DNA from: Fervidobacterium pennivorans DSM 9078
GTDB lineage: Bacteria > Thermotogota > Thermotogae > Thermotogales > Fervidobacteriaceae
Assembly (NCBI RefSeq): GCF_000235405.2
Contig: NC_017095.1
Location: forward strand, 1,823,501-1,887,500
Direction: 5' to 3'
Length of the DNA stretch: 64,000 nucleotides
Positions within the stretch are counted from its first letter, which is position 1, and the number at the start of each line of letters is the position of its first letter. The position numbers and the translations under genes are program-made. Of this stretch, positions 1 to 64,000 are shown one piece after another. The notes beneath the pieces were generated by a model that did no database searches, had not been told where the DNA came from, and saw nothing but the letters and a program-made list of their open reading frames with translations.

Positions 1-327
1 AACATAGCTGCGATAGCTGCGATTTTAACGCTTGTAGGTTACTCTGTTAACGACACCATAGTAGTCTACGACAGAGTTAGGGAGTTTGGTAGAAAGTTCA
101 AAGGAAGAGATATGGCATCCATAGTCAACGACAGTATAAACTCGGTTATAATCAGAACAATTAACACGTCACTCACGACCTTCTTTACTGTCCTAATGCT
201 ACTCCTCTTCTCAACAGGTAGTATTAAATCTTTTGCATTCGGTATGACAGTGGGCGTTGTAGTTGGAACATATTCATCAATATTTATAGCATCGCCTATT
301 GTTATTAGGTGGGGAAAATCAATATAA
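1..327 (+). CDS. secF: Protein translocase subunit SecF, C-terminal part
   Basis: The reading frame is open from base 1 and ends at TAA 325-327, giving the last 108 residues of SecF. SecF is an inner-membrane subunit that works with SecD to use the ion gradient for the late steps of Sec-dependent export. The visible part holds the conserved stretch around SVNDTIVVYDRVRE (residues about 16-29 of the fragment), typical of the SecD/SecF fourth transmembrane region, followed by two further hydrophobic segments and a short basic tail. The N-terminus and probably secD lie upstream of the window. A strong terminator follows 20 bases after the stop. Identification is secure; only the start is missing. 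Confidence 0.93.
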   Translation, partial: NIAAIAAILTLVGYSVNDTIVVYDRVREFGRKFKGRDMASIVNDSINSVIIRTINTSLTTFFTVLMLLLFSTGSIKSFAFGMTVGVVVGTYSSIFIASPIVIRWGKSI

Positions 328-346
328 AACCAATCTGAGGAAAGCA

Positions 347-373
347 CGGGGGCACCCACGTGCCCCCCTTTTT
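347..373 (+). terminator. Rho-independent terminator after secF
   Basis: An 8-bp GC-rich stem (348-355 pairing with 360-367, loop CCAC) is followed by a T run. It separates the secDF transcript from the pyrophosphatase gene. A TATAAT sequence at 373-378 begins inside the T run, but no convincing -35 box is placed before it. Confidence 0.85.
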
Positions 374-406
374 ATAATACAAAAAATAGACCTTGGAGGT
401 GGGATT

Positions 407-2356
407 TTGATACTCTTATTTTCCTCCATAATAGCTGGTGTAGTTTTGATCATCTATCTCACACTTACCGTCCTTGATAAAAGTCCAGGAAATGAGAAGA
501 CAGAGAAAATTTCAAGAATCATTCAAAGAGGTGCCAGGTCGTTCTTATTTCAGGAATACAAGGTCTTTTTTCCCATAGTCTTTGTGCTCGCGATACTTTT
601 TGGACTCTCCTCTGGTTGGACAAAGGCAGTTGCGTTTATAATAGGCGCTACATTCTCTGTTCTTGCAGGTTTTTTTGGAATGAGCATTGCCACAAAGTCT
701 AACGCAAGGACAGCGTGGGGTGCGACCAAAGGTGTTGGTGAAGCACTTGATATTGCATTCTCAGGCGGAGCAGTTATGGGGCTTGCCGTTTCTGTTTTAG
801 GTCTGCTTGGTTTGAGTGTGGTTTACCTCATATTCGGACTTGAGGCAGTCAGTTTCTACTCTCTTGGTGCTTCTTTTGTTGCATTGTTTGCTCGTGTTGG
901 CGGTGGAATTTACACGAAGGCAGCAGACGTAGGTGCAGACATCGTTGGAAAAGTTGAGGCGAATTTGCCAGAAGATGACCCAAGAAATCCTGCAGTCATA
1001 GCTGACAACGTTGGTGATAACGTTGGTGACGTCGCTGGTATGGGAGCAGACCTTTATGAATCATATGTTGGTTCCATTTTCTCAGCAATAGCAATAGGAT
1101 ACGCATTATTTGGAGCCAAAGGTGTTTACAACACAATTTACATCATTTCCTTTGGTCTTATAGCTTCAATTTTAGCGATTATCCTTGTAAAGGTACTTTC
1201 AAAATTGAATACCGAACCTGCTTCTGCTTTGAGAATGGGGACCGTAGCTTCAAGTATTATCTTCTTAGTTTTCTCGTTTGCATACGCAATCATCGAGAAA
1301 AATTTAAACCTCTTTTGGACTGTCTTAACGGGAAATATAGTTGGTGTTTTGATAGGTCTCATTACTGAGTGGTACACTTCAGGAAAGAAAGTAGAGAAGC
1401 TAGCCCATTCTGCTGCAATGGGACCAGCGAACGTGATAATAAGCGGAACGGCACTTGGTATGGAATCTACCGCTGTTATCACCATATTAATAGCTCTTGG
1501 AACCTTGGTTTCTTACAAACTTGCAGGTCTTTACGGTATTGCGATGGCTGGTGTTGGTATGCTTTCAACTCTTGCAATGAACCTCTCTGTTGATGCGTAC
1601 GGTCCAATAGCGGATAACGCCGGTGGGGTTGCTCAAATGGCTGGACTTGATAAAAGTGTAAGGGAAATAACTGACAAACTGGATGCGTTAGGAAACACAA
1701 CTGCTGCTATGGGAAAAGGGTTTGCAATTGGTTCTGCTGCATTGACTGCGATAGCACTTTTCGCAAACTTTGGTTCTGTGGCACACGTTCAACAAATCCA
1801 ACTCCAAGACCCGAACATGTTTATTGGTGCTCTCATTGGTGCAATGTTGACATTCTTCTTTTCAGCACTTACTATGAACGCTGTGGGAGATGCTGCAAAT
1901 GACATGGTTGAAGAGATAAGAAGACAGATTCGGGAAGTGCCGGGCATCTTGTCTGGAACAGTCGACCCTGATTACGAAAGTTGTATAAAGATTGCTACGA
2001 AAGGTGCATTGAAAAGGATGGTATTACCTGCGGTTCTTGCTATTTTGGCACCTATAGTACTCATGATAGGTTTAGGTGTCCAAGCAGTTGTAGGATTACT
2101 CATTGGTTCAACTGTTACCGGTGTTGCCTTGGCTATCTTTATGGCGAACTCGGGTGGTGCATGGGACAACGCAAAGAAATATGTAGAAGAAGGTCATCTT
2201 GGAGGAAAAGGTTCGTTTACCCATAAAGCAACAGTTGTTGGTGACACGGTTGGTGACCCATACAAGGATACTGCAGGGCCTTCGTTGAACATTCTCATAA
2301 AGTTGATGGCAATAACATCCATAGTATTCTACTCAATTGTGGGGAGGTGGCTATAA
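407..2356 (+). CDS. hppA: K+-dependent membrane-bound ion-translocating pyrophosphatase
   Basis: This integral membrane pump hydrolyses pyrophosphate and exports Na+ and/or H+. The 649-residue protein is almost entirely transmembrane helices. The substrate loop DNVGDNVGDVAG lies at about residues 200-211, followed by GADLYESY with the semi-conserved Glu. The segment GNTTAAMGKG near 429 has Ala where K+-independent enzymes have Lys, so K+ dependence is expected; Thermotogales homologues of this class are Na+ pumps. I chose TTG 407 because GGAGGT (395-400) sits six bases before it; longer upstream frames run through the terminator. The gene ends TAA immediately before the ATG of the PFK-like gene, so the two are probably coupled. 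Na+ versus H+ specificity is inferred, not proven. Confidence 0.95.
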   Translation: MILLFSSIIAGVVLIIYLTLTVLDKSPGNEKTEKISRIIQRGARSFLFQEYKVFFPIVFVLAILFGLSSGWTKAVAFIIGATFSVLAGFFGMSIATKSNARTAWGATKGVGEALDIAFSGGAVMGLAVSVLGLLGLSVVYLIFGLEAVSFYSLGASFVALFARVGGGIYTKAADVGADIVGKVEANLPEDDPRNPAVIADNVGDNVGDVAGMGADLYESYVGSIFSAIAIGYALFGAKGVYNTIYIISFGLIASILAIILVKVLSKLNTEPASALRMGTVASSIIFLVFSFAYAIIEKNLNLFWTVLTGNIVGVLIGLITEWYTSGKKVEKLAHSAAMGPANVIISGTALGMESTAVITILIALGTLVSYKLAGLYGIAMAGVGMLSTLAMNLSVDAYGPIADNAGGVAQMAGLDKSVREITDKLDALGNTTAAMGKGFAIGSAALTAIALFANFGSVAHVQQIQLQDPNMFIGALIGAMLTFFFSALTMNAVGDAANDMVEEIRRQIREVPGILSGTVDPDYESCIKIATKGALKRMVLPAVLAILAPIVLMIGLGVQAVVGLLIGSTVTGVALAIFMANSGGAWDNAKKYVEEGHLGGKGSFTHKATVVGDTVGDPYKDTAGPSLNILIKLMAITSIVFYSIVGRWL

Positions 2357-3358
2357 ATGAGAAGAATAGGTGTTCTTTCTGTTGGAAATGATTGTCCAGG
2401 TTTGAACCCAGCAATCAGGTCGATCGTTGTTAACGCTATAGAACAAGAAATTGAAGTGATGGGTATAAAAGATGGATTTGAAGGATTACTGAACGATAAA
2501 GTTGACATACTTGTTAGAAACAACGTATCAGGTATTCTTCACCAAGGGGGAACGATACTAGGAACTTCGCTTTTTATTCCTGAAAGGGACGAGGATTTAA
2601 CTGCCATTAAAAACAAGACGATTCAATATGGCATAACTGGATACATAATTCTTGGTGGAAGAAATGCAGTTAGAGCTGCACTGAACCTACAAAGATACGG
2701 AATACCATCAATAATCGTGCCTGCAACAATAGACAACGACCTCTCATTTACAGATTTTTCCATAGGGTTCATAACAGCGCTTGAACGTGTAACACAGGCG
2801 CTTGACATTATCCATTCGACGGCGGAATCTCACCACAGGGTTATGATTGTAGAGACGATGGGCGCACCTGGTGGTTGGCTCGCAACTTTTGGTGGTCTTG
2901 CTGGAGGTGCCGATTTCGTCATAACAAGCTCGGATGTTTTAAATCCAAAAGAGCTTTTAGCAACTATCCAGCACAGATATGAGAGCGGAAAGAGATTCTC
3001 AATAGTTGTAGTAGAAGATGGTGTTAAATTACCCGAAGAGATAATCGACGAATGCAAGTGTTCCCACGAAACAGACCCGGCTGAAGTTGTTGGAATATAC
3101 ATAGGTAAAAAACTCAACCTCGAATGGCGATATACAAACCTTGGATACATTCAAAGAGGTGGCACACCGGCAGCAATGGACAGAATCATTGCAACACAAC
3201 TGAGTGCAAGAGCTGTCGAACTTGTGAAAATGGGTAAATTTTACCATGCGGTTGGTGTAAAAGGTTTTATCGTAACAGAGGTGCCTTATAGTGAAACCCT
3301 CCTTAACGTGAGACCAGTTGACTATTACATCAAACAACTTACAAAGCTCTTCTATTAA
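2357..3358 (+). CDS. Divergent phosphofructokinase-family protein with altered active site
   Basis: The 333-residue protein aligns over its full length with PfkA-type phosphofructokinases, but key positions differ. The P-loop-like GGDG/GGDD is GGRNA at residues 100-104, removing the invariant Mg-binding Asp (E. coli Asp103). The first glycine loop reads VGNDCPG rather than GGDAPG. The MGR motif is MGAPGG (168-173), losing the Arg162 equivalent, and the ATP-site Arg72 is Leu. TIDND (124-128) with the catalytic base Asp, and YIQRGGTP with the fructose-6-phosphate Arg, are kept. The pattern fits neither the ATP nor the PPi class (position 124 is Ala, neither Gly nor Lys). It starts one base after the pyrophosphatase stop, with GGAGGTGG at 2342-2349. 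It may be a pseudoenzyme, a regulator, or a kinase for another sugar phosphate. Confidence 0.85.
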   Translation: MRRIGVLSVGNDCPGLNPAIRSIVVNAIEQEIEVMGIKDGFEGLLNDKVDILVRNNVSGILHQGGTILGTSLFIPERDEDLTAIKNKTIQYGITGYIILGGRNAVRAALNLQRYGIPSIIVPATIDNDLSFTDFSIGFITALERVTQALDIIHSTAESHHRVMIVETMGAPGGWLATFGGLAGGADFVITSSDVLNPKELLATIQHRYESGKRFSIVVVEDGVKLPEEIIDECKCSHETDPAEVVGIYIGKKLNLEWRYTNLGYIQRGGTPAAMDRIIATQLSARAVELVKMGKFYHAVGVKGFIVTEVPYSETLLNVRPVDYYIKQLTKLFY

Positions 3359-3379
3359 TCTTCCATATTCAGTATATCA

Positions 3380-3419
3380 GCGGTGGCGTTAATTAAACAA
3401 CGCCATCGCTTTTTTTTTT
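3380..3419 (+). terminator. Rho-independent terminator after the PFK-like gene
   Basis: The arms 3380-3390 and 3399-3409 form an 11-bp stem with one G-T pair, followed by ten T residues. It ends the hppA/PFK-like transcript. Confidence 0.93.
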
Positions 3420-3516
3420 ATAAAAAAATCGAGCGAAAGAAAAAGCACAAAGTAGTGAATGACAAAATACACAAGGTAAAAACGTCTGACCACAGTATTT
3501 TCACAATTTTCGAAGA

Positions 3517-3546
3517 TTGGAACGATAATCTTTTAAATGATATAAT
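3517..3546 (+). promoter_or_regulatory. Promoter candidate for the GPH transporter
   Basis: TTGGAA (3517-3522) and TATAAT (3541-3546) are separated by 18 bases. It lies 75 bases upstream of the transporter start and just upstream of a perfect palindrome. Confidence 0.6.
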
Positions 3547-3558
3547 AACAACGATATC

Positions 3559-3570
3559 GGTAACGTTACC
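3559..3570. promoter_or_regulatory. Palindromic LacI-type operator candidate
   Basis: GGTAACGTTACC is a perfect 12-bp palindrome with the central CG typical of LacI-family operators. It begins 12 bases after the -10 box, covering or closely following the expected transcription start, a position suited to repression. The cognate regulator is not next to it; two LacI genes lie elsewhere in the window but neither is demonstrably linked. Confidence 0.5.
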
Positions 3571-3620
3571 AATAAAAACAATACACATTTTTGAGTTATT
3601 AAGAAAGGAGTGTTGAGGAG

Positions 3621-4988
3621 ATGGTAGAAAGATTGCCGTTGTGGAAAAAGTGGATGTATGCACTTGGCCAGCTTGGTTGGTCGCTTACCAGCTTTGCTAT
3701 CGGAAACGCACTCGTTTATTTTTACATGCCGCCTGAGGGTGTGAATTTTCCACAGTATATAACCAGGGGAGCTGTATGGGCTGGACTGACTATTGTGGGA
3801 CTTGCCTTGGGGACTTCCAGGCTTTTTGATGCGATTACAGACCCTATTGTGGCTACTATGTCAGACAGAAGTAAATTAAAACTTGGCAGAAGAAGGGGAT
3901 TTCTGGCAATCAGCGTGCTTCCATTTGCGTTGTTTTCTTTTCTGCCTTTCTTTCCACCATCGGCGAGTTATACAATCAACACTATTTGGCTTTTTGCCAC
4001 AGTTATCGCATTCTACTGGTTTATGACGATGTACGTAACTCCGTTCTTTGCATGGATGAGCGAACTTGGACATGACCCAGATGAGCGTCTTGGACTTAGC
4101 ACGATGATTTCCATTACATGGGCTCTTGGATACGTTTTAGGAACGCAAATTTACCTTTTCCAAACCGTTTTGGAAAAACGGGGTTTTGAACCCGTTAAAG
4201 CATTTCAAACAGTTACAGTGCTTTATGGATTGATAGGTTTTATCTTTATGCTACTGCCTGTTATATTTATCGATGAAAGGCGTTACTGTGAACAACACAC
4301 GGTAAATGAAGGAAGTTTAGAATCTATAGTCAACGCATTCAAAGAAAAGCACTTTGCAGTCTTTGTTATCCAGGATTTACTTTACTGGATTGGTTTAACA
4401 GGCATAAGCCTTGGGCTTGTATATTACATAACGGTCTTGTTGAAACTTCCAAAAGAGCAAGCATCTCAAGTTCAGCTCATAATGTTCCTTTTGTCTTTCT
4501 TATTCTACGTTCCTGTAAATTTCCTGGCAAAAAAATTTGGTAAGAAGAAAGTTCTTATGGTTGGGTTTATTATATTTGCTTTAAACTTTGCATTTGCCGC
4601 AGTTTTAGGTAAGTTGAATATGTCACCGTACGCCCAGAGTTATATTGTAGGGGTCCTGGCGGCAATACCACTCGCAATATTTGGAATCCTACCAAACGCA
4701 ATGGTAGCTGATATCGCTGAAGCACATGGAAGAAAGACGGGTAATTACAAAGCAGGAGTTTTCTTTGGCGCTAGGACTTTTATGCAAAAAATGGGACAAA
4801 CGATAGCGGGACTCGTATTTCCATCTATATACATTCTCGGAAGTAACCAAGTTAACGAATTCGGACTTAGAATCAGCGCTATAATTTCGCTAACTTTAAT
4901 GATTCTTGGCTATATCGTAATGCTTTTCTATAACGAAAAGGAAATCTTAAAAACACTGGGAATTAAAGTTACGGCACAAGAGAATTAA
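3621..4988 (+). CDS. GPH-family sugar:cation symporter
   Basis: This inner-membrane carrier of 455 residues has about 12 hydrophobic segments. Its opening (YALGQLGWSL) and the following FDAITDPIVATMSDRS loop match the glycoside-pentoside-hexuronide:cation family (MelB/XynB type), where the conserved Asp in the second helix region binds the coupling cation. A family member of this type would import a disaccharide or glycoside together with Na+ or H+; the sequence does not reveal the sugar. ATG 3621 is preceded by AGGAG. It appears monocistronic: a promoter with an operator lies upstream and a strong terminator (5034-5079) downstream. Confidence 0.88.
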   Translation: MVERLPLWKKWMYALGQLGWSLTSFAIGNALVYFYMPPEGVNFPQYITRGAVWAGLTIVGLALGTSRLFDAITDPIVATMSDRSKLKLGRRRGFLAISVLPFALFSFLPFFPPSASYTINTIWLFATVIAFYWFMTMYVTPFFAWMSELGHDPDERLGLSTMISITWALGYVLGTQIYLFQTVLEKRGFEPVKAFQTVTVLYGLIGFIFMLLPVIFIDERRYCEQHTVNEGSLESIVNAFKEKHFAVFVIQDLLYWIGLTGISLGLVYYITVLLKLPKEQASQVQLIMFLLSFLFYVPVNFLAKKFGKKKVLMVGFIIFALNFAFAAVLGKLNMSPYAQSYIVGVLAAIPLAIFGILPNAMVADIAEAHGRKTGNYKAGVFFGARTFMQKMGQTIAGLVFPSIYILGSNQVNEFGLRISAIISLTLMILGYIVMLFYNEKEILKTLGIKVTAQEN

Positions 4989-5033
4989 AAGAGTGAAATG
5001 ACAAATTAGGTTACATGCTTTCTTTTAAACCCA

Positions 5034-5079
5034 GCCCCTATATCGTTAGTAATATTCGATATAGGGGCATTTTTATTTT
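5034..5079 (+). terminator. Rho-independent terminator after the GPH transporter
   Basis: A perfect 12-bp stem (5034-5045 with 5057-5068) with an 11-base loop is followed by a T-rich tail. Confidence 0.9.
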
Positions 5080-5110
5080 GTTTATGTTGCGAATATTTTC
5101 ACAAGTAATC

Positions 5111-5139
5111 TTGACGAGAGTTGTAAGAGGTGATAAAAT
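5111..5139 (+). promoter_or_regulatory. Promoter of the alcohol dehydrogenase gene
   Basis: TTGACG (5111-5116) and TAAAAT (5134-5139) are spaced 17 bases apart, a near-consensus housekeeping promoter. It leaves an untranslated leader of roughly 75 bases before the gene. Confidence 0.75.
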
Positions 5140-5222
5140 AGTAATAGATTTGTGAAAAATTATCACGATAAATGTAGAGGTTCTTTACTTTGAAGACAAG
5201 GAGGTAGAAGGAGGTAGAGAGT

Positions 5223-6431
5223 ATGTTTGAAAAGAAGGTAAACATCTACAACGTGTTTGAGTTGAGATGCAAAACAACATGCTATTTTGGTGTAGGTGCG
5301 ATAGATAAAATGAGGGATATTTCTGAGTATCTTTCAAAGCGCGGTATGAAAAAAGTAATTGTTGTAACGGACCCTGTTGCGTACAAGGTTACAGGGGCAT
5401 GGGATGTTGTAACAAAGTACTTCAACCAATTTGGCATAGAATACGTTCTGTATGATAAAGTTACACCAAACCCAACAGTAGAGCAGATTGATGAAGCAAC
5501 AAAACTTGGAAAGGAATTTGGTGCACAAGTGGTGTTTGGTATAGGGGGAGGTAGTCCGATAGATACAGCAAAAAGTGTTGCAGTGCTTTTGGAATACGAA
5601 GGAAAAACAGGAGCGGAACTTTACGAAGGAAAATTCACCCCGGAAAAGGCTAAGCCAATTATTGCTATTAACACAACACATGGTACAGGAACGGAAGTGG
5701 ACAGATTCGCTGTTGCCTCGATACTTGAGAAAGAGTACAAACCAGCGATAGCCTACGACTGCATATATCCTCTCTTTTCTATCGATGACCCACAACTAAT
5801 GGTTACACTCCCATACAAACAAACACTTTACACAACCATTGATGCGCTTAATCATATTACAGAAGCATCGACAACGCTCGCAAGAAACCCATATTCCATA
5901 CTTCTAGCAAAAGAAACCGTGAGACTTATTGCCACTTACTTGCCACAGGCACTTAGTAATCCAAATGACCTCAACGCAAGGTATTGGCTACTTTACGCAT
6001 CGGCTATCGCAGGTATTTCTTTTGACAACGGACTACTCCACTTCACACACGCACTTGAACACCCACTTAGCGCAGTAAAACCAGATCTTGCGCATGGGCT
6101 TGGACTTGCAATGCTACTTCCGGCAGTTGTGAAAGAGATTTATCCATTTGTTGCAGAGATTCTTGCGGAGGTATACGAACCGATAGTTCCAGGCCTTGAA
6201 GGAAAGCCAGGAGAAGCAGAAAAAATAGCAAAAGGAATTGAAGACTGGCTTTTCAATATGGGTATAACGGAAAAACTTGAAAGCGTAGGGTTCAACGAAG
6301 GGCATGTTGAAAAGCTCACGGAACTTGCAATGACAACCCCTTCACTTGGCTTATTGCTAAGTGTTGCACCAATAAAGGCAGAAAAAGAAGTAATAGCTCG
6401 GATATACAGGAACTCTTTAAAGAGGATGTAA
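5223..6431 (+). CDS. Iron-containing (group III) alcohol dehydrogenase
   Basis: The 402-residue cytoplasmic enzyme would interconvert alcohols and aldehydes with NAD(P)H, disposing of fermentation electrons. The N-terminal nucleotide-binding half carries GIGGGSPIDTAK. The metal site is complete: D207 and H211 in DALNH, H276 in THAL and H291 in AHGL, plus H280 in EHPL. The length suits the family. Two tandem copies of AAGGAGGTAG (5199-5218) precede ATG 5223, an unusually strong double ribosome site. It is transcribed alone from a clear promoter and ends at a strong terminator. Close relatives in Thermotogales are described as butanol or ethanol dehydrogenases; substrate preference here is unknown. 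Confidence 0.92.
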   Translation: MFEKKVNIYNVFELRCKTTCYFGVGAIDKMRDISEYLSKRGMKKVIVVTDPVAYKVTGAWDVVTKYFNQFGIEYVLYDKVTPNPTVEQIDEATKLGKEFGAQVVFGIGGGSPIDTAKSVAVLLEYEGKTGAELYEGKFTPEKAKPIIAINTTHGTGTEVDRFAVASILEKEYKPAIAYDCIYPLFSIDDPQLMVTLPYKQTLYTTIDALNHITEASTTLARNPYSILLAKETVRLIATYLPQALSNPNDLNARYWLLYASAIAGISFDNGLLHFTHALEHPLSAVKPDLAHGLGLAMLLPAVVKEIYPFVAEILAEVYEPIVPGLEGKPGEAEKIAKGIEDWLFNMGITEKLESVGFNEGHVEKLTELAMTTPSLGLLLSVAPIKAEKEVIARIYRNSLKRM

Positions 6432-6436
6432 AACAT

Positions 6437-6476
6437 AACGCTCTGGCTTTCGTCCAGAGCGTTCTTTTATTTTTGT
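6437..6476 (+). terminator. Rho-independent terminator after the alcohol dehydrogenase
   Basis: A 10-bp stem (6437-6446 with 6454-6463) is followed by TCTTTTATTTTT. The next gene is convergent, so it may also serve the minus-strand operon. Confidence 0.9.
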
Positions 6477-6493
6477 ACTTTCTTGCGGTTTCA

Positions 6494-7120
6494 TCAACTT
6501 ACTCGAAGGTATGCTTTTACGTATTCATATACTTCTTCACATATTCGAAGTGCTTCGATTGGAAGCTCTTTGTGGCTGTATGGTTTTGAGATAAGCAGCT
6601 GTTTATCTTTGTACACAACACCGACAGATTTAAAGTTCATAAGTTGCTCTTTTAATTCGTAAGGAAGATTGTCAATTGTATTCTTAGGTTTAACGATGAA
6701 TAATTTTATAAATGCATTTTTCTTAGAAATAAACATCTTTGAGAAAAAATTTCTTGGGACTATTGCAACTTCGGGCACGGACAGATCTATTTCTTTGATT
6801 AGCATGCAGAAGTACTTTTGATAGTAATTTCTACTCGAAACGTTCATTTCAAAATATAAGCGCTTTTCTTCATCATTCTCATTTAAGAAAACATTGCTTA
6901 CACTAAGGTGATATCCTCTTAAAGTGGGATAGTATTTTGCTATACCGGTTTTTATGTGCTGTTCAAATTCTTTATCGTATCCGATATATTTGTAACCAAA
7001 CCTCTCGACGTATTCTTTTGCTCCATTTTCTCTATTCTTAGATTTTCTAAGAAATAATATCAGTAATATCTCTATTAATGTACTTGTGACAATTATTATG
7101 ACCACAATTGGAATGAGCAT
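6494..7120 (-). CDS. Membrane-anchored protein of unknown function
   Basis: I do not recognise the 208-residue product. Residues about 2-25 form one strongly hydrophobic segment followed by a basic stretch (LRKSKNRE), so it is probably an N-anchored protein with a cytoplasmic body. The rest is mixed alpha/beta without cysteines in a pattern, metal motifs or repeats that I can name. It is the last gene of the minus-strand metal operon, four bases after the CYTH fusion stop, so it is co-transcribed with the copper ATPase and iron permease. A role in that operon is only a guess from position. Confidence 0.75.
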   Translation of the reverse strand: MLIPIVVIIIVTSTLIEILLILFLRKSKNRENGAKEYVERFGYKYIGYDKEFEQHIKTGIAKYYPTLRGYHLSVSNVFLNENDEEKRLYFEMNVSSRNYYQKYFCMLIKEIDLSVPEVAIVPRNFFSKMFISKKNAFIKLFIVKPKNTIDNLPYELKEQLMNFKSVGVVYKDKQLLISKPYSHKELPIEALRICEEVYEYVKAYLRVS

Positions 7121-7124
7121 GATT

Positions 7125-8189
7125 TTACACCCACTCTGCTCGCGATTTTCCAGAAATGTATTCTATCGTTATCTTAATAATCGCTGTATTTTTGCATTCT
7201 TCATTTTCTTCTGTCTCATCGATATGGCTGTATTTTTTAGCAAATTGTGGTGAATACTTTTTAACGAGTTCGAAAATAGCCACTTTCTTTTCAGGACCTT
7301 CTAACAATTCGGCACTGCCAAATGCGATTGCACTTTCATATGCAGTTGTCAATTTTTCTGGCAATACTTTTGATTTTGCAATTACACTGAAGCTGACTTT
7401 CGGGTGTTTTGATATATTCTCAAGTTTTTTGCCATCTAGTGCGCAGTGGATATATATTATTCCGTCTTTATATGCATAATTAACGGGCACTCCGTATGGG
7501 TATTCCCCATCGAATGTTGAAAGCACCCCATATTCACCTTTTTCTATTATTTCTAATGCCTTTCCGATAGGAAGTTCTCTGTCTTTTCGGCGCATCATTT
7601 TAAAGCTACTAACACCCATTATTTGACGGATTTTTTCAACTATTAACCTTGGAGGGATGGAGCTTACAATAGCTATATTTTTGTTTGTGTACCTATCAAA
7701 TTCTTCGTAGTTAAGACCATTGCCAAGTTCGTATTCTTTTTCATATATTTCGAAATCTTCATGTGTTTCGATTTCGACAAGGTATTTGACGGATACATTG
7801 TATGGTTTTTCGAGTTCAACGAATTCGTCGAGCACGATTTCAGCAGGTTTTTCGCTGATGAAGTATCTTACCTTTGCTGCGACAGGAGTTCTTATCAAAT
7901 TATTCCATAGAGCTTCGTTAGGTCTTATTTCGTATTCTTCTTCAATTCTTTTGAAACCTTCCATCAACTCCGATTTAAAAGCAACAATCCATTTTTCGTT
8001 TCCTGTTTCATCAACCATGTATCTGACACGGCAATTTTTGATATTCTTATCCTTGGCAAAATCAAAAAAGGAGCAGTCCTGTAGATACCATTGGACCACT
8101 CCTAGTTTCCATTTTGAAATTGCTTTAAGTTTCTGGGCTTTTTCTTCACTAACGAGGTACTTTTTTTCGCGTTCAATGCTTTCACTCAT
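7125..8189 (-). CDS. CYTH domain fused to a flavin-binding PNPOx/NimA-like domain
   Basis: This 354-residue cytoplasmic protein joins two unrelated modules. Residues 1-175 form a CYTH (triphosphate tunnel) domain: the ExExK signature is E6, E8, K10, and further charged strands (CRVRYM, IVAFKS, RIEEEYEI, YLVEIE) match the tunnel that binds organic or inorganic triphosphate with Mg2+. Residues about 198-354 resemble pyridoxamine-5'-phosphate-oxidase-like split-barrel proteins of the NimA type (MMRRKDREL start, GVLSTFDGEYPYGVPVNYAY core), which bind FMN or haem. It sits between the copper chaperone and the anchored unknown in one operon. Activity of either domain is untested; the fusion itself is plain from the continuous frame. 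Confidence 0.85.
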   Translation of the reverse strand: MSESIEREKKYLVSEEKAQKLKAISKWKLGVVQWYLQDCSFFDFAKDKNIKNCRVRYMVDETGNEKWIVAFKSELMEGFKRIEEEYEIRPNEALWNNLIRTPVAAKVRYFISEKPAEIVLDEFVELEKPYNVSVKYLVEIETHEDFEIYEKEYELGNGLNYEEFDRYTNKNIAIVSSIPPRLIVEKIRQIMGVSSFKMMRRKDRELPIGKALEIIEKGEYGVLSTFDGEYPYGVPVNYAYKDGIIYIHCALDGKKLENISKHPKVSFSVIAKSKVLPEKLTTAYESAIAFGSAELLEGPEKKVAIFELVKKYSPQFAKKYSHIDETEENEECKNTAIIKITIEYISGKSRAEWV

Positions 8190-8225
8190 CTTTAACTGTT
8201 CTCCTGTCTACATTTCTTGGCACGA

Positions 8226-8432
8226 TTACATGATGGTTGCCGATTCTACAGGATAATCAATTTCTTCGAGCTTTTGCACTACCCCCTCAATGTTATCCGT
8301 TTCAATGACAATTTCCTTCTGAGCAACCCTAATTTCAAAGTTGGTTTCACCGATTTCCTCGAGTGCCTTCGAAATTCTCATTTTGCAGTGATTGCAAGAA
8401 ATGTCAGGGACTTTCAATAAATATTGTGCCAT
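8226..8432 (-). CDS. Small heavy-metal-associated (HMA) copper chaperone-like protein
   Basis: A 68-residue single HMA domain (beta-alpha-beta-beta-alpha-beta) with the metal-binding pair in SCNHC. Such proteins (CopZ type) carry Cu+ to a partner P-type ATPase, and the CopA gene ends 13 bases upstream. I chose ATG 8432 because AGGAGGG lies just before it; the frame extends eight codons further upstream without a ribosome site. The motif is CNHC rather than the commoner CxxC with small residues, and His between the cysteines could tune metal preference. Confidence 0.85.
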   Translation of the reverse strand: MAQYLLKVPDISCNHCKMRISKALEEIGETNFEIRVAQKEIVIETDNIEGVVQKLEEIDYPVESATIM

Positions 8433-8445
8433 CTTTAACCCTCCT

Positions 8446-10629
8446 TCAACCTTCACTTTTGAATTTCTTTCGGATGTTCATAGAATTCAAGATTACTGTT
8501 ATTGAGCTCATCGCCATGGCTCCTTCTGCAATGGCTGGGTGCAAAAGACCAACCATTGCTAAGGGGATAGCCACCACGTTATACAAAAATGCAAACAAAA
8601 GGTTTGTTTTGATTGCACCAAACGTAGCTTTCGATATCGATATTACATCTGAAACTTTTGATATACCACCTTTTGTTATTATGATATCTGCACTATCTAT
8701 CGCCAAGTCACTTCCACTTCCGATGGCAACCCCAATATCTGCAGCTTTCAAAGCAGCTGCATCATTAATACCATCACCAACCATAACTACTTTCTTACCC
8801 GTTGCCTGGTATTTTCTCACAATGTCCATTTTTTCTTCTGGTTTTACATTAGCATAAATTTCGTCTATGCCAACGATTTTTGCAACATGTATTGCGGTTT
8901 TTTCGTTATCACCAGTTACCATCACGGGTATTATACCATGTGATTTTAGTTCTTCGATAGCTTTTTTCGAATCTTCACGAACAGTATCTTCCAACGCGAA
9001 GAAACCTATGATTATGTCGTTTTTACACACTTCAACAATGGACATACCTCTAGAAGTGTATTCTTCGTAACTCGACACATCCTTAGGTTTTCCAATGAAG
9101 TATTCGTCAGTTCCAATTTTTGCTTTCAAACCCTTGCCGTGTATTTCTTCGAATCCGTTGATTGTTTCACATCCATCAGTTGTGTCGATTATTTCAGTTG
9201 TGTTTAAATACTCTGAAATGGCTTTAGAAAGAGGATGAGTCGATAATTGTATGATTTGTTTTACTTTTTTGCGTTCGTCAACCGGTAGGTTCTCTACCGC
9301 TACACGAGGTTTTCCATAGGTTATCGTTCCGGTTTTGTCAAAAAGAACATATCCTACATTCTTAACCGTTTGTATCGCCTCTGCGTTTTTTATCAAAAGC
9401 CCTTTCTTTGCTGCAAGAGAAGTTCCAACTATCAAAGCCATCGGAGTTGCAAGTCCAAGTGCACAGGGACACGCAATGACAACTGTTGTTAAGAAGACGA
9501 AAATTGAAAACGACAGTCTATCAATTTCATGCAATGACCATGGCAACATCAAGCGTATCGAATGCGTTAAGTCGCTTAAAGAATCAAAATTGAAATACCA
9601 GAGAAATGCACTTAGAAGAGCTAAACTGATAATTGTTGGGACGAAATAATTCGTTATCCTGTCAGCAAGTTGTTGGATTGGGACCTTTGCCCCCTGTGCT
9701 TCTTGAACAAGAGCTATCATTTTAGATAGGAACGTATCTTCACCAACTCTTGTAACCTTAATTTTCAAAACACCTGTCAAATTCAAAGCTCCCCCGACTA
9801 CTTCATCGTTTACCCCCTTTTCAACAGGGATGGATTCACCTGTTATCATAGATTCATCGACAGAAGAATGCCCTTCAACAATTATTCCGTCAGCGGGTAT
9901 TCTCTCACCAGGTTTAACAAGAGCTAGTAGTCCTTCCTTAACAGCCTCGATAGGAACCAATAATTCGCCTTTGTCTGTAATTATTCTTGCCTCTTTCGAC
10001 TGTAGTGCCAGCAATTCCTTAACCTGTTTTGATGCTTTGTCCCTAAGGGTAGATTCTATATATCTTCCTACAAGGTGGAGAGAGACTATCATTGCACCAA
10101 TCGTACCAAATGGGTGTATAGATAGACCAAAGTAAGTAGTAACATTTGTTAACCACGCAGTTACAGCTCCAAAAAATATCAAAGTATCCATATTCGAATG
10201 TTTGTGCAAGAGTGCAATTGTTGCACCGCGGATAGTGTCTCTTCCTGCATAGAAAATGACAATCGCTGAGAAAATTAGTTCTATCTCTTTGAAAAACGGG
10301 ACGTGTTTTCCAGACATGTGCAGAAACATAAGGACCATGAGGGGTATAGTTATTGTAAGAGAAATGTATGTATTCTTTTTGATTCTTTTAAGCCTTTTTT
10401 TTTCGATGGCTTCAAGAGGTTCGTCTGAAACCCCGTAACCAACACTTTCGACAGCTTTCTGAAGAACTTCATCAGGTACATCTTTTTCCAACACAACGAA
10501 AGCAGTGTTTGTTGCCAAATTTACAGCTGCAAACTTAACCCCATCAACTTTTGACAGAGATTTTTCAACTATCCTTGCACAATTTGCACAAGTCATTCCG
10601 GTTATCTTTAAACTCTTTTTCTGCTCCAT
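8446..10629 (-). CDS. copA: Copper-translocating P1B-type ATPase
   Basis: This membrane pump of 727 residues exports Cu+ (or Ag+) at the cost of ATP. The N-terminal HMA domain has GMTCANC (11-17). The transmembrane metal site CPC is at residues 387-389 within [11 protein letters not shown], the Cu+/Ag+ subclass mark. The phosphorylation loop DKTGT starts at D431; HPLSKAI, the TGD of the actuator-linked loop and GDGINDA follow in the usual order. Length and order are standard. It lies between the iron permease (10 bases upstream) and the small HMA protein, so copper export and chaperone are co-expressed with iron uptake. Confidence 0.95.
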
Positions 10630-10638
10630 ACATCTTAC

Positions 10639-11349
10639 CTACGCTTTTGAAAAAATGCGTTTCAAATCTTCATCGAAGAATAGGATGATCATAGATACAA
10701 AATAAATTCCAATGAGCAACAATTCGTAAAATTCACCAGCTATTTCAAATAGATCCACAATCCCCTCGCCGAACATTTCTGCACCCAGGACTATTAGAAC
10801 TACACCCAAGAACTTGAAAATCCTCTTAATGTTTATCTTGATAGCATATTTGAACATTGCAAAAACCAAGCCAACTGCCAAAACCAAGCCAATTAAGATC
10901 CCAGTTATAGTTTCGAACGAATTCTTCCCAATACTTGCGAGTGTAAATACAACCAACTCTATGCCTTCCCTCAAAACTGATATGAAGGCTAATGAAAACA
11001 AACCAATTGAAGATGAACGCCTATCGACATTTTCCTTGAGATTCTTAGCTATGTTTTTATTCTGCCTGCCAATCCAAACAACCACATATGTTATTAAGAC
11101 TGATGCAATGAGTTTCATTAATGCTTCAAAAAACTCTCTTTCCGCACCTTCCGACGTACTCATTTGTAAATAACTTAGTAGACCTACTATCAAGCTTGCT
11201 ATAACCCCACCAAAAGTTCCGTAAAGCACATACTTAATCAAAGTGTCCCTTCCAGATTGTTTTAAATATGTGAGTATAATACCAACTAAAAGAGCAGCCT
11301 CAAAAACCTCGCGAAAAGATAGGAAGAATGTCTGTAACAAACCAAGCAC
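10639..11349 (-). CDS. FTR1-family iron permease
   Basis: The 236-residue membrane protein has about seven hydrophobic helices and both REXXE signatures that bind iron in the FTR1/EfeU family: REVFE at 13-17 and REGIE at 127-131. It should carry ferric or oxidised iron inward across the cell membrane. It is the promoter-proximal gene of the minus-strand metal operon; ATG 11349 is preceded by GAGGAGG. No EfeO or EfeB partner is encoded nearby, which is common in anaerobes with a lone FTR1 protein. Another metal cannot be excluded. Confidence 0.9.
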   Translation of the reverse strand: MLGLLQTFFLSFREVFEAALLVGIILTYLKQSGRDTLIKYVLYGTFGGVIASLIVGLLSYLQMSTSEGAEREFFEALMKLIASVLITYVVVWIGRQNKNIAKNLKENVDRRSSSIGLFSLAFISVLREGIELVVFTLASIGKNSFETITGILIGLVLAVGLVFAMFKYAIKINIKRIFKFLGVVLIVLGAEMFGEGIVDLFEIAGEFYELLLIGIYFVSMIILFFDEDLKRIFSKA

Positions 11350-11378
11350 CTCCTCGACTTATTTGAATTCCCAATAAA

Positions 11379-11408
11379 ATTATATCAAATGTATTGAATA
11401 AGTCAATA
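11379..11408 (-). promoter_or_regulatory. Promoter of the metal operon with overlapping inverted repeat
   Basis: Read on the minus strand, TTGACT (11406-11401) and TATAAT (11384-11379) are 16 bases apart. The inverted repeat TATTGA-N5-TCAATA (11392-11397 and 11403-11408) overlaps the -35 box and spacer, the place expected for a metal-responsive repressor. The repressor is not in the window. Confidence 0.65.
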
Positions 11409-11512
11409 AGGTAAAACTAATTAGAAATACGAAATAATTTAGAAAAAACAAATATGGACAGAGGATACGATTTTAAGGCATTTAGACGAGGGGTTAATTG
11501 AACTGAGTAATA

Positions 11513-13174
11513 CTAAACGTTAAGGTTAGAAGCGAGGAAGAAGTAAAGGTTGTTATTTTTTGCATAGTACATAGCAACATCGGCTTTTAATAACAAATCA
11601 CCGAAGGATGTTGCATCTTTTGGATAAATTGCTATGCCGAAATTTGCGGATACGTTTATTGTATTTTCTTCATACTGTATGGGTTTTTCGAGTTCGTTAA
11701 TAACTCTTTCTACAAATTGAACATACTCCTTGCAATCGTAAAGGAGATAAACAAATTCATCTCCGCCAACTCTTGCAAGAAAATCACTTTTTCGCATGAC
11801 TGATGAGAGTCGCTGAGCTACCACTGAAATAACATAATCACCAGCTTTATGTCCAAATCTATCGTTAACGGGTTTAAAATTCTTCAGATCAACATATACA
11901 ACGCACACCTGTTTTCCTTCCCTATTTGCTAGTGCGAGCATTCTTTCTGCTTCATTTTCAAGAGCTCTTCTATTTGGAAGGTTGGTGAGCGGGTCTCTCA
12001 AAGAGATGTATTCAAGATATTCTTTTTGTTTTTGTAGTTCATTTTCAAGCTTTATCCTTTCGAAAACAACACCAACTTGATTGGCAAAAACTGTAGCTAT
12101 TCTTATTGAAAATTCATTAAAAGCTTTTTCGTCTTCAAAATTATCAAGGTTAAGGAGAGCTACTATCTCATTTTCCACAGATATCGGAACAGAGAGCATG
12201 GCTTTAATTTCTGAGATTCTTCCGTATTTCAGAAGAATTTCCTGACGCTCGTCCATAATTTTTGTAGAATCAAATTCGTCAAGATGCGTGATAATTTTCA
12301 CTTGCCCGTCTAAGCTTTGTGCAAGTTCTTCAGGTTTGAATTTTACCTTCGATAACTGAGCAAAATCGTAACCTACACACGCAGCAAATTCATAGTAGTC
12401 TCCGTTTTTAATCAAAACAGAGCCGGCTTGTGCACCAGGAATAATTTCAACCGCTTTTTCAAGTATGAATTGATAACTTGGAGCAAGAATACCCTTAAGG
12501 AGCCCTTGAGTCAGTTCGGTTATCGCTTCAAGGGATTTATTCAATGTTTCTTCCATTTTTAACAGTTTTTGTGTTTTGAACTCGTTTACAAATAACGTAA
12601 TCGATACAATCAGAACCAAAAAGAGCAGTATTAGGAATATTTCTTTAATAGTCAAAAATCTTTCGTATTTTAAACCATAGACAAAGTCTTTTGATAGTGT
12701 TCTATCACCAGAAGAAATTTTTATCCCTTTTATCTGATATTTTTCGAGGATATAGCTTGCGTCTAATTTGACAACAGCAAACTTATCAGGCAAATATGAA
12801 TTACCGAATGAGTCCAAAATCTTAAAGCGCATCAATAACAAGGTGCCTTCTGATGTGATTTCAAAATAACCAGTTGGGGGATAACCAGAAGAGAACTCCA
12901 CATAATTCACATATGGATAGTCTTTTCGTATAATTTTCTTGACGTTATTGATGAAATTGGAATCATTATTTTTGAGTGCTTCATAAAGCTCGGTCCATTG
13001 GAAATATGCAAATGAGATGTTAACCGCTTCATTTTCAATGACTATACGTGCTAACTTTTTTAAGTTTTCGTCTTCATTATAGATGAAAAAATTCATTCCT
13101 ATGATGAAAGATATGATAATTGTCAAAAGAAAAATTAGAAATTTCCAATTTGCAAGTCTTAGGAAACCCATCAT
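11513..13174 (-). CDS. Membrane-bound GAF-GGDEF diguanylate cyclase
   Basis: A 553-residue signalling protein likely to make cyclic di-GMP. Hydrophobic segments at about 11-31 and 178-200 flank an extracytoplasmic sensor region; a coiled linker leads to a GAF domain (about 235-375) and then a GGDEF domain. The active-site motif GGDEF is at 470-474 and an RxxD inhibitory site (RKSD) stands five residues before it, so catalysis and product feedback are both plausible. The frame starts with two adjacent ATG codons behind GAGAGGTC. It is transcribed alone, divergent from the PfkB kinase. The signal sensed is unknown. Confidence 0.9.
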   Translation of the reverse strand: MMGFLRLANWKFLIFLLTIIISFIIGMNFFIYNEDENLKKLARIVIENEAVNISFAYFQWTELYEALKNNDSNFINNVKKIIRKDYPYVNYVEFSSGYPPTGYFEITSEGTLLLMRFKILDSFGNSYLPDKFAVVKLDASYILEKYQIKGIKISSGDRTLSKDFVYGLKYERFLTIKEIFLILLFLVLIVSITLFVNEFKTQKLLKMEETLNKSLEAITELTQGLLKGILAPSYQFILEKAVEIIPGAQAGSVLIKNGDYYEFAACVGYDFAQLSKVKFKPEELAQSLDGQVKIITHLDEFDSTKIMDERQEILLKYGRISEIKAMLSVPISVENEIVALLNLDNFEDEKAFNEFSIRIATVFANQVGVVFERIKLENELQKQKEYLEYISLRDPLTNLPNRRALENEAERMLALANREGKQVCVVYVDLKNFKPVNDRFGHKAGDYVISVVAQRLSSVMRKSDFLARVGGDEFVYLLYDCKEYVQFVERVINELEKPIQYEENTINVSANFGIAIYPKDATSFGDLLLKADVAMYYAKNNNLYFFLASNLNV

Positions 13175-13207
13175 ACCGACCTCTCATAGAATGGATTTTC
13201 ATGTGAT

Positions 13208-13216
13208 ATTATACCA
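13208..13216 (-). promoter_or_regulatory. Extended -10 promoter element for the GGDEF gene
   Basis: On the minus strand TGGTATAAT is an extended -10 element about 35 bases upstream of the start codon. No good -35 box is present, as is usual for extended -10 promoters. Confidence 0.4.
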
Positions 13217-13318
13217 CCTAAACAAGTAAAAATGATGAAATGTCTATAAAAATCTTAAGCTCTTGTGATAAAATATAATAAAAAAACCAGAATCCCAGCA
13301 ACTAAAGAGGTGATATGA

Positions 13319-14248
13319 ATGATATTTACTTTAACTATGAACCCATGCCTTGATAGGTACATTTATGTTGATGAATTAATTGTGGATGATACTATCCGTG
13401 CCAAGAAAGTTGTTGATTACCCAGCAGGTAAAGGAATAGACGTTTCGCGTGTAATCAGAGAACTTGGAGGAGTATCGATAGCTATTGCGCTTGTTGGTGG
13501 AGCTAACGGTAGAAGGCTTGAAGAGATGCTTGATAAGGAAGGAGTCATATACTCATCCATACGCGTTCCTCAAGAGACGAGAATGAATATTATCTTGGAA
13601 ACGAGCAAAGGGCAATATCGAATAAGTATGCCCGGTGAAAAAATAGGTGTGAAGAAATTGCAGGTTGTTTTGGAAGTGCTCAATGCCTTGGTGCGCCAGG
13701 GAGATGTTGTTGTAGTGTCCGGTAGCCTTCCAAAAGGAGTTGCAGCCGAGTTCTATACTGGAATCATCTTTACTTTAAAACAATGGGGAGCAACTGTTTA
13801 CTTTGACTCTGATGGAGATAAACTAAAAGCTGGGTTGATAGGCCAACCGGATTATATTAAGCCAAATTTACACGAGTTTCAAAGATTGATAGGCAAAAAT
13901 GTATCCTCTAGAGAAGAAATTATCTCAGAAGCGAGAAAGGTTATAGAAATTCACGAACTGAAGGCTATTCTTTTAACTCTTGGCGGTGAAGGTGCATATT
14001 TTATTTCTAACGAAAAAGTATTGTACACAAAAACCATAAAGGTTCCTGTTAAAAGTGCAGTTGGCGCTGGTGATTCTTTCCTTGCGGGGTTTGTGTTGAA
14101 GAAAACAGAAGGTGCTTCTGATGAGGAAGCGTTGAGATGGGCGAACGCATCAGGAACAGCGGCAGTCATGACCCCTGGAACGAGGCTGTGTAGAAAATCC
14201 GATGTGGAAAAATTACTTGAGAAAGTGGAAGTGGAGAGAATAGAGTAG
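13319..14248 (+). CDS. PfkB-family sugar-phosphate kinase, probably 1-phosphofructokinase-like
   Basis: A 309-residue cytoplasmic ribokinase-fold kinase. It opens with FTLTMNPCLDRYI and PAGKGIDVSRV, typical of the FruK/LacC branch (1-phosphofructokinase or tagatose-6-phosphate kinase), and ends with the anion-hole and catalytic motif GAGDSF (249-254, base Asp252). No phosphotransferase-system genes are nearby, so its sugar phosphate cannot be deduced from context. ATG 13319 has AGAGG eight bases upstream; an overlapping ATG four bases earlier is in another frame. It is monocistronic and shares a bidirectional terminator with the GH130 gene. Confidence 0.88.
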   Translation: MIFTLTMNPCLDRYIYVDELIVDDTIRAKKVVDYPAGKGIDVSRVIRELGGVSIAIALVGGANGRRLEEMLDKEGVIYSSIRVPQETRMNIILETSKGQYRISMPGEKIGVKKLQVVLEVLNALVRQGDVVVVSGSLPKGVAAEFYTGIIFTLKQWGATVYFDSDGDKLKAGLIGQPDYIKPNLHEFQRLIGKNVSSREEIISEARKVIEIHELKAILLTLGGEGAYFISNEKVLYTKTIKVPVKSAVGAGDSFLAGFVLKKTEGASDEEALRWANASGTAAVMTPGTRLCRKSDVEKLLEKVEVERIE

Positions 14249-14265
14249 AATTTAAAATTATCAAA

Positions 14266-14296
14266 GAAGAAGGGGTGAGCCCCCTTCTTCGTTTTT
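14266..14296. terminator. Bidirectional terminator between the PfkB and GH130 genes
   Basis: A 10-bp stem (14266-14275 with 14281-14290) has T-rich runs on both sides and sits between convergent genes, ending both transcripts. Confidence 0.88.
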
Positions 14297-14308
14297 GAAA
14301 GGTTTTGC

Positions 14309-15199
14309 TTATATTTTCCTACACCATTCCAAAACTTTTTCTACATCAATTGTTGCAAGTGCTATATAATTATCAGCAGCTCCATAGTAAACGTAATACT
14401 TGCCCTTATATTCAACCATAGCATCACTGAAGACTACGTTTGGAACTCCACCGAAAACCTCCCATTCTTCCTCTGGTTCAAGGATTGGTTCTTCACTTCT
14501 CTTAAGTACTTTCGTTGGGTCATTCAAGTCAAGCAACATGAAACCTAATCTGTATATTGGCCTCGATGCATCTTCAACACCGTGGTACAGTAACAACCAT
14601 CCATATGGTGTTTTGATTGGCGGTGCACCGGCGCCGATTTTTAAGTTATCCCAGTAGCCCTGTCTGGGACCTGCTATGCTTACGTAATCTCCCCAGTTAA
14701 TCAGATCATCGGAAAATGCAAGCCAGATATCTGGTTCAAACCGATGCATCATAACGTATCTTCCGTTTATCTTTTCAGGAAATAGGGCAGCATCTTTGTT
14801 ATTTACCTCGTCTTTTATAACAATTCCATAACGTTCCCAAGTTATGAAATTTTTAGTTGATGCAAGTGCAACCCTCGGACCTTTTGGTGAATAAGCCGTA
14901 TAAAGCATGTAATACTTATCTCCGATTTTCGTAATTCTAGGGTCTTCCACTCCATAGAGTTCTTCTTTTGACGCAGGTGTGAATACGGGTTTTTCTAATC
15001 GATTGAATCTGACACCATCTACACTTACAGCGTATCCTATGCGTGAGACCATGTCCGCACCTTGTGCTCGATAAAGCATATGGAACAACTCACCGTCAAA
15101 GACTACTGCACAGTTGAAAACAAACTTGTTCTCCCACAGATGTTCTGGAACAGGACTTAATATTGGGTTAAGTGGGTGTCGTTCAAGTCTTAACTCCAC
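14309..15199 (-). CDS. GH130 beta-mannoside phosphorylase/mannosidase family protein
   Basis: A 296-residue five-bladed beta-propeller enzyme of glycoside hydrolase family 130, which phosphorolyses or hydrolyses beta-mannosides. Seen in the sequence are the family opening (RLERHPLNPIL), VFDGELFHMLYRAQG, SRIGYAVSVDG and YGVEDPRIT, which contains the catalytic Asp. There is no signal peptide, so it acts on imported oligosaccharides. I place the start at GTG 15199 because AAGGAGG precedes it at proper spacing; the frame continues 12 codons upstream, overlapping the permease gene. It is the last gene of the LacI/ABC operon. Whether the linkage is beta-1,4 or beta-1,2 mannoside cannot be read directly. 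Confidence 0.9.
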   Translation of the reverse strand: MELRLERHPLNPILSPVPEHLWENKFVFNCAVVFDGELFHMLYRAQGADMVSRIGYAVSVDGVRFNRLEKPVFTPASKEELYGVEDPRITKIGDKYYMLYTAYSPKGPRVALASTKNFITWERYGIVIKDEVNNKDAALFPEKINGRYVMMHRFEPDIWLAFSDDLINWGDYVSIAGPRQGYWDNLKIGAGAPPIKTPYGWLLLYHGVEDASRPIYRLGFMLLDLNDPTKVLKRSEEPILEPEEEWEVFGGVPNVVFSDAMVEYKGKYYVYYGAADNYIALATIDVEKVLEWCRKI

Positions 15200-15231
15200 A
15201 ATACTTCGCCTCCTTGTTCTTGTTGAAGATT

Positions 15232-16056
15232 TCACCTTAGGGACATTGATATACCTTGCAAGAAATAGTTTCTAAGTGTTAGAAAGATAATAACCATCGG
15301 TATCGTTTGAATCACTGCACCGGCAAGTACGGGTCCGATATAACTTGCATATTCGTGATTAAAAGAAGCAAGTAAAACAGACAAAGGCATCTTTTTGTAG
15401 TCTTTCATTACCATCAGGGGCCATAAGAAATTGTCCCAGACCCCTATGAAAGTGAACAATCCTACAATAGATGCTGTTGAGCGACTTAATGGTAACATGA
15501 TACGTAAAACAATCCAGAAATTGTTCGCTCCGTCTATTTTTGCAGCATCGATATAGTCCTGTGGTATGCTTTTGAAATTCTGAGCGAACATGAAAATACC
15601 CCATGAACTTGTTAAAGAAGGTACGATTAACGCTTGATAAGTGTTCAACCAACCGAAGGCCCTTATCAATATAAACATAGGTATTGTGAACATAAATCCC
15701 GGGAAAAGCATTTGATAAATTATGAAATTGAATACTGCTTTACCGATTTTGAAATTTATTCTTGAGATAGCATAACCTATGAGCATCGATGTGAATATTA
15801 CAGAAAAAGTTACAGTTGAAGAGATGAAGAGGCTGTTAAAAAAAGCTCTGACAAAAGGTCTCTCAAACCTGTTTGCCATGACGAAAATGAAGCGATAATG
15901 CTCTAGAGTCAATCTTTTTGGGAGAAATGTTGTAAATATGTCCTCTGCAGGTTTAAAGGACGAAATGAACAACCATAGGTAAGGGTAAATCCAGACTATT
16001 GCAAGAAACAAAAGAACAAAGGTTATAATGTACGAAGCAATCTTCTCACGCCTCAT
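15232..16056 (-). CDS. ABC sugar transporter permease (MalG type)
   Basis: A 274-residue inner-membrane subunit with six predicted helices. The cytoplasmic EAA loop is readable near DAAKIDGANNFWIVLRIMLP, which docks onto the ATPase. Its ATG overlaps the stop of the MalF-type gene by four bases (ATGA), showing translational coupling. With the partner permease and binding protein it forms a CUT1 importer for oligosaccharides, presumably the substrate of the GH130 enzyme encoded next. No ATPase gene lies in the operon; Thermotogales often share an MsmK-like ATPase among CUT1 systems. Confidence 0.93.
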   Translation of the reverse strand: MRREKIASYIITFVLLFLAIVWIYPYLWLFISSFKPAEDIFTTFLPKRLTLEHYRFIFVMANRFERPFVRAFFNSLFISSTVTFSVIFTSMLIGYAISRINFKIGKAVFNFIIYQMLFPGFMFTIPMFILIRAFGWLNTYQALIVPSLTSSWGIFMFAQNFKSIPQDYIDAAKIDGANNFWIVLRIMLPLSRSTASIVGLFTFIGVWDNFLWPLMVMKDYKKMPLSVLLASFNHEYASYIGPVLAGAVIQTIPMVIIFLTLRNYFLQGISMSLR

Positions 16057-16961
16057 ACAAAGCTCACTTCTTTCTCGAAAAACTTACGAATCAACATAAC
16101 TAAGAGATAACTCAACAAAGCTGTCACGATCGCTACCGTAGTCGCATATGATGGGTCAATTCTTTTAAAAGCAGTATCATACATATAAATCAAAAATGTT
16201 GTTGTTCTTTGCATAGGACCCCCACCAGTTATTAAGTATGGTTCTGTAAAAATTCCAAAAGTAAGCATTACTGCAAGGACTGTCACAGTTATAAGTGATG
16301 GATTAAGTAGAGGTAATGTAATTTTCCAGAATATCTGGCTTTTCGTTGCCCCGTCAAGCTTTGCTGCTTCGTACAAAGATTGTGGAATTGACAAAAGACC
16401 AGCGTAAAGAATCAGACCGTAGTATCCTATAAATTTCCATGTAATTATAAGACAAATCGAAAAGACAGCTAGCTGTGGATTTGAAAACCACGGGATAGTG
16501 ATACCGAATAAATCATCCAGCAGTCTGTTGATGGGTCCATTTATCGAGAAGAGGTTTGAAAATAAAAGTGAGTAGGCAACTCCAGAAGAGACATTTGCTA
16601 CCAAAAAGCTTAACATTATGAATGTTTTTCCAAATCTGACTTTTGTCAGCGCGAGAGCGAAGAGCAAAGAAGCAATTAGCACCATTGGAATTAGGTACGC
16701 CAGGAAATTCAGAGTATTAAGAGCAATTCTTAAAACGGTACTATCGGTGAATATTCTTAAAAAATTCTGGAGTCCTACAAATTTTGGTTTGGAGAAATAG
16801 TTCCACTTTGTGAATGCAAGAACTACCATCCACAAGAATGGATAGCCCCAAAAAATGGCAGTATATGCCAAGTATGGAATTACTATGGAATATCCGAATA
16901 AACGTTCCTTTTTACCAAACTTTGACCTTGCCTTCAAGACACTCAACCTTTTCACATCCAT
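16053..16961 (-). CDS. ABC sugar transporter permease (MalF type)
   Basis: A 302-residue permease with six hydrophobic segments and the EAA loop EAAKLDGATKSQIFWKITLP. It pairs with the MalG-type subunit to form the membrane channel. The start is uncertain: ATG 16961 has no clear ribosome site, while TTG 16937 lies after AAAAGG; I keep the ATG. It follows the binding-protein gene by 33 bases. Confidence 0.92.
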   Translation of the reverse strand: MDVKRLSVLKARSKFGKKERLFGYSIVIPYLAYTAIFWGYPFLWMVVLAFTKWNYFSKPKFVGLQNFLRIFTDSTVLRIALNTLNFLAYLIPMVLIASLLFALALTKVRFGKTFIMLSFLVANVSSGVAYSLLFSNLFSINGPINRLLDDLFGITIPWFSNPQLAVFSICLIITWKFIGYYGLILYAGLLSIPQSLYEAAKLDGATKSQIFWKITLPLLNPSLITVTVLAVMLTFGIFTEPYLITGGGPMQRTTTFLIYMYDTAFKRIDPSYATTVAIVTALLSYLLVMLIRKFFEKEVSFV

Positions 16962-16994
16962 TCGGAAATGTTTAGAATTTTAGGAAAATTTTTT

Positions 16995-18245
16995 TTAGAA
17001 CAGAATCCTATTAATTTCTTTTACAGCTTTGTTCAATATATCTTCTGGGTTACCTTTGAGATACATTAAAGGTTCTATCAAATGTGTTGTCATTGCCTGT
17101 TGAATGTCGATGGTTTTATCTATCAGTGCAGGTGGAACGGCAAATGGGACGAATGATGCGTAAGCTTTGAAGAACTTGTCATTCATAAATCTAGCAAAAG
17201 CGGGATTAGTTGTCAGATCTTCTCTCGCAGGTGGCATTTGCGTTTTTTCAATCCAAAGTACATCATTCTGGACATTTGAGAAGACCCACGATATGAATTC
17301 AAATGCTGCTTTCTTGTCTTTGCAAGTTGAGTAAATAACGAGACCTTTTGTATCTGCAAATGTGTAGACAGGTTTATCTTTTGGGTAATTGTCTGGAACT
17401 GGAGGAGCAGAGAACCATATATTTGAAACCACTTTTGGGAAAGTTTCTTTAGCCCAATTAACTTCCCAGGGACCTGTTATCTTTGCAAGTATCGTTCCGT
17501 TGTAGAAAGGATTTGTGCCTAATTCAACTGCGGTCCACTTATTCTGGAACATTGTATAGATGAACTGCACAATAGCTTTTCCTGCTTCATCGCCAAAATT
17601 GACCTTACGTTTTTCCACGTTTATATATGTTTTTCCTCCGGTAGCGGCGTAGTAATATGTGATGAAATCAAACCATCTGTCCCACCAGTTTCTACCAGAT
17701 ATGACCTGCATTGTAAATTTCTTCTTGCCGTCCGCAAATTTCTTGCTAAGCTCATAGATTTCTCCATATGTTCTTGGAGGTTCGTTATAGCCCAAACTTT
17801 TTAAAATATCGCCTCGCCACCAAAAAATCATTGGGTTGGAGTAAATAGGGAAGACATAATATTTACCTTTGATTTTCCACTTTTCCATAATGTTCTTCAT
17901 TTTTCGCGTCTCAATAAGTTTTTGGAAATCCGTTCCGAAGTTGTCAAAAGGATAAATTGCACCAATCTCGGCAAGTTGCGCAGCAAAGCCACTGAAGATA
18001 TTCTCTGAAAAATCGGGAGCATTTCCTGCTGCAATTGCACTTAAGATAGCTTCTTCAGAGCTTCCAGCAGCCGGGATAGTTTGAACTTCGATTTGAACAT
18101 CAGGTCGCAGTTTGTTCCATTGTGCTACGACTGTTTTCCAGAACTCTTCTTGAAAAGCGTTTGGGGCTGTCCAGAAGGTTAACTTGACTGCAAAGCTGAC
18201 TAGCGAGAGCACCGCAATCAGAAACAATACAAATATCCTTTTCAT
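16995..18245 (-). CDS. ABC sugar transporter substrate-binding protein
   Basis: A 416-residue exported protein. Residues 1-18 form a signal peptide (KR, hydrophobic core, SFA) and no lipobox cysteine is present. The mature part matches solute-binding family 1 (LTFWTAPNAFQEEFWK opening; NAPDF hinge region), which captures oligosaccharides for CUT1 importers. The start has GGGAGGGATGAGGT upstream. It lies 52 bases after lacI and ahead of the two permeases. The substrate is inferred to be a mannoside from the GH130 gene. Confidence 0.93.
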   Translation of the reverse strand: MKRIFVLFLIAVLSLVSFAVKLTFWTAPNAFQEEFWKTVVAQWNKLRPDVQIEVQTIPAAGSSEEAILSAIAAGNAPDFSENIFSGFAAQLAEIGAIYPFDNFGTDFQKLIETRKMKNIMEKWKIKGKYYVFPIYSNPMIFWWRGDILKSLGYNEPPRTYGEIYELSKKFADGKKKFTMQVISGRNWWDRWFDFITYYYAATGGKTYINVEKRKVNFGDEAGKAIVQFIYTMFQNKWTAVELGTNPFYNGTILAKITGPWEVNWAKETFPKVVSNIWFSAPPVPDNYPKDKPVYTFADTKGLVIYSTCKDKKAAFEFISWVFSNVQNDVLWIEKTQMPPAREDLTTNPAFARFMNDKFFKAYASFVPFAVPPALIDKTIDIQQAMTTHLIEPLMYLKGNPEDILNKAVKEINRILF

Positions 18246-18297
18246 ACCTCATCCCTCCCTCGAGTAGTTTAAGCAGTATTTTATAAACTTCTGGCTC

Positions 18298-19272
18298 CTA
18301 TATAACGGAACTATTCCTTTTCACATAAGTTGTGTAAATACACTGTTTATATGGATGAATAGATTGCTTACTAAGAATTTCGTTAATCCTTTTTACGGCA
18401 TTTATACCTAGTTCAACCTTCTGAACGCGCATAGTAGACAAACCTTCCTTTTCGGCAGCTGGTATATCATCAAATCCGACAATACTCACATCGCCTGGAA
18501 CATCGTAACCCCAGTCCTGTAACTTATGAAGTACTCTAATAGCGATTGGATCATTGGAACATATTATTACTTCGGGCACCCAATCGCGGAGAGCTCTTCT
18601 CAAGACGGAATCAATTTCCTCGTGTAGATCATCATACTCAAATGTAATTGGAAGCTTACCGAATTTTGTCATAGCGGTAACGTAACCATTGTATCTATCG
18701 CGGAAACCATAGTACTTCAAAGGTCCATGGATATGAATAATCCTGTTAAAACCACTACCAATGAATTTCTTGGTTATGTAGAATATACCATCGTAACCAT
18801 CGCTGACAATACTGTCAATCCTGAGTCCGTCAATATAATGATCTACCAAAACAACTTTGCCATTTTTCGAAATTTTCTCTATCTCCTCCTCAGAGGCGTC
18901 GCTCCCAACGAGTATGTATCCGTCATATTTGTGATGTTTACCTTGAAGAACCTCATCCAATAGAAGAATATCTAATGAAATTTTGTAGATACCTGCAGTG
19001 TTTTCAATCGCGTCAAGGATTATTTTGTAGAATATGCCGACATCACTTTGGATGAGTTCTTTTATCCTTTGACTTATAACAACTGCCACGCTGAATATCT
19101 TTTTACGTGCCAAAGTTTTGGCTGAGACGTGTGGAACATATCCGAGTTCTTTGACAGCTTTTAAGACCTTAATCTCAGTTTCTTCGGAAACATACCCGGT
19201 TCCGTTTAAAACTCTAGAAACTGTTGCAGTTGAAACCCCTGCTCTTTTTGCAACATCATCTATGGAAACCAT
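18298..19272 (-). CDS. LacI-family repressor of the GH130/ABC locus
   Basis: A 324-residue cytoplasmic regulator: helix-turn-helix and hinge at residues 2-50 (VSIDDVAKRAGVS, TATVSRVLNG), then a periplasmic-binding-like effector domain. The start is ATG 19272, preceded by GGAGGTG; 18 more upstream codons are open but lack a ribosome site. It heads the operon it probably controls. Two near-identical operator sites, at its own promoter and at the divergent gene, suit simultaneous control of both transcription units. The inducer is probably an imported oligosaccharide. Confidence 0.92.
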   Translation of the reverse strand: MVSIDDVAKRAGVSTATVSRVLNGTGYVSEETEIKVLKAVKELGYVPHVSAKTLARKKIFSVAVVISQRIKELIQSDVGIFYKIILDAIENTAGIYKISLDILLLDEVLQGKHHKYDGYILVGSDASEEEIEKISKNGKVVLVDHYIDGLRIDSIVSDGYDGIFYITKKFIGSGFNRIIHIHGPLKYYGFRDRYNGYVTAMTKFGKLPITFEYDDLHEEIDSVLRRALRDWVPEVIICSNDPIAIRVLHKLQDWGYDVPGDVSIVGFDDIPAAEKEGLSTMRVQKVELGINAVKRINEILSKQSIHPYKQCIYTTYVKRNSSVI

Positions 19273-19334
19273 AATTTGTTCACCTCCGGAAAAAATTTTA
19301 CCAAATGAAAGACATGACGAAGACATTTTGCTAA

Positions 19335-19348
19335 TGTAAGCGTTTACA
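19335..19348. promoter_or_regulatory. LacI operator 1 (minus-strand operon)
   Basis: TGTAAGCGTTTACA is palindromic except for one pair and has a central CG. It lies just downstream of the minus-strand -10 box, over the expected start of the lacI-ABC-GH130 transcript. Confidence 0.75.
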
Positions 19349-19358
19349 CATCGAAGAT

Positions 19359-19387
19359 ATTATATCAAGTGAAAGAGATAGCTCCAA
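19359..19387 (-). promoter_or_regulatory. Promoter of the lacI-ABC-GH130 operon
   Basis: On the minus strand TTGGAG (19387-19382) and TATAAT (19364-19359) are 17 bases apart. Confidence 0.65.
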
Positions 19388-19517
19388 AAATTATAATACA
19401 AAGAGAAAGCAAACAAATTTAATAATAACGAAGAACATAAAAGATTTATGTTTATAATTATCCATAAACTTCATTTTTTTTTAGTTATTATACTTTCGCA
19501 TAGTGTGTAGTAAAATA

Positions 19518-19523
19518 TATAAT
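19518..19523 (+). promoter_or_regulatory. -10 element of the divergent secreted-protein gene
   Basis: TATAAT with a weak -35 candidate (TTCGCA, 19495-19500, spacer 17). Operator 2 begins 10 bases downstream. Confidence 0.5.
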
Positions 19524-19533
19524 AGACGCAGTA

Positions 19534-19547
19534 TGTAAACGCTTACA
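19534..19547. promoter_or_regulatory. LacI operator 2 (plus-strand genes)
   Basis: TGTAAACGCTTACA differs from the reverse complement of operator 1 by nothing but flanking bases. The same protein should bind both. Position downstream of the -10 box implies repression. Confidence 0.75.
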
Positions 19548-19584
19548 CAGTTCCTTTCCTACACTCTTCCAAGGAGGTGTTAGC

Positions 19585-20904
19585 ATGAAAAAACTTGTTC
19601 TATTGTTGGCTATCTTGTTAAGTTTGGTAGTATTTGCTGGGTCCTTTTCAATTCCTGTGATTGCTGGTCAAGTTGAGGTACCGGTAGTTGTGCAGATGGG
19701 AAAACTGGTCGACATGCTCCCCGAAGACTTTGAACCAGATTGGACAAGTTTGAGAATCTTAGTAGAAGGTGTGGAAGTGCCTTTCCAGATTGAAGATGTT
19801 GATGGTAACGGACGTATATCTGCACCTGACTATTTGGTTTTCATCGCAAAAGGGAATACACAGATAGTTGTTCAGGATGCCCCAGGAAAAGCTGTTGTAT
19901 ACCCAAAGGCATTTGAAGTTGTAAAGGATTCAAAAGGGTGGACGATCAAAGCTGTTGACGAGAGTATAGAAGCCGTGGTAAATGACCACGGACTTTTGCA
20001 AGTTACCAAATTTGGCAGTGTGAAAGCAAAGTTAGTTGACGAAGTTGGAATTGCAAGAGTCAGCGGTTGGTACAATTCTACATATTACGTTGATGGAAAA
20101 CTAGGAGACCACCATGAGGAAACAAGTGGAGCTTTTAGAGTAGTTTCATTGAAAGTGCTTGACCCAGGTCCTGTTGCAGTGTGTGTTGTTGCGGTTCTTA
20201 AATCTGAGAAATTCAACGGTCTAAAGCAGGAGCTTGTCACTCACCTTTTCAAAAACGGTGATATTCTTGTAGACAACAGATTCGTTTTTGAAACGTACGC
20301 CGATATGATGAAACTCCAAACAATGATTACAAGACCGATTATTCCAGCATTCGATGATACTCTACACATCCTTCCGGTGTTCAGACGACTTGTATGGGCA
20401 GACCAACTTAATATAACTCCATACGAGTACTGGTTGCAAAGAAACGCAATTACGTGGGTTGACAACATGCCGTACATCACATTCCCCGCTGGAAGTAGTA
20501 TGAAACCACTTTGGTGGGGTGCTACTTATATTTTTGCTTCCATGGAAAGATGGAGAACTAATTTCTCACCGAAAGGTAAAATCGGCGTTGCTGAAATTCT
20601 TCCAGAAATCCCTGTTGTTCCTGCTGACTATAAGAAGTGGTTAGATGGCGACACATGGGTTTACGAAAGTCTCGAATTCCGTGATGGAGTATTCAAATGG
20701 ATGCCTGGAGAATTCGAAGCATATCCATCAACAACAGGAGTTTATTCAATGAAAGTTGAGGATATGCCAAACAGATACAAAGCAGGAGACATTGTGCAAC
20801 ACTTGAGATTGTACAGCATTTATAGTGCCAAGAGTGTAGAAGAAGCTATCAAATTCATCGAGGCAAAAAGCAATTCGTTTAGGAGCTTGAAAATAGGGGA
20901 ATAA
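19585..20904 (+). CDS. Secreted protein of unknown function, possible DUF4861-like sugar-locus protein
   Basis: A 439-residue exported protein: residues 1-18 are a signal peptide (KK, Leu/Val core, VFAG). The mature protein is rich in beta strands and aromatic residues. An early segment (VEVPFQIEDVDGNGRIS, DYLVFIA) resembles the start of the DUF4861 family seen in bacterial polysaccharide-degradation loci, but the similarity is weak and I cannot name catalytic residues. AAGGAGG precedes ATG 19585. It is controlled by operator 2 of the LacI regulator, so it should handle the same glycan outside the cell. A terminator follows, partly isolating the next gene. Confidence 0.7.
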   Translation: MKKLVLLLAILLSLVVFAGSFSIPVIAGQVEVPVVVQMGKLVDMLPEDFEPDWTSLRILVEGVEVPFQIEDVDGNGRISAPDYLVFIAKGNTQIVVQDAPGKAVVYPKAFEVVKDSKGWTIKAVDESIEAVVNDHGLLQVTKFGSVKAKLVDEVGIARVSGWYNSTYYVDGKLGDHHEETSGAFRVVSLKVLDPGPVAVCVVAVLKSEKFNGLKQELVTHLFKNGDILVDNRFVFETYADMMKLQTMITRPIIPAFDDTLHILPVFRRLVWADQLNITPYEYWLQRNAITWVDNMPYITFPAGSSMKPLWWGATYIFASMERWRTNFSPKGKIGVAEILPEIPVVPADYKKWLDGDTWVYESLEFRDGVFKWMPGEFEAYPSTTGVYSMKVEDMPNRYKAGDIVQHLRLYSIYSAKSVEEAIKFIEAKSNSFRSLKIGE

Positions 20905-20922
20905 AATAGCTGTACTTTGCCG

Positions 20923-20950
20923 GAGGCCGGTTGTCCGGCCTCTTTTATTT
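20923..20950 (+). terminator. Rho-independent terminator
   Basis: An 8-bp GC-rich stem (20923-20930 with 20935-20942), loop TTGT, followed by TTTTATTT. It lies only 43 bases before the next gene on the same strand, so it may attenuate rather than end the transcript. Confidence 0.85.
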
Positions 20951-20992
20951 GATTTAGAAAAGATGTGGTTCATAGAGAGGGTGATATTCAGG

Positions 20993-23149
20993 ATGAAGAG
21001 GGTGTTTGTTGCTTTTGTTACGGTTATTCTTTCTTACGTTTGCTTTGGAGGTATAATTTTCAACAATACACATCTTGAAAGACTTAGTCAGCAATTCACC
21101 TTAAACGGTGAGATTGTAAAAGGATACTGGGTTTATGCCAACAACAAGGGTGATTATTTCGAGGTAACAACAGCCCAAAACGAAGGAGATTTTTGCGTAG
21201 ATGACGTAGCACGTGTCGTGCTTTTGTATACAGAGGCATATGAAATTCTGAAAGAGGAGAAATACCTTTCCCTTGCAATCGAAGCCTCGAAGTTTGTACT
21301 TCAAATGCAAGCAACCGATGGTGAGTTTTACAACTTTGCGTGGCAAGATGGCACAATAAACAAATATGGTGTCACTAGTGAAAAGTCCTCGTCTTGGTGG
21401 ACTCTTCGTGCTTTTGCTGCACTATCAAAGCTTTCGCAATATTATAAAGATACAAAAGTTGTTAACGCAGTAAGAAAAGCTTACAGTGCAATTAAGAAAT
21501 CGCCACCTGTATATGGGGACCAACTTGCGATGTATATCCTCGGGCTATCATATTATGTGATTTCAACAAAAGATGAAAATGCGAAAAAGGAACTAATGAA
21601 ATACGCTAATGAACTTATTAATTATCAGTGGAAAGAATACAAATACTTACCGGGTTTCTTTTCGGTTTACCAAGACAAATTCAACTGGAATGGATGGGGT
21701 AATCATTATCCTGAGGCACTTATCGAGGCATACAAAATAGTTGGTGATAACCGTTACCTCTCAATTGCCCGTGAATCTTTAGATAGCCAGGTCCCGTTGC
21801 TTCTTTCAACAGGCTTGATTTATTCCATCGGAAGATACGTAAAACTATTTCCAGAGCTTGCTTATGCGCTTGAATGTGTTGCTGTTCCTTCAGTTAAATT
21901 ATATGAAATGACGAAAGATGAGAATTACGCTTACTATTCAGCATTGTTAACCTCTTGGTTATTTGGTGGAAATAGGCTAAACATAAGGATGCTAGGTGAA
22001 AATGGAGAAGGTTACGATGGCTTAGAATACATGCACTACAACAGGAATGCAGGTGCGGAATCAACCATCTGCGCATTAAGAACATTACTATATGCAACCA
22101 AACTTCCTGAAGATTTTCAGAACCTTGCGACTAAGCCTGTTATCTTGGGTAGAAATGGAATGATAGTTTTAGAAGTTGAAGCTTTCGATCCAGGACTTTC
22201 CAGTGTCCGTTTTATCTCTGGGGATTTCGGCGGTGGTGCAGCGTTTCAAATCGAAGGCAAAGCAAAATTGAAAAAAGAGATATCGGAGATACCGGAAGGT
22301 CATTACTTTGCTTTTTTGTCTGGTGATTTTAAAAACACGACGGTGATTGTTTCTTCAAAATCGCAAGTTAAGAAAGAAATATCGGGAAGTGGTATTTTTG
22401 AAATAGGTGAAATCGAAGTTACCGGAACTATAAACGTATCTGTTTCTAGCTCATGCCTATTTGATCAAATAATACTGATTCCTCAAAATACAGGAATCAC
22501 GTTTAAAATAAGCGACAAAGGGATGACATTATACTATGATTTCAATAACAGAAAAACCATAATAGTTGACGACGTTCTTTTTTTGAGCAGAGAAGATAAT
22601 GTTTTTACTACTTTAACTGTTAAACTAAAGGTTGTAGACACTTTCATTGTGCTTGAGCTTCGAGAACTTTTCAATAATGATGGTTTTGCCATTCCTCAAA
22701 AACCTGGGAACTTCGATAACCTTGGAGGTATTGTGGGTGCCTACCTTCCTGAAAACGAAGTGTCAGAAGGAGTAATAGCGATTAAGGGTGTACCTTTTGA
22801 AATTGTAGCAAATGGAAATGATAACGTGCGTTGCGATGGTCAAAAGATAGTTTTCCAACAACCAATCAATTGTTCTAAGATCTACATACTAGCGGCAGCA
22901 AATCATGGTGATTACAAGGCTGACTTTCTAATAAATCAGAAAGTTTATTCAGTCAAAATCAATGATTGGTGTAATCAGCCTAATGCAGTTGAATTTGACT
23001 ATCGTTATATGCAAAATGGCGAACGACAATACATAAAATGCGGTCTGAGTCTTTACGAATTGGACATCTCAAATTTAAACGAGGAATTGAAGGAGATAAT
23101 TCTGCCACGTGAAATTAATGTGCATATTTTTGGAATAACTCTCAAATGA
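20993..23149 (+). CDS. Secreted (alpha/alpha)-barrel-like protein, function unknown
   Basis: A 718-residue exported protein with a signal peptide (MKRVFVAFVTVILSYVCFGG). Residues about 30-380 are helical repeats: CVDDVARVVLLYTEAYE, then WWTLRAFAALSKL and GWGNHYPEALIEAYK, the layout of an (alpha/alpha)6 toroid. The CVDDVAR element resembles the CTDDNAR motif of helical domains encoded beside GH130 enzymes in other bacteria (from memory, unverified). The C-terminal half is beta-rich and may bind carbohydrate. I chose ATG 20993, with GAGGGTG upstream; an ATG 30 bases earlier lacks a site. Probably a glycan-active enzyme of the LacI locus, but no catalytic pair can be assigned. Confidence 0.72.
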   Translation: MKRVFVAFVTVILSYVCFGGIIFNNTHLERLSQQFTLNGEIVKGYWVYANNKGDYFEVTTAQNEGDFCVDDVARVVLLYTEAYEILKEEKYLSLAIEASKFVLQMQATDGEFYNFAWQDGTINKYGVTSEKSSSWWTLRAFAALSKLSQYYKDTKVVNAVRKAYSAIKKSPPVYGDQLAMYILGLSYYVISTKDENAKKELMKYANELINYQWKEYKYLPGFFSVYQDKFNWNGWGNHYPEALIEAYKIVGDNRYLSIARESLDSQVPLLLSTGLIYSIGRYVKLFPELAYALECVAVPSVKLYEMTKDENYAYYSALLTSWLFGGNRLNIRMLGENGEGYDGLEYMHYNRNAGAESTICALRTLLYATKLPEDFQNLATKPVILGRNGMIVLEVEAFDPGLSSVRFISGDFGGGAAFQIEGKAKLKKEISEIPEGHYFAFLSGDFKNTTVIVSSKSQVKKEISGSGIFEIGEIEVTGTINVSVSSSCLFDQIILIPQNTGITFKISDKGMTLYYDFNNRKTIIVDDVLFLSREDNVFTTLTVKLKVVDTFIVLELRELFNNDGFAIPQKPGNFDNLGGIVGAYLPENEVSEGVIAIKGVPFEIVANGNDNVRCDGQKIVFQQPINCSKIYILAAANHGDYKADFLINQKVYSVKINDWCNQPNAVEFDYRYMQNGERQYIKCGLSLYELDISNLNEELKEIILPREINVHIFGITLK

Positions 23150-23186
23150 TTTGCTCTGACAACTTTAGAACAAATACCAACAATCA
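23114..23186 (+). terminator. Rho-independent terminator after the (alpha/alpha)-barrel gene
   Basis: The stem lies at 23186-23195 pairing with 23201-23210 (10 bp, loop ATTTT), followed by five T residues ending at 23213; the correct span is 23186-23213. Confidence 0.3.
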
Positions 23187-23213
23187 ATCTGCCGCATTTT
23201 GCGGCAGATTTTT
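23186..23213 (+). terminator. Rho-independent terminator (span of the preceding entry, corrected)
   Basis: A perfect 10-bp stem (23186-23195 with 23201-23210), loop ATTTT, with a T run to 23213. It closes the plus-strand side of the LacI locus. The remaining bases to 23329 hold nothing I can identify. Confidence 0.9.
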
Positions 23214-23329
23214 ACATCTTCTGACCTTTAAAATGCTTAATATTTGATTAGTTTTGCCTGCTTCTTTGTAATTATCAAATTTCTCGCATTGGTGACTTAC
23301 CTACCTGTTCTATCCTTTTAACAAGGTTG

Positions 23330-23353
23330 TATAATTCTCTGGAAAACGTTCCA
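23330..23353 (+). promoter_or_regulatory. -10 box and TGGAA-N4-TTCCA operator of the glycogen-binding protein gene
   Basis: TATAAT at 23330-23335 is followed by TGGAAAACGTTCCA at 23340-23353, whose five outer base pairs are palindromic. The site covers the expected transcription start. Related sites precede pullulanase and glycogen phosphorylase. The -35 region is poor. Confidence 0.5.
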
Positions 23354-23434
23354 AGTTGTGTAACTGTTTGACTTGAATATGGGAAAATATAAGCAGGTTG
23401 AAATTCTACACCTCAAGGAAAAGGAGGGATAAAG

Positions 23435-25429
23435 ATGGCTTGGATGAAAAGATTGGTAGTTTTTGCGCTCCTGATTAGCGTTCTTTCACTTGCAGCTTTA
23501 AAAGTCGAGGGGAACAAGGTCATCTTCACATTCACCTATCCACAAGCGAACACGGTTCATCTTGCCGGGACATTTAACAACTGGTCAACCACAGCCAACC
23601 CGATGAGAAGAGAAGGCGACACATGGATTACCGAACTCGAGCTAAAACCGGGGACTTATCAGTATAAGTTTGTCATTGACGGTGGTAAGGTTTGGAAAGA
23701 AGACCCAGATGCACCAGGTTACACAGACGATAGCTTTGGTGGAAAAAACGGTGTATTTACCCTTGCTCTTAAGGATGGAAACTTGGTTATAGTTGCTCCT
23801 GCTCCCGAGATTGCTGGAAAGATTGAAATTAACGAAGAAAGAGAAGAGAATTTCTATATTGAGGATAACGTGTATGTTGTCATCCGCTTTTATAAACCTG
23901 ATGCGAAATACGTCTTCATTGCTGGTTCGTTCAATAACTGGAGTTCATCAGATACTGAGTGCTACAGTGCAGGCGATGGTTGGTGGGAAGCTGTCCTTGA
24001 GTTGACACCTGGTGTTTATCAATACAAGTTCGTAGTCGATGGAAAAGATTGGGTAACTGACCCGAATGCACCTGCGTATGTAGATGATGGATTTGGTGGA
24101 AAGAACGGAGTGTTTGAAGTTTGGAAAGAAGACGGTCTACTGAAAGTAGGGGCACCAAGAGTCCAGTTGGAAGCAGAAGAGAAGAAAGTTGAGATGCCAA
24201 AAGAAAACATTGTCAGGTCAGTTGAGTACTCAGTCGATGGTAAATTAACTGATACAGAAAAATCGACAGCTTACTTTGAGGGAACGGGAATTTTCAAAGG
24301 AGCTTATGTAGCAAGAACATCATCAGCATTTTATGTTGCCGTAGAACTTGATAAACTGGCAAAAGACTATCTCAACCAGAATATTCTTGTCGAGGTATAT
24401 ACCGATTCTCCGAGAATGACTTCTGCGAATACAAAGACCTACAACGGAACGGAGCTTGCCAAAAAGGTCGGCTTTAGGTTTTCCGTGAATATGAAAACAT
24501 ACCCAGCAAGAAAACGTGGTTCGTTCTTTGCAGCCATGGGAGATAACACATGGGTTCTCCAGGCGAATCCATTTAAGACGGCTGTTGATGAAGTGGTAGA
24601 ATTCGAAATACCATACGACATAATCGGTGTGAAGAGCGGGGAGACGTTCAACGTTTTTGTTGTAGTATCTGTTGATGGGAAAGACCAGGTAGTCCCGACC
24701 GAAGGTGTTACTGTTAAGACACCAAGTATGATTTCTGGAAATGTGATTGCCAAATTCGTTGATAAAATCGGTGATGATTACGGCTTTGGAACATACACAT
24801 ATCCAAAAGACCCAGCGTTTGCACCTTACAAAGGACTTTGGGATATAACAGAGGTTACAGTACTTGAAAACGAAGATGCATATGTATTTGCAATTAAATT
24901 CGCGGAGATGACAAATCCATGGGCATCACCAAAGGGATTTTCACACCAACTTGTGAACATTTACCTTGATACAAAAGATGGTGGAAGAACTGACACCTAC
25001 AAAGAAGGCGCAAGAGTCCAATTTAAAGAACCGTGGGATTACTTTATAAAAATTGCAGGTTGGCCAGATTACGGTCAAGTCTTTGCAACTGCCGATGGGA
25101 AAGAGATAGCAGAAGCGATAACATACGAAGCAGATCCTGCGGACAAGGTAATATACATCGTCGTATTCAAAAAATTCCTTGATGTCCAAAAAGGCATTAA
25201 AGCTTATATACTTTCAATGAGCCAAGATGGTTTTGGAACAGACCACATAAGAGCGATTACACCAAATGCATCACAATGGACACTTGGTGGTTATCCATCA
25301 GATTCCAAAGACTACGCACCTTGGGTGCTTGATATCGTTGTCCCAGAAGGATACACCCAAGAAGAAATGCTCAAATCTTACATTCCTGGTCAGGCGTATG
25401 CAACATTGATACCTGTGGTTGTCAAATAA
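23435..25429 (+). CDS. Secreted alpha-glucan-binding protein: two CBM48-like domains plus DOMON-like and glucodextranase-C-like domains
   Basis: A 664-residue exported protein without a catalytic domain. After the signal peptide (1-21), residues about 22-112 and 140-240 are two glycogen-binding E-set modules of the AMPK-beta/CBM48 type; each has the AGxFNNWS core, GTYQYKF or GVYQYKF and FGGKNGVF. Residues about 260-430 look like a beta-sandwich of the DOMON type. The C-terminal 230 residues (GDDYGFGTYTYP, NPWASPKGFSHQ, YLDTKDGG) match the glucodextranase C-terminal domain family. It probably holds starch or glycogen at the cell surface for pullulanase. AAGGAGGG precedes the ATG. There is no C-terminal anchor. 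Confidence 0.85.
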   Translation: MAWMKRLVVFALLISVLSLAALKVEGNKVIFTFTYPQANTVHLAGTFNNWSTTANPMRREGDTWITELELKPGTYQYKFVIDGGKVWKEDPDAPGYTDDSFGGKNGVFTLALKDGNLVIVAPAPEIAGKIEINEEREENFYIEDNVYVVIRFYKPDAKYVFIAGSFNNWSSSDTECYSAGDGWWEAVLELTPGVYQYKFVVDGKDWVTDPNAPAYVDDGFGGKNGVFEVWKEDGLLKVGAPRVQLEAEEKKVEMPKENIVRSVEYSVDGKLTDTEKSTAYFEGTGIFKGAYVARTSSAFYVAVELDKLAKDYLNQNILVEVYTDSPRMTSANTKTYNGTELAKKVGFRFSVNMKTYPARKRGSFFAAMGDNTWVLQANPFKTAVDEVVEFEIPYDIIGVKSGETFNVFVVVSVDGKDQVVPTEGVTVKTPSMISGNVIAKFVDKIGDDYGFGTYTYPKDPAFAPYKGLWDITEVTVLENEDAYVFAIKFAEMTNPWASPKGFSHQLVNIYLDTKDGGRTDTYKEGARVQFKEPWDYFIKIAGWPDYGQVFATADGKEIAEAITYEADPADKVIYIVVFKKFLDVQKGIKAYILSMSQDGFGTDHIRAITPNASQWTLGGYPSDSKDYAPWVLDIVVPEGYTQEEMLKSYIPGQAYATLIPVVVK

Positions 25430-25452
25430 TCCTGAAGTTAAGAAAAAATAAT

Positions 25453-25487
25453 AACCTGCCAGCTACTGCTGGCAGGTTTCATTTTTT
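25453..25487. terminator. Bidirectional terminator
   Basis: An 11-bp perfect stem (25453-25463 with 25468-25478), loop TACT, followed by TTTCATTTTTT on the plus strand. It lies between convergent genes. Confidence 0.9.
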
Positions 25488-25493
25488 ATTTCA

Positions 25494-26795
25494 TTAGCTG
25501 ATTTCTGCATTCTTTGTCTCAATTCCGAATATCAAAACAACAACCGAGGCGATAAGTGACAAAACAGCAAGCCAAGAAAAGATTTCTAAAAGTGATTTGT
25601 TCTGCGCAAACATATAGCCAGCAAACTGTGGAGCCAGGATACCGGCGATTCTTGCAACAACTCCAGCCATACCATTTCCAGTTCCTCTCATTGAGGTTGG
25701 GTATAACTCGGGCGTGTAAGCATACACCAGCCCCCAAACACCAAGTGTGAAGAACGAAAGTAATAGGGTAACAACGATTAGCTGGACTGTGTTAGTTACT
25801 AATGCCCAAAGTATAGCAGTTACTGCCATACCTAAGAAATATAATGCAAGTGATTTCTTACGCCCAAGTCTTTCAATAAAATATGCGGCAGATAGATATC
25901 CTGGCAGTTGCGCAACCATCATGAAGAACGTGAACCAAAGCGATTTTGTTGCGCTCAGCCCTTGCTGAGCAAATATCTTTGGAGCCCAGGAAAATAATGC
26001 ATAGTAAACAAAGCTAACAACAAACCAGCTTGTCCAAATCATGAGCGTTCGAGCAAAGTAAGGTTTTCTTAAGATATCTAATATTGTGATTTTACTTTCA
26101 GGAATTCGTTCAATTTCTTCTCTTAGCTGTATTTTTAATACCCTTTCTAAGCCAACCTTTCCGTGCTTTTTAAACGCGAATTTTGGAGATTCAGGTAAAC
26201 TGAGTAGAACGGGAAGCAATAAAAGTCCCGATGCGAAGACCCAGTAGGTTATTCGCCAGTTGTTTTGAACTGTCAAAATAGCGACAAGTCCTATCAGTAT
26301 GCTTCCGATAGCCCAGCTGGCTTCAAGTAAGACAAGGTAAGCACCTCTGAGCCCCTTCCCTAAGAATTCGGCAAAGTAAGCGTTGACAGATGGCATCAAA
26401 CCACCGTAACCGATACCTGCAAGAAAACGGAAAAGCATAAAGGTGCTTGCTGAGTTCGTGAAACCAAGTGCTGTTGAGAACAGAATTGTCATCAGAAAAT
26501 AGATTAAATTTGAAAGCTTTCTTCCAAACAAATCGGCAACGAAACCAACACTTAAAGCACCAACAAGCATGCCAAGAAACGTTGAACTCAAAATATTTGC
26601 AGATTGCTGGACGGTAAGTACCCACTCTTTACTAATAGAAGGAAGTGTGAATGATAGGGCAAGTACACCAGCAGCGTCGAACATCCACATAAGGGAGCTG
26701 ATATAAAGTAGACTTTTCTTAGTCTTTTTACTTACGTGCAATCCGACAACAGTATCGATAGTTAGTACATCATTTGTCGGTGAGTTTTTATTCAT
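25494..26795 (-). CDS. MFS transporter, sugar-porter/SV2-like
   Basis: A 433-residue inner-membrane carrier with 12 hydrophobic helices. The loop GFVADLFGRKLSN between helices 2 and 3 and PESPKF after helix 6 are signatures of the sugar-porter branch of the major facilitator superfamily. I chose ATG 26795 because AAAGGAGG precedes it; eight more codons are open upstream. A consensus promoter lies about 70 bases upstream and the gene appears monocistronic. The substrate (sugar, organic acid or aromatic compound) cannot be deduced. Confidence 0.87.
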   Translation of the reverse strand: MNKNSPTNDVLTIDTVVGLHVSKKTKKSLLYISSLMWMFDAAGVLALSFTLPSISKEWVLTVQQSANILSSTFLGMLVGALSVGFVADLFGRKLSNLIYFLMTILFSTALGFTNSASTFMLFRFLAGIGYGGLMPSVNAYFAEFLGKGLRGAYLVLLEASWAIGSILIGLVAILTVQNNWRITYWVFASGLLLLPVLLSLPESPKFAFKKHGKVGLERVLKIQLREEIERIPESKITILDILRKPYFARTLMIWTSWFVVSFVYYALFSWAPKIFAQQGLSATKSLWFTFFMMVAQLPGYLSAAYFIERLGRKKSLALYFLGMAVTAILWALVTNTVQLIVVTLLLSFFTLGVWGLVYAYTPELYPTSMRGTGNGMAGVVARIAGILAPQFAGYMFAQNKSLLEIFSWLAVLSLIASVVVLIFGIETKNAEIS

Positions 26796-26864
26796 TACAG
26801 CGCCTCCTTTCGCAAGCATTAAGACTTTTCATTTTTGGTTAGAAATCCCAAGGTGTTCAACCTT

Positions 26865-26893
26865 ATATTACAATAAGTGTATTATTCTGTCAA
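26865..26893 (-). promoter_or_regulatory. Strong promoter of the MFS gene
   Basis: On the minus strand a perfect TTGACA (26893-26888) and TAATAT (26870-26865) are 17 bases apart. Confidence 0.75.
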
Positions 26894-26904
26894 CTGCGTA
26901 AAAA

Positions 26905-27021
26905 ATGAACGAACTTGGAGAGGAAATAAGGGAAGTTGTCGAACTTTTGCCACTTTTAAGGGAAGCAGATAACAAAGGAGACCGTTTGAAACTTTTCACA
27001 AGAGCTTACTCAGAATTTTAG
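26905..27021 (+). other. Possible 38-codon ORF or gene remnant
   Basis: In the 400-base gap between the MFS gene and 27197 there is an ATG-to-TAG frame of 38 codons with protein-like composition (amphipathic, many Glu, Leu, Arg; ends RAYSEF). No ribosome site precedes it and it starts inside the upstream edge of the MFS promoter. It may be a decayed gene end or chance. The rest of the gap holds A/T-rich sequence and a weak promoter-like TTGAAG/TAAAAT pair around 27134-27160. Confidence 0.2.
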
Positions 27022-27196
27022 GTTAGCAAAAATTGAAGATTAGATTGTGTAAGTAAAATTGCAAAAAAACGCAAAAACTTTAAAAATTGTCGCTCTGTAT
27101 GCTTGTAAAGTGTACGGTGCTTTTTAATTAAATTGAAGCTGCGAGTTTTGTGGTAAAATATCAAAAACAAGCGAAATTACAAAGGAGCGGTCGAGG

Positions 27197-27769
27197 TTGA
27201 AAAAAAGTGGTGCGAAAATACAAGAACGTTCGAAAAAGATAGCTTACATAGGTTTAATCCTTGGCTTTCTTTTCGTGTTCGTTTACCTTGGTCATGCAAC
27301 GCCAAGCGAGTGGACATTCCTTATACTTGCTTCTTACTTAGCTTATGCTCCATACCTTTTGTTTGATAGCTTTTTTGCAGGGTTTTGGACTGTTGTCGGT
27401 TTAAATGTACTCGCTTACCTATTTATACCGAGAATTGGATATGTTACTACGTTTACGTTCATTTCTTTTTACGTTCCAGTGAGATATATAATAATGAAGA
27501 AATTATCAGCACTGCCTTCCTGGATTTTTAAATACGTTTATTTCAATTTTGCATTTTTTGGTTGGGTTTATGTCCAAAGCAAGGTACTTGGTATCGATAT
27601 ACTTTCACAAACAGCAACAGGTATTGCCAAAGTGATTCCCGTGAGCGAAGCTTTGGTATTTTATGGTATAATTATCTTTGGCAACATTTTTTTCGCAGCA
27701 TACGAATATCTTTTTGAAAGAGTTGTTCAAGAGATGAAAAGGTGGATTGAAAAGATATTAATAAAATGA
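27197..27769 (+). CDS. Multi-pass membrane protein of unknown function
   Basis: I do not recognise this 190-residue product. It has about six hydrophobic helices and basic ends (KKSGAKIQERSKK and KRWIEKILIK), so it is an inner-membrane protein with cytoplasmic termini. No transport or enzyme motif is visible. The start is TTG 27197, with AAAGGAG ten bases upstream. It precedes the J-like Cys-rich gene by 27 bases and then the DUF5685 gene, so the three are probably one transcript. Confidence 0.75.
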   Translation: MKKSGAKIQERSKKIAYIGLILGFLFVFVYLGHATPSEWTFLILASYLAYAPYLLFDSFFAGFWTVVGLNVLAYLFIPRIGYVTTFTFISFYVPVRYIIMKKLSALPSWIFKYVYFNFAFFGWVYVQSKVLGIDILSQTATGIAKVIPVSEALVFYGIIIFGNIFFAAYEYLFERVVQEMKRWIEKILIK

Positions 27770-27796
27770 ATAATTGACAGGTTGGGGGTGTTGTAC

Positions 27797-28180
27797 TTGG
27801 CACGTAGTTTGTATGAGCTTCTCAATGTAGAACCAGATACACCCCATATACGGATTGAGGCACTATACAGAGAGTATCTTGAAAAGTATGATCCGAAAAG
27901 ATACGAAAATAGTCCACTTAAGCCTATTGCTACGGCAAAATACAATGAGCTGATTGAAGCCTATGAAGTATATAAAAGAGGGCAAGGTGATGAAATGATA
28001 CCAGTTGAGTATTCAAAGTTTGGTGGTTATGCAGATTCTACATTAAAGGGTTATAGACCTGGATATTATTACAGAAGAAATGACGGTTGCTGTGACGATG
28101 TGTGTCGATGTATCGGTTGTCTTTGGGTTGGCGATACTTGTTGCGAGTGCATGGGCGGAGATTGCATTTCGTGTATGTAA
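27797..28180 (+). CDS. Degenerate J-domain protein with Cys-rich tail
   Basis: A 127-residue protein. Residues 1-65 resemble a J domain: SLYELLNVEPDT opening, a helix ending EKYDPKRY where the Hsp70-activating HPD should stand, and YNELIEAYEVYKRG. The HPD is missing (YDPK instead), so DnaK stimulation is unlikely. The last 32 residues hold ten cysteines (GCCDDVCRC, GDTCCECMGGDCISC), an arrangement able to bind zinc or a cluster. I place the start at TTG 27797, after GGGGGTG; the frame is open five codons further. The partner is the DUF5685 gene 30 bases downstream. Confidence 0.75.
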   Translation: MARSLYELLNVEPDTPHIRIEALYREYLEKYDPKRYENSPLKPIATAKYNELIEAYEVYKRGQGDEMIPVEYSKFGGYADSTLKGYRPGYYYRRNDGCCDDVCRCIGCLWVGDTCCECMGGDCISCM

Positions 28181-28210
28181 ATTCTTTGATTTTGTTAAGT
28201 GGGTGTTTTT

Positions 28211-29077
28211 ATGTTTGGATATGTCAAACCAGAAAAAAGCGAACTAAAGGTTAGGGAACTGAACGAATTTCGTGCGTTTTATTGTGGAGTTTGCACAAGT
28301 TTACATAAATCGCGATACCTTGCAAAGTTGTTTCTGAGCTATGATGCTGTTTTTTTCGCACTGATTTTAACTTCGATTAGAGGCAAGATACTTGAATACA
28401 AAAAGCGTTTTTGCGGGGTTGGGTTAAGAAATATTTTGTATTACGAAAGTGAAGAGATAAGTCTTGCTGCAAGTAATTTTCTTTTGCTACTGAAATACAA
28501 ACTTTTAGACGATGTGAGAGACGAAAGGAATTTTGTTGAAGCTCTGCTTTTGAACTTTTTTAAAAACATCACAGGGAGCTCCGCTACTTTAGAATCTCGC
28601 CTTCAAGCTCTTATTAGAGAACTTAGTGAGACAGAAAGAAAACGTGAACCCACCGTTGACAAGCCTGCTGAGATTTTTGGTAATATCGTTGCACTGTTTT
28701 TTGAAGATTTGGGTGAGCTGTCTTCTGAACAAAGGACGGTGTTAATACATCTTGCCAGGCATATTGGAAAATGGATATACGTGCTTGATGCGTTCGATGA
28801 TTTGAAAAAGGACATAAGTAAAGGGAACTACAATCCATTGGCTATTCAGTTTGGATTTACCCATGGGATGGATATTCAAGAGTTTATTGACAAGATTAGG
28901 CCTAAGGTTAGGGAGTACTTATTCAAGATTTATGATGAAGTGGTCCTTGCTTACAATTTACTTGAGTTGAAGACATACAAAGGAATTCTTGACAATATAG
29001 TCTACCTTGGACTGTTTGAAGAGACGGAACGTGTTTTAAGCGGAAGAAAAACATGCAAAAAGCTTTATACGGCGTAA
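28211..29077 (+). CDS. DUF5685-family protein, isoprenoid-synthase-like helices
   Basis: A 288-residue, mostly helical protein. The N-terminus MFGYVKPEKSELKVRE and FRAFYCGVC match the DUF5685 family. A conserved acidic segment, YVLDAFDDLKKD followed by GNYNPL, resembles the DxxDD metal-pyrophosphate motifs of all-helical isoprenoid synthases; a second acidic cluster (KLLDDVRDERN) lies near residue 100. This suggests, but does not show, binding of a diphosphate substrate. I start at ATG 28211 because family members begin MFGYV; a GTG four codons earlier is open. Cysteines near 27-30 add a possible metal site. Function is unknown. Confidence 0.8.
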   Translation: MFGYVKPEKSELKVRELNEFRAFYCGVCTSLHKSRYLAKLFLSYDAVFFALILTSIRGKILEYKKRFCGVGLRNILYYESEEISLAASNFLLLLKYKLLDDVRDERNFVEALLLNFFKNITGSSATLESRLQALIRELSETERKREPTVDKPAEIFGNIVALFFEDLGELSSEQRTVLIHLARHIGKWIYVLDAFDDLKKDISKGNYNPLAIQFGFTHGMDIQEFIDKIRPKVREYLFKIYDEVVLAYNLLELKTYKGILDNIVYLGLFEETERVLSGRKTCKKLYTA

Positions 29078-29222
29078 TTTTTTTAATTCATCAGTTTGCA
29101 ATGCTCTCTTGCACTTTTAAAATGTGAAGAGCTATGGTAAAATAAACAAGCTAGCACAAAAAGGTTGTAGAAGTTAGAGGCTTTTTTGAAAAGCCTATTT
29201 TTGTTAATCAGGAGGTTTTAGG

Positions 29223-29543
29223 ATGATAAGATGGAACTTGTATTCTTTTGGTGAGTTTATTCCACATTGGTATAAGTGGGAAGACGGAACGAAGTTTGTT
29301 GTAGTTTACGGCACATATGAGATAGGTGATTGGGTTTTCCAAGATTCGAAATTGGAGATAGAACTAATTGAGGTTCCAGATGAGATAAGAGACCTAAGAG
29401 AAATATACGAATTCCCCTGGGAGAGATTTAAGATACTACCAACGGATAAAACGGTGGTTGTTAGTCAAGGGAACTTAGAGGATATCGCAGAAACAGAATT
29501 TGAAAAGTTTGTATTGGGACTTGATAATAAAAGTGAGGGTTAG
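29223..29543 (+). CDS. Small hypothetical protein
   Basis: A 106-residue soluble, acidic protein rich in Trp, Phe and Glu, with no signal peptide or membrane segment. AGGAGG stands eight bases before ATG 29223, and an extended -10 element (TGGTAAAAT, 29136-29143) lies 80 bases upstream, so it is a real gene. I see no known domain. A strong terminator follows. Confidence 0.7.
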   Translation: MIRWNLYSFGEFIPHWYKWEDGTKFVVVYGTYEIGDWVFQDSKLEIELIEVPDEIRDLREIYEFPWERFKILPTDKTVVVSQGNLEDIAETEFEKFVLGLDNKSEG

Positions 29544-29592
29544 TAAATTCATTGAGATTCTCCAGGACGATATAAAACAATAAAGCAAAAAT

Positions 29593-29623
29593 AAAGCGGG
29601 CATGATTTCGCCCGCTTTTGTTT
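29593..29623. terminator. Bidirectional terminator
   Basis: A 9-bp stem (29593-29601 with 29610-29618) flanked by T-rich sequence on the plus strand and A-rich on the other side; it lies between convergent genes. Confidence 0.88.
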
Positions 29624-29648
29624 TATACTCACTTTTACTCAATATAGC

Positions 29649-31241
29649 TCAGATTTTTGTCATGATTTCTAGGATGAATTTTGCAGTCTTTCTGAGAGTT
29701 TCATCTTTTATTTGTGCCATTTCCTCTTCAGATGGTTGATAACCAATTGCTTTGAATAGATTAATCGTAAATGTCTCATAATCCGAGCAATCGGTATCAA
29801 AGAAATCGTCCAAGGGCGATTCCAGTAGAGAGATTAATTTTGTTGAAAATGGGAAGTGAATTTCTTCAATTTCGCCGTGGATGTCTTCAATGATGTGGTC
29901 TATATTCTTGTCGCCAGAGAGTATGTGTTGGTATAGCCTCAGTATTGCTGTCGAGCATGCAAGTGGAAGTCCTGCCCCCATAGTTGTTAGCGTAATTTTA
30001 GTGGCATTCTTTTCCATAATTATCGGTTCAGTGCCTGCTATGTACATACCAGCCAGGATATAGGGGAAGTAATCGGTGCTTGCCTTATTGACATCTTTCA
30101 ACACAGGTTCAATGTTCAGTAGCTTTATGAATTCTTCAATGATTATTTCTCCATTATCATCGGTTGATTGTATAATAATTTCTAAGGCTTCTTCAAATGG
30201 GAAATCGACTTTTTCAAGGATTTCTTCTGATTTTTTCATTTCATTTTCGAACTCTTCATCGTAACGCTTTTTACCAACAAAGAACTGAATTCTCTCGAAG
30301 TTTTCTGGGAAATCCTCTTGCACTTTTTCAAAGGTTTCGTAAGCTTCTTCATATAGTCCAAGTCGACGTTGGAGTATGCCAAGCTCGTTGATTACTTCAG
30401 GAGCTTCGTATTGTTTAGCTAATTCAAGTAAGAGGTTGTAAGCCTCGAAATGTTTGCCAAGTTTTGTCAGAGTGTAAGCAAGGTTATACATAATCTCGGG
30501 TTTTTTAGAAATTTCCAAACCTTTTCTGAAGATTTCTTCTGCTTTTTCGTATTGTTGACGTAGGTTATACACGACTCCAAGTCTCAAGTATGCTTCTGGC
30601 ATCGGCTCAAATTTTATGCCTTCGGCAGACAATTCGCGTGTCTCCAGTTTTTGAATTATCGAACGGTAAATTACCTCGGCGTCGCTCAGTTGTCCAAGTT
30701 CCATGTATATGTCCCCGATTTTTAAAAGAGGGAGTAAGAAGTTCGGGTCACTTTGGTAAGCTTTTGTGTAGGCTTCCATGGCTTCATCGTAATCTTTTTT
30801 GGCAAACAACACGTTGCCAAGTTCGTAATACGCAAGTGAGAAATTAGGATTAAGAGCTAGCGATTGTTTAAGTGCTATTTCTGCAAGGTCATAATTTGCC
30901 AATTTGGCTTGCAAGATAGCGTTGTAGAAATAGTATCGGTAATCTTCTTGGAGTTCTTTGGCTGTCTTTAGAATTTGCTCTGCTTCTTCAAACTTTTTTT
31001 CGTTGATTAGTATTTTGAACTTTTCATATAGAAAGTAAAGCAAATAAGATTTCCAGTATTCGCTCTTTTCTACCTTGTATTGTTCTTGAAGCCCTCTCAG
31101 TATCACATCGATTGGTATATTATTCTGGTCTGTTACAAGAAGAAGGTCTTCCGCAAGAATAGGTAATTTAACCGGCAAGTTCAACTTTTTTGCAACTTCC
31201 GGTTTAATGGGAAGATATACTATCGCCTTTATTTTCTCCAC
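29649..31241 (-). CDS. TPR-repeat protein
   Basis: A 530-residue cytoplasmic protein. Residues about 80-340 are tetratricopeptide repeats (for example LAYYELGNVLFAKKDYDEAM, PEAYLRLGVVYNLRQQYEKA), a scaffold for protein contacts. The N-terminal 70 and C-terminal 170 residues are not repeats and I cannot name them. The start is taken as GTG 31241, which overlaps the GAGG of its ribosome site; no better start is visible. It is the last gene of the ileS operon, 22 bases after the HIT gene. Confidence 0.82.
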   Translation of the reverse strand: MEKIKAIVYLPIKPEVAKKLNLPVKLPILAEDLLLVTDQNNIPIDVILRGLQEQYKVEKSEYWKSYLLYFLYEKFKILINEKKFEEAEQILKTAKELQEDYRYYFYNAILQAKLANYDLAEIALKQSLALNPNFSLAYYELGNVLFAKKDYDEAMEAYTKAYQSDPNFLLPLLKIGDIYMELGQLSDAEVIYRSIIQKLETRELSAEGIKFEPMPEAYLRLGVVYNLRQQYEKAEEIFRKGLEISKKPEIMYNLAYTLTKLGKHFEAYNLLLELAKQYEAPEVINELGILQRRLGLYEEAYETFEKVQEDFPENFERIQFFVGKKRYDEEFENEMKKSEEILEKVDFPFEEALEIIIQSTDDNGEIIIEEFIKLLNIEPVLKDVNKASTDYFPYILAGMYIAGTEPIIMEKNATKITLTTMGAGLPLACSTAILRLYQHILSGDKNIDHIIEDIHGEIEEIHFPFSTKLISLLESPLDDFFDTDCSDYETFTINLFKAIGYQPSEEEMAQIKDETLRKTAKFILEIMTKI

Positions 31242-31263
31242 CTCGCTTTTTGATTAATTCTAA

Positions 31264-31599
31264 TTATCCAAGAGATCCTAATTTTCTTCCTCCGATTATG
31301 TGGAAGTGAATATGGTGCACTTCTTGTCCTGCATCTTTGCCGTTGTTTTGAACAATTCTGTAGCTTTCCAAACCACTTGTTTTGGTTACGGTCTTTATGA
31401 CTTCGAACAATTTCCACATCTTTTGACTATCCTCAACAGAAAGTTCACTAACCGTTGGCACATGCTTTTTGTAAATCACCAGTAGGTGGACAGGTGCAAC
31501 AGGTCTAATGTCTTTAATGACTATGAAATCTTCATCTTCATACACTTTTTCTGAAGAGATTTCTCCGTTTATAATCTTGCAGAACACACAATCTGCCAT
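31264..31599 (-). CDS. HIT-family nucleotide-binding hydrolase
   Basis: A 111-residue cytoplasmic protein of the HinT branch. It has CVFCKIINGEI at the start, two cysteines of a possible zinc site, and the histidine triad HHIHFHIIGG near the C-terminus. Such enzymes remove AMP from phosphoramidates, including those made by aminoacyl-tRNA synthetases, which fits its place in the ileS operon. I chose ATG 31599 after GAGGGGGG; a TTG two codons earlier is also open. Confidence 0.93.
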   Translation of the reverse strand: MADCVFCKIINGEISSEKVYEDEDFIVIKDIRPVAPVHLLVIYKKHVPTVSELSVEDSQKMWKLFEVIKTVTKTSGLESYRIVQNNGKDAGQEVHHIHFHIIGGRKLGSLG

Positions 31600-31629
31600 A
31601 TACAACCCCCCTCGAAACTACTAAAAAAG

Positions 31630-32901
31630 TTATTGTTCTTGAATTTTTGTAATCTTGTTTGTTTTGCTTTCTAACAAGTAGTATTTTGCGTTTCCAACGC
31701 TTAATTGGTTGACATTGGTTTTAAATAGGTAGGCAATTGAATAGTTTTCGACTTTTGCGTTTATTAACGACGAATTTTTAATTTTCAGAACACTACCTTT
31801 AGACAGCTGTAAGTCTGTAATTTTTGAGGATACAAGAGCAACCGATGAAAGGTCAGAGACCGAAAATTTGTCAAACCGAGAGTTGTACGAAATAACTTTT
31901 GATACTAATCCAACTTTTACGTTATTAACAGCTGCGTTGTTTATCACAACATTCCCACAATTTTGAATTTCAAGTTCTTCAATTGATGAATCGATGATAT
32001 AAACTGTATAAACACCGTTGATTGATACCTTACTAAGCGAGGATTTTCTAATTACTACAAAGTTAGTTAAATTGGCATCAATGTTTCGAAGATTTGAACC
32101 GTCTACAAAAATCAGCGCACCCCTGTCTGAGGTAATATCAATTCCGGGACCAATGGCACTAACATAAGCTGAACCGTTATCGGAAACTGTGAGTTTTCCA
32201 CTTCCCAAGAAGCTAACTAGTCCTGTTGTTACAAGAGCACCCTTGATATTCAGTTCGGCATTGAGAGCGGTGATGATTGTAACTCCACCTTCCAGCATAA
32301 GAGCACTTTTCTCGGGTAGTATGGTTTTGCTGATTATCTTGTAAGGTGATTTTGAAGAAAGTAGGAACTTCCTACCAGAAATATTTGTAATCGGGTTTTG
32401 TGAATCAAGTATGTCAAGTTTCTCAAGTGTTGGCGGAACAAAAGCAACATCCGTTACATTATCAAAATCATCACTCGCAACTGCCAGATAGAATTTGTCA
32501 GAAAGTTTGATTTCGTTTGATTTATCAATGGCTTTCAGGGCTCTTACCGTTGGGTCGTAAAATGTGACTGTGCTGTCAAAGACATACGTATAGACTTCCG
32601 TAATTCCATTCAGTCGAATTTTGTCGGGAGCGGTTTTTACTTCAACGGTGTATTTTTGGTCATTTATGGTTATAGTTCTCTTCCCATCAGCCAAGAGCAT
32701 TCCATCGAGAAATGTGAAAGGAAAGTTTTTTCCATCAACTTTGAGTTCTTTTCCCAGTTCAATTTTGTTAATCCCCAATTTTTGTGGGACTAAAACCCCG
32801 GCAGTTGCTATGACTGCCGGGATAATTAAAATTATCAAAGGCAAAATTACAGATAATTCAAAATGCTTTTCTTTGTGAATATATCTCGCAACTCTTTCCA
32901 T
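31630..32901 (-). CDS. Membrane-anchored beta-solenoid protein of unknown function
   Basis: A 423-residue protein. Residues 17-40 are one hydrophobic segment (LSVILPLIILIIPAVIATAG) after a basic start, giving an N-terminal anchor with the body outside. From about residue 195 onward the sequence shows short repeating beta strands (SLSKVSINGVYTVYIID, SSIEELEIQNCGNVVIN and so on, about 18-20 residues apart) typical of a right-handed beta helix. No enzyme site is visible. It lies between ileS and the HIT gene. It could be a surface or toga structural element. Confidence 0.75.
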   Translation of the reverse strand: MERVARYIHKEKHFELSVILPLIILIIPAVIATAGVLVPQKLGINKIELGKELKVDGKNFPFTFLDGMLLADGKRTITINDQKYTVEVKTAPDKIRLNGITEVYTYVFDSTVTFYDPTVRALKAIDKSNEIKLSDKFYLAVASDDFDNVTDVAFVPPTLEKLDILDSQNPITNISGRKFLLSSKSPYKIISKTILPEKSALMLEGGVTIITALNAELNIKGALVTTGLVSFLGSGKLTVSDNGSAYVSAIGPGIDITSDRGALIFVDGSNLRNIDANLTNFVVIRKSSLSKVSINGVYTVYIIDSSIEELEIQNCGNVVINNAAVNNVKVGLVSKVISYNSRFDKFSVSDLSSVALVSSKITDLQLSKGSVLKIKNSSLINAKVENYSIAYLFKTNVNQLSVGNAKYYLLESKTNKITKIQEQ

Positions 32902-32929
32902 CTTATCATCTCTTCTTATTCTTTCTTCC

Positions 32930-35668
32930 TTATTTCCTTTCCCCTCTAAGCACGGCTGAACAGCGAGGACATGTTTCTGGGTGTTCTAGGTCTTTACCGG
33001 TATCTGGGTGGTATTTCCAACAGCGCTGACATTTTTGACCTTCTGCTCTTTGGACTAAAACATTTGCAAACTGACCGTTTAATCCAGAGATGTTTTCAGA
33101 CAAAGTCACTTTTGAAACAATGAAGAATTCTTCAAGCAGTGACTCGTATTTTCTGAGCAAGTTTTTCAATTCTTCGTTCTTTGCTTCGATTATTACATGG
33201 GCATCGAGTGAATGACCGATAATATCAGATGCCCTGGCGTTTTCCAGTGCTTTCAGCACATCGTCCCTTATGAGTAGCAAATGATCGAATTCCTCAAGAA
33301 GCGCTTCGTCGATAAATTCTTTTCTGACTTCTGGCCAGTATTCAAGATGCACGCTTTCGTATCTCTTCAAATGGCTTTCTTGGTATGCTTCTTCTGCCGT
33401 GAATGGAATAATTGGTGCAAGAATCTTTATCAGTGCTTCAAGTATGTAGTGTAGAGCAGTTTGAGCAGACCTTCTGTAGATTGAATCTTTTGCCTCGACG
33501 TAGAGTCTGTCTTTGAGTATATCTAAATACACAGCACTTAGTTCTGTGGTGCAGTATTTGACAGTTGCGTTGTAGACTTTGGAGTATTCGAATCCTTCGT
33601 AGTATTGTGTTATCTGTTCGATGAATTTTTGAAGTCTGCCAAGTGCCCATTTGTCCAATGGGAGCAGTTTTTCGTATGGTAGCAAGTCTGCTTCTGTAAA
33701 GTCATAAAGGTTACTGAGCAAATATCTCAGGGTGTTTCTCAACTTTCTGTAGACCTCAACTTGCTGTTCTATTATGTTCTTACCAACCCTGATGTTATCA
33801 AAGAAGTCCGTGCTTGCAACCCACAATCTCAATATGTCAGCACCATACTTGTTGACAATTTCCATTGGATCAATTACGTTTCCGAGAGATTTACTCATCT
33901 TTCTGCCTTGTTCATCTTTGATGAAACCGTGCGTGACAACAGCTTTGAATGGTGCAGTTCCCGCTTTTGCAGTGGATAAGAATATGGAGCTTTGGAACCA
34001 ACCTCTGTGTTGGTCATCACCTTCTAAGTATAGGTCAACTGGGAACCTCTCACCTTTGGAGCGTATCACCGCTTCCCATGAACATCCAGAATCTATCCAA
34101 ACATCTAATGTATCATGTGTCTTTTCAAAATTCTTGCTTCCGCAAGCTGGGCATTTGAAATCTGCTGGAATTAGTTCGTTAACGTCAAGCTCGAACCAGG
34201 CATCTGTGCCTTTTTCTTTTACTATATTTGCAAAGTGCTCGATTACTTTTGGCTCGAGTGTAACTTCGCCACAGTCTTTACATTTTACCGCTGGAATTGG
34301 TACTCCCCAAACCCTTTGACGTGAAATCGTCCAGTCAGGTCTTTCCTGAACCATTGCGGTGATACGTGTTTCACCCCAAGCAGGATACCATTTAACTTTC
34401 TTTATCTCCTCGAGCACTTTACCTCGTAAGTTATTTTTATCAACGGAGATGAACCATTGTGGTGTGGCACGGAACATAACCGGTCCTTTACAACGCCAGC
34501 AGTGTGGGTAGCTATGGCTAATCTTTCCCGCTTTAATCAAAGAACCGTTGTTTTTTAGGTCTTCAACTATAACTTTGTTGGCATCCCATATCTTTAATCC
34601 TTCATATTTTCCTGCCTCTTTTGTGAATCTACCTTCGTCATCCACGGGCGAAAGAACTGGAAGATTGTATTTTAAACCCGTTTGATAGTCTTCTTCACCG
34701 TGTCCCGGAGCTGTATGGACACAACCGGTACCATCTTCAAGAGTTACGTAATCGGCAAGAACGACAACAGAAGTTCTGTCGTAAAGTGGGTGTTTTGTAA
34801 GTTTGCCTTCAAGTTCTTTGCCTACGAATTTTTCAACAACTTCAAAGTCAATACCAACATCTGCCGCGAACTTTTGAAGTAGGCCTTCTGCAACAATCCA
34901 GTATTCTTCGTCGACTTTTATTTTGACATATGTGTAATCTGGATGGAGCGCGATAGCAACATTTGCTGGGATAGTCCAAGGGGTTGTGGTCCAGATTACA
35001 ATATACGTGTCTGGTTTATCGACCATTTGGAATTTTACATAAATTGATGGAGATTCGTGGTCGTGGTATTCGATTTCTGCTTCCGCAAGGGCTGTTCTAC
35101 ACGTTGGACACCAATAAACAGGCTTGTTACCACGATAGACGTTGCCGTTTTCCACCAACGTTTTAAATACATCGAGTATATGGTATTCGTAATCTGGGTC
35201 AAGTGTTATGTATGGATGTTCCCAGTCACCTTTTACGCCGAGTCGTTTGAATTCCTCTCTCTGAATGTCTACGTATTTCAGAGCAAACTCTTTGCAAAGC
35301 TTTCTTATTTCGGCTGGTGATTTTTTCTTTGCTTCTTCTCCCAAGGATGTTGTAACTCTGTGTTCAATTGGCAATCCGTGTGTATCCCATCCAGGAACGA
35401 AAGGCACTCTGTAACCGCGCATGGTTTTGTATCTGGTGACGAAATCTTTCAGTATCTTATTCATAGCGGTACCAAGATGGATGTCTCCATTTGCGTACGG
35501 AGGTCCATCGTGTAGAAGGTATGTTGGTGCATTTGCTCTTGTTTCCAAAGTCTTTTTGTAAATCTCCTTTTCTTCCCAGAATTTCAACATCTCCGGTTCC
35601 TTGTTCACAAGGTTAGCCTTCATTTGAAAGTTTGTTTGTGGTAAGTTCAGCGTTGCTTTATAGTCCAA
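32930..35668 (-). CDS. ileS: Isoleucine-tRNA ligase
   Basis: A 912-residue class I synthetase charging tRNA-Ile. The HIGH signature is HLGTA in [15 protein letters not shown] near residue 65, and KMSKSLGNV is the second ATP motif. [10 protein letters not shown] and the editing domain follow in order, and the C-terminal zinc finger (CQRCW, CPRC) is intact. I chose TTG 35668 because AGGAGG lies eight bases before it; a GTG three codons upstream overlaps the ribosome site. It heads the minus-strand operon with the solenoid, HIT and TPR genes. I saw no T-box leader. Confidence 0.97.
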
Positions 35669-35716
35669 TTTGAGCACCTCCTAATGCAGTTTTATCCTAT
35701 CAGCTATTTTATAATA

Positions 35717-35744
35717 GAAAAAAAGGGGTGATGCCCACCCCTTT
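35717..35744 (-). terminator. Terminator of the receiver-domain gene
   Basis: On the minus strand a 9-bp stem (35744-35736 with 35730-35722) is followed by T residues. It lies between the receiver gene and ileS. Confidence 0.85.
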
Positions 35745-35765
35745 CTTGAAAGGTGTGGGCACCAT

Positions 35766-36125
35766 TCACATGTTAATCAAACGACTGATTACTTCTTTTA
35801 ATTCAGTTAAATCAGCAGACTTCACAATGTAGGCATCAGCTGCCCAAGAAGCCATATCGCTTTTGTAATGAGAGTAAGCAGTCAATAGAACCAATTTTGT
35901 TTCCCGCCTGATTTCTCTCAGTTTACCCGCAAGTTCCAATCCGTTCATGCTTCCAGGCATCTCGATATCGATAGTAACAAGATCATACTGTTTTTCACCA
36001 AATTTTTTTAGCGCTTCGTCAGCATTTTCAGCTTCATCTACTTCATAACCAGCGTCCATTAATTCTTCGGCTATTAGTAATCTCATGTTGGGTTCATCTT
36101 CAACTACGAGAATTCTTTTGGGCAT
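35766..36125 (-). CDS. Single-domain response regulator (CheY-like)
   Basis: A 119-residue receiver domain with no output domain. The acidic pair is in VVEDEP, the phospho-acceptor Asp lies in TIDIEMPG (about residue 53), Thr in LLTAYS and Lys in YIVKSAD, so the phosphorylation site is complete. It could relay or buffer signals from a kinase encoded elsewhere. TATACTC-like start context: AGGGGG precedes the ATG. It is flanked by its own terminator and is 75 bases after pullulanase on the same strand. Confidence 0.9.
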   Translation of the reverse strand: MPKRILVVEDEPNMRLLIAEELMDAGYEVDEAENADEALKKFGEKQYDLVTIDIEMPGSMNGLELAGKLREIRRETKLVLLTAYSHYKSDMASWAADAYIVKSADLTELKEVISRLINM

Positions 36126-36200
36126 ACTCTTACCCCCTTTCTCGGGGATATTATACCATATGAATTGTTAATATTTCAACTCATCGATAACAAGTTTCTG

Positions 36201-38750
36201 TTAATTACCTTTGTACATTACCATAGCTGATATAGCTTTAATATTTATCTTACCGCTAACTTGGTAGAGAACCTTTGTTCCTGCGTTATCTTTGTCAACA
36301 ACGACGTTCCAAGTCCCATCCGGAAGTGTGAATTGTTGGTCTTTTGTGTCACCGTTGTAGATTACGAGTATTTCCTTCCATGGGTCTTTCTCATCTTTAA
36401 GTACAAATGCTACCATCTTTCTTGGACTTGGTAAGAATGTCAGTTTCTTTCTTATATCCTCGGCGGTCCTTTGCCTAAACGCAATGTGTGATTTTCTCAG
36501 TTCGATTAGACCTTTGTAGTAATTGAAAACATCTATAAACTCGGCTTTTCTAGCGTAGTCAAGTCCGTTTATGGAGATTGGTGATTTGTAAGAGTTCTCA
36601 TCGAATTTCTTTGTTCTAGCGAAATCTTGACCTGCATGCAAGAATGGTATACCTTGTGATGTCAACAATATAGCACCAGCAAGCTTTTGAGCGTCTTTGA
36701 GCATTTCTTCAGTCCACTTTACCGTTGTATCCGCCTGTGCTGCCAGGTAGTTTTTGTCCCACAAGGTGTGGTTATCATGAACTTCGACGTAGTTGATAGT
36801 TTCCTGTGGGTCTTTCGCAAAGCTTCGAATTACTTCGTCGTATTCGATGCTACCTGCAACTCCGCGTTTTACACCTGTTTCTTTGGCAAGAGCGCCCATC
36901 AAGAAGCCCTTGACAGTTGCGTTGAAAACAGAACCACGGAGTGCATCTCTGAATTCATCGTTGAACGCGGCGATACCTGTACCACCAACATCGGCTTTTC
37001 CAAATCTAATGGGTGCTCCCCAACCGCCCCAAGGTTCACCGTAAAGAACCACAGAAGGCTCTATCTTTGAGAGTTCTGATTTTATCGCAAGCATTGTCAC
37101 CTTATCCATTAATCCCATCTGGTCAAATCTGAAACCATCAATTTTGTATTCCGTGACCCACCATTTGAGTGTGTCGACTATGTATTTTCTCATCATCGGT
37201 CTTTCGCTTGCAATGACATTACCACAGCCACTTTCGTTCAAATATGCACCTGTTTTGTCAATTCTGTAGAAGTAATATGGAACTGCCTGGTCGAATGGAG
37301 ACATTACACCAACGCCCCATGTATGTGGGAAGACCATATCAAGGATAACCCTTATACCATTTTCATGGAGTGCTTTAACCATTTGTTTGACTTCGATAAT
37401 TCTTGTGTATGGGTTGATTGGGTCTGTTGAGTAGCGTCCTTCTGGAACTGTAAAGAGGTATGGGTCATAACCCCAGTTGTAACTTCTTTCAAAATCTTTA
37501 TCAGCTTCATCGCCTGTCCAGAAATCGAACATTGGAAGAATATGAACGTGAGTAACCCCGAGTTCAACGAGGTGGTCAAGACCAGTTGTTACACCATTAG
37601 GACCTCTTGTGCCTTTTTCTGTGAGTCCCAAGTAAAGTGCTTTGTTCTTGACGCCAGAATTATCGAGTCCGGTCATATCTGCGATGTGGATTTCGTATAT
37701 TATCGCATCTTCTGGGGCAACTAGTGGTGGTCGTGCGACTTTTTCCCAGCTCTCTGGATTTGTTTTGCTGAAGTCAATGATAGCACTCTTGGCAGAATTC
37801 TTCGTTACCGCTTTTGAGAAGTAATCAACTGATTCTCTATATTCTCCATAGCTGAAGTACCTGATTTTGTAGAACCATCCATCCCAGTTTCCTTCAAGGA
37901 CGGCTTCCCATGCCCCGTTGCCTATATATTTCATTGGAACAACTTGCGTTGGTTCTTTATCATCCCAATTTTTGTAAAGTAGCACATCAACAGTTTTTGA
38001 AACAGGTGACCAAACCCTTATCGTTGTCTTTTCAGGGGTGTATTCAAATCCGAGTGGACCATCGTAATAAATCTTGTCCAAAATTTCCATCATGATGACC
38101 CTTGCCGGTTTGTACCCTTCTATCTCTACTTGGACATCTTTGTTAACATCCTCAAGTTTGATAGGTTCAGCGAGAACAACTTTGACATGGTTTGTTCTGG
38201 AAATATCCGTCGGATTGGCTTTCTCGACACGAGCTATTTTGAGTGGTTGACCGTCTACCGTAACTTTTGCACCGACTTTTGTTGTGTCGACTTGACCTGT
38301 TAAATATGCTTCGATTGTGTATTGGTCCCTAGCCTGTGCAAAGAGCACACGAGGGCTTGTGTCTGGTTTTGTTGTGTAAATCTGTTCTATTCCTTGCAAG
38401 AGCCACACCTCCGCCTTACCATCTTTGATTGTTATGAATCTATCCATTGCAACATCTTTTTCTCTCCATTCTCCAAGTCTAACTATTATTCCAACTTTCG
38501 TTAATGTCTCCGGGAATTTAACTTTTGCAACAACTCCAAAATCATCTTTTTCTGTGAACTGATAAGCTGCACCTTCTTTTGAAATAGGTTCAACCCACCA
38601 AATCCAAAGGTTCCATCCGTCGTAGTTACCATCCCACCTGTGATAATGGATAATCAGCTCTGTTTCCGCAAAGCTTATCGATAATGCGAATACGATGAGC
38701 GTAATAACTGAAAGCTTTTTGAGCAGACCCATACTTGAATCTCTAAACAT
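36201..38750 (-). CDS. pulA: Secreted type I pullulanase
   Basis: An 849-residue exported debranching enzyme that hydrolyses alpha-1,6 links in pullulan and starch. The signal peptide ends after SFA at about residue 28. A CBM41 domain ([17 protein letters not shown]) starts the mature protein, followed by an E-set region and a GH13 barrel. The type I signature YNWGYDP is at 424-430, the nucleophile in FRFDQMG at 543, the acid/base in YGEPWGGWG at 572, and [10 protein letters not shown] holds the third carboxylate. I chose ATG 38750 after AAGGAGG; 12 codons upstream are open. From memory the Fervidobacterium pullulanase has the same length. Confidence 0.96.
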
Positions 38751-38804
38751 ACCCTGACACCTCCTTAAATTGGTGTTTTTGAACAACTATATTGTACCCA
38801 AAGT

Positions 38805-38854
38805 ATTATACATTATCCCAGATTTTTTTCTACAAATTTTTGGAAATGTTTCCA
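38805..38854 (-). promoter_or_regulatory. Promoter region and TGGAA-N4-TTCCA site of pulA
   Basis: On the minus strand TATAAT (38810-38805) has a weak TTGTAG -35 box at 19 bases. TGGAAATGTTTCCA (38841-38854) is palindromic in six of seven pairs and lies just upstream of the -35. It matches sites at the glycogen-binding and phosphorylase genes. Confidence 0.5.
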
Positions 38855-38892
38855 GTGAAAAAAGAGACGAGCAGCACCTCAAATAATCGAAC

Positions 38893-38926
38893 TTAACAAT
38901 TCTTAACATATTAAAAATTTTACTTA
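38893..38926 (+). promoter_or_regulatory. Pho-box candidate and promoter of the pst operon
   Basis: Two direct TTAACA repeats (38893-38898 and 38903-38908, ten bases apart) are followed after 12 bases by TACTTA (38921-38926), a -10 candidate. TTAACA direct repeats are the PhoP-binding unit in Gram-positive bacteria. The operon itself encodes a PhoB/PhoP-type regulator. Confidence 0.55.
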
Positions 38927-38976
38927 ATGGACCTCTGAGAAAATAAAAGCGAACTTTAAAACAGGAGGTGGAAGGT

Positions 38977-39804
38977 ATGAGGAAGTTCATTTTAACGATA
39001 GCATTTGTTTCACTTTTTGCGGTTTTTGGTTTTGCGACTGCGTTGGTTATAAAAGGTTCGAACACGATGCTTGACATTGCGCAGTTGTGGGTCGAAGAGT
39101 TCAACAAACAGAATCCAGACATCAAAGTTACACTTGAGGGGGCAGGTAGTTCAACGGGGATTGCAGCACTTTTTAACGGAACAACGGACATCGCAAACTC
39201 CAGTAGATGGTTTAAGGATTCTGAAGTTCAAAAGATGTTTGAAATGAAAAAGTGGTTTGCACCAGTTCTTGTTGCTTGGGATGGTATCGCAATAGTTGTT
39301 CACAAGGATTTGCCTATCAAGAACCTTACCATACAGCAAATAAAGGATATCTACACAGGAAAAATTACAAGATGGAACCAGATTGATCCGAACCTTCCGG
39401 CGAGAGATATTGTTGCTTTCTCCAGAAACACAGCTTCCGGAACGTTCGAAGTCTTCAAAGAAAAAGTGCTCGGTGATGAAAAGATGTCTCCAAGGGTAAG
39501 AATGCTTGAATCGTCTATGGCTGAGCTTGAAACTGTTGCCAAAACTCCGTATTCTATAGCTTACTTTGGTGTTGGCTACGTAGATCAGAGTGTAAAAGTT
39601 GTCTCCGTAAACGGAGTTATGCCAACAAAACAAAACATACTTTCTGCGAAGTATCCGCTTTCTCGTCCACTCTTCATTTTCATCGATGTTACAAAAGGTT
39701 GGCCTGAAGAAGGACCAGTTGCAGAATTCTTGAGATTTGTTATGTCAAAGAAAGGACAGGAACTTGTTGAAAAAGCAGGGTTTATCGCTGCTCTTGGACA
39801 GTAA
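38977..39804 (+). CDS. pstS: Phosphate ABC transporter substrate-binding protein
   Basis: A 275-residue exported protein with a signal peptide (residues 1-19, ending GFATA). The mature protein has KGSNTMLDIAQLWVEEF and EGAGSSTGIAAL, the phosphate-binding loops of PstS, plus SRNTASGTFEVF. It binds phosphate outside the membrane for PstCA. I chose ATG 38977 following AGGAGGTGG; a GTG three codons earlier lies inside the ribosome site. First gene of the seven-gene pho operon. Confidence 0.95.
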   Translation: MRKFILTIAFVSLFAVFGFATALVIKGSNTMLDIAQLWVEEFNKQNPDIKVTLEGAGSSTGIAALFNGTTDIANSSRWFKDSEVQKMFEMKKWFAPVLVAWDGIAIVVHKDLPIKNLTIQQIKDIYTGKITRWNQIDPNLPARDIVAFSRNTASGTFEVFKEKVLGDEKMSPRVRMLESSMAELETVAKTPYSIAYFGVGYVDQSVKVVSVNGVMPTKQNILSAKYPLSRPLFIFIDVTKGWPEEGPVAEFLRFVMSKKGQELVEKAGFIAALGQ

Positions 39805-39859
39805 GGAGGGTAGCAGATACTGAAAAGAAGGTTCTAAAAAACAAGAAAGGGGATGCCAT

Positions 39860-40723
39860 GTGCGTAGAGAAATAAAAGATAAAACGCGCAAAGCTTTGAT
39901 GGCAATATCTTCAGTCACAGCGATTGCTGCTCTCTTTGGAATATACTATTACCTTGTTAAAGAGTCGCTTCCAGCTATCCGCTCCGTTGGGGCGGAACTC
40001 TTTTTATCTGACCAATGGTATCCCGTTTGGGAACCAGGAGAATATGGAATGAGAGCGCTAATTATAAATTCTTTGATTGTAACTGTATTAGGGACGTTAT
40101 TGGTTGTTCCTGTTGCATATTTCATAGCCATCTATTTACATGGATTTGCAACGAAGAAGGAAAAAGCAATTGTAAGGAGATTGATCGAGTATCTGTCAGG
40201 TATACCATCTGTAATCATTGCTTTTGTCTTTCTTACGTACCTCAGTCCCATTTTTCCGGCGATAGGTATATATTCTCCCCAGAATTTGTTACTTGCATTA
40301 ATAGGTCTGTTCTTTTTGACAATACCGATAAGTACCGTATTAATATTAGAATCCTTAGACAGTGTTCCAAGAGAACTAGAGGAAGCGAGCGCGGCGCTTG
40401 GAGCACTCCCGTTGAAGACTTACATGAAGATCACGACTAAAGCAACACTGCCAGGTGTTATGAACGCGATAGTTTTAACGGCGAACAGGATAGTTGGCGA
40501 GACAATTGTTGTGTTGCTCCTTGGTGGGGGTGCAGCTATGGTGCCTACAAAACTAACGGACCCGTTTAAGACGTTGACAGCAGCTATTGCAAGTGAAATG
40601 CCGGAAGCTGCTAAATTTTCAATTCATTACAGCGCGTTATTCTTTGCAGGCTTGGTACTTGTAATCTTCTCAACGGTATTTGAACTCACATCGGTTATGT
40701 TGTTAAGGAGGAACCGAAGATGA
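39860..40723 (+). CDS. pstC: Phosphate ABC transporter permease PstC
   Basis: A 287-residue membrane subunit with six helices. The ATPase-contact loop reads ELEEASAALGALPLKTYMK, and GIPSVIIAFVF is a family signature. The start is GTG 39860 behind AAAGGGG; the ATG four bases earlier is in another frame. It overlaps pstA by four bases. With PstA it forms the phosphate channel. Confidence 0.94.
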   Translation: MRREIKDKTRKALMAISSVTAIAALFGIYYYLVKESLPAIRSVGAELFLSDQWYPVWEPGEYGMRALIINSLIVTVLGTLLVVPVAYFIAIYLHGFATKKEKAIVRRLIEYLSGIPSVIIAFVFLTYLSPIFPAIGIYSPQNLLLALIGLFFLTIPISTVLILESLDSVPRELEEASAALGALPLKTYMKITTKATLPGVMNAIVLTANRIVGETIVVLLLGGGAAMVPTKLTDPFKTLTAAIASEMPEAAKFSIHYSALFFAGLVLVIFSTVFELTSVMLLRRNRR

Positions 40724-41550
40724 AAAAAGTAGATAAATCACGTATCGTTGAAAACAGAAAGACAAGGCTTGTCCTACGAATTCTTACATACATTATTTCT
40801 TCACTTATCGTTGCTCTTTTCATACTTGCGTTTGTGCCGGGGTTAAAATACTGGTCGTGGGAGTTTTTCACTCAATTCCCAAAGGAACGTATGACCGATG
40901 GGGGTATATTTCCAGCCATTCTTGGTTCAATCTTACTAACCGTAACATCACTTGCGATAGCGATTCCACTTGGTGTGCTGTTGGGAATTGTGCTTTCGGA
41001 ATATAATTTGACCTATATAAAGTTCGCAGTTACTATTTTGAGTGGTATACCTTCCGTTGTCTATGGACTTTTTGGATTGGGGTTGTTCTGTATCACAATG
41101 AACATGAGAACTTCCATTTTAGCTGGTGCCTTAACACTATCTTTGATGGTCTTGCCGGTTATATCATCATCAGTTTACGAAGTGATGCAAGCAATTCCAA
41201 GAGAACTTAGAGAGGCTGCATATGCTTTGGGTGCTCGAAAGAGCGAAGTAATATTTGAAATGTTAGTCCCTTCAGTTAGAAACACCATCCTTACCGTTTC
41301 ATTTGTCAGCGCGGGCCGCGTGATTGGTGAAACAGCACCGCTTATTCTTACCGCTGCTGTTTTCTATGCAACACAATTACCGAAAAGTCTTCTTTCTCCA
41401 GTTATGACGATGCCAACTCACATATATTTCTTGACCGCCGCATATGGAAGTAGTGCTCGATGGATGGCAGAAGGAACAGCTTCTGTTCTTATACTATTTA
41501 TAATTCTTGTCTACTCAATAGCATTTATGTTCAGGAGGGAAAAGAAATGA
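40720..41550 (+). CDS. pstA: Phosphate ABC transporter permease PstA
   Basis: A 276-residue permease with six helices, GIPSVVYGLFGLG and the loop ELREAAYALGARKSEV. Its ATGA start overlaps the pstC stop, and its stop overlaps the pstB ATG, so the subunits are coupled in translation. Confidence 0.95.
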   Translation: MKKVDKSRIVENRKTRLVLRILTYIISSLIVALFILAFVPGLKYWSWEFFTQFPKERMTDGGIFPAILGSILLTVTSLAIAIPLGVLLGIVLSEYNLTYIKFAVTILSGIPSVVYGLFGLGLFCITMNMRTSILAGALTLSLMVLPVISSSVYEVMQAIPRELREAAYALGARKSEVIFEMLVPSVRNTILTVSFVSAGRVIGETAPLILTAAVFYATQLPKSLLSPVMTMPTHIYFLTAAYGSSARWMAEGTASVLILFIILVYSIAFMFRREKK

Positions 41551-42305
41551 CGGATACAGTGATTGAAATTAGGAATTTTAACGCTTATTATGGTGAGAAA
41601 ATCGCTGTTAAGGATGCGAATTTGAAAATACAAAAGAACAAAATTACAGCAATAATGGGACCATCTGGTTGCGGTAAATCAACGTTGCTCAGAAGCATCA
41701 ACAGGATAAATGACTTGATACCAGAGTTCAAAGTGCAAGGTGAGATACTATTTCACGATAAAAACATATACGACCCAGATGTTGATGTGTACACGCTCAG
41801 AAGAAGGATAGGGATGGTTTTCCAAAAACCAACGCCTTTTCCAATGTCTATCTTTGAGAACATTGCCTACGGCTTGAAATTGATAGGTGTAACCGATAAA
41901 AAGGAACTCAAAGAAAGGGTGCGTAATGCACTTGAGATGGCGGCTTTGTGGGATGAAGTTAAAGATGACCTTGAGAAAAGCGCTTTAAAACTGTCTGGTG
42001 GACAACAACAAAGACTTTGTATAGCGAGAACTATAGCAATAGAACCAGAAGTGATATTGTTTGATGAACCCACAAGTGCACTTGATCCGGTTGCTACGCA
42101 GAAAATAGAGGCTTTAATTGAAGAGCTTGCCGAGAAATTCACTATAGTCATTGTTACACATAATATAGGTCAGGCGTCGAGGATTTCAGATTACGTTGTC
42201 TTCATGTATCGTGGAGAGATAATTGAACAAAACATAACTTCAAAGTTGTTAACCAATCCACAAAATGAAATCACTCAGCAGTTCCTTAGTGGTAAAATAG
42301 GATAA
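41547..42305 (+). CDS. pstB: Phosphate ABC transporter ATP-binding protein
   Basis: A 252-residue cytoplasmic ATPase with Walker A GPSGCGKST, the ABC signature LSGGQQQRL, Walker B VILFDEPTSALDP and the switch His in VIVTHN. NAYYGE near the start is typical of PstB. The start ATG 41547 follows AGGAGGG inside pstA; an upstream in-frame extension of 29 codons only overlaps pstA. Confidence 0.97.
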   Translation: MTDTVIEIRNFNAYYGEKIAVKDANLKIQKNKITAIMGPSGCGKSTLLRSINRINDLIPEFKVQGEILFHDKNIYDPDVDVYTLRRRIGMVFQKPTPFPMSIFENIAYGLKLIGVTDKKELKERVRNALEMAALWDEVKDDLEKSALKLSGGQQQRLCIARTIAIEPEVILFDEPTSALDPVATQKIEALIEELAEKFTIVIVTHNIGQASRISDYVVFMYRGEIIEQNITSKLLTNPQNEITQQFLSGKIG

Positions 42306-42344
42306 ATAGGATAATGATAGATAATTATCAGGGGAGGAATACAG

Positions 42345-42992
42345 ATGGTAGACGAAAAGCATCACTTTGAAAAGGAGTTTTCTATGCTTAGAGCTGAGCT
42401 TTCTAAGATGGTTTCGTTAGTCACAGATTCGATAGAAATGGCCTCTGTGACATTCGAGAATATGGACCGCTCAATCGCAAGAAAGATTTTAGAACTTGAC
42501 GATGAAATTGACGATCTCAACAGAGAGATTGAAAACCTTGTCATAGATATAATAGCAAGGTTTACACCTCTCGGAAAAGATTTGAGATATACAATCGCTG
42601 CAATGAAACTTGCTAACAATCTTGAAAGAATAGGGGACCATGCATGCAACTTCGCAGAGAAAACATTATGGATTTCGGACAACATGCCTGAATTTAAGCC
42701 TTCAGCCTTGGTAAAGCAAATGTTTGGAGAAGTTATCAATATGCTTCAGAAGACGGTTCTAGCGTTCTCGAGAAGGGACGTTGAACTTGCCATAGAAACG
42801 TGGCGTATGGATGACGTTATTGACGATTTGGACAGAAAGGTTACAAACGATGTTGAAGGTTTCGAACCTCACACTTTGGTTTTGAACGTGCTTTTTGCAA
42901 GGGACTTAGAACGTGTTGCTGACCATTTGACTAACATATGTGAGGAGATAGTATTTATAGAAACAGGAAAGGAGCTAAAAAGCCTACTATGA
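42345..42992 (+). CDS. phoU: Phosphate-specific transport regulator PhoU
   Basis: A 215-residue helical protein made of two PhoU repeats, each with the E/DxxxD metal-binding pattern (LDDEIDDLNREIE; DDVIDDLDRKV) and the N-LERIGDHA and DLERVADHL segments. PhoU restrains the Pst transporter and the sensor kinase when phosphate is plentiful. It overlaps the regulator gene by four bases. AGGGGAGG precedes its ATG. Confidence 0.95.
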   Translation: MVDEKHHFEKEFSMLRAELSKMVSLVTDSIEMASVTFENMDRSIARKILELDDEIDDLNREIENLVIDIIARFTPLGKDLRYTIAAMKLANNLERIGDHACNFAEKTLWISDNMPEFKPSALVKQMFGEVINMLQKTVLAFSRRDVELAIETWRMDDVIDDLDRKVTNDVEGFEPHTLVLNVLFARDLERVADHLTNICEEIVFIETGKELKSLL

Positions 42993-43684
42993 GGGTTCTT
43001 GTTGTCGAGGATGAAAGGTTGCTTGCGGAAAATATAAGCAAGATGCTCAAAAGCGAAGGGTTTGAGGTTGAAATCGCATACAGCATATCTGATATGTACA
43101 AAAAAATTGAGGTGTTCGAACCAGAACTAATTGTGCTCGATTTAATGCTACCTGATGGCAATGCATTGAACGAAATCCAAGAGCTCAAGACTGAACTCCC
43201 AGAAGTTGGAATTATCATTATTTCCGCAAAGAACACCGATTTGGATAAGATAATAGGTATTGAACTTGGTGCGGATGACTACGTAGGTAAACCCTTCAAC
43301 ACAAGGGAACTTGTTGCCCGTGTGAAGGCGTTTTTTAGAAGAACAAAGGGATTAAAAGAGGTCATTCGTTACGGGAAACTTGAGATATATCCAGAAGATT
43401 ACACAGTTTTCTACGATGGTAAGAAAATAGAACTAACATCAAAGGAATTTGAAATTTTAAGACTCCTTGCTCAGCGTCCAGATAGGGTATTCTCCAGAGA
43501 GCAGATCTTGGAGGAGTTGTGGAAGGACGATTTCGAAGTCTACGATAGAGTAATTGATGTTCATATAAACAGCCTGAGAAAGAAACTCGGGAAGAACTGG
43601 ATAGTAACTGTCCGTGGAGTTGGATACAAATTCTCAAAGAAAGGGGACACAACCCTTGAATCAGATGAATCCGACAGAGAATAA
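42989..43684 (+). CDS. OmpR/PhoB-type response regulator
   Basis: A 231-residue transcription factor: a receiver domain with the phospho-acceptor D51 in VLDLMLPDG and Lys in VGKPFN, and a winged-helix DNA-binding domain (ELTSKEFEILRLLAQRP, VIDVHINSLRKKLG). Gene order after phoU and before a histidine kinase marks it as the phosphate-regulon activator. Its start overlaps phoU and its end overlaps the kinase by 29 bases. Confidence 0.94.
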   Translation: MRVLVVEDERLLAENISKMLKSEGFEVEIAYSISDMYKKIEVFEPELIVLDLMLPDGNALNEIQELKTELPEVGIIIISAKNTDLDKIIGIELGADDYVGKPFNTRELVARVKAFFRRTKGLKEVIRYGKLEIYPEDYTVFYDGKKIELTSKEFEILRLLAQRPDRVFSREQILEELWKDDFEVYDRVIDVHINSLRKKLGKNWIVTVRGVGYKFSKKGDTTLESDESDRE

Positions 43685-44669
43685 ATTATCACACGCTGAA
43701 TTAGCGACAAAGCTTCTGGACCATGTTCAGGAAGCGGTTTTTGTTTTAACCGGTTCAAAAATTACGTATGCGAACAAAAGAGCAAAAGAGTTTTTTGGAG
43801 AATGCGAAGGTTTGGATTTGTTTGAGCTTCTCATCTTAGAAAAAGGAACCTTGATTGTTGATGCGATACATTCGGACAATTTTGGAAACACCCTGGAATT
43901 TGAGGATAGGGTTTTTTCTAGTAAAAAAGGTGGATGGGTCTATTTTCACATTACATATGTAAAAGAACTCTCCACCTTAATTCTTCGTGATATTACTCAA
44001 GAAAGAATTCTACAAGAAGCTAAGGACAATATGTCTGTTTTGATAGCCCACGAGCTCAAAAACCCGCTCGGAGTTTTGCTAAGCACGGTATCTGAGATGA
44101 TTGAGGACGAAGATGATGAGGAGAGATTAAAAAAGTTACTCGCAATTGAGAGGCAAGCACTCAGGCTTAAAAGAATTGTCGAACAGGTTGAGTATATAAC
44201 CAGGGCACAACTTGGACTTTACACACCTAAGCCTGTTCCAATTAATGTAAGAAGGTTAGTAGATACCGTTTTAGATGATGTAAAAGAGCTCGCCCAAACA
44301 AAATCAATAAAGATTGAAAAGCATATAGATGTTGAAAAATTGGTGGCTGATGAGTTTATAATCAGGACTATATTGAAAAATCTTGTCTCCAACGCGGTTA
44401 AGTATTCTTTCGAAAATTCAAAGGTTATTATCAAAATTACTGAAGATTACATTTCTATCCGAGACTTTGGTGTTGGGATTCCTGAAGAAGAAATTCCAAA
44501 GATATTTAACAGATTTTACCGCACATCAACGGGTGTCAAAATGGCTTCGGGCTCGGGTCTGGGACTTGCCGTGGTTAAACACCTAGCAAATATTGCGAAT
44601 TACAGAATTGAAGTCAAATCTCAACACATGATTGGAACTGAATTTATTGTATATCTCCGTTCAGAATAG
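43656..44669 (+). CDS. Cytoplasmic PhoR-like sensor histidine kinase
   Basis: A 337-residue kinase without any transmembrane segment. The N-terminal 120 residues look like a PAS domain; HisKA follows with the phosphorylated H132 in IAHELKNPLG; the ATPase domain has NLVSNAVKYS, GVGIPEEE and GSGLGLAVV. The start is TTG 43656, in the end of the regulator gene, preceded by AAGGGG nine bases before. Lack of membrane helices means it must sense phosphate state through PhoU/Pst or a soluble ligand. It is the last gene of the pho operon. Confidence 0.9.
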   Translation: MNQMNPTENKLSHAELATKLLDHVQEAVFVLTGSKITYANKRAKEFFGECEGLDLFELLILEKGTLIVDAIHSDNFGNTLEFEDRVFSSKKGGWVYFHITYVKELSTLILRDITQERILQEAKDNMSVLIAHELKNPLGVLLSTVSEMIEDEDDEERLKKLLAIERQALRLKRIVEQVEYITRAQLGLYTPKPVPINVRRLVDTVLDDVKELAQTKSIKIEKHIDVEKLVADEFIIRTILKNLVSNAVKYSFENSKVIIKITEDYISIRDFGVGIPEEEIPKIFNRFYRTSTGVKMASGSGLGLAVVKHLANIANYRIEVKSQHMIGTEFIVYLRSE

Positions 44670-44689
44670 TGTTTTTATGCTAAAAAATA

Positions 44690-44718
44690 AGCCAGAGAAA
44701 ACACCCCTCTGGCTTTTT
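44690..44718 (+). terminator. Terminator of the pho operon
   Basis: An 8-bp stem (44690-44697 with 44707-44714) is followed by a T run. Confidence 0.85.
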
Positions 44719-44780
44719 GTTTTGAAGCGTTTAGAAAGGTTGATGAAGATATTAGTAAGTTTAAAACTCAATAAACAATA

Positions 44781-44807
44781 AAAAGCCACCGCGAAGGTGG
44801 CTTTTTT
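44781..44807. terminator. Second, bidirectional terminator (infB side)
   Basis: A 10-bp stem (44781-44790 with 44796-44805), loop GCGAA, with T-rich flanks on both strands. On the minus strand it ends the infB transcript. Confidence 0.88.
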
Positions 44808-44823
44808 GAATCAGTTTAACGCT

Positions 44824-46887
44824 TTAGTTATTTTCTTCCTTAGGTTCTTCGACAATAGCTGTCAACTTCCTTGGAACTTTCTTGATTATGTAGAATTCCA
44901 GCTCGTCCCCTTCTTTTATATCATCAAAATTCTGGAACTTTATACCACATTCCTGTGGAGCACTAATTTTGTTAACATCTTGTTGGTAATGTTTTAAGCT
45001 TTCTATTTTACCTTCGAAGACCAACGAGCCATTTCTGTATATCCTAACAAATCCGCTCTTGTCCACATATCCATCGTAAACTTGAACTCCTGCAACGTTT
45101 CCATATTTGTGTATTTTAAAGACCTTTTTAATCTCACCTGTTCCGGTCTTTTCTTCAACTTCTTCAGGCTCAAGCATACCTTCAAGAGCTGCTTTTAAGT
45201 CTTCGAGAAGTTTGTAGATGATAGTGTATGTTTTTATTTGAACGCCTTCTGATTCTGCTAATTTCGAAGATTGTGAATCGGCTTTTACTCTAAAACCAAG
45301 TATGATGGCTTCCGAAGCTGATGCAAGCATGACATCACTTGTGTTTATTGCACCTACTGCAGCGTGGACGATGTCTATATCAATTTCGTTTGTTCTAAGC
45401 TTTGCTATAGCATTTTGCAAAGCCTGGAGGGAGCCAACCGTATCTGCTTTCAAAATAAGTTTCAGTTCCTTCTTTTCGCCTTCTTGCATCTTTTTCAAAA
45501 TCTCTTCGAGTTTTATTTGTCTCTTCTTTCTCAACTCGCGTGCTTCGATTTCTCTTACCTTTTCTACAATTTCTTCAGCTTTTTCTTTTGATTCAACAAC
45601 GTAAATGATACTGTGCGGGTCTGGGAGTTCTTCGAAACCAACTATCATAACAGGAGTCGATGGTTCAGCTTGGTTTATGCGTTTTCCTTTGTCATCTATG
45701 AGCGCTTTTACTTTTCCGTAAACCTTTCCAGCTACAACGTAGTCTCCCACTTTGAGTATACCATCTTTGACTATCGCATTTGCCACAGGTCCGTATCCCT
45801 TATCAAGGCGTGTTTCAATTGTTACAGCCCTTACAGGTTTATCAGGTATGCATCTTATATCTTGCATTTCAGCAACCAGGAGAATCATTTCAAGCAACGT
45901 ATCAACATTCGTTCCGTTTCGTGCAGATATGGGGACAACGATTGTGTCTCCACCCCATTCTTCTGGTATGAGGTTCAATTTTGTTACCAAATCTTGTTTT
46001 GTGAGTTCAACATTTGCGTTTGGTTTATCTATCTTATTGATAGCTACAATAATCGGCACATTTGCAGATTTTGCATGGTTGTAAGCTTCTATCGTTTGGG
46101 GCATAACACCGTCATCTGCAGCGACTACGAGAACAACGATATCCGTTGCTTGAGCTCCTCTGGCTCGCATTTCTGTAAAGACTTCGTGTCCGGGAGTGTC
46201 GATGAATGTAATCTTCTTACCATTGACCACAACTTGGTAAGCACCAATACTTTGTGTAATTCCACCCTCTTCTTTTTCTGCTATTCTTGTCTTCCTTATA
46301 TAGTCCAAAAGTGTGGTCTTACCATGGTCAACGTGACCCATCACAGTTACAACAGGGGGCCTTGGAACTAACTTTTCTTTATCTTGGTAAAGTATCTCAA
46401 ACTGCCTCTTCAATTCATCGAGTGGGTTTTCCAGTTTGACTTCTTCTTTTCCTTGCTCCTCTTCAAATGTGAGGCGAACATCATACATCTTTGCAATTTT
46501 CTTTGCAAGCGATACAGAGATTGGTTGGCCAGGTCTGAGAACCTCACCTTTCATGAAGAAATCTTGGATAATTCTATTTTGCGGAACTTTTATCTTTTCC
46601 GCAAATTTGTCCAATTTTAGGTCTTCTTCTGTAATATGAACGGGAGGCTTTTTCGCCTCTACTTTTTCCTTTGTTGGTTCCTTTGTTTTAGTTAATGTTA
46701 CATCTTCCTCCTCGTCGAGCGTTTCCTTGTAGATTTCGAGGAGGATATTCACAGTCTCTTCATCGATAAAACTCATGTGGCTCTTTACTTCAATACCAAG
46801 CTCCTCTAGTTCGTGGAGCAATTCTTTTGTATCCATGTCGAGTTGTTTTGCAAGTTCGTATACCCTTAGTCTTGCCAAAAAATCCAC
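44824..46887 (-). CDS. infB: Translation initiation factor IF-2
   Basis: A 687-residue cytoplasmic GTPase that brings initiator tRNA to the ribosome. The N-terminal IF2N segments (about 1-150) precede the G domain, with [19 protein letters not shown] and NKIDKPN, then the C-terminal beta barrels. The protein is shorter than in enteric bacteria because the N-terminal linker is short, which is usual in thermophiles. GGGAGGTGG lies before the ATG. It follows the SDR gene by 12 bases, giving it an unusual operon with a MarR regulator at the head. Confidence 0.97.
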
Positions 46888-46899
46888 CTCCCGTTTAAC

Positions 46900-47901
46900 T
46901 CAAACTATATTATAACACACATTCTTTGGATTGTTCAATTCGTTTAACCAATTGAAAAAATCGTGTATTGAATCTTCAACTTTTCTGGGGGTGTATGGTA
47001 TTATAGATGAGATTTTCGCCTTTGAAAATGTGTAATTCAAACGCAATGTGTGTAGTGCATAAGGAACAAATTCAGTTGGTATTGAAAAGAGCAAATTAGC
47101 AATCAATGAAATTGCGCTGAGTATATCTCCAGAAGTGTCATCTAGTATCTTGAACGAATTAAGACCACATAGTTGCGGGAGCTTTGCAAAATCAATGTCG
47201 TTACCAGAGACTATGAAACGTTGCTTTGAAATTTTGCTGTAGCTATTTGATATAAGCAGGCTGTATAGTTTAACAATGGCATCGGCGACGTCTCGCACAT
47301 CGACGAAGTCAAATTTACCATTTACCGTATAACGCAATTTTCCAGTTTTATATTTCAACAGTACTCTTGAGAAATATGATAATTTGTAATCGTATGGTCC
47401 AAATATACCTGTTGGAAAGATGATAAAACCATCAAGACCTTCAGAAAATGCCTTTTCAACTTCTTTGGTGGCTATAGCCTTTGATTTTGCATAGTCCCCA
47501 ACAACACGGGTTTCATCCACTGGTGTTTCTTCGGTTATTAAACTACCTTTTTCAACTTCAACAAACGCGTGAACACTGCTTACGTAAATCAACGGTATTT
47601 TCTTTTTCTTCGCAAGGTTTATAACATTTTTCGTTCCTCCAACGTTTACCGAATAGACCAGTTTCTTTTTGGCTGGGGTTATCGCTATAACTGAAGCGAG
47701 ATGGAATATTGCATCAACATTTTCAAGTGCGTGTGAAAAATCTGAGCGCACGTCTGAATAGAAAACCTCCACTGGAACAAGTTGGAGTGGAAATAGAGTG
47801 TCACCTGGCTGAATCAAAACCCTAACCTTTTCACCTTTTTGGAGAAATTTCTTTACCAACACGTTTCCTAAATGACCGGTTGCACCTGTGATTAAGACCA
47901 T
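46900..47901 (-). CDS. NAD(P)-dependent epimerase/dehydratase-like (extended SDR)
   Basis: A 333-residue Rossmann-fold protein. The cofactor loop TGATGHLG is at 5-12, VDAIFHLASV follows, the active Ser is in YVSSVHAF, and Tyr/Lys in YAKSK. This is the extended short-chain dehydrogenase pattern of sugar-nucleotide epimerases and dihydroflavonol-reductase-like enzymes. The substrate is unknown. Its start overlaps the MarR stop by ten bases, so both are likely regulated together. Confidence 0.88.
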   Translation of the reverse strand: MVLITGATGHLGNVLVKKFLQKGEKVRVLIQPGDTLFPLQLVPVEVFYSDVRSDFSHALENVDAIFHLASVIAITPAKKKLVYSVNVGGTKNVINLAKKKKIPLIYVSSVHAFVEVEKGSLITEETPVDETRVVGDYAKSKAIATKEVEKAFSEGLDGFIIFPTGIFGPYDYKLSYFSRVLLKYKTGKLRYTVNGKFDFVDVRDVADAIVKLYSLLISNSYSKISKQRFIVSGNDIDFAKLPQLCGLNSFKILDDTSGDILSAISLIANLLFSIPTEFVPYALHTLRLNYTFSKAKISSIIPYTPRKVEDSIHDFFNWLNELNNPKNVCYNIV

Positions 47902-48386
47902 ATTTTATCACCTCTATCAATCATTTTGTATTCATTAAGCATTCTTGAGAGTCTTACCATAACATCAAAGCCGAGTTGGAGGTTGGAAAGTTCTTCTTTC
48001 GAAAGTAAGGATAGAATCTTGTTAAAAATATCTTCAAACGCTTTCAATAACTTTTTGTAAAGACTTTTTCCTTCATCAGATAGGACAATGTAAAAATGCC
48101 TTCTGTCTTCTTCAGATTGAATAGTTTTTATCACCCCTTTTTTGATGAGTGATTTTGTGGCAATGCTAACTGCGGCTTTTGAAATATTCAGTTGCTTTGA
48201 TAGTGTTCCATTGGAGACTTTATCAGACGTTGCGGAGAATAAAAAGACATAAAGCTCCGTTGTGCTCATACCTTCTAGCTCAGGTATCTCGGGTATGAGA
48301 CTTACCATTCCAGTTACGATTTCAACGATATTTCTTAAGATGCTTTCTGGATTAAGAGAGTTATCTTCAAAATGTTTAAACTCCAC
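47892..48386 (-). CDS. MarR-family transcriptional regulator
   Basis: A 164-residue regulator with a winged helix-turn-helix (LSKQLNISKAAVSIATKSLIKKGVIK, wing EEDRRHFYIVLS) flanked by dimerisation helices, the MarR arrangement. It heads the MarR-SDR-infB set and probably represses its own promoter at the tandem repeats upstream. AGGAGGTGAGG precedes the ATG. Confidence 0.9.
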   Translation of the reverse strand: MEFKHFEDNSLNPESILRNIVEIVTGMVSLIPEIPELEGMSTTELYVFLFSATSDKVSNGTLSKQLNISKAAVSIATKSLIKKGVIKTIQSEEDRRHFYIVLSDEGKSLYKKLLKAFEDIFNKILSLLSKEELSNLQLGFDVMVRLSRMLNEYKMIDRGDKIWS

Positions 48387-48437
48387 TATCCCTCACCTCC
48401 TTAGTTACCTTGTAATCTATTGCCCATATATTTAGAC

Positions 48438-48469
48438 CGTTTATTTTTTAAATCGTTTAATTTTTTAAC
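48438..48469. promoter_or_regulatory. Tandem 16-bp direct repeats upstream of the MarR gene
   Basis: CGTTTATTTTTTAAAT (48438-48453) is directly followed by CGTTTAATTTTTTAAC (48454-48469), 16 bases each with few differences; TTAAATCGTTTAA across the junction (48448-48460) is also palindromic. A likely operator of the adjacent MarR protein. The rest of the 307-base gap to pckA is A/T-rich, with a weak promoter pair TTGCAA (48548) and TTTTAT (48571). Confidence 0.45.
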
Positions 48470-48693
48470 TATTTTTGACAAATGCATGCGTTACTATCGT
48501 TGGTTAGTCTATTCTTAGAACGAAAATATGTGATAGCTTTGTTTAGATTGCAAAAGTTTTGGTATGCTCGTTTTATCTTTCGAATCTTTGAGTATGCAAT
48601 GTTTATAGTTTCACAAAAAGAGTACTAAAATTGATATGCTTCATAGAAACCTAACTTTGCGACCTTAAGTATTTCAGAGGGGAGGGCTTTTTG

Positions 48694-50325
48694 ATGTCGA
48701 CCAAGGGAAGGTGGCAGTGGTCGGAGGTAAACAAGACAAATTTTTCTAAGATTAGGTCAACCATTGAAGCTGCGTTTTACGGTAACAACGTAGAGCTTTT
48801 AACATCGCGACGAGAGGCATACAAGAAAGCTATAAAATCGCCAGGGACCATAGTCACCGATTTGCCTGTCTACAAACCAGAATTGTTGAACTTAGATGAA
48901 GGAACTCGTATTCTTTTGTTCAACGATGGTGCAACCGTAGGTAGGTTTGCTGGTGCGAGGAAGATTATAGGGATGCCAGGGGTTAACGAGGATGCACTTG
49001 CAGAAGTACTCAGAGAAGCAGTTTATGGAACGCGTTACAGAAAGATGTATCATGCTATTAGTTACACAGGATTACACGAAGACTTTATGGTTAAAAACCA
49101 CATACTTATACCCGAAGGTTTTGAGAATACGGTGTATAACTGGCTTTTGAATTTCCAAGACCTAACGCCAGAGTATGCTGCTATGTATGAAAGGTCTAAA
49201 TTTTTAAATGAGCCGGATATTTATATCTTCACAGACCCTGATTGGTCCCACCCTGATTTTCCCGGTGGACTTGCTCTCTTTGACCCAAAAAACAACTGCG
49301 CCGCGCTTTTAGGACTAAGGTATTTTGGTGAGTTTAAGAAGGGTACGCTTACACTTGGGTGGTCTGTTGGGAATAGACAAGGTTACGTTGCTTGCCATGG
49401 GGGCTTGAAAAAATATGAGTTCGATGGGAAAAAATACGTTGCAGCATTCTTCGGGTTGTCAGGTTCAGGGAAATCCACACTAACGCACGCCAAACACAAT
49501 GGAAAATACAAAATCACAATTGTTCACGATGATGCATTGGTGATAAATCTTGAAGACCTTTCATCAATAGCATTGGAACCTTCGTACTTCGATAAAACTT
49601 CTGATTATCCGTTAACAAGTGACGATAACAAATATTTACTGACAATCCAAAATTGTGGTGCAACAGTTGACGAGCAAGGAAGAATTGTACCAGTTATGGA
49701 AGACATCAGAAATGGCAATGGAAGAGCGATAAAATCAAAGCTTTGGTCACCCAACAGGGTTGACAAGATAGAAGAACCTGTTAACGCCATTTTCTGGATA
49801 ATGAAAGACCCTGTGCTCCCACCAATTGTAAGGATAGAAGATCCCGTTCTTGCTTCAACGATGGGAGCAACTCTTGCAACCAAACGAACATCCGCTGAGA
49901 AACTACTTCCGGGTGTTGACCCTGAAGCACTTGTCTTTGAACCCTATGCCAACCCGTTTAGGACTTATCCACTATCTGAAGACTATGAAAAGTTCAAGGT
50001 ACTTTTTGAAAAAGGTGTAGAATGCTATATAATCAACACGGGATTTTATTTGAATAAAAAGGTTCCAAAGGAGCTGACTCTAGAAATTTTAGAACTCATA
50101 GTCGAGCGAAAAGCTAACTTCGTTGACTGGTTCGGTGGCTTGAAAATATTAGAGATACCCGGCTTTGAAGTAAGAACTTCCGATTACGAATACAGAGAAT
50201 TACTAAAAATTTCGTTCGAAAAAAGATTGGAATTTTTGAAGAACAAAGATGTCGAAAACCAAGGTTACGACAAGCTCCCAGAGGAGTGCAAGCTTTCTAT
50301 CCAAAGCTTGATTGCTTATCTATAA
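48694..50325 (+). CDS. pckA: Phosphoenolpyruvate carboxykinase (ATP)
   Basis: A 543-residue cytoplasmic enzyme converting oxaloacetate and ATP to PEP, or the reverse in PEP-to-oxaloacetate fermentation. The P-loop GLSGSGKST is at 254-262 and the metal site in VHDDALVI follows; both mark the ATP-dependent class. Other family segments such as FNDGATVG occur early. The start is ATG 48694 behind GGGGAGGG; the TTG directly before it is also in frame. It appears monocistronic. Confidence 0.95.
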   Translation: MSTKGRWQWSEVNKTNFSKIRSTIEAAFYGNNVELLTSRREAYKKAIKSPGTIVTDLPVYKPELLNLDEGTRILLFNDGATVGRFAGARKIIGMPGVNEDALAEVLREAVYGTRYRKMYHAISYTGLHEDFMVKNHILIPEGFENTVYNWLLNFQDLTPEYAAMYERSKFLNEPDIYIFTDPDWSHPDFPGGLALFDPKNNCAALLGLRYFGEFKKGTLTLGWSVGNRQGYVACHGGLKKYEFDGKKYVAAFFGLSGSGKSTLTHAKHNGKYKITIVHDDALVINLEDLSSIALEPSYFDKTSDYPLTSDDNKYLLTIQNCGATVDEQGRIVPVMEDIRNGNGRAIKSKLWSPNRVDKIEEPVNAIFWIMKDPVLPPIVRIEDPVLASTMGATLATKRTSAEKLLPGVDPEALVFEPYANPFRTYPLSEDYEKFKVLFEKGVECYIINTGFYLNKKVPKELTLEILELIVERKANFVDWFGGLKILEIPGFEVRTSDYEYRELLKISFEKRLEFLKNKDVENQGYDKLPEECKLSIQSLIAYL

Positions 50326-50528
50326 AGTATCAATTGTATCAAGTAACGAAGGATAAGTATGGTAATCTTTTATTTACCGAAGAGTAACATTATTGAAATT
50401 GATAATTTTTAGACTTAGTATAAAATAGGAATTGATATAAATGATTTTGAAGAAGAAAACTTTCCGGATATTGAGAAAGTGAAGAAGTGAAAAAGTATTA
50501 TCAAAAAGTTTGCGAAGGAGGTGTTTTT

Positions 50529-51167
50529 ATGGGTTTTCCACTTATAGGTGATAAGGTTCCAGAATTTACGGCAAAAACTACGCATGGTGTAATAAACTTC
50601 CCGAAAGACTACGAGGGTAAGTGGGTTGTGCTTTTCAGCCATCCAGCAGACTTTACACCAGTTTGTACAACGGAATTTGTAGCCTTCCAGAAAAGGTATG
50701 AAGAGTTCAAGAAACTCAACACGGAGCTTATAGGATTGAGCATTGACCAGGTTTTCTCACACATTAAGTGGGTGCAGTGGATAAAGGAGAAACTCGGTAT
50801 TGAAATTCAGTTCCCGATAATTGCAGATGACAGAGGTCAGATTTCTGAACTCTTCGGTATGATTCATCCTGGGAAGGGCACGAACACGGTTAGAGCTGTC
50901 TTCATAATCGACCCGAAGGGTATTCTGAGGGCTATGCTTTACTACCCACAGGAGCTTGGAAGAAACATGGACGAGATTTTGAGAATGGTTAAGGGATTGC
51001 AGGTGAACGATGAACATGGTGTTGCACTTCCAGCAAATTGGCCAAATAACGAATTGATAGGTGATGAGGTTATTATCCCACCTGCAACTGATTGTCAAAC
51101 AGCCGCGAAAAGACCTCAAGAATACGACTGTTACGATTGGTGGTTCTGCCACAAGAAACTTAAGTAA
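50529..51167 (+). CDS. Archaeal-type peroxiredoxin (Prx6-like with C-terminal Cys pair)
   Basis: A 212-residue cytoplasmic thiol peroxidase reducing hydrogen peroxide and organic peroxides. The peroxidatic Cys46 is in FTPVCTTEF. The C-terminal extension holds Cys201 and Cys207 in DCYDWWFC, the arrangement of the archaeal enzymes typified by Aeropyrum thioredoxin peroxidase, and a further Cys189. AAGGAGG precedes ATG 50529. It offers defence against oxygen in an anaerobe. A bidirectional terminator follows. Confidence 0.94.
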
Positions 51168-51187
51168 TCAACTCAATACAAAAAAAA

Positions 51188-51222
51188 GAAGCGGGGATGT
51201 AACCTCCCCGCTTCTTCTTCTT
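51188..51222. terminator. Bidirectional terminator
   Basis: A 9-bp GC-rich stem (51188-51196 with 51206-51214) between convergent genes, A-rich on one side and pyrimidine-rich on the other. Confidence 0.88.
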
Positions 51223-51254
51223 TACTCTCGTTTTTTGTCTAACACTTTACACTT

Positions 51255-53732
51255 TTACACTTTTTTGGTTTTCCAAATATCTCTTACATATTCTTCGATA
51301 GTCCTATCACTTGAAAATTTCCCACTTCTTGCTATGTTGAGTAGCGATTTTTTGTTCCATTCTGCCTTGTTTAAAAATAGTTCTTCGACCTTTTTGTGTG
51401 TTTGTTCGTATGCTTCGAAGTCTGCTAATACAAAGTATTGGTCTGGCATAGGTGCAAACTTACCGTAAAGCAGGTTTTCATATATATCTACAAAAAGTTC
51501 TGGATTGTCTTTGTTGAAGTAACCGTTTCTAATCATATCAAGAACTCTTCGTATTTTTTCGTTTTCCAGATATATACCGAACGGGTTGTAGATACCTTTT
51601 CTTCTTGCTTCTTCTATCTCTTCCGCTTTCAGACCAAAGATAAATATGTTTTCCGCCCCAACTTCTTCAAGCATCTCCACATTAGCACCATCAAGAGTTC
51701 CTACGGTCAGTGCGCCGTTTAACATGAATTTCATATTTCCGGTTCCTGATGCTTCAAAGCCAGCTGTTGATATCTGCTCGCTCACATTAGCAGCTGGGAT
51801 TATTATTTGTGCGGCAGAAACATTGTAATTTGGTATGAATACCACTTTTAACTGTTTGCTAACAACAGGGTCATTGTTCACAACGTCTGCAACGCTGTTG
51901 ATAAGTTTGATTATCAACTTCGCCATCCTGTATCCTGGTGCAGCTTTACCTGCAAAGATAAACGTTCTCGGAACTTTCAAGTGTTTCCCTTCTTTGATTT
52001 CGTTGTAAAGATGTATTATATGCAGTATGTTCAAAAGTTGTCTTTTGTATTCGTGAATTCTTTTTACTTGAATATCAAAAAGCGAGGCTGGGTCCAATGT
52101 AACACTGAGTTTGTCTTGCACGTATTTTGCAAGTCTTTCTTTATTCCACATCTTTGCTTGGTCAAGTTTTTCTAAGAACTCAGAATCATCAAGAAAAGCT
52201 TCAAGCTTTCTAAGTTCATACAAGTCCACAATCCATTTATCGCCTATTGATTCGGTTATGAGTTTTGCTAGGGGTGGATTACATTCAAGCAACCATCTTC
52301 TCTGTGTTACACCATTTGTCTTGTTGTTGAATTTTTCCGGATACATCTCGTAGAAATCTTTTAGCACAGTTCTTTTAAGTATTTCTGTATGCAGTTCTGA
52401 AACACCATTTATGGAGAATGAGGCAATTGAGCAAAGGTTAGCCATTCTGACTTTCTTTATGTTCCCCTCTTCGAAAACAGACATATTAATTATTTTCTGC
52501 AAATCTCCATTGAATTTTTCACTGACATCTTTCAAAAACCTTGCGTTGATTTCCTCAATAATCTGATAATGCCTTGGCAACATATTTTGGAGTAACGGAG
52601 CTTCCCATTTTTCCAGAGCTTCGGGCATTACGGTGTGGTTTGTGTATGCTATTGTGTTCTTGACTATTTCCCAAGCTTCTTCCCAGCTGTATCCTTCTTC
52701 ATCAAGGAGTATACGCATCAATTCTGGAATAGCTAGTGTCGGGTGCGTGTCGTTGAGTTGGATAACCTCTGACTGTGAAAGGTTGCTCAAATCGTTACCA
52801 AACCTTCGTTTATGTCTTCTAATGATGTCTTGTATGGCTGCGCTTACAAAGAAGTATTCTTGTTTTAATCTTAGCTCCCTACCTTGGAAGAATGCATCAT
52901 TTGGGTACAATACTTTTGATAACGTTTCAGCAAGATTTTTCTCATACAAGGCTTTTTCGTAGTTACCCTTTTCAAATTCTGCGAAATTAAATTCATTTAT
53001 AGCTCTTGGTTGCCACAGCCTGAGTACAGAAACGATATCACTGTTGTAGCCTGTTATGTATATATCGTAAGGAACAGCTAAAACATCGTATGTGTCGACC
53101 CATCTGAATTTCAGGTGTCCTTTCTCATCTATGTAGCTTTCGCTTCTTCCAAAGAATTTTACGGTCACCGCTTCTTCTGGTTTAGGAAATTCCCAAGGAT
53201 AACCGTTCTTTTGCCAGTCATCTGGTAATTCTTTTTGGAATCCGTTTTCGATTTCTTGTTTGAATAATCCGTACTGATACCTTATTGTGTAACCAAAAGA
53301 AAGATAACCAAGTGTTGCTAATGAATCGAGAAAACATGCTGCAAGTCTACCAAGTCCTCCATTACCAAGAGCTGCGTCTTCTTCGAGTATAGCAATTTCG
53401 TTGAGCGAAAGACCATATGAAGCAAGCAATTCTTTTACCTCATCTTCAACTTGCAAGTTGAGTATGTTGTTGTACAAAAGCCTTCCAATGAGGAACTCCA
53501 TCGAAAGGTAATTTACAATTCGCAGGTCTTTTCTCTTTAGTATTACTTCTTCAGTATTCAACCACTTTTCCGCTACTAAATCCCTAATAGAATAGGATAT
53601 GGCTAAGAATTTTTGAAGAAATGTGGAATGTTCTTTGTGTTCTGCAAGTGTATGGTTGAGATGGTATTCAAACTGTTTGGGAATTTCTAAGAACTTGCCA
53701 TTTATATGTTTTGACTTCGCTGTTCTTGGCAC
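51255..53732 (-). CDS. glgP: Glycogen/maltodextrin phosphorylase
   Basis: An 825-residue cytoplasmic enzyme that phosphorolyses alpha-1,4-glucans to glucose-1-phosphate. It has RIVNYLSMEFLIGRLL and NGGLGRLAACFLDS in the N-terminal half. The pyridoxal-phosphate Lys is K668 in GTGNMKFMLNG, and RIHEYKRQLLN lies before it. It belongs to the compact 800-residue branch shared by E. coli and Thermotoga. The start is GTG 53732 after GAGGGG. A consensus promoter and a TGGAA-type site lie upstream. It would act on the products of pullulanase after uptake. Confidence 0.96.
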   Translation of the reverse strand: MPRTAKSKHINGKFLEIPKQFEYHLNHTLAEHKEHSTFLQKFLAISYSIRDLVAEKWLNTEEVILKRKDLRIVNYLSMEFLIGRLLYNNILNLQVEDEVKELLASYGLSLNEIAILEEDAALGNGGLGRLAACFLDSLATLGYLSFGYTIRYQYGLFKQEIENGFQKELPDDWQKNGYPWEFPKPEEAVTVKFFGRSESYIDEKGHLKFRWVDTYDVLAVPYDIYITGYNSDIVSVLRLWQPRAINEFNFAEFEKGNYEKALYEKNLAETLSKVLYPNDAFFQGRELRLKQEYFFVSAAIQDIIRRHKRRFGNDLSNLSQSEVIQLNDTHPTLAIPELMRILLDEEGYSWEEAWEIVKNTIAYTNHTVMPEALEKWEAPLLQNMLPRHYQIIEEINARFLKDVSEKFNGDLQKIINMSVFEEGNIKKVRMANLCSIASFSINGVSELHTEILKRTVLKDFYEMYPEKFNNKTNGVTQRRWLLECNPPLAKLITESIGDKWIVDLYELRKLEAFLDDSEFLEKLDQAKMWNKERLAKYVQDKLSVTLDPASLFDIQVKRIHEYKRQLLNILHIIHLYNEIKEGKHLKVPRTFIFAGKAAPGYRMAKLIIKLINSVADVVNNDPVVSKQLKVVFIPNYNVSAAQIIIPAANVSEQISTAGFEASGTGNMKFMLNGALTVGTLDGANVEMLEEVGAENIFIFGLKAEEIEEARRKGIYNPFGIYLENEKIRRVLDMIRNGYFNKDNPELFVDIYENLLYGKFAPMPDQYFVLADFEAYEQTHKKVEELFLNKAEWNKKSLLNIARSGKFSSDRTIEEYVRDIWKTKKV

Positions 53733-53790
53733 AGTTTTGCACCCCTCTTCAGTAACGTTCTTTATTTTCCCCGCTTTCTCTAAAGCTTTT

Positions 53791-53868
53791 TTGAACCGGT
53801 TCCAATTCAGGTTCTAAAAAAAGCGAAAGACCAGGATAAAGTTTACACCAAAAACTTGAAAAAGTCAA
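53791..53868 (-). promoter_or_regulatory. Promoter and operator of glgP
   Basis: On the minus strand TTGACT (53868-53863) and TAAACT (53845-53840) are 17 bases apart. TTGAACCGGTTCCA (53791-53804, plus reading) contains the 10-bp palindrome GAACCGGTTC and matches TGGAA-N4-TTCCA at nine of ten fixed positions. It lies about 30 bases downstream of the start, in the leader. The rest of the gap holds nothing else I can name. Confidence 0.55.
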
Positions 53869-53962
53869 ATTAAGGCTATAAATAACCAAATACTTGATGA
53901 TATTTCACTTTACATCAATAATCTTCTTTAATCTTATAAAACCTCAGATTTTTAAAATGCGA

Positions 53963-54472
53963 CTACATGAAGTAATCTGTTAATTCAGGATGGATTTCGA
54001 GTTCATAATCTTCGGAAATAAATTCACTATCAAAGTAAACTTCGAATAACCTTTTCAATGCCGCTTCGACGAGTTGGTTAAGTGTGTAATCTTTTGTGAG
54101 TTTGCTGTTCACAATAGCGTATATTTTGTATTGGTCCATAACGACAGCAACAATTGGTTTCGTTTCGTCAATTTCGATTATTTCCGTATCCACTACATGG
54201 AAGACTTTATCAATTACAATTGCAGATTGGTCGTCTTTTTCCATAAGCCATTCGATAGGGTTATCTGAGGCAAGGAATCCTGTTAACTTTATTGAGGGAG
54301 TTGCTTCAATGGGAGCGTAGAACTCGATACGGAAATTACCGTAATACTTACTGTTGACAGGTTTCAGTTCGATTTTTGTCTGTAATTTTGAGATTTGATT
54401 CACTATTTTAATGAGATTGTTTTTCTCGTCTTTGTGTACGTATGTAACGTTTACACCATCTAAGAACTTCAT
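53963..54472 (-). CDS. Hypothetical soluble protein
   Basis: I do not recognise this 169-residue acidic protein. It has no signal peptide or membrane segment, and appears alpha/beta. AGGAGGA precedes ATG 54472. It follows the YdjM-like gene by 18 bases on the same strand, so co-transcription is likely. Confidence 0.7.
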   Translation of the reverse strand: MKFLDGVNVTYVHKDEKNNLIKIVNQISKLQTKIELKPVNSKYYGNFRIEFYAPIEATPSIKLTGFLASDNPIEWLMEKDDQSAIVIDKVFHVVDTEIIEIDETKPIVAVVMDQYKIYAIVNSKLTKDYTLNQLVEAALKRLFEVYFDSEFISEDYELEIHPELTDYFM

Positions 54473-54490
54473 TCTTTCTCCTCCTTTGGT

Positions 54491-55051
54491 TTAATACAAT
54501 TTGAATATTTTGATAGGATTTTTGATATAATCAGCTATCATGTGGACCATAACACCAGAAAATGCACTGATTCCAAAAAATACAGCCGAACTGCTCTTTG
54601 GAGATGTAAATAAGTAAACCAAAAGACCGTAAATTGCGGCGAATGTTATTGAATGTGCAAATCCTCTATGGGAAAATATCGGGAGCGAGAGAAATAGATT
54701 GATGAGGCTGATACCTATCACCATTGATATAGCGACCGAGAGAGCTAATATGCCTTCTTTTGTAATTACACTCAACTGTTGGATGGTGAGCAACTTTTGG
54801 TATATAAAGGTTGTGAAAACGTATATGCTAAATGCAAGTGAAATAGCTTTTGTAAAGTTTCTCAGAGGGGCATTAGAACTGTCCAAATCTGGCAAGTCAC
54901 TTCCAAGAATAAATACAGCATAGCTGATAGCAATTTCTATAGGTGTTGGGGAAAAGCTTTTGTTGAGAAATTTTGAGACCAGACCATATATCAGTAGAAA
55001 AGCAGGATATGAAATCATACCTATTCTCAGATGAGCTGTAAGGTTTGGCAT
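54491..55051 (-). CDS. YdjM/DUF457-like membrane-bound metal-dependent hydrolase
   Basis: A 186-residue protein with about four hydrophobic helices. Polar residues of the family are in place: an N-terminal His (TAHLRIG), GSDLPDLDSS, SHRGFAHS and HMIADYI, which together form the putative metal site of YdjM-type inner-membrane hydrolases. The substrate of this family is not known. It lies in a run with a protease gene upstream (16 bases) and an unknown downstream. Confidence 0.82.
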   Translation of the reverse strand: MPNLTAHLRIGMISYPAFLLIYGLVSKFLNKSFSPTPIEIAISYAVFILGSDLPDLDSSNAPLRNFTKAISLAFSIYVFTTFIYQKLLTIQQLSVITKEGILALSVAISMVIGISLINLFLSLPIFSHRGFAHSITFAAIYGLLVYLFTSPKSSSAVFFGISAFSGVMVHMIADYIKNPIKIFKLY

Positions 55052-55067
55052 AATTTGAACCCTCTCT

Positions 55068-56015
55068 TTAAATTAGTTTGTTTTCTAAATGTTTTATTCG
55101 TTCTTCAATAGAAGGATACGTTCCTGATATGAAGTTTATTTTACCTTGCGCATCTGTACAATTTGGGTCAACGAAGAAGTGGTATCTTATGAATGAAAAT
55201 TCCGTATCGAATTTATAGCAATTTTCCACCGCCTTTGAAAGTAATTTAATCATAACCTCTTTTCCAAGAATTTTTGCTGCGAAAAGGTCAGCATCGAATT
55301 CTTTCCTCACACTTACAAAGACATTTGAAAGAAAACTCAAGGGAATAAATAGAGTTGAAACAAGCATTATTGTAGAGTGAAGGACTATACCGTTTGCAAT
55401 CTTTCGCTTGTTTATTTTACCTTCATTCCAAACCTTTCGGAGTTTTGTTATCTTTTCGTGAGAGAGCTTGTAAATCAACATTGGGCTTCCAAACGTTCCA
55501 CTTACCGTGGTCAAGTAATCTGTGTCTTTGTGAATTATATGATAGAGTTCATGAAGCAATAAAGCTTTCAGCTCTTCGGTTTGCAGTTTTTTCAACGCGC
55601 CACTTGTAATGCAAATTGTATGTGTATGCTCTCCACGTCCAACGGAGAGTGTGTTAATAGATGGGGAATTTATAGGCATCAGTTCTATGTCAGATTGTAT
55701 GTTCAAACAAGATTTTAATTCGTTGAGTAAATCCTTAGCTACTTTTATTTCTGCATCTATTGTTTTGTCGTAACTTTTGAGGCTCATGAGCCTGATAATT
55801 ATCTTTTCAACAACAGATAAACCAAAAAGGACTTGCAACAAGGAAAATAACCCAAAGACGATTGTAAACACAACTACAGTTTTTAAAAGGGTATCTAATA
55901 TGAGACCAAGTAAAATGCTCAGTGTAAGAAATATCACTATAACGATATACATGGAGATTGTATTTGATAGTTTTCGGTCCAGTTTTGTTTTCTTTATGTT
56001 GGATAACTTGGTCAT
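55068..56015 (-). CDS. M48-type membrane metalloprotease
   Basis: A 315-residue protein with two N-terminal helices (about 21-66), a zinc site HELYH (H155, E156, H159) and the third ligand E239 in KEFDADLFAAK, followed by one or two hydrophobic segments. This is the HtpX/M48 layout, acting on membrane proteins with the active site in the cytoplasm. It is shorter than or similar to HtpX and diverges enough that I leave the gene symbol blank. It is co-oriented with ddl, 31 bases after it. Confidence 0.85.
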   Translation of the reverse strand: MTKLSNIKKTKLDRKLSNTISMYIVIVIFLTLSILLGLILDTLLKTVVVFTIVFGLFSLLQVLFGLSVVEKIIIRLMSLKSYDKTIDAEIKVAKDLLNELKSCLNIQSDIELMPINSPSINTLSVGRGEHTHTICITSGALKKLQTEELKALLLHELYHIIHKDTDYLTTVSGTFGSPMLIYKLSHEKITKLRKVWNEGKINKRKIANGIVLHSTIMLVSTLFIPLSFLSNVFVSVRKEFDADLFAAKILGKEVMIKLLSKAVENCYKFDTEFSFIRYHFFVDPNCTDAQGKINFISGTYPSIEERIKHLENKLI

Positions 56016-56046
56016 TTTTTCATCCTTTCTACTATTTTTTGATCAA

Positions 56047-56982
56047 CTATTGTTCAAAAGGTGGATTTCTGTAAGCTTCGATAGCTATTGTATTCACTAA
56101 TTCTTCAAAACTGAGACCGTAGGCTTTGGCAGACATAGGTAAATCACTCAGTTCGGTCATTCCAGGTAGAGTGTTCACTTCAAGAAAGTAGAAAGTTCCA
56201 TTACTCACAATTCCATCAACTCGCGCGAAGTGTTTACAGCCGAGTTTGTTGTATATCCTCAGTGCGATATCTTCAACCTTTTTTGTCACTTCCTCTCCGA
56301 TTTGAGCTGGAATTATAAATTCCGTCATGCCATCTGTGTACTTGGCTTCATAATCGTAGAAAAGCTTTTTTGGACGAAGTTCTAGAATGGGTAGAACCGT
56401 GGGTTTCCCTTCGATATCGATTATCGATACCGTTATTTCCGTACCCTTTATGTATTCTTGAACAATCATCTCATTATAATTATTGAATTCCAAAGTTAAA
56501 GCTTCTATGAGCTCTTTTTCGGAAAAGCAAATATGCGTTCCTATGCTTGAACCTTCTTTTCTCGGCTTTATTACACAAGGCATTCCTACTACTTCTTTCA
56601 CCCTTTGGATACCGTTTTGAATGAACTCCTGTTTTGGCAATAAGATAAATCTTGGAACAGAGACAATATCGTGAACGTAGAGATTGCAGATGTATTTATC
56701 GAATGCGATAACACTTGTCTCCATACCTGAACCTGTGTAAGGTACTCCGACTGAATCGAGGATTGCTTGCAAATGCCCATCCTCTCCGAAAGTACCATGC
56801 AATATATTGAAAATGACATCGTAATTTCTAAGTTGCTTTAATTTATCCATAAACGATAAAGTGAAGTCTATTTCATCTACTGTGTGTCCAAAGTTTTTGA
56901 GTGCTTGAGCTATTCTTTTGCCACTTCTTATTGAGATTTCCCTTTCTCTTGATATTCCGCCGAGCAGCACAGCTATTTTCAA
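56047..56982 (-). CDS. ddl: D-alanine--D-alanine ligase
   Basis: A 311-residue ATP-grasp enzyme that joins two D-alanines for peptidoglycan. It begins KIAVLLGGISREREIS and has HGTFGEDG, VIKPRKEGSSIG, and FLEVNTLPGMTELS, which carry the ligand- and metal-binding residues. The start is TTG 56982, ten bases after GGAGG. It lies downstream of the LacI gene by 58 bases. Confidence 0.95.
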   Translation of the reverse strand: MKIAVLLGGISREREISIRSGKRIAQALKNFGHTVDEIDFTLSFMDKLKQLRNYDVIFNILHGTFGEDGHLQAILDSVGVPYTGSGMETSVIAFDKYICNLYVHDIVSVPRFILLPKQEFIQNGIQRVKEVVGMPCVIKPRKEGSSIGTHICFSEKELIEALTLEFNNYNEMIVQEYIKGTEITVSIIDIEGKPTVLPILELRPKKLFYDYEAKYTDGMTEFIIPAQIGEEVTKKVEDIALRIYNKLGCKHFARVDGIVSNGTFYFLEVNTLPGMTELSDLPMSAKAYGLSFEELVNTIAIEAYRNPPFEQ

Positions 56983-57040
56983 TTATCATCAACCTCCAAG
57001 TATTTTAGTGTATCTACGAGCCATTTAAGACTATCACCGA

Positions 57041-58042
57041 CTACGTACTCCTGATTACCAGTTCGGGTTTCAATATGTATTTTTTCGGCTTTTCTTTGAG
57101 TTTTCCGGAAATTCGTTTTATCAACGTTTCTGCTGCCAGTCGCCCCATTTCTGCAATAGGTTGTCTCACAGTTGTAATTTCCAGAACTTGGGCGATTGGA
57201 AGGTCATCAAAACCACATACTCGAACATCTTCTCCAACTTTCAGCCCCATAGTCCTTGCAACTTCTATTATTGGAACTGCCAAGTAATCGGTTGTTGTGA
57301 ATATGGCGCATCGCTTAAACCTGTAGAATATGCGTCGCGCAACTTCAAACGTGCTTTCCCAGTCCAAGGGCACGTAGTAAACTTTATCGATACTCCTACC
57401 TTTTTTTTCGAGCGATTCCTGGAATCCTTCGAGACGCTCATCAAAAACAGTGCTTTCGAGTTCGTGGCTCTTTCTGTGCGTTACTACGAATATATCCATA
57501 TCAAAATCTGCAAAGTAATCCCCGGCAATAATCCCACCGTAGTAATTGTCGACCATTATTGAGTCGTAATCATCTGACTCTTGTTCAATGCATACCACAG
57601 GGGTTTGGGGTTTTATGATATTACTTAACACCTTGTCAACATTTACAGCATCGACTATAAGCCCATCTGTGGAAAGAAGTATGTCGGAAGACCTCTTTAA
57701 CGCCTCGTACTTTTTCTCGTTGTAAAGGGGATACAGCAGTGAAGAATAGCCGTATTTGAATAAGACTTCGTCAATAGCTGACATCAATATTTGATAAAAA
57801 TCACCCTTCATTTCTGGGGTTATCACAGTTATTAGCTGGCTTGAGCCTGTTGACAATCTCCTTGCGTGTGGGTTTGGAAAATACCCAAGGACTTTTATCG
57901 CTTCCAACACTCTTTGCCTTGTGTGTTGATCAACATGGGGGCTATTGTTAAGGACTCTTGAGACAGTACCAACCCCAACTTTTGCATACTCTGCAACATC
58001 TTTTATAGTTACTCTTTGGAAACTTCTCTTTGTCTTAGCCAT
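57041..58042 (-). CDS. LacI-family transcriptional regulator
   Basis: A 333-residue repressor or activator. The helix-turn-helix is TIKDVAEYAKVGVGTVSRVLN (residues 12-32 region) and the hinge helix PHARRLSTG follows, with a sugar-binding-type effector domain. Its start lies inside the last 34 bases of cinA, with GAGAGGG upstream, so it is read with cinA. No transporter gene is adjacent. It lies 3.3 kb from glgP and is a candidate for control of the TGGAA-type sites, purely on proximity. Confidence 0.9.
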   Translation of the reverse strand: MAKTKRSFQRVTIKDVAEYAKVGVGTVSRVLNNSPHVDQHTRQRVLEAIKVLGYFPNPHARRLSTGSSQLITVITPEMKGDFYQILMSAIDEVLFKYGYSSLLYPLYNEKKYEALKRSSDILLSTDGLIVDAVNVDKVLSNIIKPQTPVVCIEQESDDYDSIMVDNYYGGIIAGDYFADFDMDIFVVTHRKSHELESTVFDERLEGFQESLEKKGRSIDKVYYVPLDWESTFEVARRIFYRFKRCAIFTTTDYLAVPIIEVARTMGLKVGEDVRVCGFDDLPIAQVLEITTVRQPIAEMGRLAAETLIKRISGKLKEKPKKYILKPELVIRST

Positions 58043-59262
58043 TTCAATATCCCTCTCCTCGCGATATCAAATGCAAGAAGCGTGCTTCTCTTTCGTATCA
58101 TTTCCCTGTTCCCTCTCAAATGATGTGTGATAGTGTGGGTAAATGAATTGGATGAAAAAGCAAAGCAAACAGTTCCAACAGGCTTTTTTTCGGTTCCACC
58201 GGTTGGACCAGCTATGCCGGAAACAGCGACGGAAAAATCACTGTTAAGCAGGATTCTGACATTCTCAGCCATCGATTCTACGCATTCTTCACTCACAGCT
58301 CCATATGTGTTGATTATAGATTCTGGGACCTTTAATACGGAGCTCTTAATTTCATTCGAGTAAGCCACAACAGAACCTTTGTAAACTTTTGAAACTCCGG
58401 GGATATCAACGAATTTAGAAGAAATCATACCGCCGGTGCAAGATTCAGCAAAAGAAATCGTCAGATTATTCTCGTTTAGGAGTTTGTAAACCACATCTTC
58501 AATACTATCATCATCGGTAGCATATACATGTTCGCCTAAGGCATTTAGAAGTTCAGAAGCAACTCTGTCTATCTCTTCTTTCACGGTTATACTTCCAGTG
58601 AGTCTGACCTCGACGCCTCTTTCATACGATGCCATCGTTGCAACCGTGATATTTGGGTTTGAATAGATGATGTCTTTGTATTCGTCCATTAATACAGCTT
58701 CAGGAATTCCTAATGTCTTTATTCTTCTTGTGTAAAGCGCATCGTCACTTTTTATTGTTTGAGCAATGCTTTCAAAGATAGGTATCATTTCGGCGGGTGG
58801 ACCTGGTAAAAGGAGAACGATTTTTCCGTTTACTTGTAACATTTGACCTGGAGCAGTTCCAACGGGGTTGTTTAACACACTCGCCCCTTCAATAACCATG
58901 GCTTGTTTTTTCACACTTTCTGGAGCTTTGCCGTAATATTTCAAAGCCCTCTCCACCAATTCTTGCGCAATTTTTTCGTCTGTAACAAGCTTGCGCCCAA
59001 GAGCCCGAGCCATTGCTTCTCTTGTTAAATCATCTTCAGTAGGTCCTAGTCCGCCAGTGGTAATAAGCAAATCTGCTTCAAGCAGACCTGCTCTGAATCT
59101 TTCAACAAGTATATCGAGTTTGTCAGGTAGAGTTTCTATGCGGACGACGTAATATCCCAAGGCTTTTAGTTTTTCGCTTAAGTACTTTGAATTCGTATCT
59201 ACGATAAGTCCCTCGACGAGTTCGTTGCCTATTGAGAATATTATTGCGTTCCTCAAATACAT
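58009..59262 (-). CDS. cinA: CinA-like protein (nucleotide/NMN amidohydrolase family)
   Basis: A 417-residue cytoplasmic protein. The N-terminal domain is molybdopterin-binding-like (GNELVEGLIVDTNS, TTGGLGPTEDDLTREA, PGPPAEMIPIF) and the C-terminal CinA domain (SFAESCTGGMISS, SGIAGPTGGTEKKPVGTVCFA) is the NMN deamidase/competence-damage part. Full length for the family. The ATG has AGCGGGGGATG just upstream. It overlaps the LacI gene. Confidence 0.94.
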   Translation of the reverse strand: MYLRNAIIFSIGNELVEGLIVDTNSKYLSEKLKALGYYVVRIETLPDKLDILVERFRAGLLEADLLITTGGLGPTEDDLTREAMARALGRKLVTDEKIAQELVERALKYYGKAPESVKKQAMVIEGASVLNNPVGTAPGQMLQVNGKIVLLLPGPPAEMIPIFESIAQTIKSDDALYTRRIKTLGIPEAVLMDEYKDIIYSNPNITVATMASYERGVEVRLTGSITVKEEIDRVASELLNALGEHVYATDDDSIEDVVYKLLNENNLTISFAESCTGGMISSKFVDIPGVSKVYKGSVVAYSNEIKSSVLKVPESIINTYGAVSEECVESMAENVRILLNSDFSVAVSGIAGPTGGTEKKPVGTVCFAFSSNSFTHTITHHLRGNREMIRKRSTLLAFDIARRGILKWLRQREVSKE

Positions 59263-59329
59263 CCCCCGCTTCGATTGGTGAGTGATTTAAAATTAAACAG
59301 AAAGAGCCATTAAGAATTATACCATAAAA

Positions 59330-59360
59330 AAAGAAAAGCTACACCGAAGGTGTAGCTTTT
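59330..59360 (-). terminator. Terminator after the tRNA pair
   Basis: A 12-bp stem (59334-59345 with 59349-59360) closed on the minus strand by CTTCGG, then TTCTTTTTTT. It ends tRNA transcription before cinA. Confidence 0.88.
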
Positions 59361-59394
59361 TTACTTATTAAATTTTTGCTTAAATTATGTTATT

Positions 59395-59471
59395 TGGCGT
59401 GCCCGGCGGGACTTGAACCCACAACCTCCAGATCCGCAGTCTGACGCTCTATCCAGTTGAGCTACGGGCAC
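59395..59471 (-). tRNA. tRNA-Arg (GCG)
   Basis: The minus strand folds into a cloverleaf: acceptor stem 59471-59465 with 59405-59399, D stem GCTC/GAGC, anticodon stem TCAGA/TCTGG, T stem GTGGG/CCCGC. The loop CTGCGGA gives anticodon GCG, reading CGC/CGU arginine codons. A20 in the D loop supports arginine identity. CCA is encoded (59397-59395). Confidence 0.95.
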
Positions 59472-59539
59472 GTCTCTTCTCTAACCATTCAAAAATGGGT
59501 GATGAGACGTTTGTAACTCATCACCCAAGCTTTCGGTGT

Positions 59540-59629
59540 TGGCGGAGAGAGAGGGATTCGAACCCTCGGTGGAGAAACCTCCACACTTGCTTAGCAGGCA
59601 AGCGCCTTCGACCACTCGGCCATCTCTCC
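59540..59629 (-). tRNA. tRNA-Ser (GCU)
   Basis: Class II tRNA: acceptor stem GGAGAGA/TCTCTCC, discriminator G, encoded CCA, and a long variable arm (GTGGAGG with CCTCCAC type pairing). The loop holds anticodon GCT, reading AGC/AGU. It is transcribed first, with tRNA-Arg 68 bases downstream. Confidence 0.95.
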
Positions 59630-59687
59630 GCATAATCGTAAACAAGAGGTTTGCAATTGAGCTCTTCGTTAGTATCTTTGCGTTAAG

Positions 59688-59715
59688 ATTGTACCACATA
59701 CTATAAAAATTTCAA
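59688..59715 (-). promoter_or_regulatory. Promoter of the tRNA pair
   Basis: On the minus strand TTGAAA (59715-59710) and TACAAT (59693-59688) are 16 bases apart, about 55 bases upstream of tRNA-Ser. Confidence 0.7.
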
Positions 59716-59737
59716 GAGGGAAAGTACAAAGAGAAAG

Positions 59738-59750
59738 TTGTGGTATAATT
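59738..59750 (+). promoter_or_regulatory. Plus-strand -10-like element facing the insertion sequence
   Basis: TTGTGGTATAAT contains an extended -10 pattern (TGGTATAAT) pointing into the IS element, with no gene on the plus strand until 61227. It may be the old promoter of that gene, now separated. Confidence 0.3.
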
Positions 59751-59784
59751 AAAAATGAAGGTATTATTTAGATAAATACAGGAG

Positions 59785-61002
59785 TCAACTATGTAAAATT
59801 AAATTTTGAGTAGAAGACGAAAATGTATGATCGATGTTGAATTTCTCGCGCTTTTTCATCATAGCAAATATCGTCCTTAGCAATTTGTGCGCTACACTCA
59901 TCATCGCTTTTTTGTATACTAACCCTTGCGCTCGTTTTCTTTGAAAATATGCTTTAAAATATTCGTTGTGTCTCACTACATTCACACTCATCAGCCAAAT
60001 TATTCGTCTCAGGTGTGCATTGCCCCTTTTGGATATACGGCTTTCTCCTTTGTGTTTGCCTGATTCATCTACGCTTGGGTCAAGCCCACAATAGGCAATT
60101 AGTTTTTTGTAAGTGCTAAATCTTGAAATATCGCCAACTTCGGCAAGAAAATACAGTGCGCTATTTTCACCAATTCCGTCAATGGACGTGAGTATTTCAA
60201 CATCTTGATTAAGCGAAGCACATTTGCAATATTCTTTGAGCATCTCATCAAACTCATTAAGTTGCTGTTGTAAAAATCGAAGTTCCTTGATAGTTTGAAT
60301 AAGAATCTTCTCTTTCACTGGCCAATACTGAGCGATGGAGTTGTTAGCAAGCTCTTTAAGAGTTTCTGGGGTAAGTTTTAACTTTCTACCGATTGTTTTT
60401 GAAAAGAAAACACGTAGAGAATCAATGGAGGCTTTTTGGATAGCTTTAGCAGAAGGGAAAGAAGAAAGCAAATCCAAGATAGCATCATTGTAGATGTTGG
60501 TCACTTTTTCAAGTTCAGGGAAGAGGAGAGAAAGAAGCTTTTCGATGTCGTTTTTGACTCTTGAGATTTGATGAGTGATGCTTTCCTTTTTCCTTGCAAT
60601 ATCCCGAAAATCTGAGTTGAGGAAAGAAGAAGTAGGAAGAATGTGATGGGTATAGAAGATGGTAAGAGCAATAGAGCGAGCATCGATTTTGTCAGTTTTA
60701 GTTTTCCTAAGCCCAACGGGAAGAGATTTGTTAACAAGCAAAGGATTAAGAACGACACAAGAGAAATCATTGAGAGAGAGGAAAGAAAGAAGGTTAAGAT
60801 GGTAACAGCCAGTAGACTCCATAGCGATAAGGACAGAAGACTTAGGGAAAACGGAGAGCTTTTGAACAAAGGAGGAAAACCCTTGTTTGGACATATCGAA
60901 AGCAGATTCGAAGATGATAGAATTAGGATTTTGGATAGCACAGGCGTTGAACTTATGCTTGGAGATGTCAATACCGACAAAGATGGAGAAGTTTTGAGAC
61001 AT
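59785..61002 (-). CDS. IS110-family transposase (bridge-RNA-guided recombinase type)
   Basis: A 405-residue, intact protein. The RuvC-like N-terminal domain shows FVGIDISKH (D12), IAMESTGCY (Glu), and KTDKIDAR (Asp), the DEDD catalytic set. A coiled-coil middle leads to the C-terminal Tnp20 domain with DGIGENSALYFLAEVG and ISKRGNAHLRR, the region of the catalytic serine. The ATG at 61002 has AAGGAGG ten bases upstream. Full length and no frameshift, so it may be active. Pro/Ser/Leu-rich composition differs little from neighbours. Confidence 0.93.
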   Translation of the reverse strand: MSQNFSIFVGIDISKHKFNACAIQNPNSIIFESAFDMSKQGFSSFVQKLSVFPKSSVLIAMESTGCYHLNLLSFLSLNDFSCVVLNPLLVNKSLPVGLRKTKTDKIDARSIALTIFYTHHILPTSSFLNSDFRDIARKKESITHQISRVKNDIEKLLSLLFPELEKVTNIYNDAILDLLSSFPSAKAIQKASIDSLRVFFSKTIGRKLKLTPETLKELANNSIAQYWPVKEKILIQTIKELRFLQQQLNEFDEMLKEYCKCASLNQDVEILTSIDGIGENSALYFLAEVGDISRFSTYKKLIAYCGLDPSVDESGKHKGESRISKRGNAHLRRIIWLMSVNVVRHNEYFKAYFQRKRAQGLVYKKAMMSVAHKLLRTIFAMMKKREKFNIDHTFSSSTQNLILHS

Positions 61003-61020
61003 ACTAAAACCTCCTTTCGA

Positions 61021-61175
61021 TTGAATAGGTTAAAAGGCGAGGGCAGGGGCCTGCTGAACCAAACCTCCAGTGTGACGAGGGTTAAAAACCCAACCAACTT
61101 ATCATGGTTAAAGGCAGGCGACAGACTCCCGTAATGGCTTGAAAGCCAAGGGACACTAAGTCGTCCTGCCCTGCC
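61021..61175 (-). ncRNA. Candidate bridge RNA of the IS110 element
   Basis: The leader upstream of the transposase is non-coding and heavily folded. On this strand a long hairpin pairs 61165-61170 with 61113-61118 and, past a one-base bulge, 61160-61163 with 61119-61122; it has an internal loop (61123-61126 versus 61154-61159) and an inner hairpin (61135-61139 with 61144-61148). Two further hairpins follow (61092-61096/61105-61109 and 61079-61083/61087-61091). An 8-base pair (61040-61047 with 61165-61172) could enclose the whole in an alternative fold. IS110 elements encode such an RNA, whose loops pair with target and donor DNA. Which loop does which is not assigned. Confidence 0.55.
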
Positions 61176-61226
61176 TATTTTTTGACTAAAATATTTATAC
61201 CATACTTTTACGTAGGAGGGAAAAAT

Positions 61227-61958
61227 ATGAAGTTTGGAAAGCACACTTCTTTGCCAGAATTTTCTTTTCTTTCTTTCACTAAGTTATTTTCTCTTTTAAT
61301 TTTGTCTCTCTTTATCTATGTTTACGCATATACAAATTCGTTTGCTGATTGGTATGGTTTGTCCTACATAAAGCCTTCCTTAGTAGCACAAAAGTTTATA
61401 GATAATTCTGCCCATGAACTGCCATCTTTTGACAACTTAGTCATCTATTATTCATTTGAATCAAATGCAAATCCCAGGAAACCATTGATAATTTCTAGTG
61501 GATTCACTCTGAAGAGTACTATTTTTAACCATTTACCGGTATCTCCGATAAGATACAGTGTTTTTGGAGCAAGTTATGACATTTCTGCGAAGCTGATAGA
61601 AACGTTAATTGGTAATATGAAAAAAGGCATCGTTTTTGGTTTTTCGGGAAAGTTAGGTATAAATTATGAAACGGTAAGTCTGCTCGTAGGGAACTCCCGA
61701 GATTTTGATGATTTTACAAAGAGTGATTTAAAACACTACAATACCGCATCAATTGTAAACTTAATTGGTTCAATAGAACTTTTCGTTCAATTACCAATGG
61801 ATTATAAACACTTTCCGGATATGTTAGTGTATGTTGGATACAACATAGGTGCAAGTCTTTTTGGCCCATTTACACCGAACTTTGAATATATCGAAGGAGA
61901 ATATGAAAGAACATTTAGTAACATCTCTTTTGGATTAGCAGTACGTTACAAATTCTAA
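61227..61958 (+). CDS. Outer-envelope beta-barrel-like protein
   Basis: A 243-residue exported protein. Residues about 15-40 form an uncleaved or cleavable signal segment. The remainder alternates polar and apolar residues in short strands (YSVFGASYDISAKL, GIVFGFSGKLGINYE) and ends with SFGLAVRYKF; a terminal Phe after amphipathic strands is the mark of outer-membrane barrel proteins. Thermotogales carry an outer sheath with such proteins. AGGAGGG precedes ATG 61227. Its native promoter may have been cut off by the IS element. I do not know its function. Confidence 0.7.
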   Translation: MKFGKHTSLPEFSFLSFTKLFSLLILSLFIYVYAYTNSFADWYGLSYIKPSLVAQKFIDNSAHELPSFDNLVIYYSFESNANPRKPLIISSGFTLKSTIFNHLPVSPIRYSVFGASYDISAKLIETLIGNMKKGIVFGFSGKLGINYETVSLLVGNSRDFDDFTKSDLKHYNTASIVNLIGSIELFVQLPMDYKHFPDMLVYVGYNIGASLFGPFTPNFEYIEGEYERTFSNISFGLAVRYKF

Positions 61959-62000
61959 CTTCTTGCTTGTTTGTTGGACAATGGTCAAGGGTGAGTGTAA

Positions 62001-63116
62001 ATGCGCCTGATTACACTGGAATTTAAAAGAGTTATCTCACGTCCTATTACGTACATAGTATTATTAGGCTTGCCGATACTTTTTATCTCACTCGGTAGTG
62101 TATTTTTTAATTCATTTGGTGCGGATAGTTTGAAAATAGGGGTTTACAGTGAAGACAGGTCACCACTTTCCAAATTTACCGTGGGAATTGTCATGTCTCT
62201 GTTCCATGGAGGGACAATTCAATACGTCGGTCCAGATTATGTTGAAAAACTTAAGAACGGGGAGCTTAATGCGGTTGTCATAATCCCAAGTGATTTTACT
62301 ACATCGTTGTTTTTGGCAAGGCAGACGGAAATTAGGTATGTTCCAAGTCCTGTAGATACACAACTTTCGGCAGCAGCTTATCTTGTGTTTAAAAAGCTCT
62401 TCGAAGACTTAAGTGGTGGTCCATTTTTCAATCCAAAAGTGCTCCAACAGATGTACACTTCATCGAGTGTGCCTGCTCCAAAACTTGTTACGGACAAGGA
62501 AGTGAATTTTAGTCAAGTATTTGCACCAAGTTTGATTCTTTTGATAACCATGTTTGCTGCAATGTTGATAGGTGCAGGTAGTGTGGCTAATGACAAAGAA
62601 CGTGGTCTATTTTTGTACTATTCCATCGGAAAGATAAAGCCTTATCATTACTATATTGCCAAGTTCACGACTACTTTTCTTATATCTTTCGTCGCGGGTT
62701 TGGTTTCCTATTTTGTCTTTTTGATAAATGGTTTTTCCATGAGCATTCTAGTTATCTTAATCATCATTTTATCAAATGCTCTGTTTCATACGGCTTTAGG
62801 AATAGCGATATCAGCATTTTCTCAAAACACCATGTCATCAAATCTTATCGCCGCAATTTTGGGTGTTCTGTTACTTTTCTCGAGCGGTTCGTTAATGCCT
62901 GTATCATCTTTACCAGAGTTAGGAAAGAAGATTTTGAATTTTGTCCCAATATATAAATCAGTCTACTTACTTCGCATGGCACAGCTTTTTTCAATAAAGG
63001 ACGATTTCAAAGTTTTGATTACTAAAAATCTTTTTCTTTCGATCATAGGCGCCTCTATTTTTGGCGCATTATCAATTGTGTGCATTAAAAAAGAGTTTTC
63101 ACCAAAAAAGAGTTAA
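62001..63116 (+). CDS. ABC-2 type transporter permease
   Basis: A 371-residue membrane protein: one N-terminal helix, a large extracytoplasmic domain (about 45-185), then five or six helices at the C-terminal side, the plan of ABC-2 exporters for polysaccharides, lipids or drugs. SVANDKERGLF and GSLMPVSSLPE are typical of the family. No ATPase gene is visible on either side, so the partner must be encoded past the window or elsewhere. It follows the barrel-like gene by 42 bases. Confidence 0.85.
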   Translation: MRLITLEFKRVISRPITYIVLLGLPILFISLGSVFFNSFGADSLKIGVYSEDRSPLSKFTVGIVMSLFHGGTIQYVGPDYVEKLKNGELNAVVIIPSDFTTSLFLARQTEIRYVPSPVDTQLSAAAYLVFKKLFEDLSGGPFFNPKVLQQMYTSSSVPAPKLVTDKEVNFSQVFAPSLILLITMFAAMLIGAGSVANDKERGLFLYYSIGKIKPYHYYIAKFTTTFLISFVAGLVSYFVFLINGFSMSILVILIIILSNALFHTALGIAISAFSQNTMSSNLIAAILGVLLLFSSGSLMPVSSLPELGKKILNFVPIYKSVYLLRMAQLFSIKDDFKVLITKNLFLSIIGASIFGALSIVCIKKEFSPKKS

Positions 63117-63175
63117 CAATTTGAGAAAAGATAAAAATACTAAGCATAAAAGAATGAAAAGACGGAGGGATAACC

Positions 63176-63859
63176 TTGGGAGAGATGGTAAAACTGATTT
63201 TTGTGCTATTGTTGGTAGTTTTAGTTGTTATCATTTCAGTAAATTCTAAGAGGCAAATTCCGTGGGATTGGCAGATTTCTCAGCACGTTAGTGAAAGTTC
63301 CGATACTTTAGCTCCAACCATTGCACAAAGCGTGCAATCCGAAAGTTCAGAAAAAGTTTCACAATCTCCAACAGCCTCAGAAACTTACACTCAATCCACA
63401 AGTTCTCAATTTAGCCTGCAAGACGCAGCTGGACAGACCGGATACACTGGCGACACAGAAAACTCAACGACCGCTGCCGAGACTTACGAGGTAAATAATA
63501 CAACGGGCACACTGTTGATACCACTTGTGACTACCGCAACGGAAACTACCAACATGACTGGCTTGGACATATATAATGAACTGAAAGAGGTTGAACAAGC
63601 TGCTAGGAAATATATAAGTGGAGGTTTTAGAATCTCAACTCTCAATTCACAGTCGATTTATTCCAAAGGTTACATGAGTGAGTATTTGGCAAATAGATAC
63701 GAAGTGGGTTACAAGCTTTCTGGAGAAGGGTACACCATATTCATTAAGCCAAAGTACGAAATTCCCGATAATGTTTTGGAGGAACTTGCAGGGAAACCTA
63801 AAATTCGGTTGGATGGACAAAGTGTAGTGTATGAGTTTTGGATAAGGGCTTACAGATAA
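63176..63859 (+). CDS. Anchored protein with a Ser/Thr-rich stalk
   Basis: A 227-residue protein with one hydrophobic segment at 4-22, a low-complexity Ser/Thr/Gln/Glu region from about 38 to 125 (SSEKVSQSPTASETYTQS type) that looks like an extended stalk, and a folded C-terminal domain of about 95 residues. The start is TTG 63176, five bases after CGGAGGGA; ATG 63185 is possible. Function unknown; an envelope protein is likely. No sorting motif is visible. Confidence 0.72.
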   Translation: MGEMVKLIFVLLLVVLVVIISVNSKRQIPWDWQISQHVSESSDTLAPTIAQSVQSESSEKVSQSPTASETYTQSTSSQFSLQDAAGQTGYTGDTENSTTAAETYEVNNTTGTLLIPLVTTATETTNMTGLDIYNELKEVEQAARKYISGGFRISTLNSQSIYSKGYMSEYLANRYEVGYKLSGEGYTIFIKPKYEIPDNVLEELAGKPKIRLDGQSVVYEFWIRAYR

Positions 63860-63924
63860 TGGTGGATGATAATTCACGGTAAAAAGGGGGAGGCTGAACA
63901 CGCTCAGTAAAAGGGGGGAGCAAA

Positions 63925-64000
63925 ATGAGAAGTCAAGTAATTGTTGCGATTGTTTTTGCCGTATTGGTTTCGACTATAGCTTTTTCCCAACTCATTATAT
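63925..64000 (+). CDS. Start of a secreted protein (truncated by the window)
   Basis: ATG 63925 follows AAGGGGGGAG and opens a frame to the window end. The first 25 residues are a clear signal peptide (MRSQ, then a Val/Ile/Ala-rich core ending IAFSQ). The rest lies outside. Confidence 0.75.
   Translation, partial: MRSQVIVAIVFAVLVSTIAFSQLII

Follow-up and report, generated by a model that had tools for sequence, protein, structure and literature searches.

The stretch of DNA analysed here (the window) is 64,000 nucleotides long and forms part of the 2.17-Mb genome of Fervidobacterium pennivorans DSM 9078, which is a single contig. An earlier note on this DNA, made from its sequence alone, had described a membrane protein, a J-like protein and a DUF5685 protein encoded together at positions 27197-29077, and three plus-strand open reading frames are indeed found there (Table 1). 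They are separated by gaps of 12 and about 30 bases, and the gene upstream of the set, encoding an MFS transporter, is divergent. Because of this divergent gene and the terminator-like stem 3' of the set, it is plausible that the three genes are read as one transcript. Searches of NCBIfam and PADLOC placed none of the three window proteins in an informative family (the J-like protein had only weak DnaJ matches in NCBIfam), and a listed defence system was thereby ruled out. Behind the terminator-like hairpin, downstream of the operon, lies an orphan gene (29223-29543, plus strand) for a 106-aa protein with no Pfam or NCBIfam match; L005 and L006, from the same genus, also have it just 3' of the operon. 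Elsewhere in the window (23435-25429, plus strand), a 664-aa protein carries two AMPK1_CBM/CBM48 glycogen-binding modules and a Glucodextran_C module, and a Pfam search found no catalytic domain in it.

Table 1. Genes, motifs and signals of the three-gene locus, in window positions
Feature	Position	Strand	Size or basis
Six-helix membrane protein gene, predicted ECF S-component-like fold	27197..27769	+	190 aa
Reduced J-domain/cysteine-string protein gene, HPD and TPR module lost	27782..28180	+	132 aa; PF00226, homologue alignment
Degenerate J domain, residues 10-63, HPD to DPK	27809..27970	+	PF00226, alignment
C-terminal cysteine string, 10 Cys in 32 residues, DGCCDDVCRCIGCLWVGDTCCECMGGDCISCM	28082..28177	+	tail model, E 2.9e-18
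DUF5685 open reading frame, longest form	28199-29077	+	292 aa
DUF5685 (PF18937) protein, predicted type I isoprenoid-synthase fold	28211..29077	+	288 aa, conserved MFGY start
C25 and C28 of YCGxC motif	28283..28294	+	conservation; with C68, possible metal site
C68, in beta hairpin added to the fold	28412..28414	+	98% Cys, 2% His
First Asp-rich motif, D100-D101-x-x-D104	28508..28522	+	aligned to DDx4D of trans-prenyl synthases
Second Asp-rich motif, D193-A-x-D-D197-x-x-x-D201	28787..28813	+	aligned to DDxxD (SARM)
Terminator-like hairpin and T run, 3' of operon	29178..29196	+	pattern scan, barely above shuffles

Scanning GTDB contigs for DUF5685 gave at least 585 relatives, of which 80 were kept, almost all from Clostridia. 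The J/Cys-tail gene is a neighbour of the DUF5685 gene in about 95 of 103 loci (downstream in 83 and upstream in 12), and a related six-helix gene adjoins the J/Cys-tail gene in 80 of the 103. Loci without a J/Cys-tail neighbour are mostly contig ends or have divergent tails. When the tail gene lies apart from DUF5685 (L198, L200, L201 and L203), the six-helix gene still adjoins the tail gene, and the six-helix gene is present at 78 of 86 loci with a canonical tail as compared to 4 of 21 with a divergent one (Fisher, 2e-10). The conserved gene neighbourhood on which the earlier note had made its proposal depend therefore exists, and it extends across two phyla. Of 70 Clostridial loci, 16 (L028, L033, L038, L040, L073, L085 and L093 among them) also have a pgsA-like phosphatidyltransferase gene upstream of DUF5685, in the same orientation and no more than 3 kb away, often directly before it. 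In the Thermotoga group, genes resembling, by eye, those of type III CRISPR systems (Csm/Cas10) border the DUF5685 operon (L009, 1-1404; L016, 84-1456).

The search for co-occurrence across genomes that the earlier note had called for gave a near-perfect correspondence. DUF5685 is present in 23 of 61 Thermotogota genomes, and the cysteine tail, represented by a model of 45 columns, is present in the identical set (Fisher, 2.7e-17, a value inflated, like that for Clostridia below, by the relatedness of the genomes). The membrane protein was found in 20 of the 61, all of them within the 23-genome set, and in two of the three DUF5685 genomes without a membrane-protein match a diverged multi-helix gene adjoins the tail gene (L023 and L203). 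Among 245 genomes of the class Clostridia, a sample that includes many draft assemblies, DUF5685 scored over the cut-off in 129 and the tail in 91, and 89 of these 91 have both (Fisher, 3e-32). Separate contigs carry the membrane protein, on the one hand, and DUF5685 and the tail, on the other, in G045 and G051, and in G050 it is the tail and DUF5685 that are separated in this way; therefore, the co-occurrence is not explained by linkage alone. Twenty of the 40 Clostridial DUF5685 genomes without a tail match were inspected. A J homologue was present within the stretch inspected in 16 of them, and 14 of these 16 homologues adjoin DUF5685 and have a divergent Cys-rich C-terminus. Most of the apparent absences of the tail from 40 of the 129 genomes thus look like misses of the model.

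In the tree, the Thermotogales sequences group with those of thermophilic Clostridiaceae (100/98), and two Fervidobacterium metagenome-assembled genomes (L002 and L003) are separate from them, as sister to Caloramator/Thermobrachium (100/99). This grouping suggests that the genes crossed between the two phyla at least twice, with binning errors possible in L002 and L003. Because the J protein of L003 is 57-60% identical to the J proteins of the same Clostridia, the genes probably moved together. Near-complete close relatives, namely G005 from the same genus and genera g3-g5 from the same family, are without all three components, and this joint absence indicates that the whole unit was lost or gained together. 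That the three genes form one functional unit is well supported.

The J-like protein falls just below the cut-off of the J-domain family PF00226 (E 9e-6, 26.1 bits against 27.8). Its lack of HPD was correctly recognised in the earlier note: where its relatives have KYHPDRY, the window protein reads KYDPKRY. The ten cysteines reported for its last 32 residues were likewise counted exactly, and for comparison DUF5685 proteins have a mean of 0.65 Cys in their last 34 residues. Nineteen of 20 homologues have a J-domain sequence match (best E 2.8e-19), 13 of 20 match TPR_2 in the TPR-like middle that characterises the full-length members, and HPD is kept in 81 of 95. The tail is always C-terminal, frequently with CC or CI as its last residues, and its consensus at the extreme C-terminus is DxCxxCxCLxCxDxCCECMGGDLIxCC. 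A mispredicted or chance reading frame could be ruled out, because tail homologues accompany every DUF5685 genome of the Thermotogota sample. As judged from the alignments, the window protein is a lineage-specific reduction of the canonical J-TPR-Cys-string protein of Clostridia. TPR was lost in Thermotogales and HPD in the Fervidobacterium group; elsewhere, J and TPR were both lost, leaving tail-only proteins of 76 and 67 aa (L023 and L203), or J was lost and TPR kept (L198 and L200), or TPR was lost and J kept (L206 and L210). The cysteine tail is retained in every lineage with a loss of J, TPR or HPD. The J and TPR modules and HPD were lost repeatedly, J and TPR independently, with the tail kept. 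Two individual cases were also noted. One J/TPR homologue (L027, 5869-6507) has a C-terminus with 15 Cys in 34 residues and no GGD motif. Another J/Cys-tail gene (L036, 5834-6232) is apparently frameshifted, so that its reading frame ends ahead of the tail; the sequence for the tail nonetheless lies close by in that genome (G063 match).

The DUF5685 protein matches PF18937 with 214.6 bits, and no other credible Pfam family was found in DUF5685 proteins. PF00348 matches none of 27 members at E up to 5, and on such sequence searches DUF5685 is not a member of that family. When solved structures were searched by sequence, just designed helical repeats and chance matches were returned, with no solved relative. 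The AF2 model (pLDDT 87.5, pTM 0.87) matched trans-prenyl diphosphate synthases along its full length, among them the GGPP synthase 3lmd with Z 18.2 and rmsd 3.8 over 256 residues, in a comparison where helical models can reach Z of about 13-14 through common helix arrangement. Every one of the best 50 VIA entries, with Z from 18.2 down to 15.2, is a prenyl synthase or MoeN5 (Z 16.4), a related protein. Squalene/phytoene synthases, whose second motif resembles that of DUF5685 by eye, are not among these 50 but may still be relatives. Foldseek also ranked prenyl synthases at the top, with a modest E of 2e-3. Profile-profile comparison with 44 trans-prenyl synthases gave a score of 35 (p 4.7e-4, with an HH-suite probability of just 32%), as compared to at most 21.5 for 40 block shuffles and 16.4 for the reversed control. 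With high model confidence, DUF5685 is predicted to belong to the type I isoprenoid synthase fold superfamily. The earlier note had drawn this likeness from a DxxDD-type motif, DAFDD, and had left it to structure prediction to show a related or an unrelated fold; the motif is found at residues 193-197, on the second Asp-rich motif, and the predicted fold is that of isoprenoid synthases.

Profile alignment, on which the motif positions rest, places D100/D104 in register with the first (FARM) and D193/D197 in register with the second (SARM) Asp-rich motif. Among 97 DUF5685 sequences, D100, D193, D197, E142, Y190, N208, C25 and C28 are invariant; D104 is conserved at 98%, C68 at 98% (with His in the remainder) and D201 at 81%. 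The first motif varies at its second Asp (D101, 46%) and the second motif has Ala in place of its second Asp (A194, 99%), so that the full DDxxD is absent. It is plausible that DUF5685 carries a diphosphate-metal site, and C25/C28/C68 (Cys/His) probably form an extra metal site. We know of no site like the latter in the isoprenoid synthase superfamily. The missing second Asp of either DDxxD-type motif would be consistent with the notion that DUF5685 is catalytically dead and gives structural support to a membrane tether with a Cys string (the bacterial counterpart of cysteine string protein), in quality control by chaperones or of membrane proteins; the J-TPR architecture and the HPD kept in most homologues would agree with such a role. 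We consider this notion very unlikely, given the strict conservation of the six Asp, Glu, Tyr and Asn residues listed above, with D104 nearly so, and given that the system persists in several lineages, including the Fervidobacterium window, from which J/DnaK function is gone.

Previous studies have described ComQ and PalQ as enzymes with the isoprenoid-synthase fold, each of which prenylates the peptide encoded next door (PMC10853753, PMC13290415). The arrangement described here resembles ComQ-ComX of Bacillus and PalQ-PalX of Paenibacillus, both Bacillota, in that an isoprenoid-synthase-fold protein lies beside a small candidate acceptor. However, the characterised trans-IDS-like protein prenyltransferases all modify Trp and none modifies Cys (PMC13290415), whereas the candidate acceptor here is a ten-Cys tail. 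A Trp acceptor by analogy with ComQ was ruled out, as the tail Trp (CLWC) is not conserved, being swapped for I, Y, M, A or V in many loci. ComQ is without the second Asp-rich motif (PMC10853753, PMC13290415); DUF5685 has both and, unlike ComQ and PalQ, also has an extra hairpin, three conserved Cys and no Pfam match besides its own. The trans-polyprenyl diphosphate synthases of PF00348 resemble DUF5685 in fold, with Z reaching 18.2 over 240-256 residues, and have their two Asp-rich motifs at the same positions, but DUF5685 has no Pfam match to them, is missing the second Asp of each motif, and adds the beta hairpin with the conserved YCGxC and C68. In animals, the palmitoylated cysteine-rich domain of cysteine string protein localises the protein to membranes (PMC10903463). 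CSP alpha (DNAJC5) and our full-length homologues have in common a J domain and a cysteine string, which here would attach the protein to membranes; the resemblance is one of architecture. They differ in that the string here is at the extreme C-terminus with a TPR segment between, that the window protein is without HPD, and that the lipid proposed below is prenyl rather than palmitate.

Our preferred reading, put forward tentatively as the most economical one to take in every part, is that DUF5685 is a Mg-diphosphate prenyltransferase related to ComQ/PalQ and that, at the membrane, it lipidates its partner on the cysteine string. The enzyme would bind an allylic diphosphate via Mg2+ at D100/D104 and D193/D197 of its class I isoprenoid-synthase fold, and would move a prenyl or other lipid-diphosphate-derived group onto thiols of its neighbour's C-terminal cysteine string. 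The lipidated string would anchor the J/Cys-tail protein at the membrane, beside or on the ECF-S-like six-helix protein. A J/TPR adaptor for DnaK recruitment would thereby be brought to the membrane in the case of full-length homologues; in Fervidobacterium, DnaK recruitment would have been lost, with the anchored-tail function alone left. We infer the catalysis, the diphosphate substrate, the cysteine acceptor and the partnership with the membrane protein. The genome itself encodes a prenyl synthase, a candidate source of substrate. The loss of J and TPR with the tail kept was counted in favour of tail lipidation by DUF5685; the Trp-only precedent, the missing second Asp in the motifs and the probable metal site at C25/C28/C68 count against it.

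The main rival to lipidation is metal binding by the tail. The tail might be a compact metal (Zn, Cu or Fe-S) domain that, with C25/C28/C68 and the ECF-S-like protein, makes up a metal- or cofactor-handling complex, in which the fold of DUF5685 would serve as a scaffold or carry out a reaction on a small molecule, and DnaK, helped by the J domain, would assemble the site. We regard this as possible but doubtful. The common form of the tail conserves, besides 8-10 Cys and their spacing, an Asp and GGD (D118, G125 and G126 in the window protein). This fits a metal site better than lipidation and is suggestive of metal binding, as simple lipidation would need less. The exchange of C68 for His in 2% of DUF5685 sequences is one usual for metal ligands, and six-helix ECF S-components bind small vitamins. 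However, many Clostridia have lost the spacing and the GGD; in divergent members the non-Cys residues of the tail drift and a Cys-rich hydrophobic string stays (CTPCCPMPCCCFPCCC, CLGLCLARLFCPWCC). A fixed metal site would be intolerant of such changes, and drift to bare Cys-rich hydrophobic strings fits lipidation better. Moreover, DUF5685 has kept the Asp motifs expected of diphosphate chemistry.

The six-helix membrane protein, noticed earlier ahead of the J-like gene, has a helical AF2 model with pLDDT 94.9. No Pfam family scored over the cut-off for the window protein. Its best ten PDB matches are all ECF S-components, ranging from TmRibU (Z 10.9, rmsd 3.9 over 157 residues) to ThiT (Z 6.8), and the first unrelated PDB row follows at Z 6.5. 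Two of its relatives match DUF2232 (best E 6e-6), and a search for EcfT found two CbiQ/EcfT homologues in the same genome. On this model, the protein is ECF S-component-like: it shares with RibU, FolT, BioY and ThiT the six-helix fold and a length of about 170-190 aa, and EcfT is present in the genome, but it has no S-component Pfam match and its gene is tied to the Cys-tail gene. This fold and the EcfT homologues would also suit a scheme in which DUF5685 makes or uses a free isoprenoid (a terpenoid or a prenylated small molecule) and the ECF-S-like protein binds or moves the product or a precursor; the Cys-tail J protein would then do no more than help assembly from its membrane anchor, and any lipid on it would come from a different enzyme. 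D193/D197/D201 are spaced i, i+4 and i+8, which is the spacing of the metal-ligand triad of terpene synthases, and the upstream pgsA is a gene of phospholipid synthesis. Nevertheless, we judge such a scheme unlikely: the Cys tail outlasts J and TPR and hence is hardly a mere helper, and at most variant-tail loci DUF5685 is still there with no membrane protein adjoining.

Searches of the open-access full-text literature found DUF5685 named in one domain list alone, that of a paper on C. difficile R20291 (PMC9403866), where no more is said of it, and found no description of the three-gene set, a description elsewhere being possible. This fits the earlier note's view of an undescribed system. The unit, its folds, its motif positions and the conservation of its tail follow from computation, and they support the three genes as a widespread, undescribed bacterial system that pairs DUF5685 with a Cys-tail protein and an ECF-S-like membrane protein. 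We infer that this system is lipid- or metal-linked, and it could be a bacterial route for the attachment of lipid to protein. A stronger claim, that DUF5685 is the first isoprenoid-synthase-fold enzyme to S-prenylate cysteine in bacteria, making a dedicated membrane-anchoring system on a cysteine-string protein, seems to us rather unlikely. If true, it would mean a form of membrane anchoring that is convergent with eukaryotic protein prenylation and cysteine string proteins and is widespread in Clostridia and Thermotogota. In any case, a domain with no assigned function, encoded by about half of the sampled Clostridia (129 of 245) and also by C. difficile R20291, can now be given a predicted fold, a candidate for its catalytic site and two partners, and it becomes directly testable whether protein cysteines are prenylated in bacteria by an enzyme of their own. 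If the reaction differs, there would still be a three-part membrane unit, transferred and unexplained, in both phyla.
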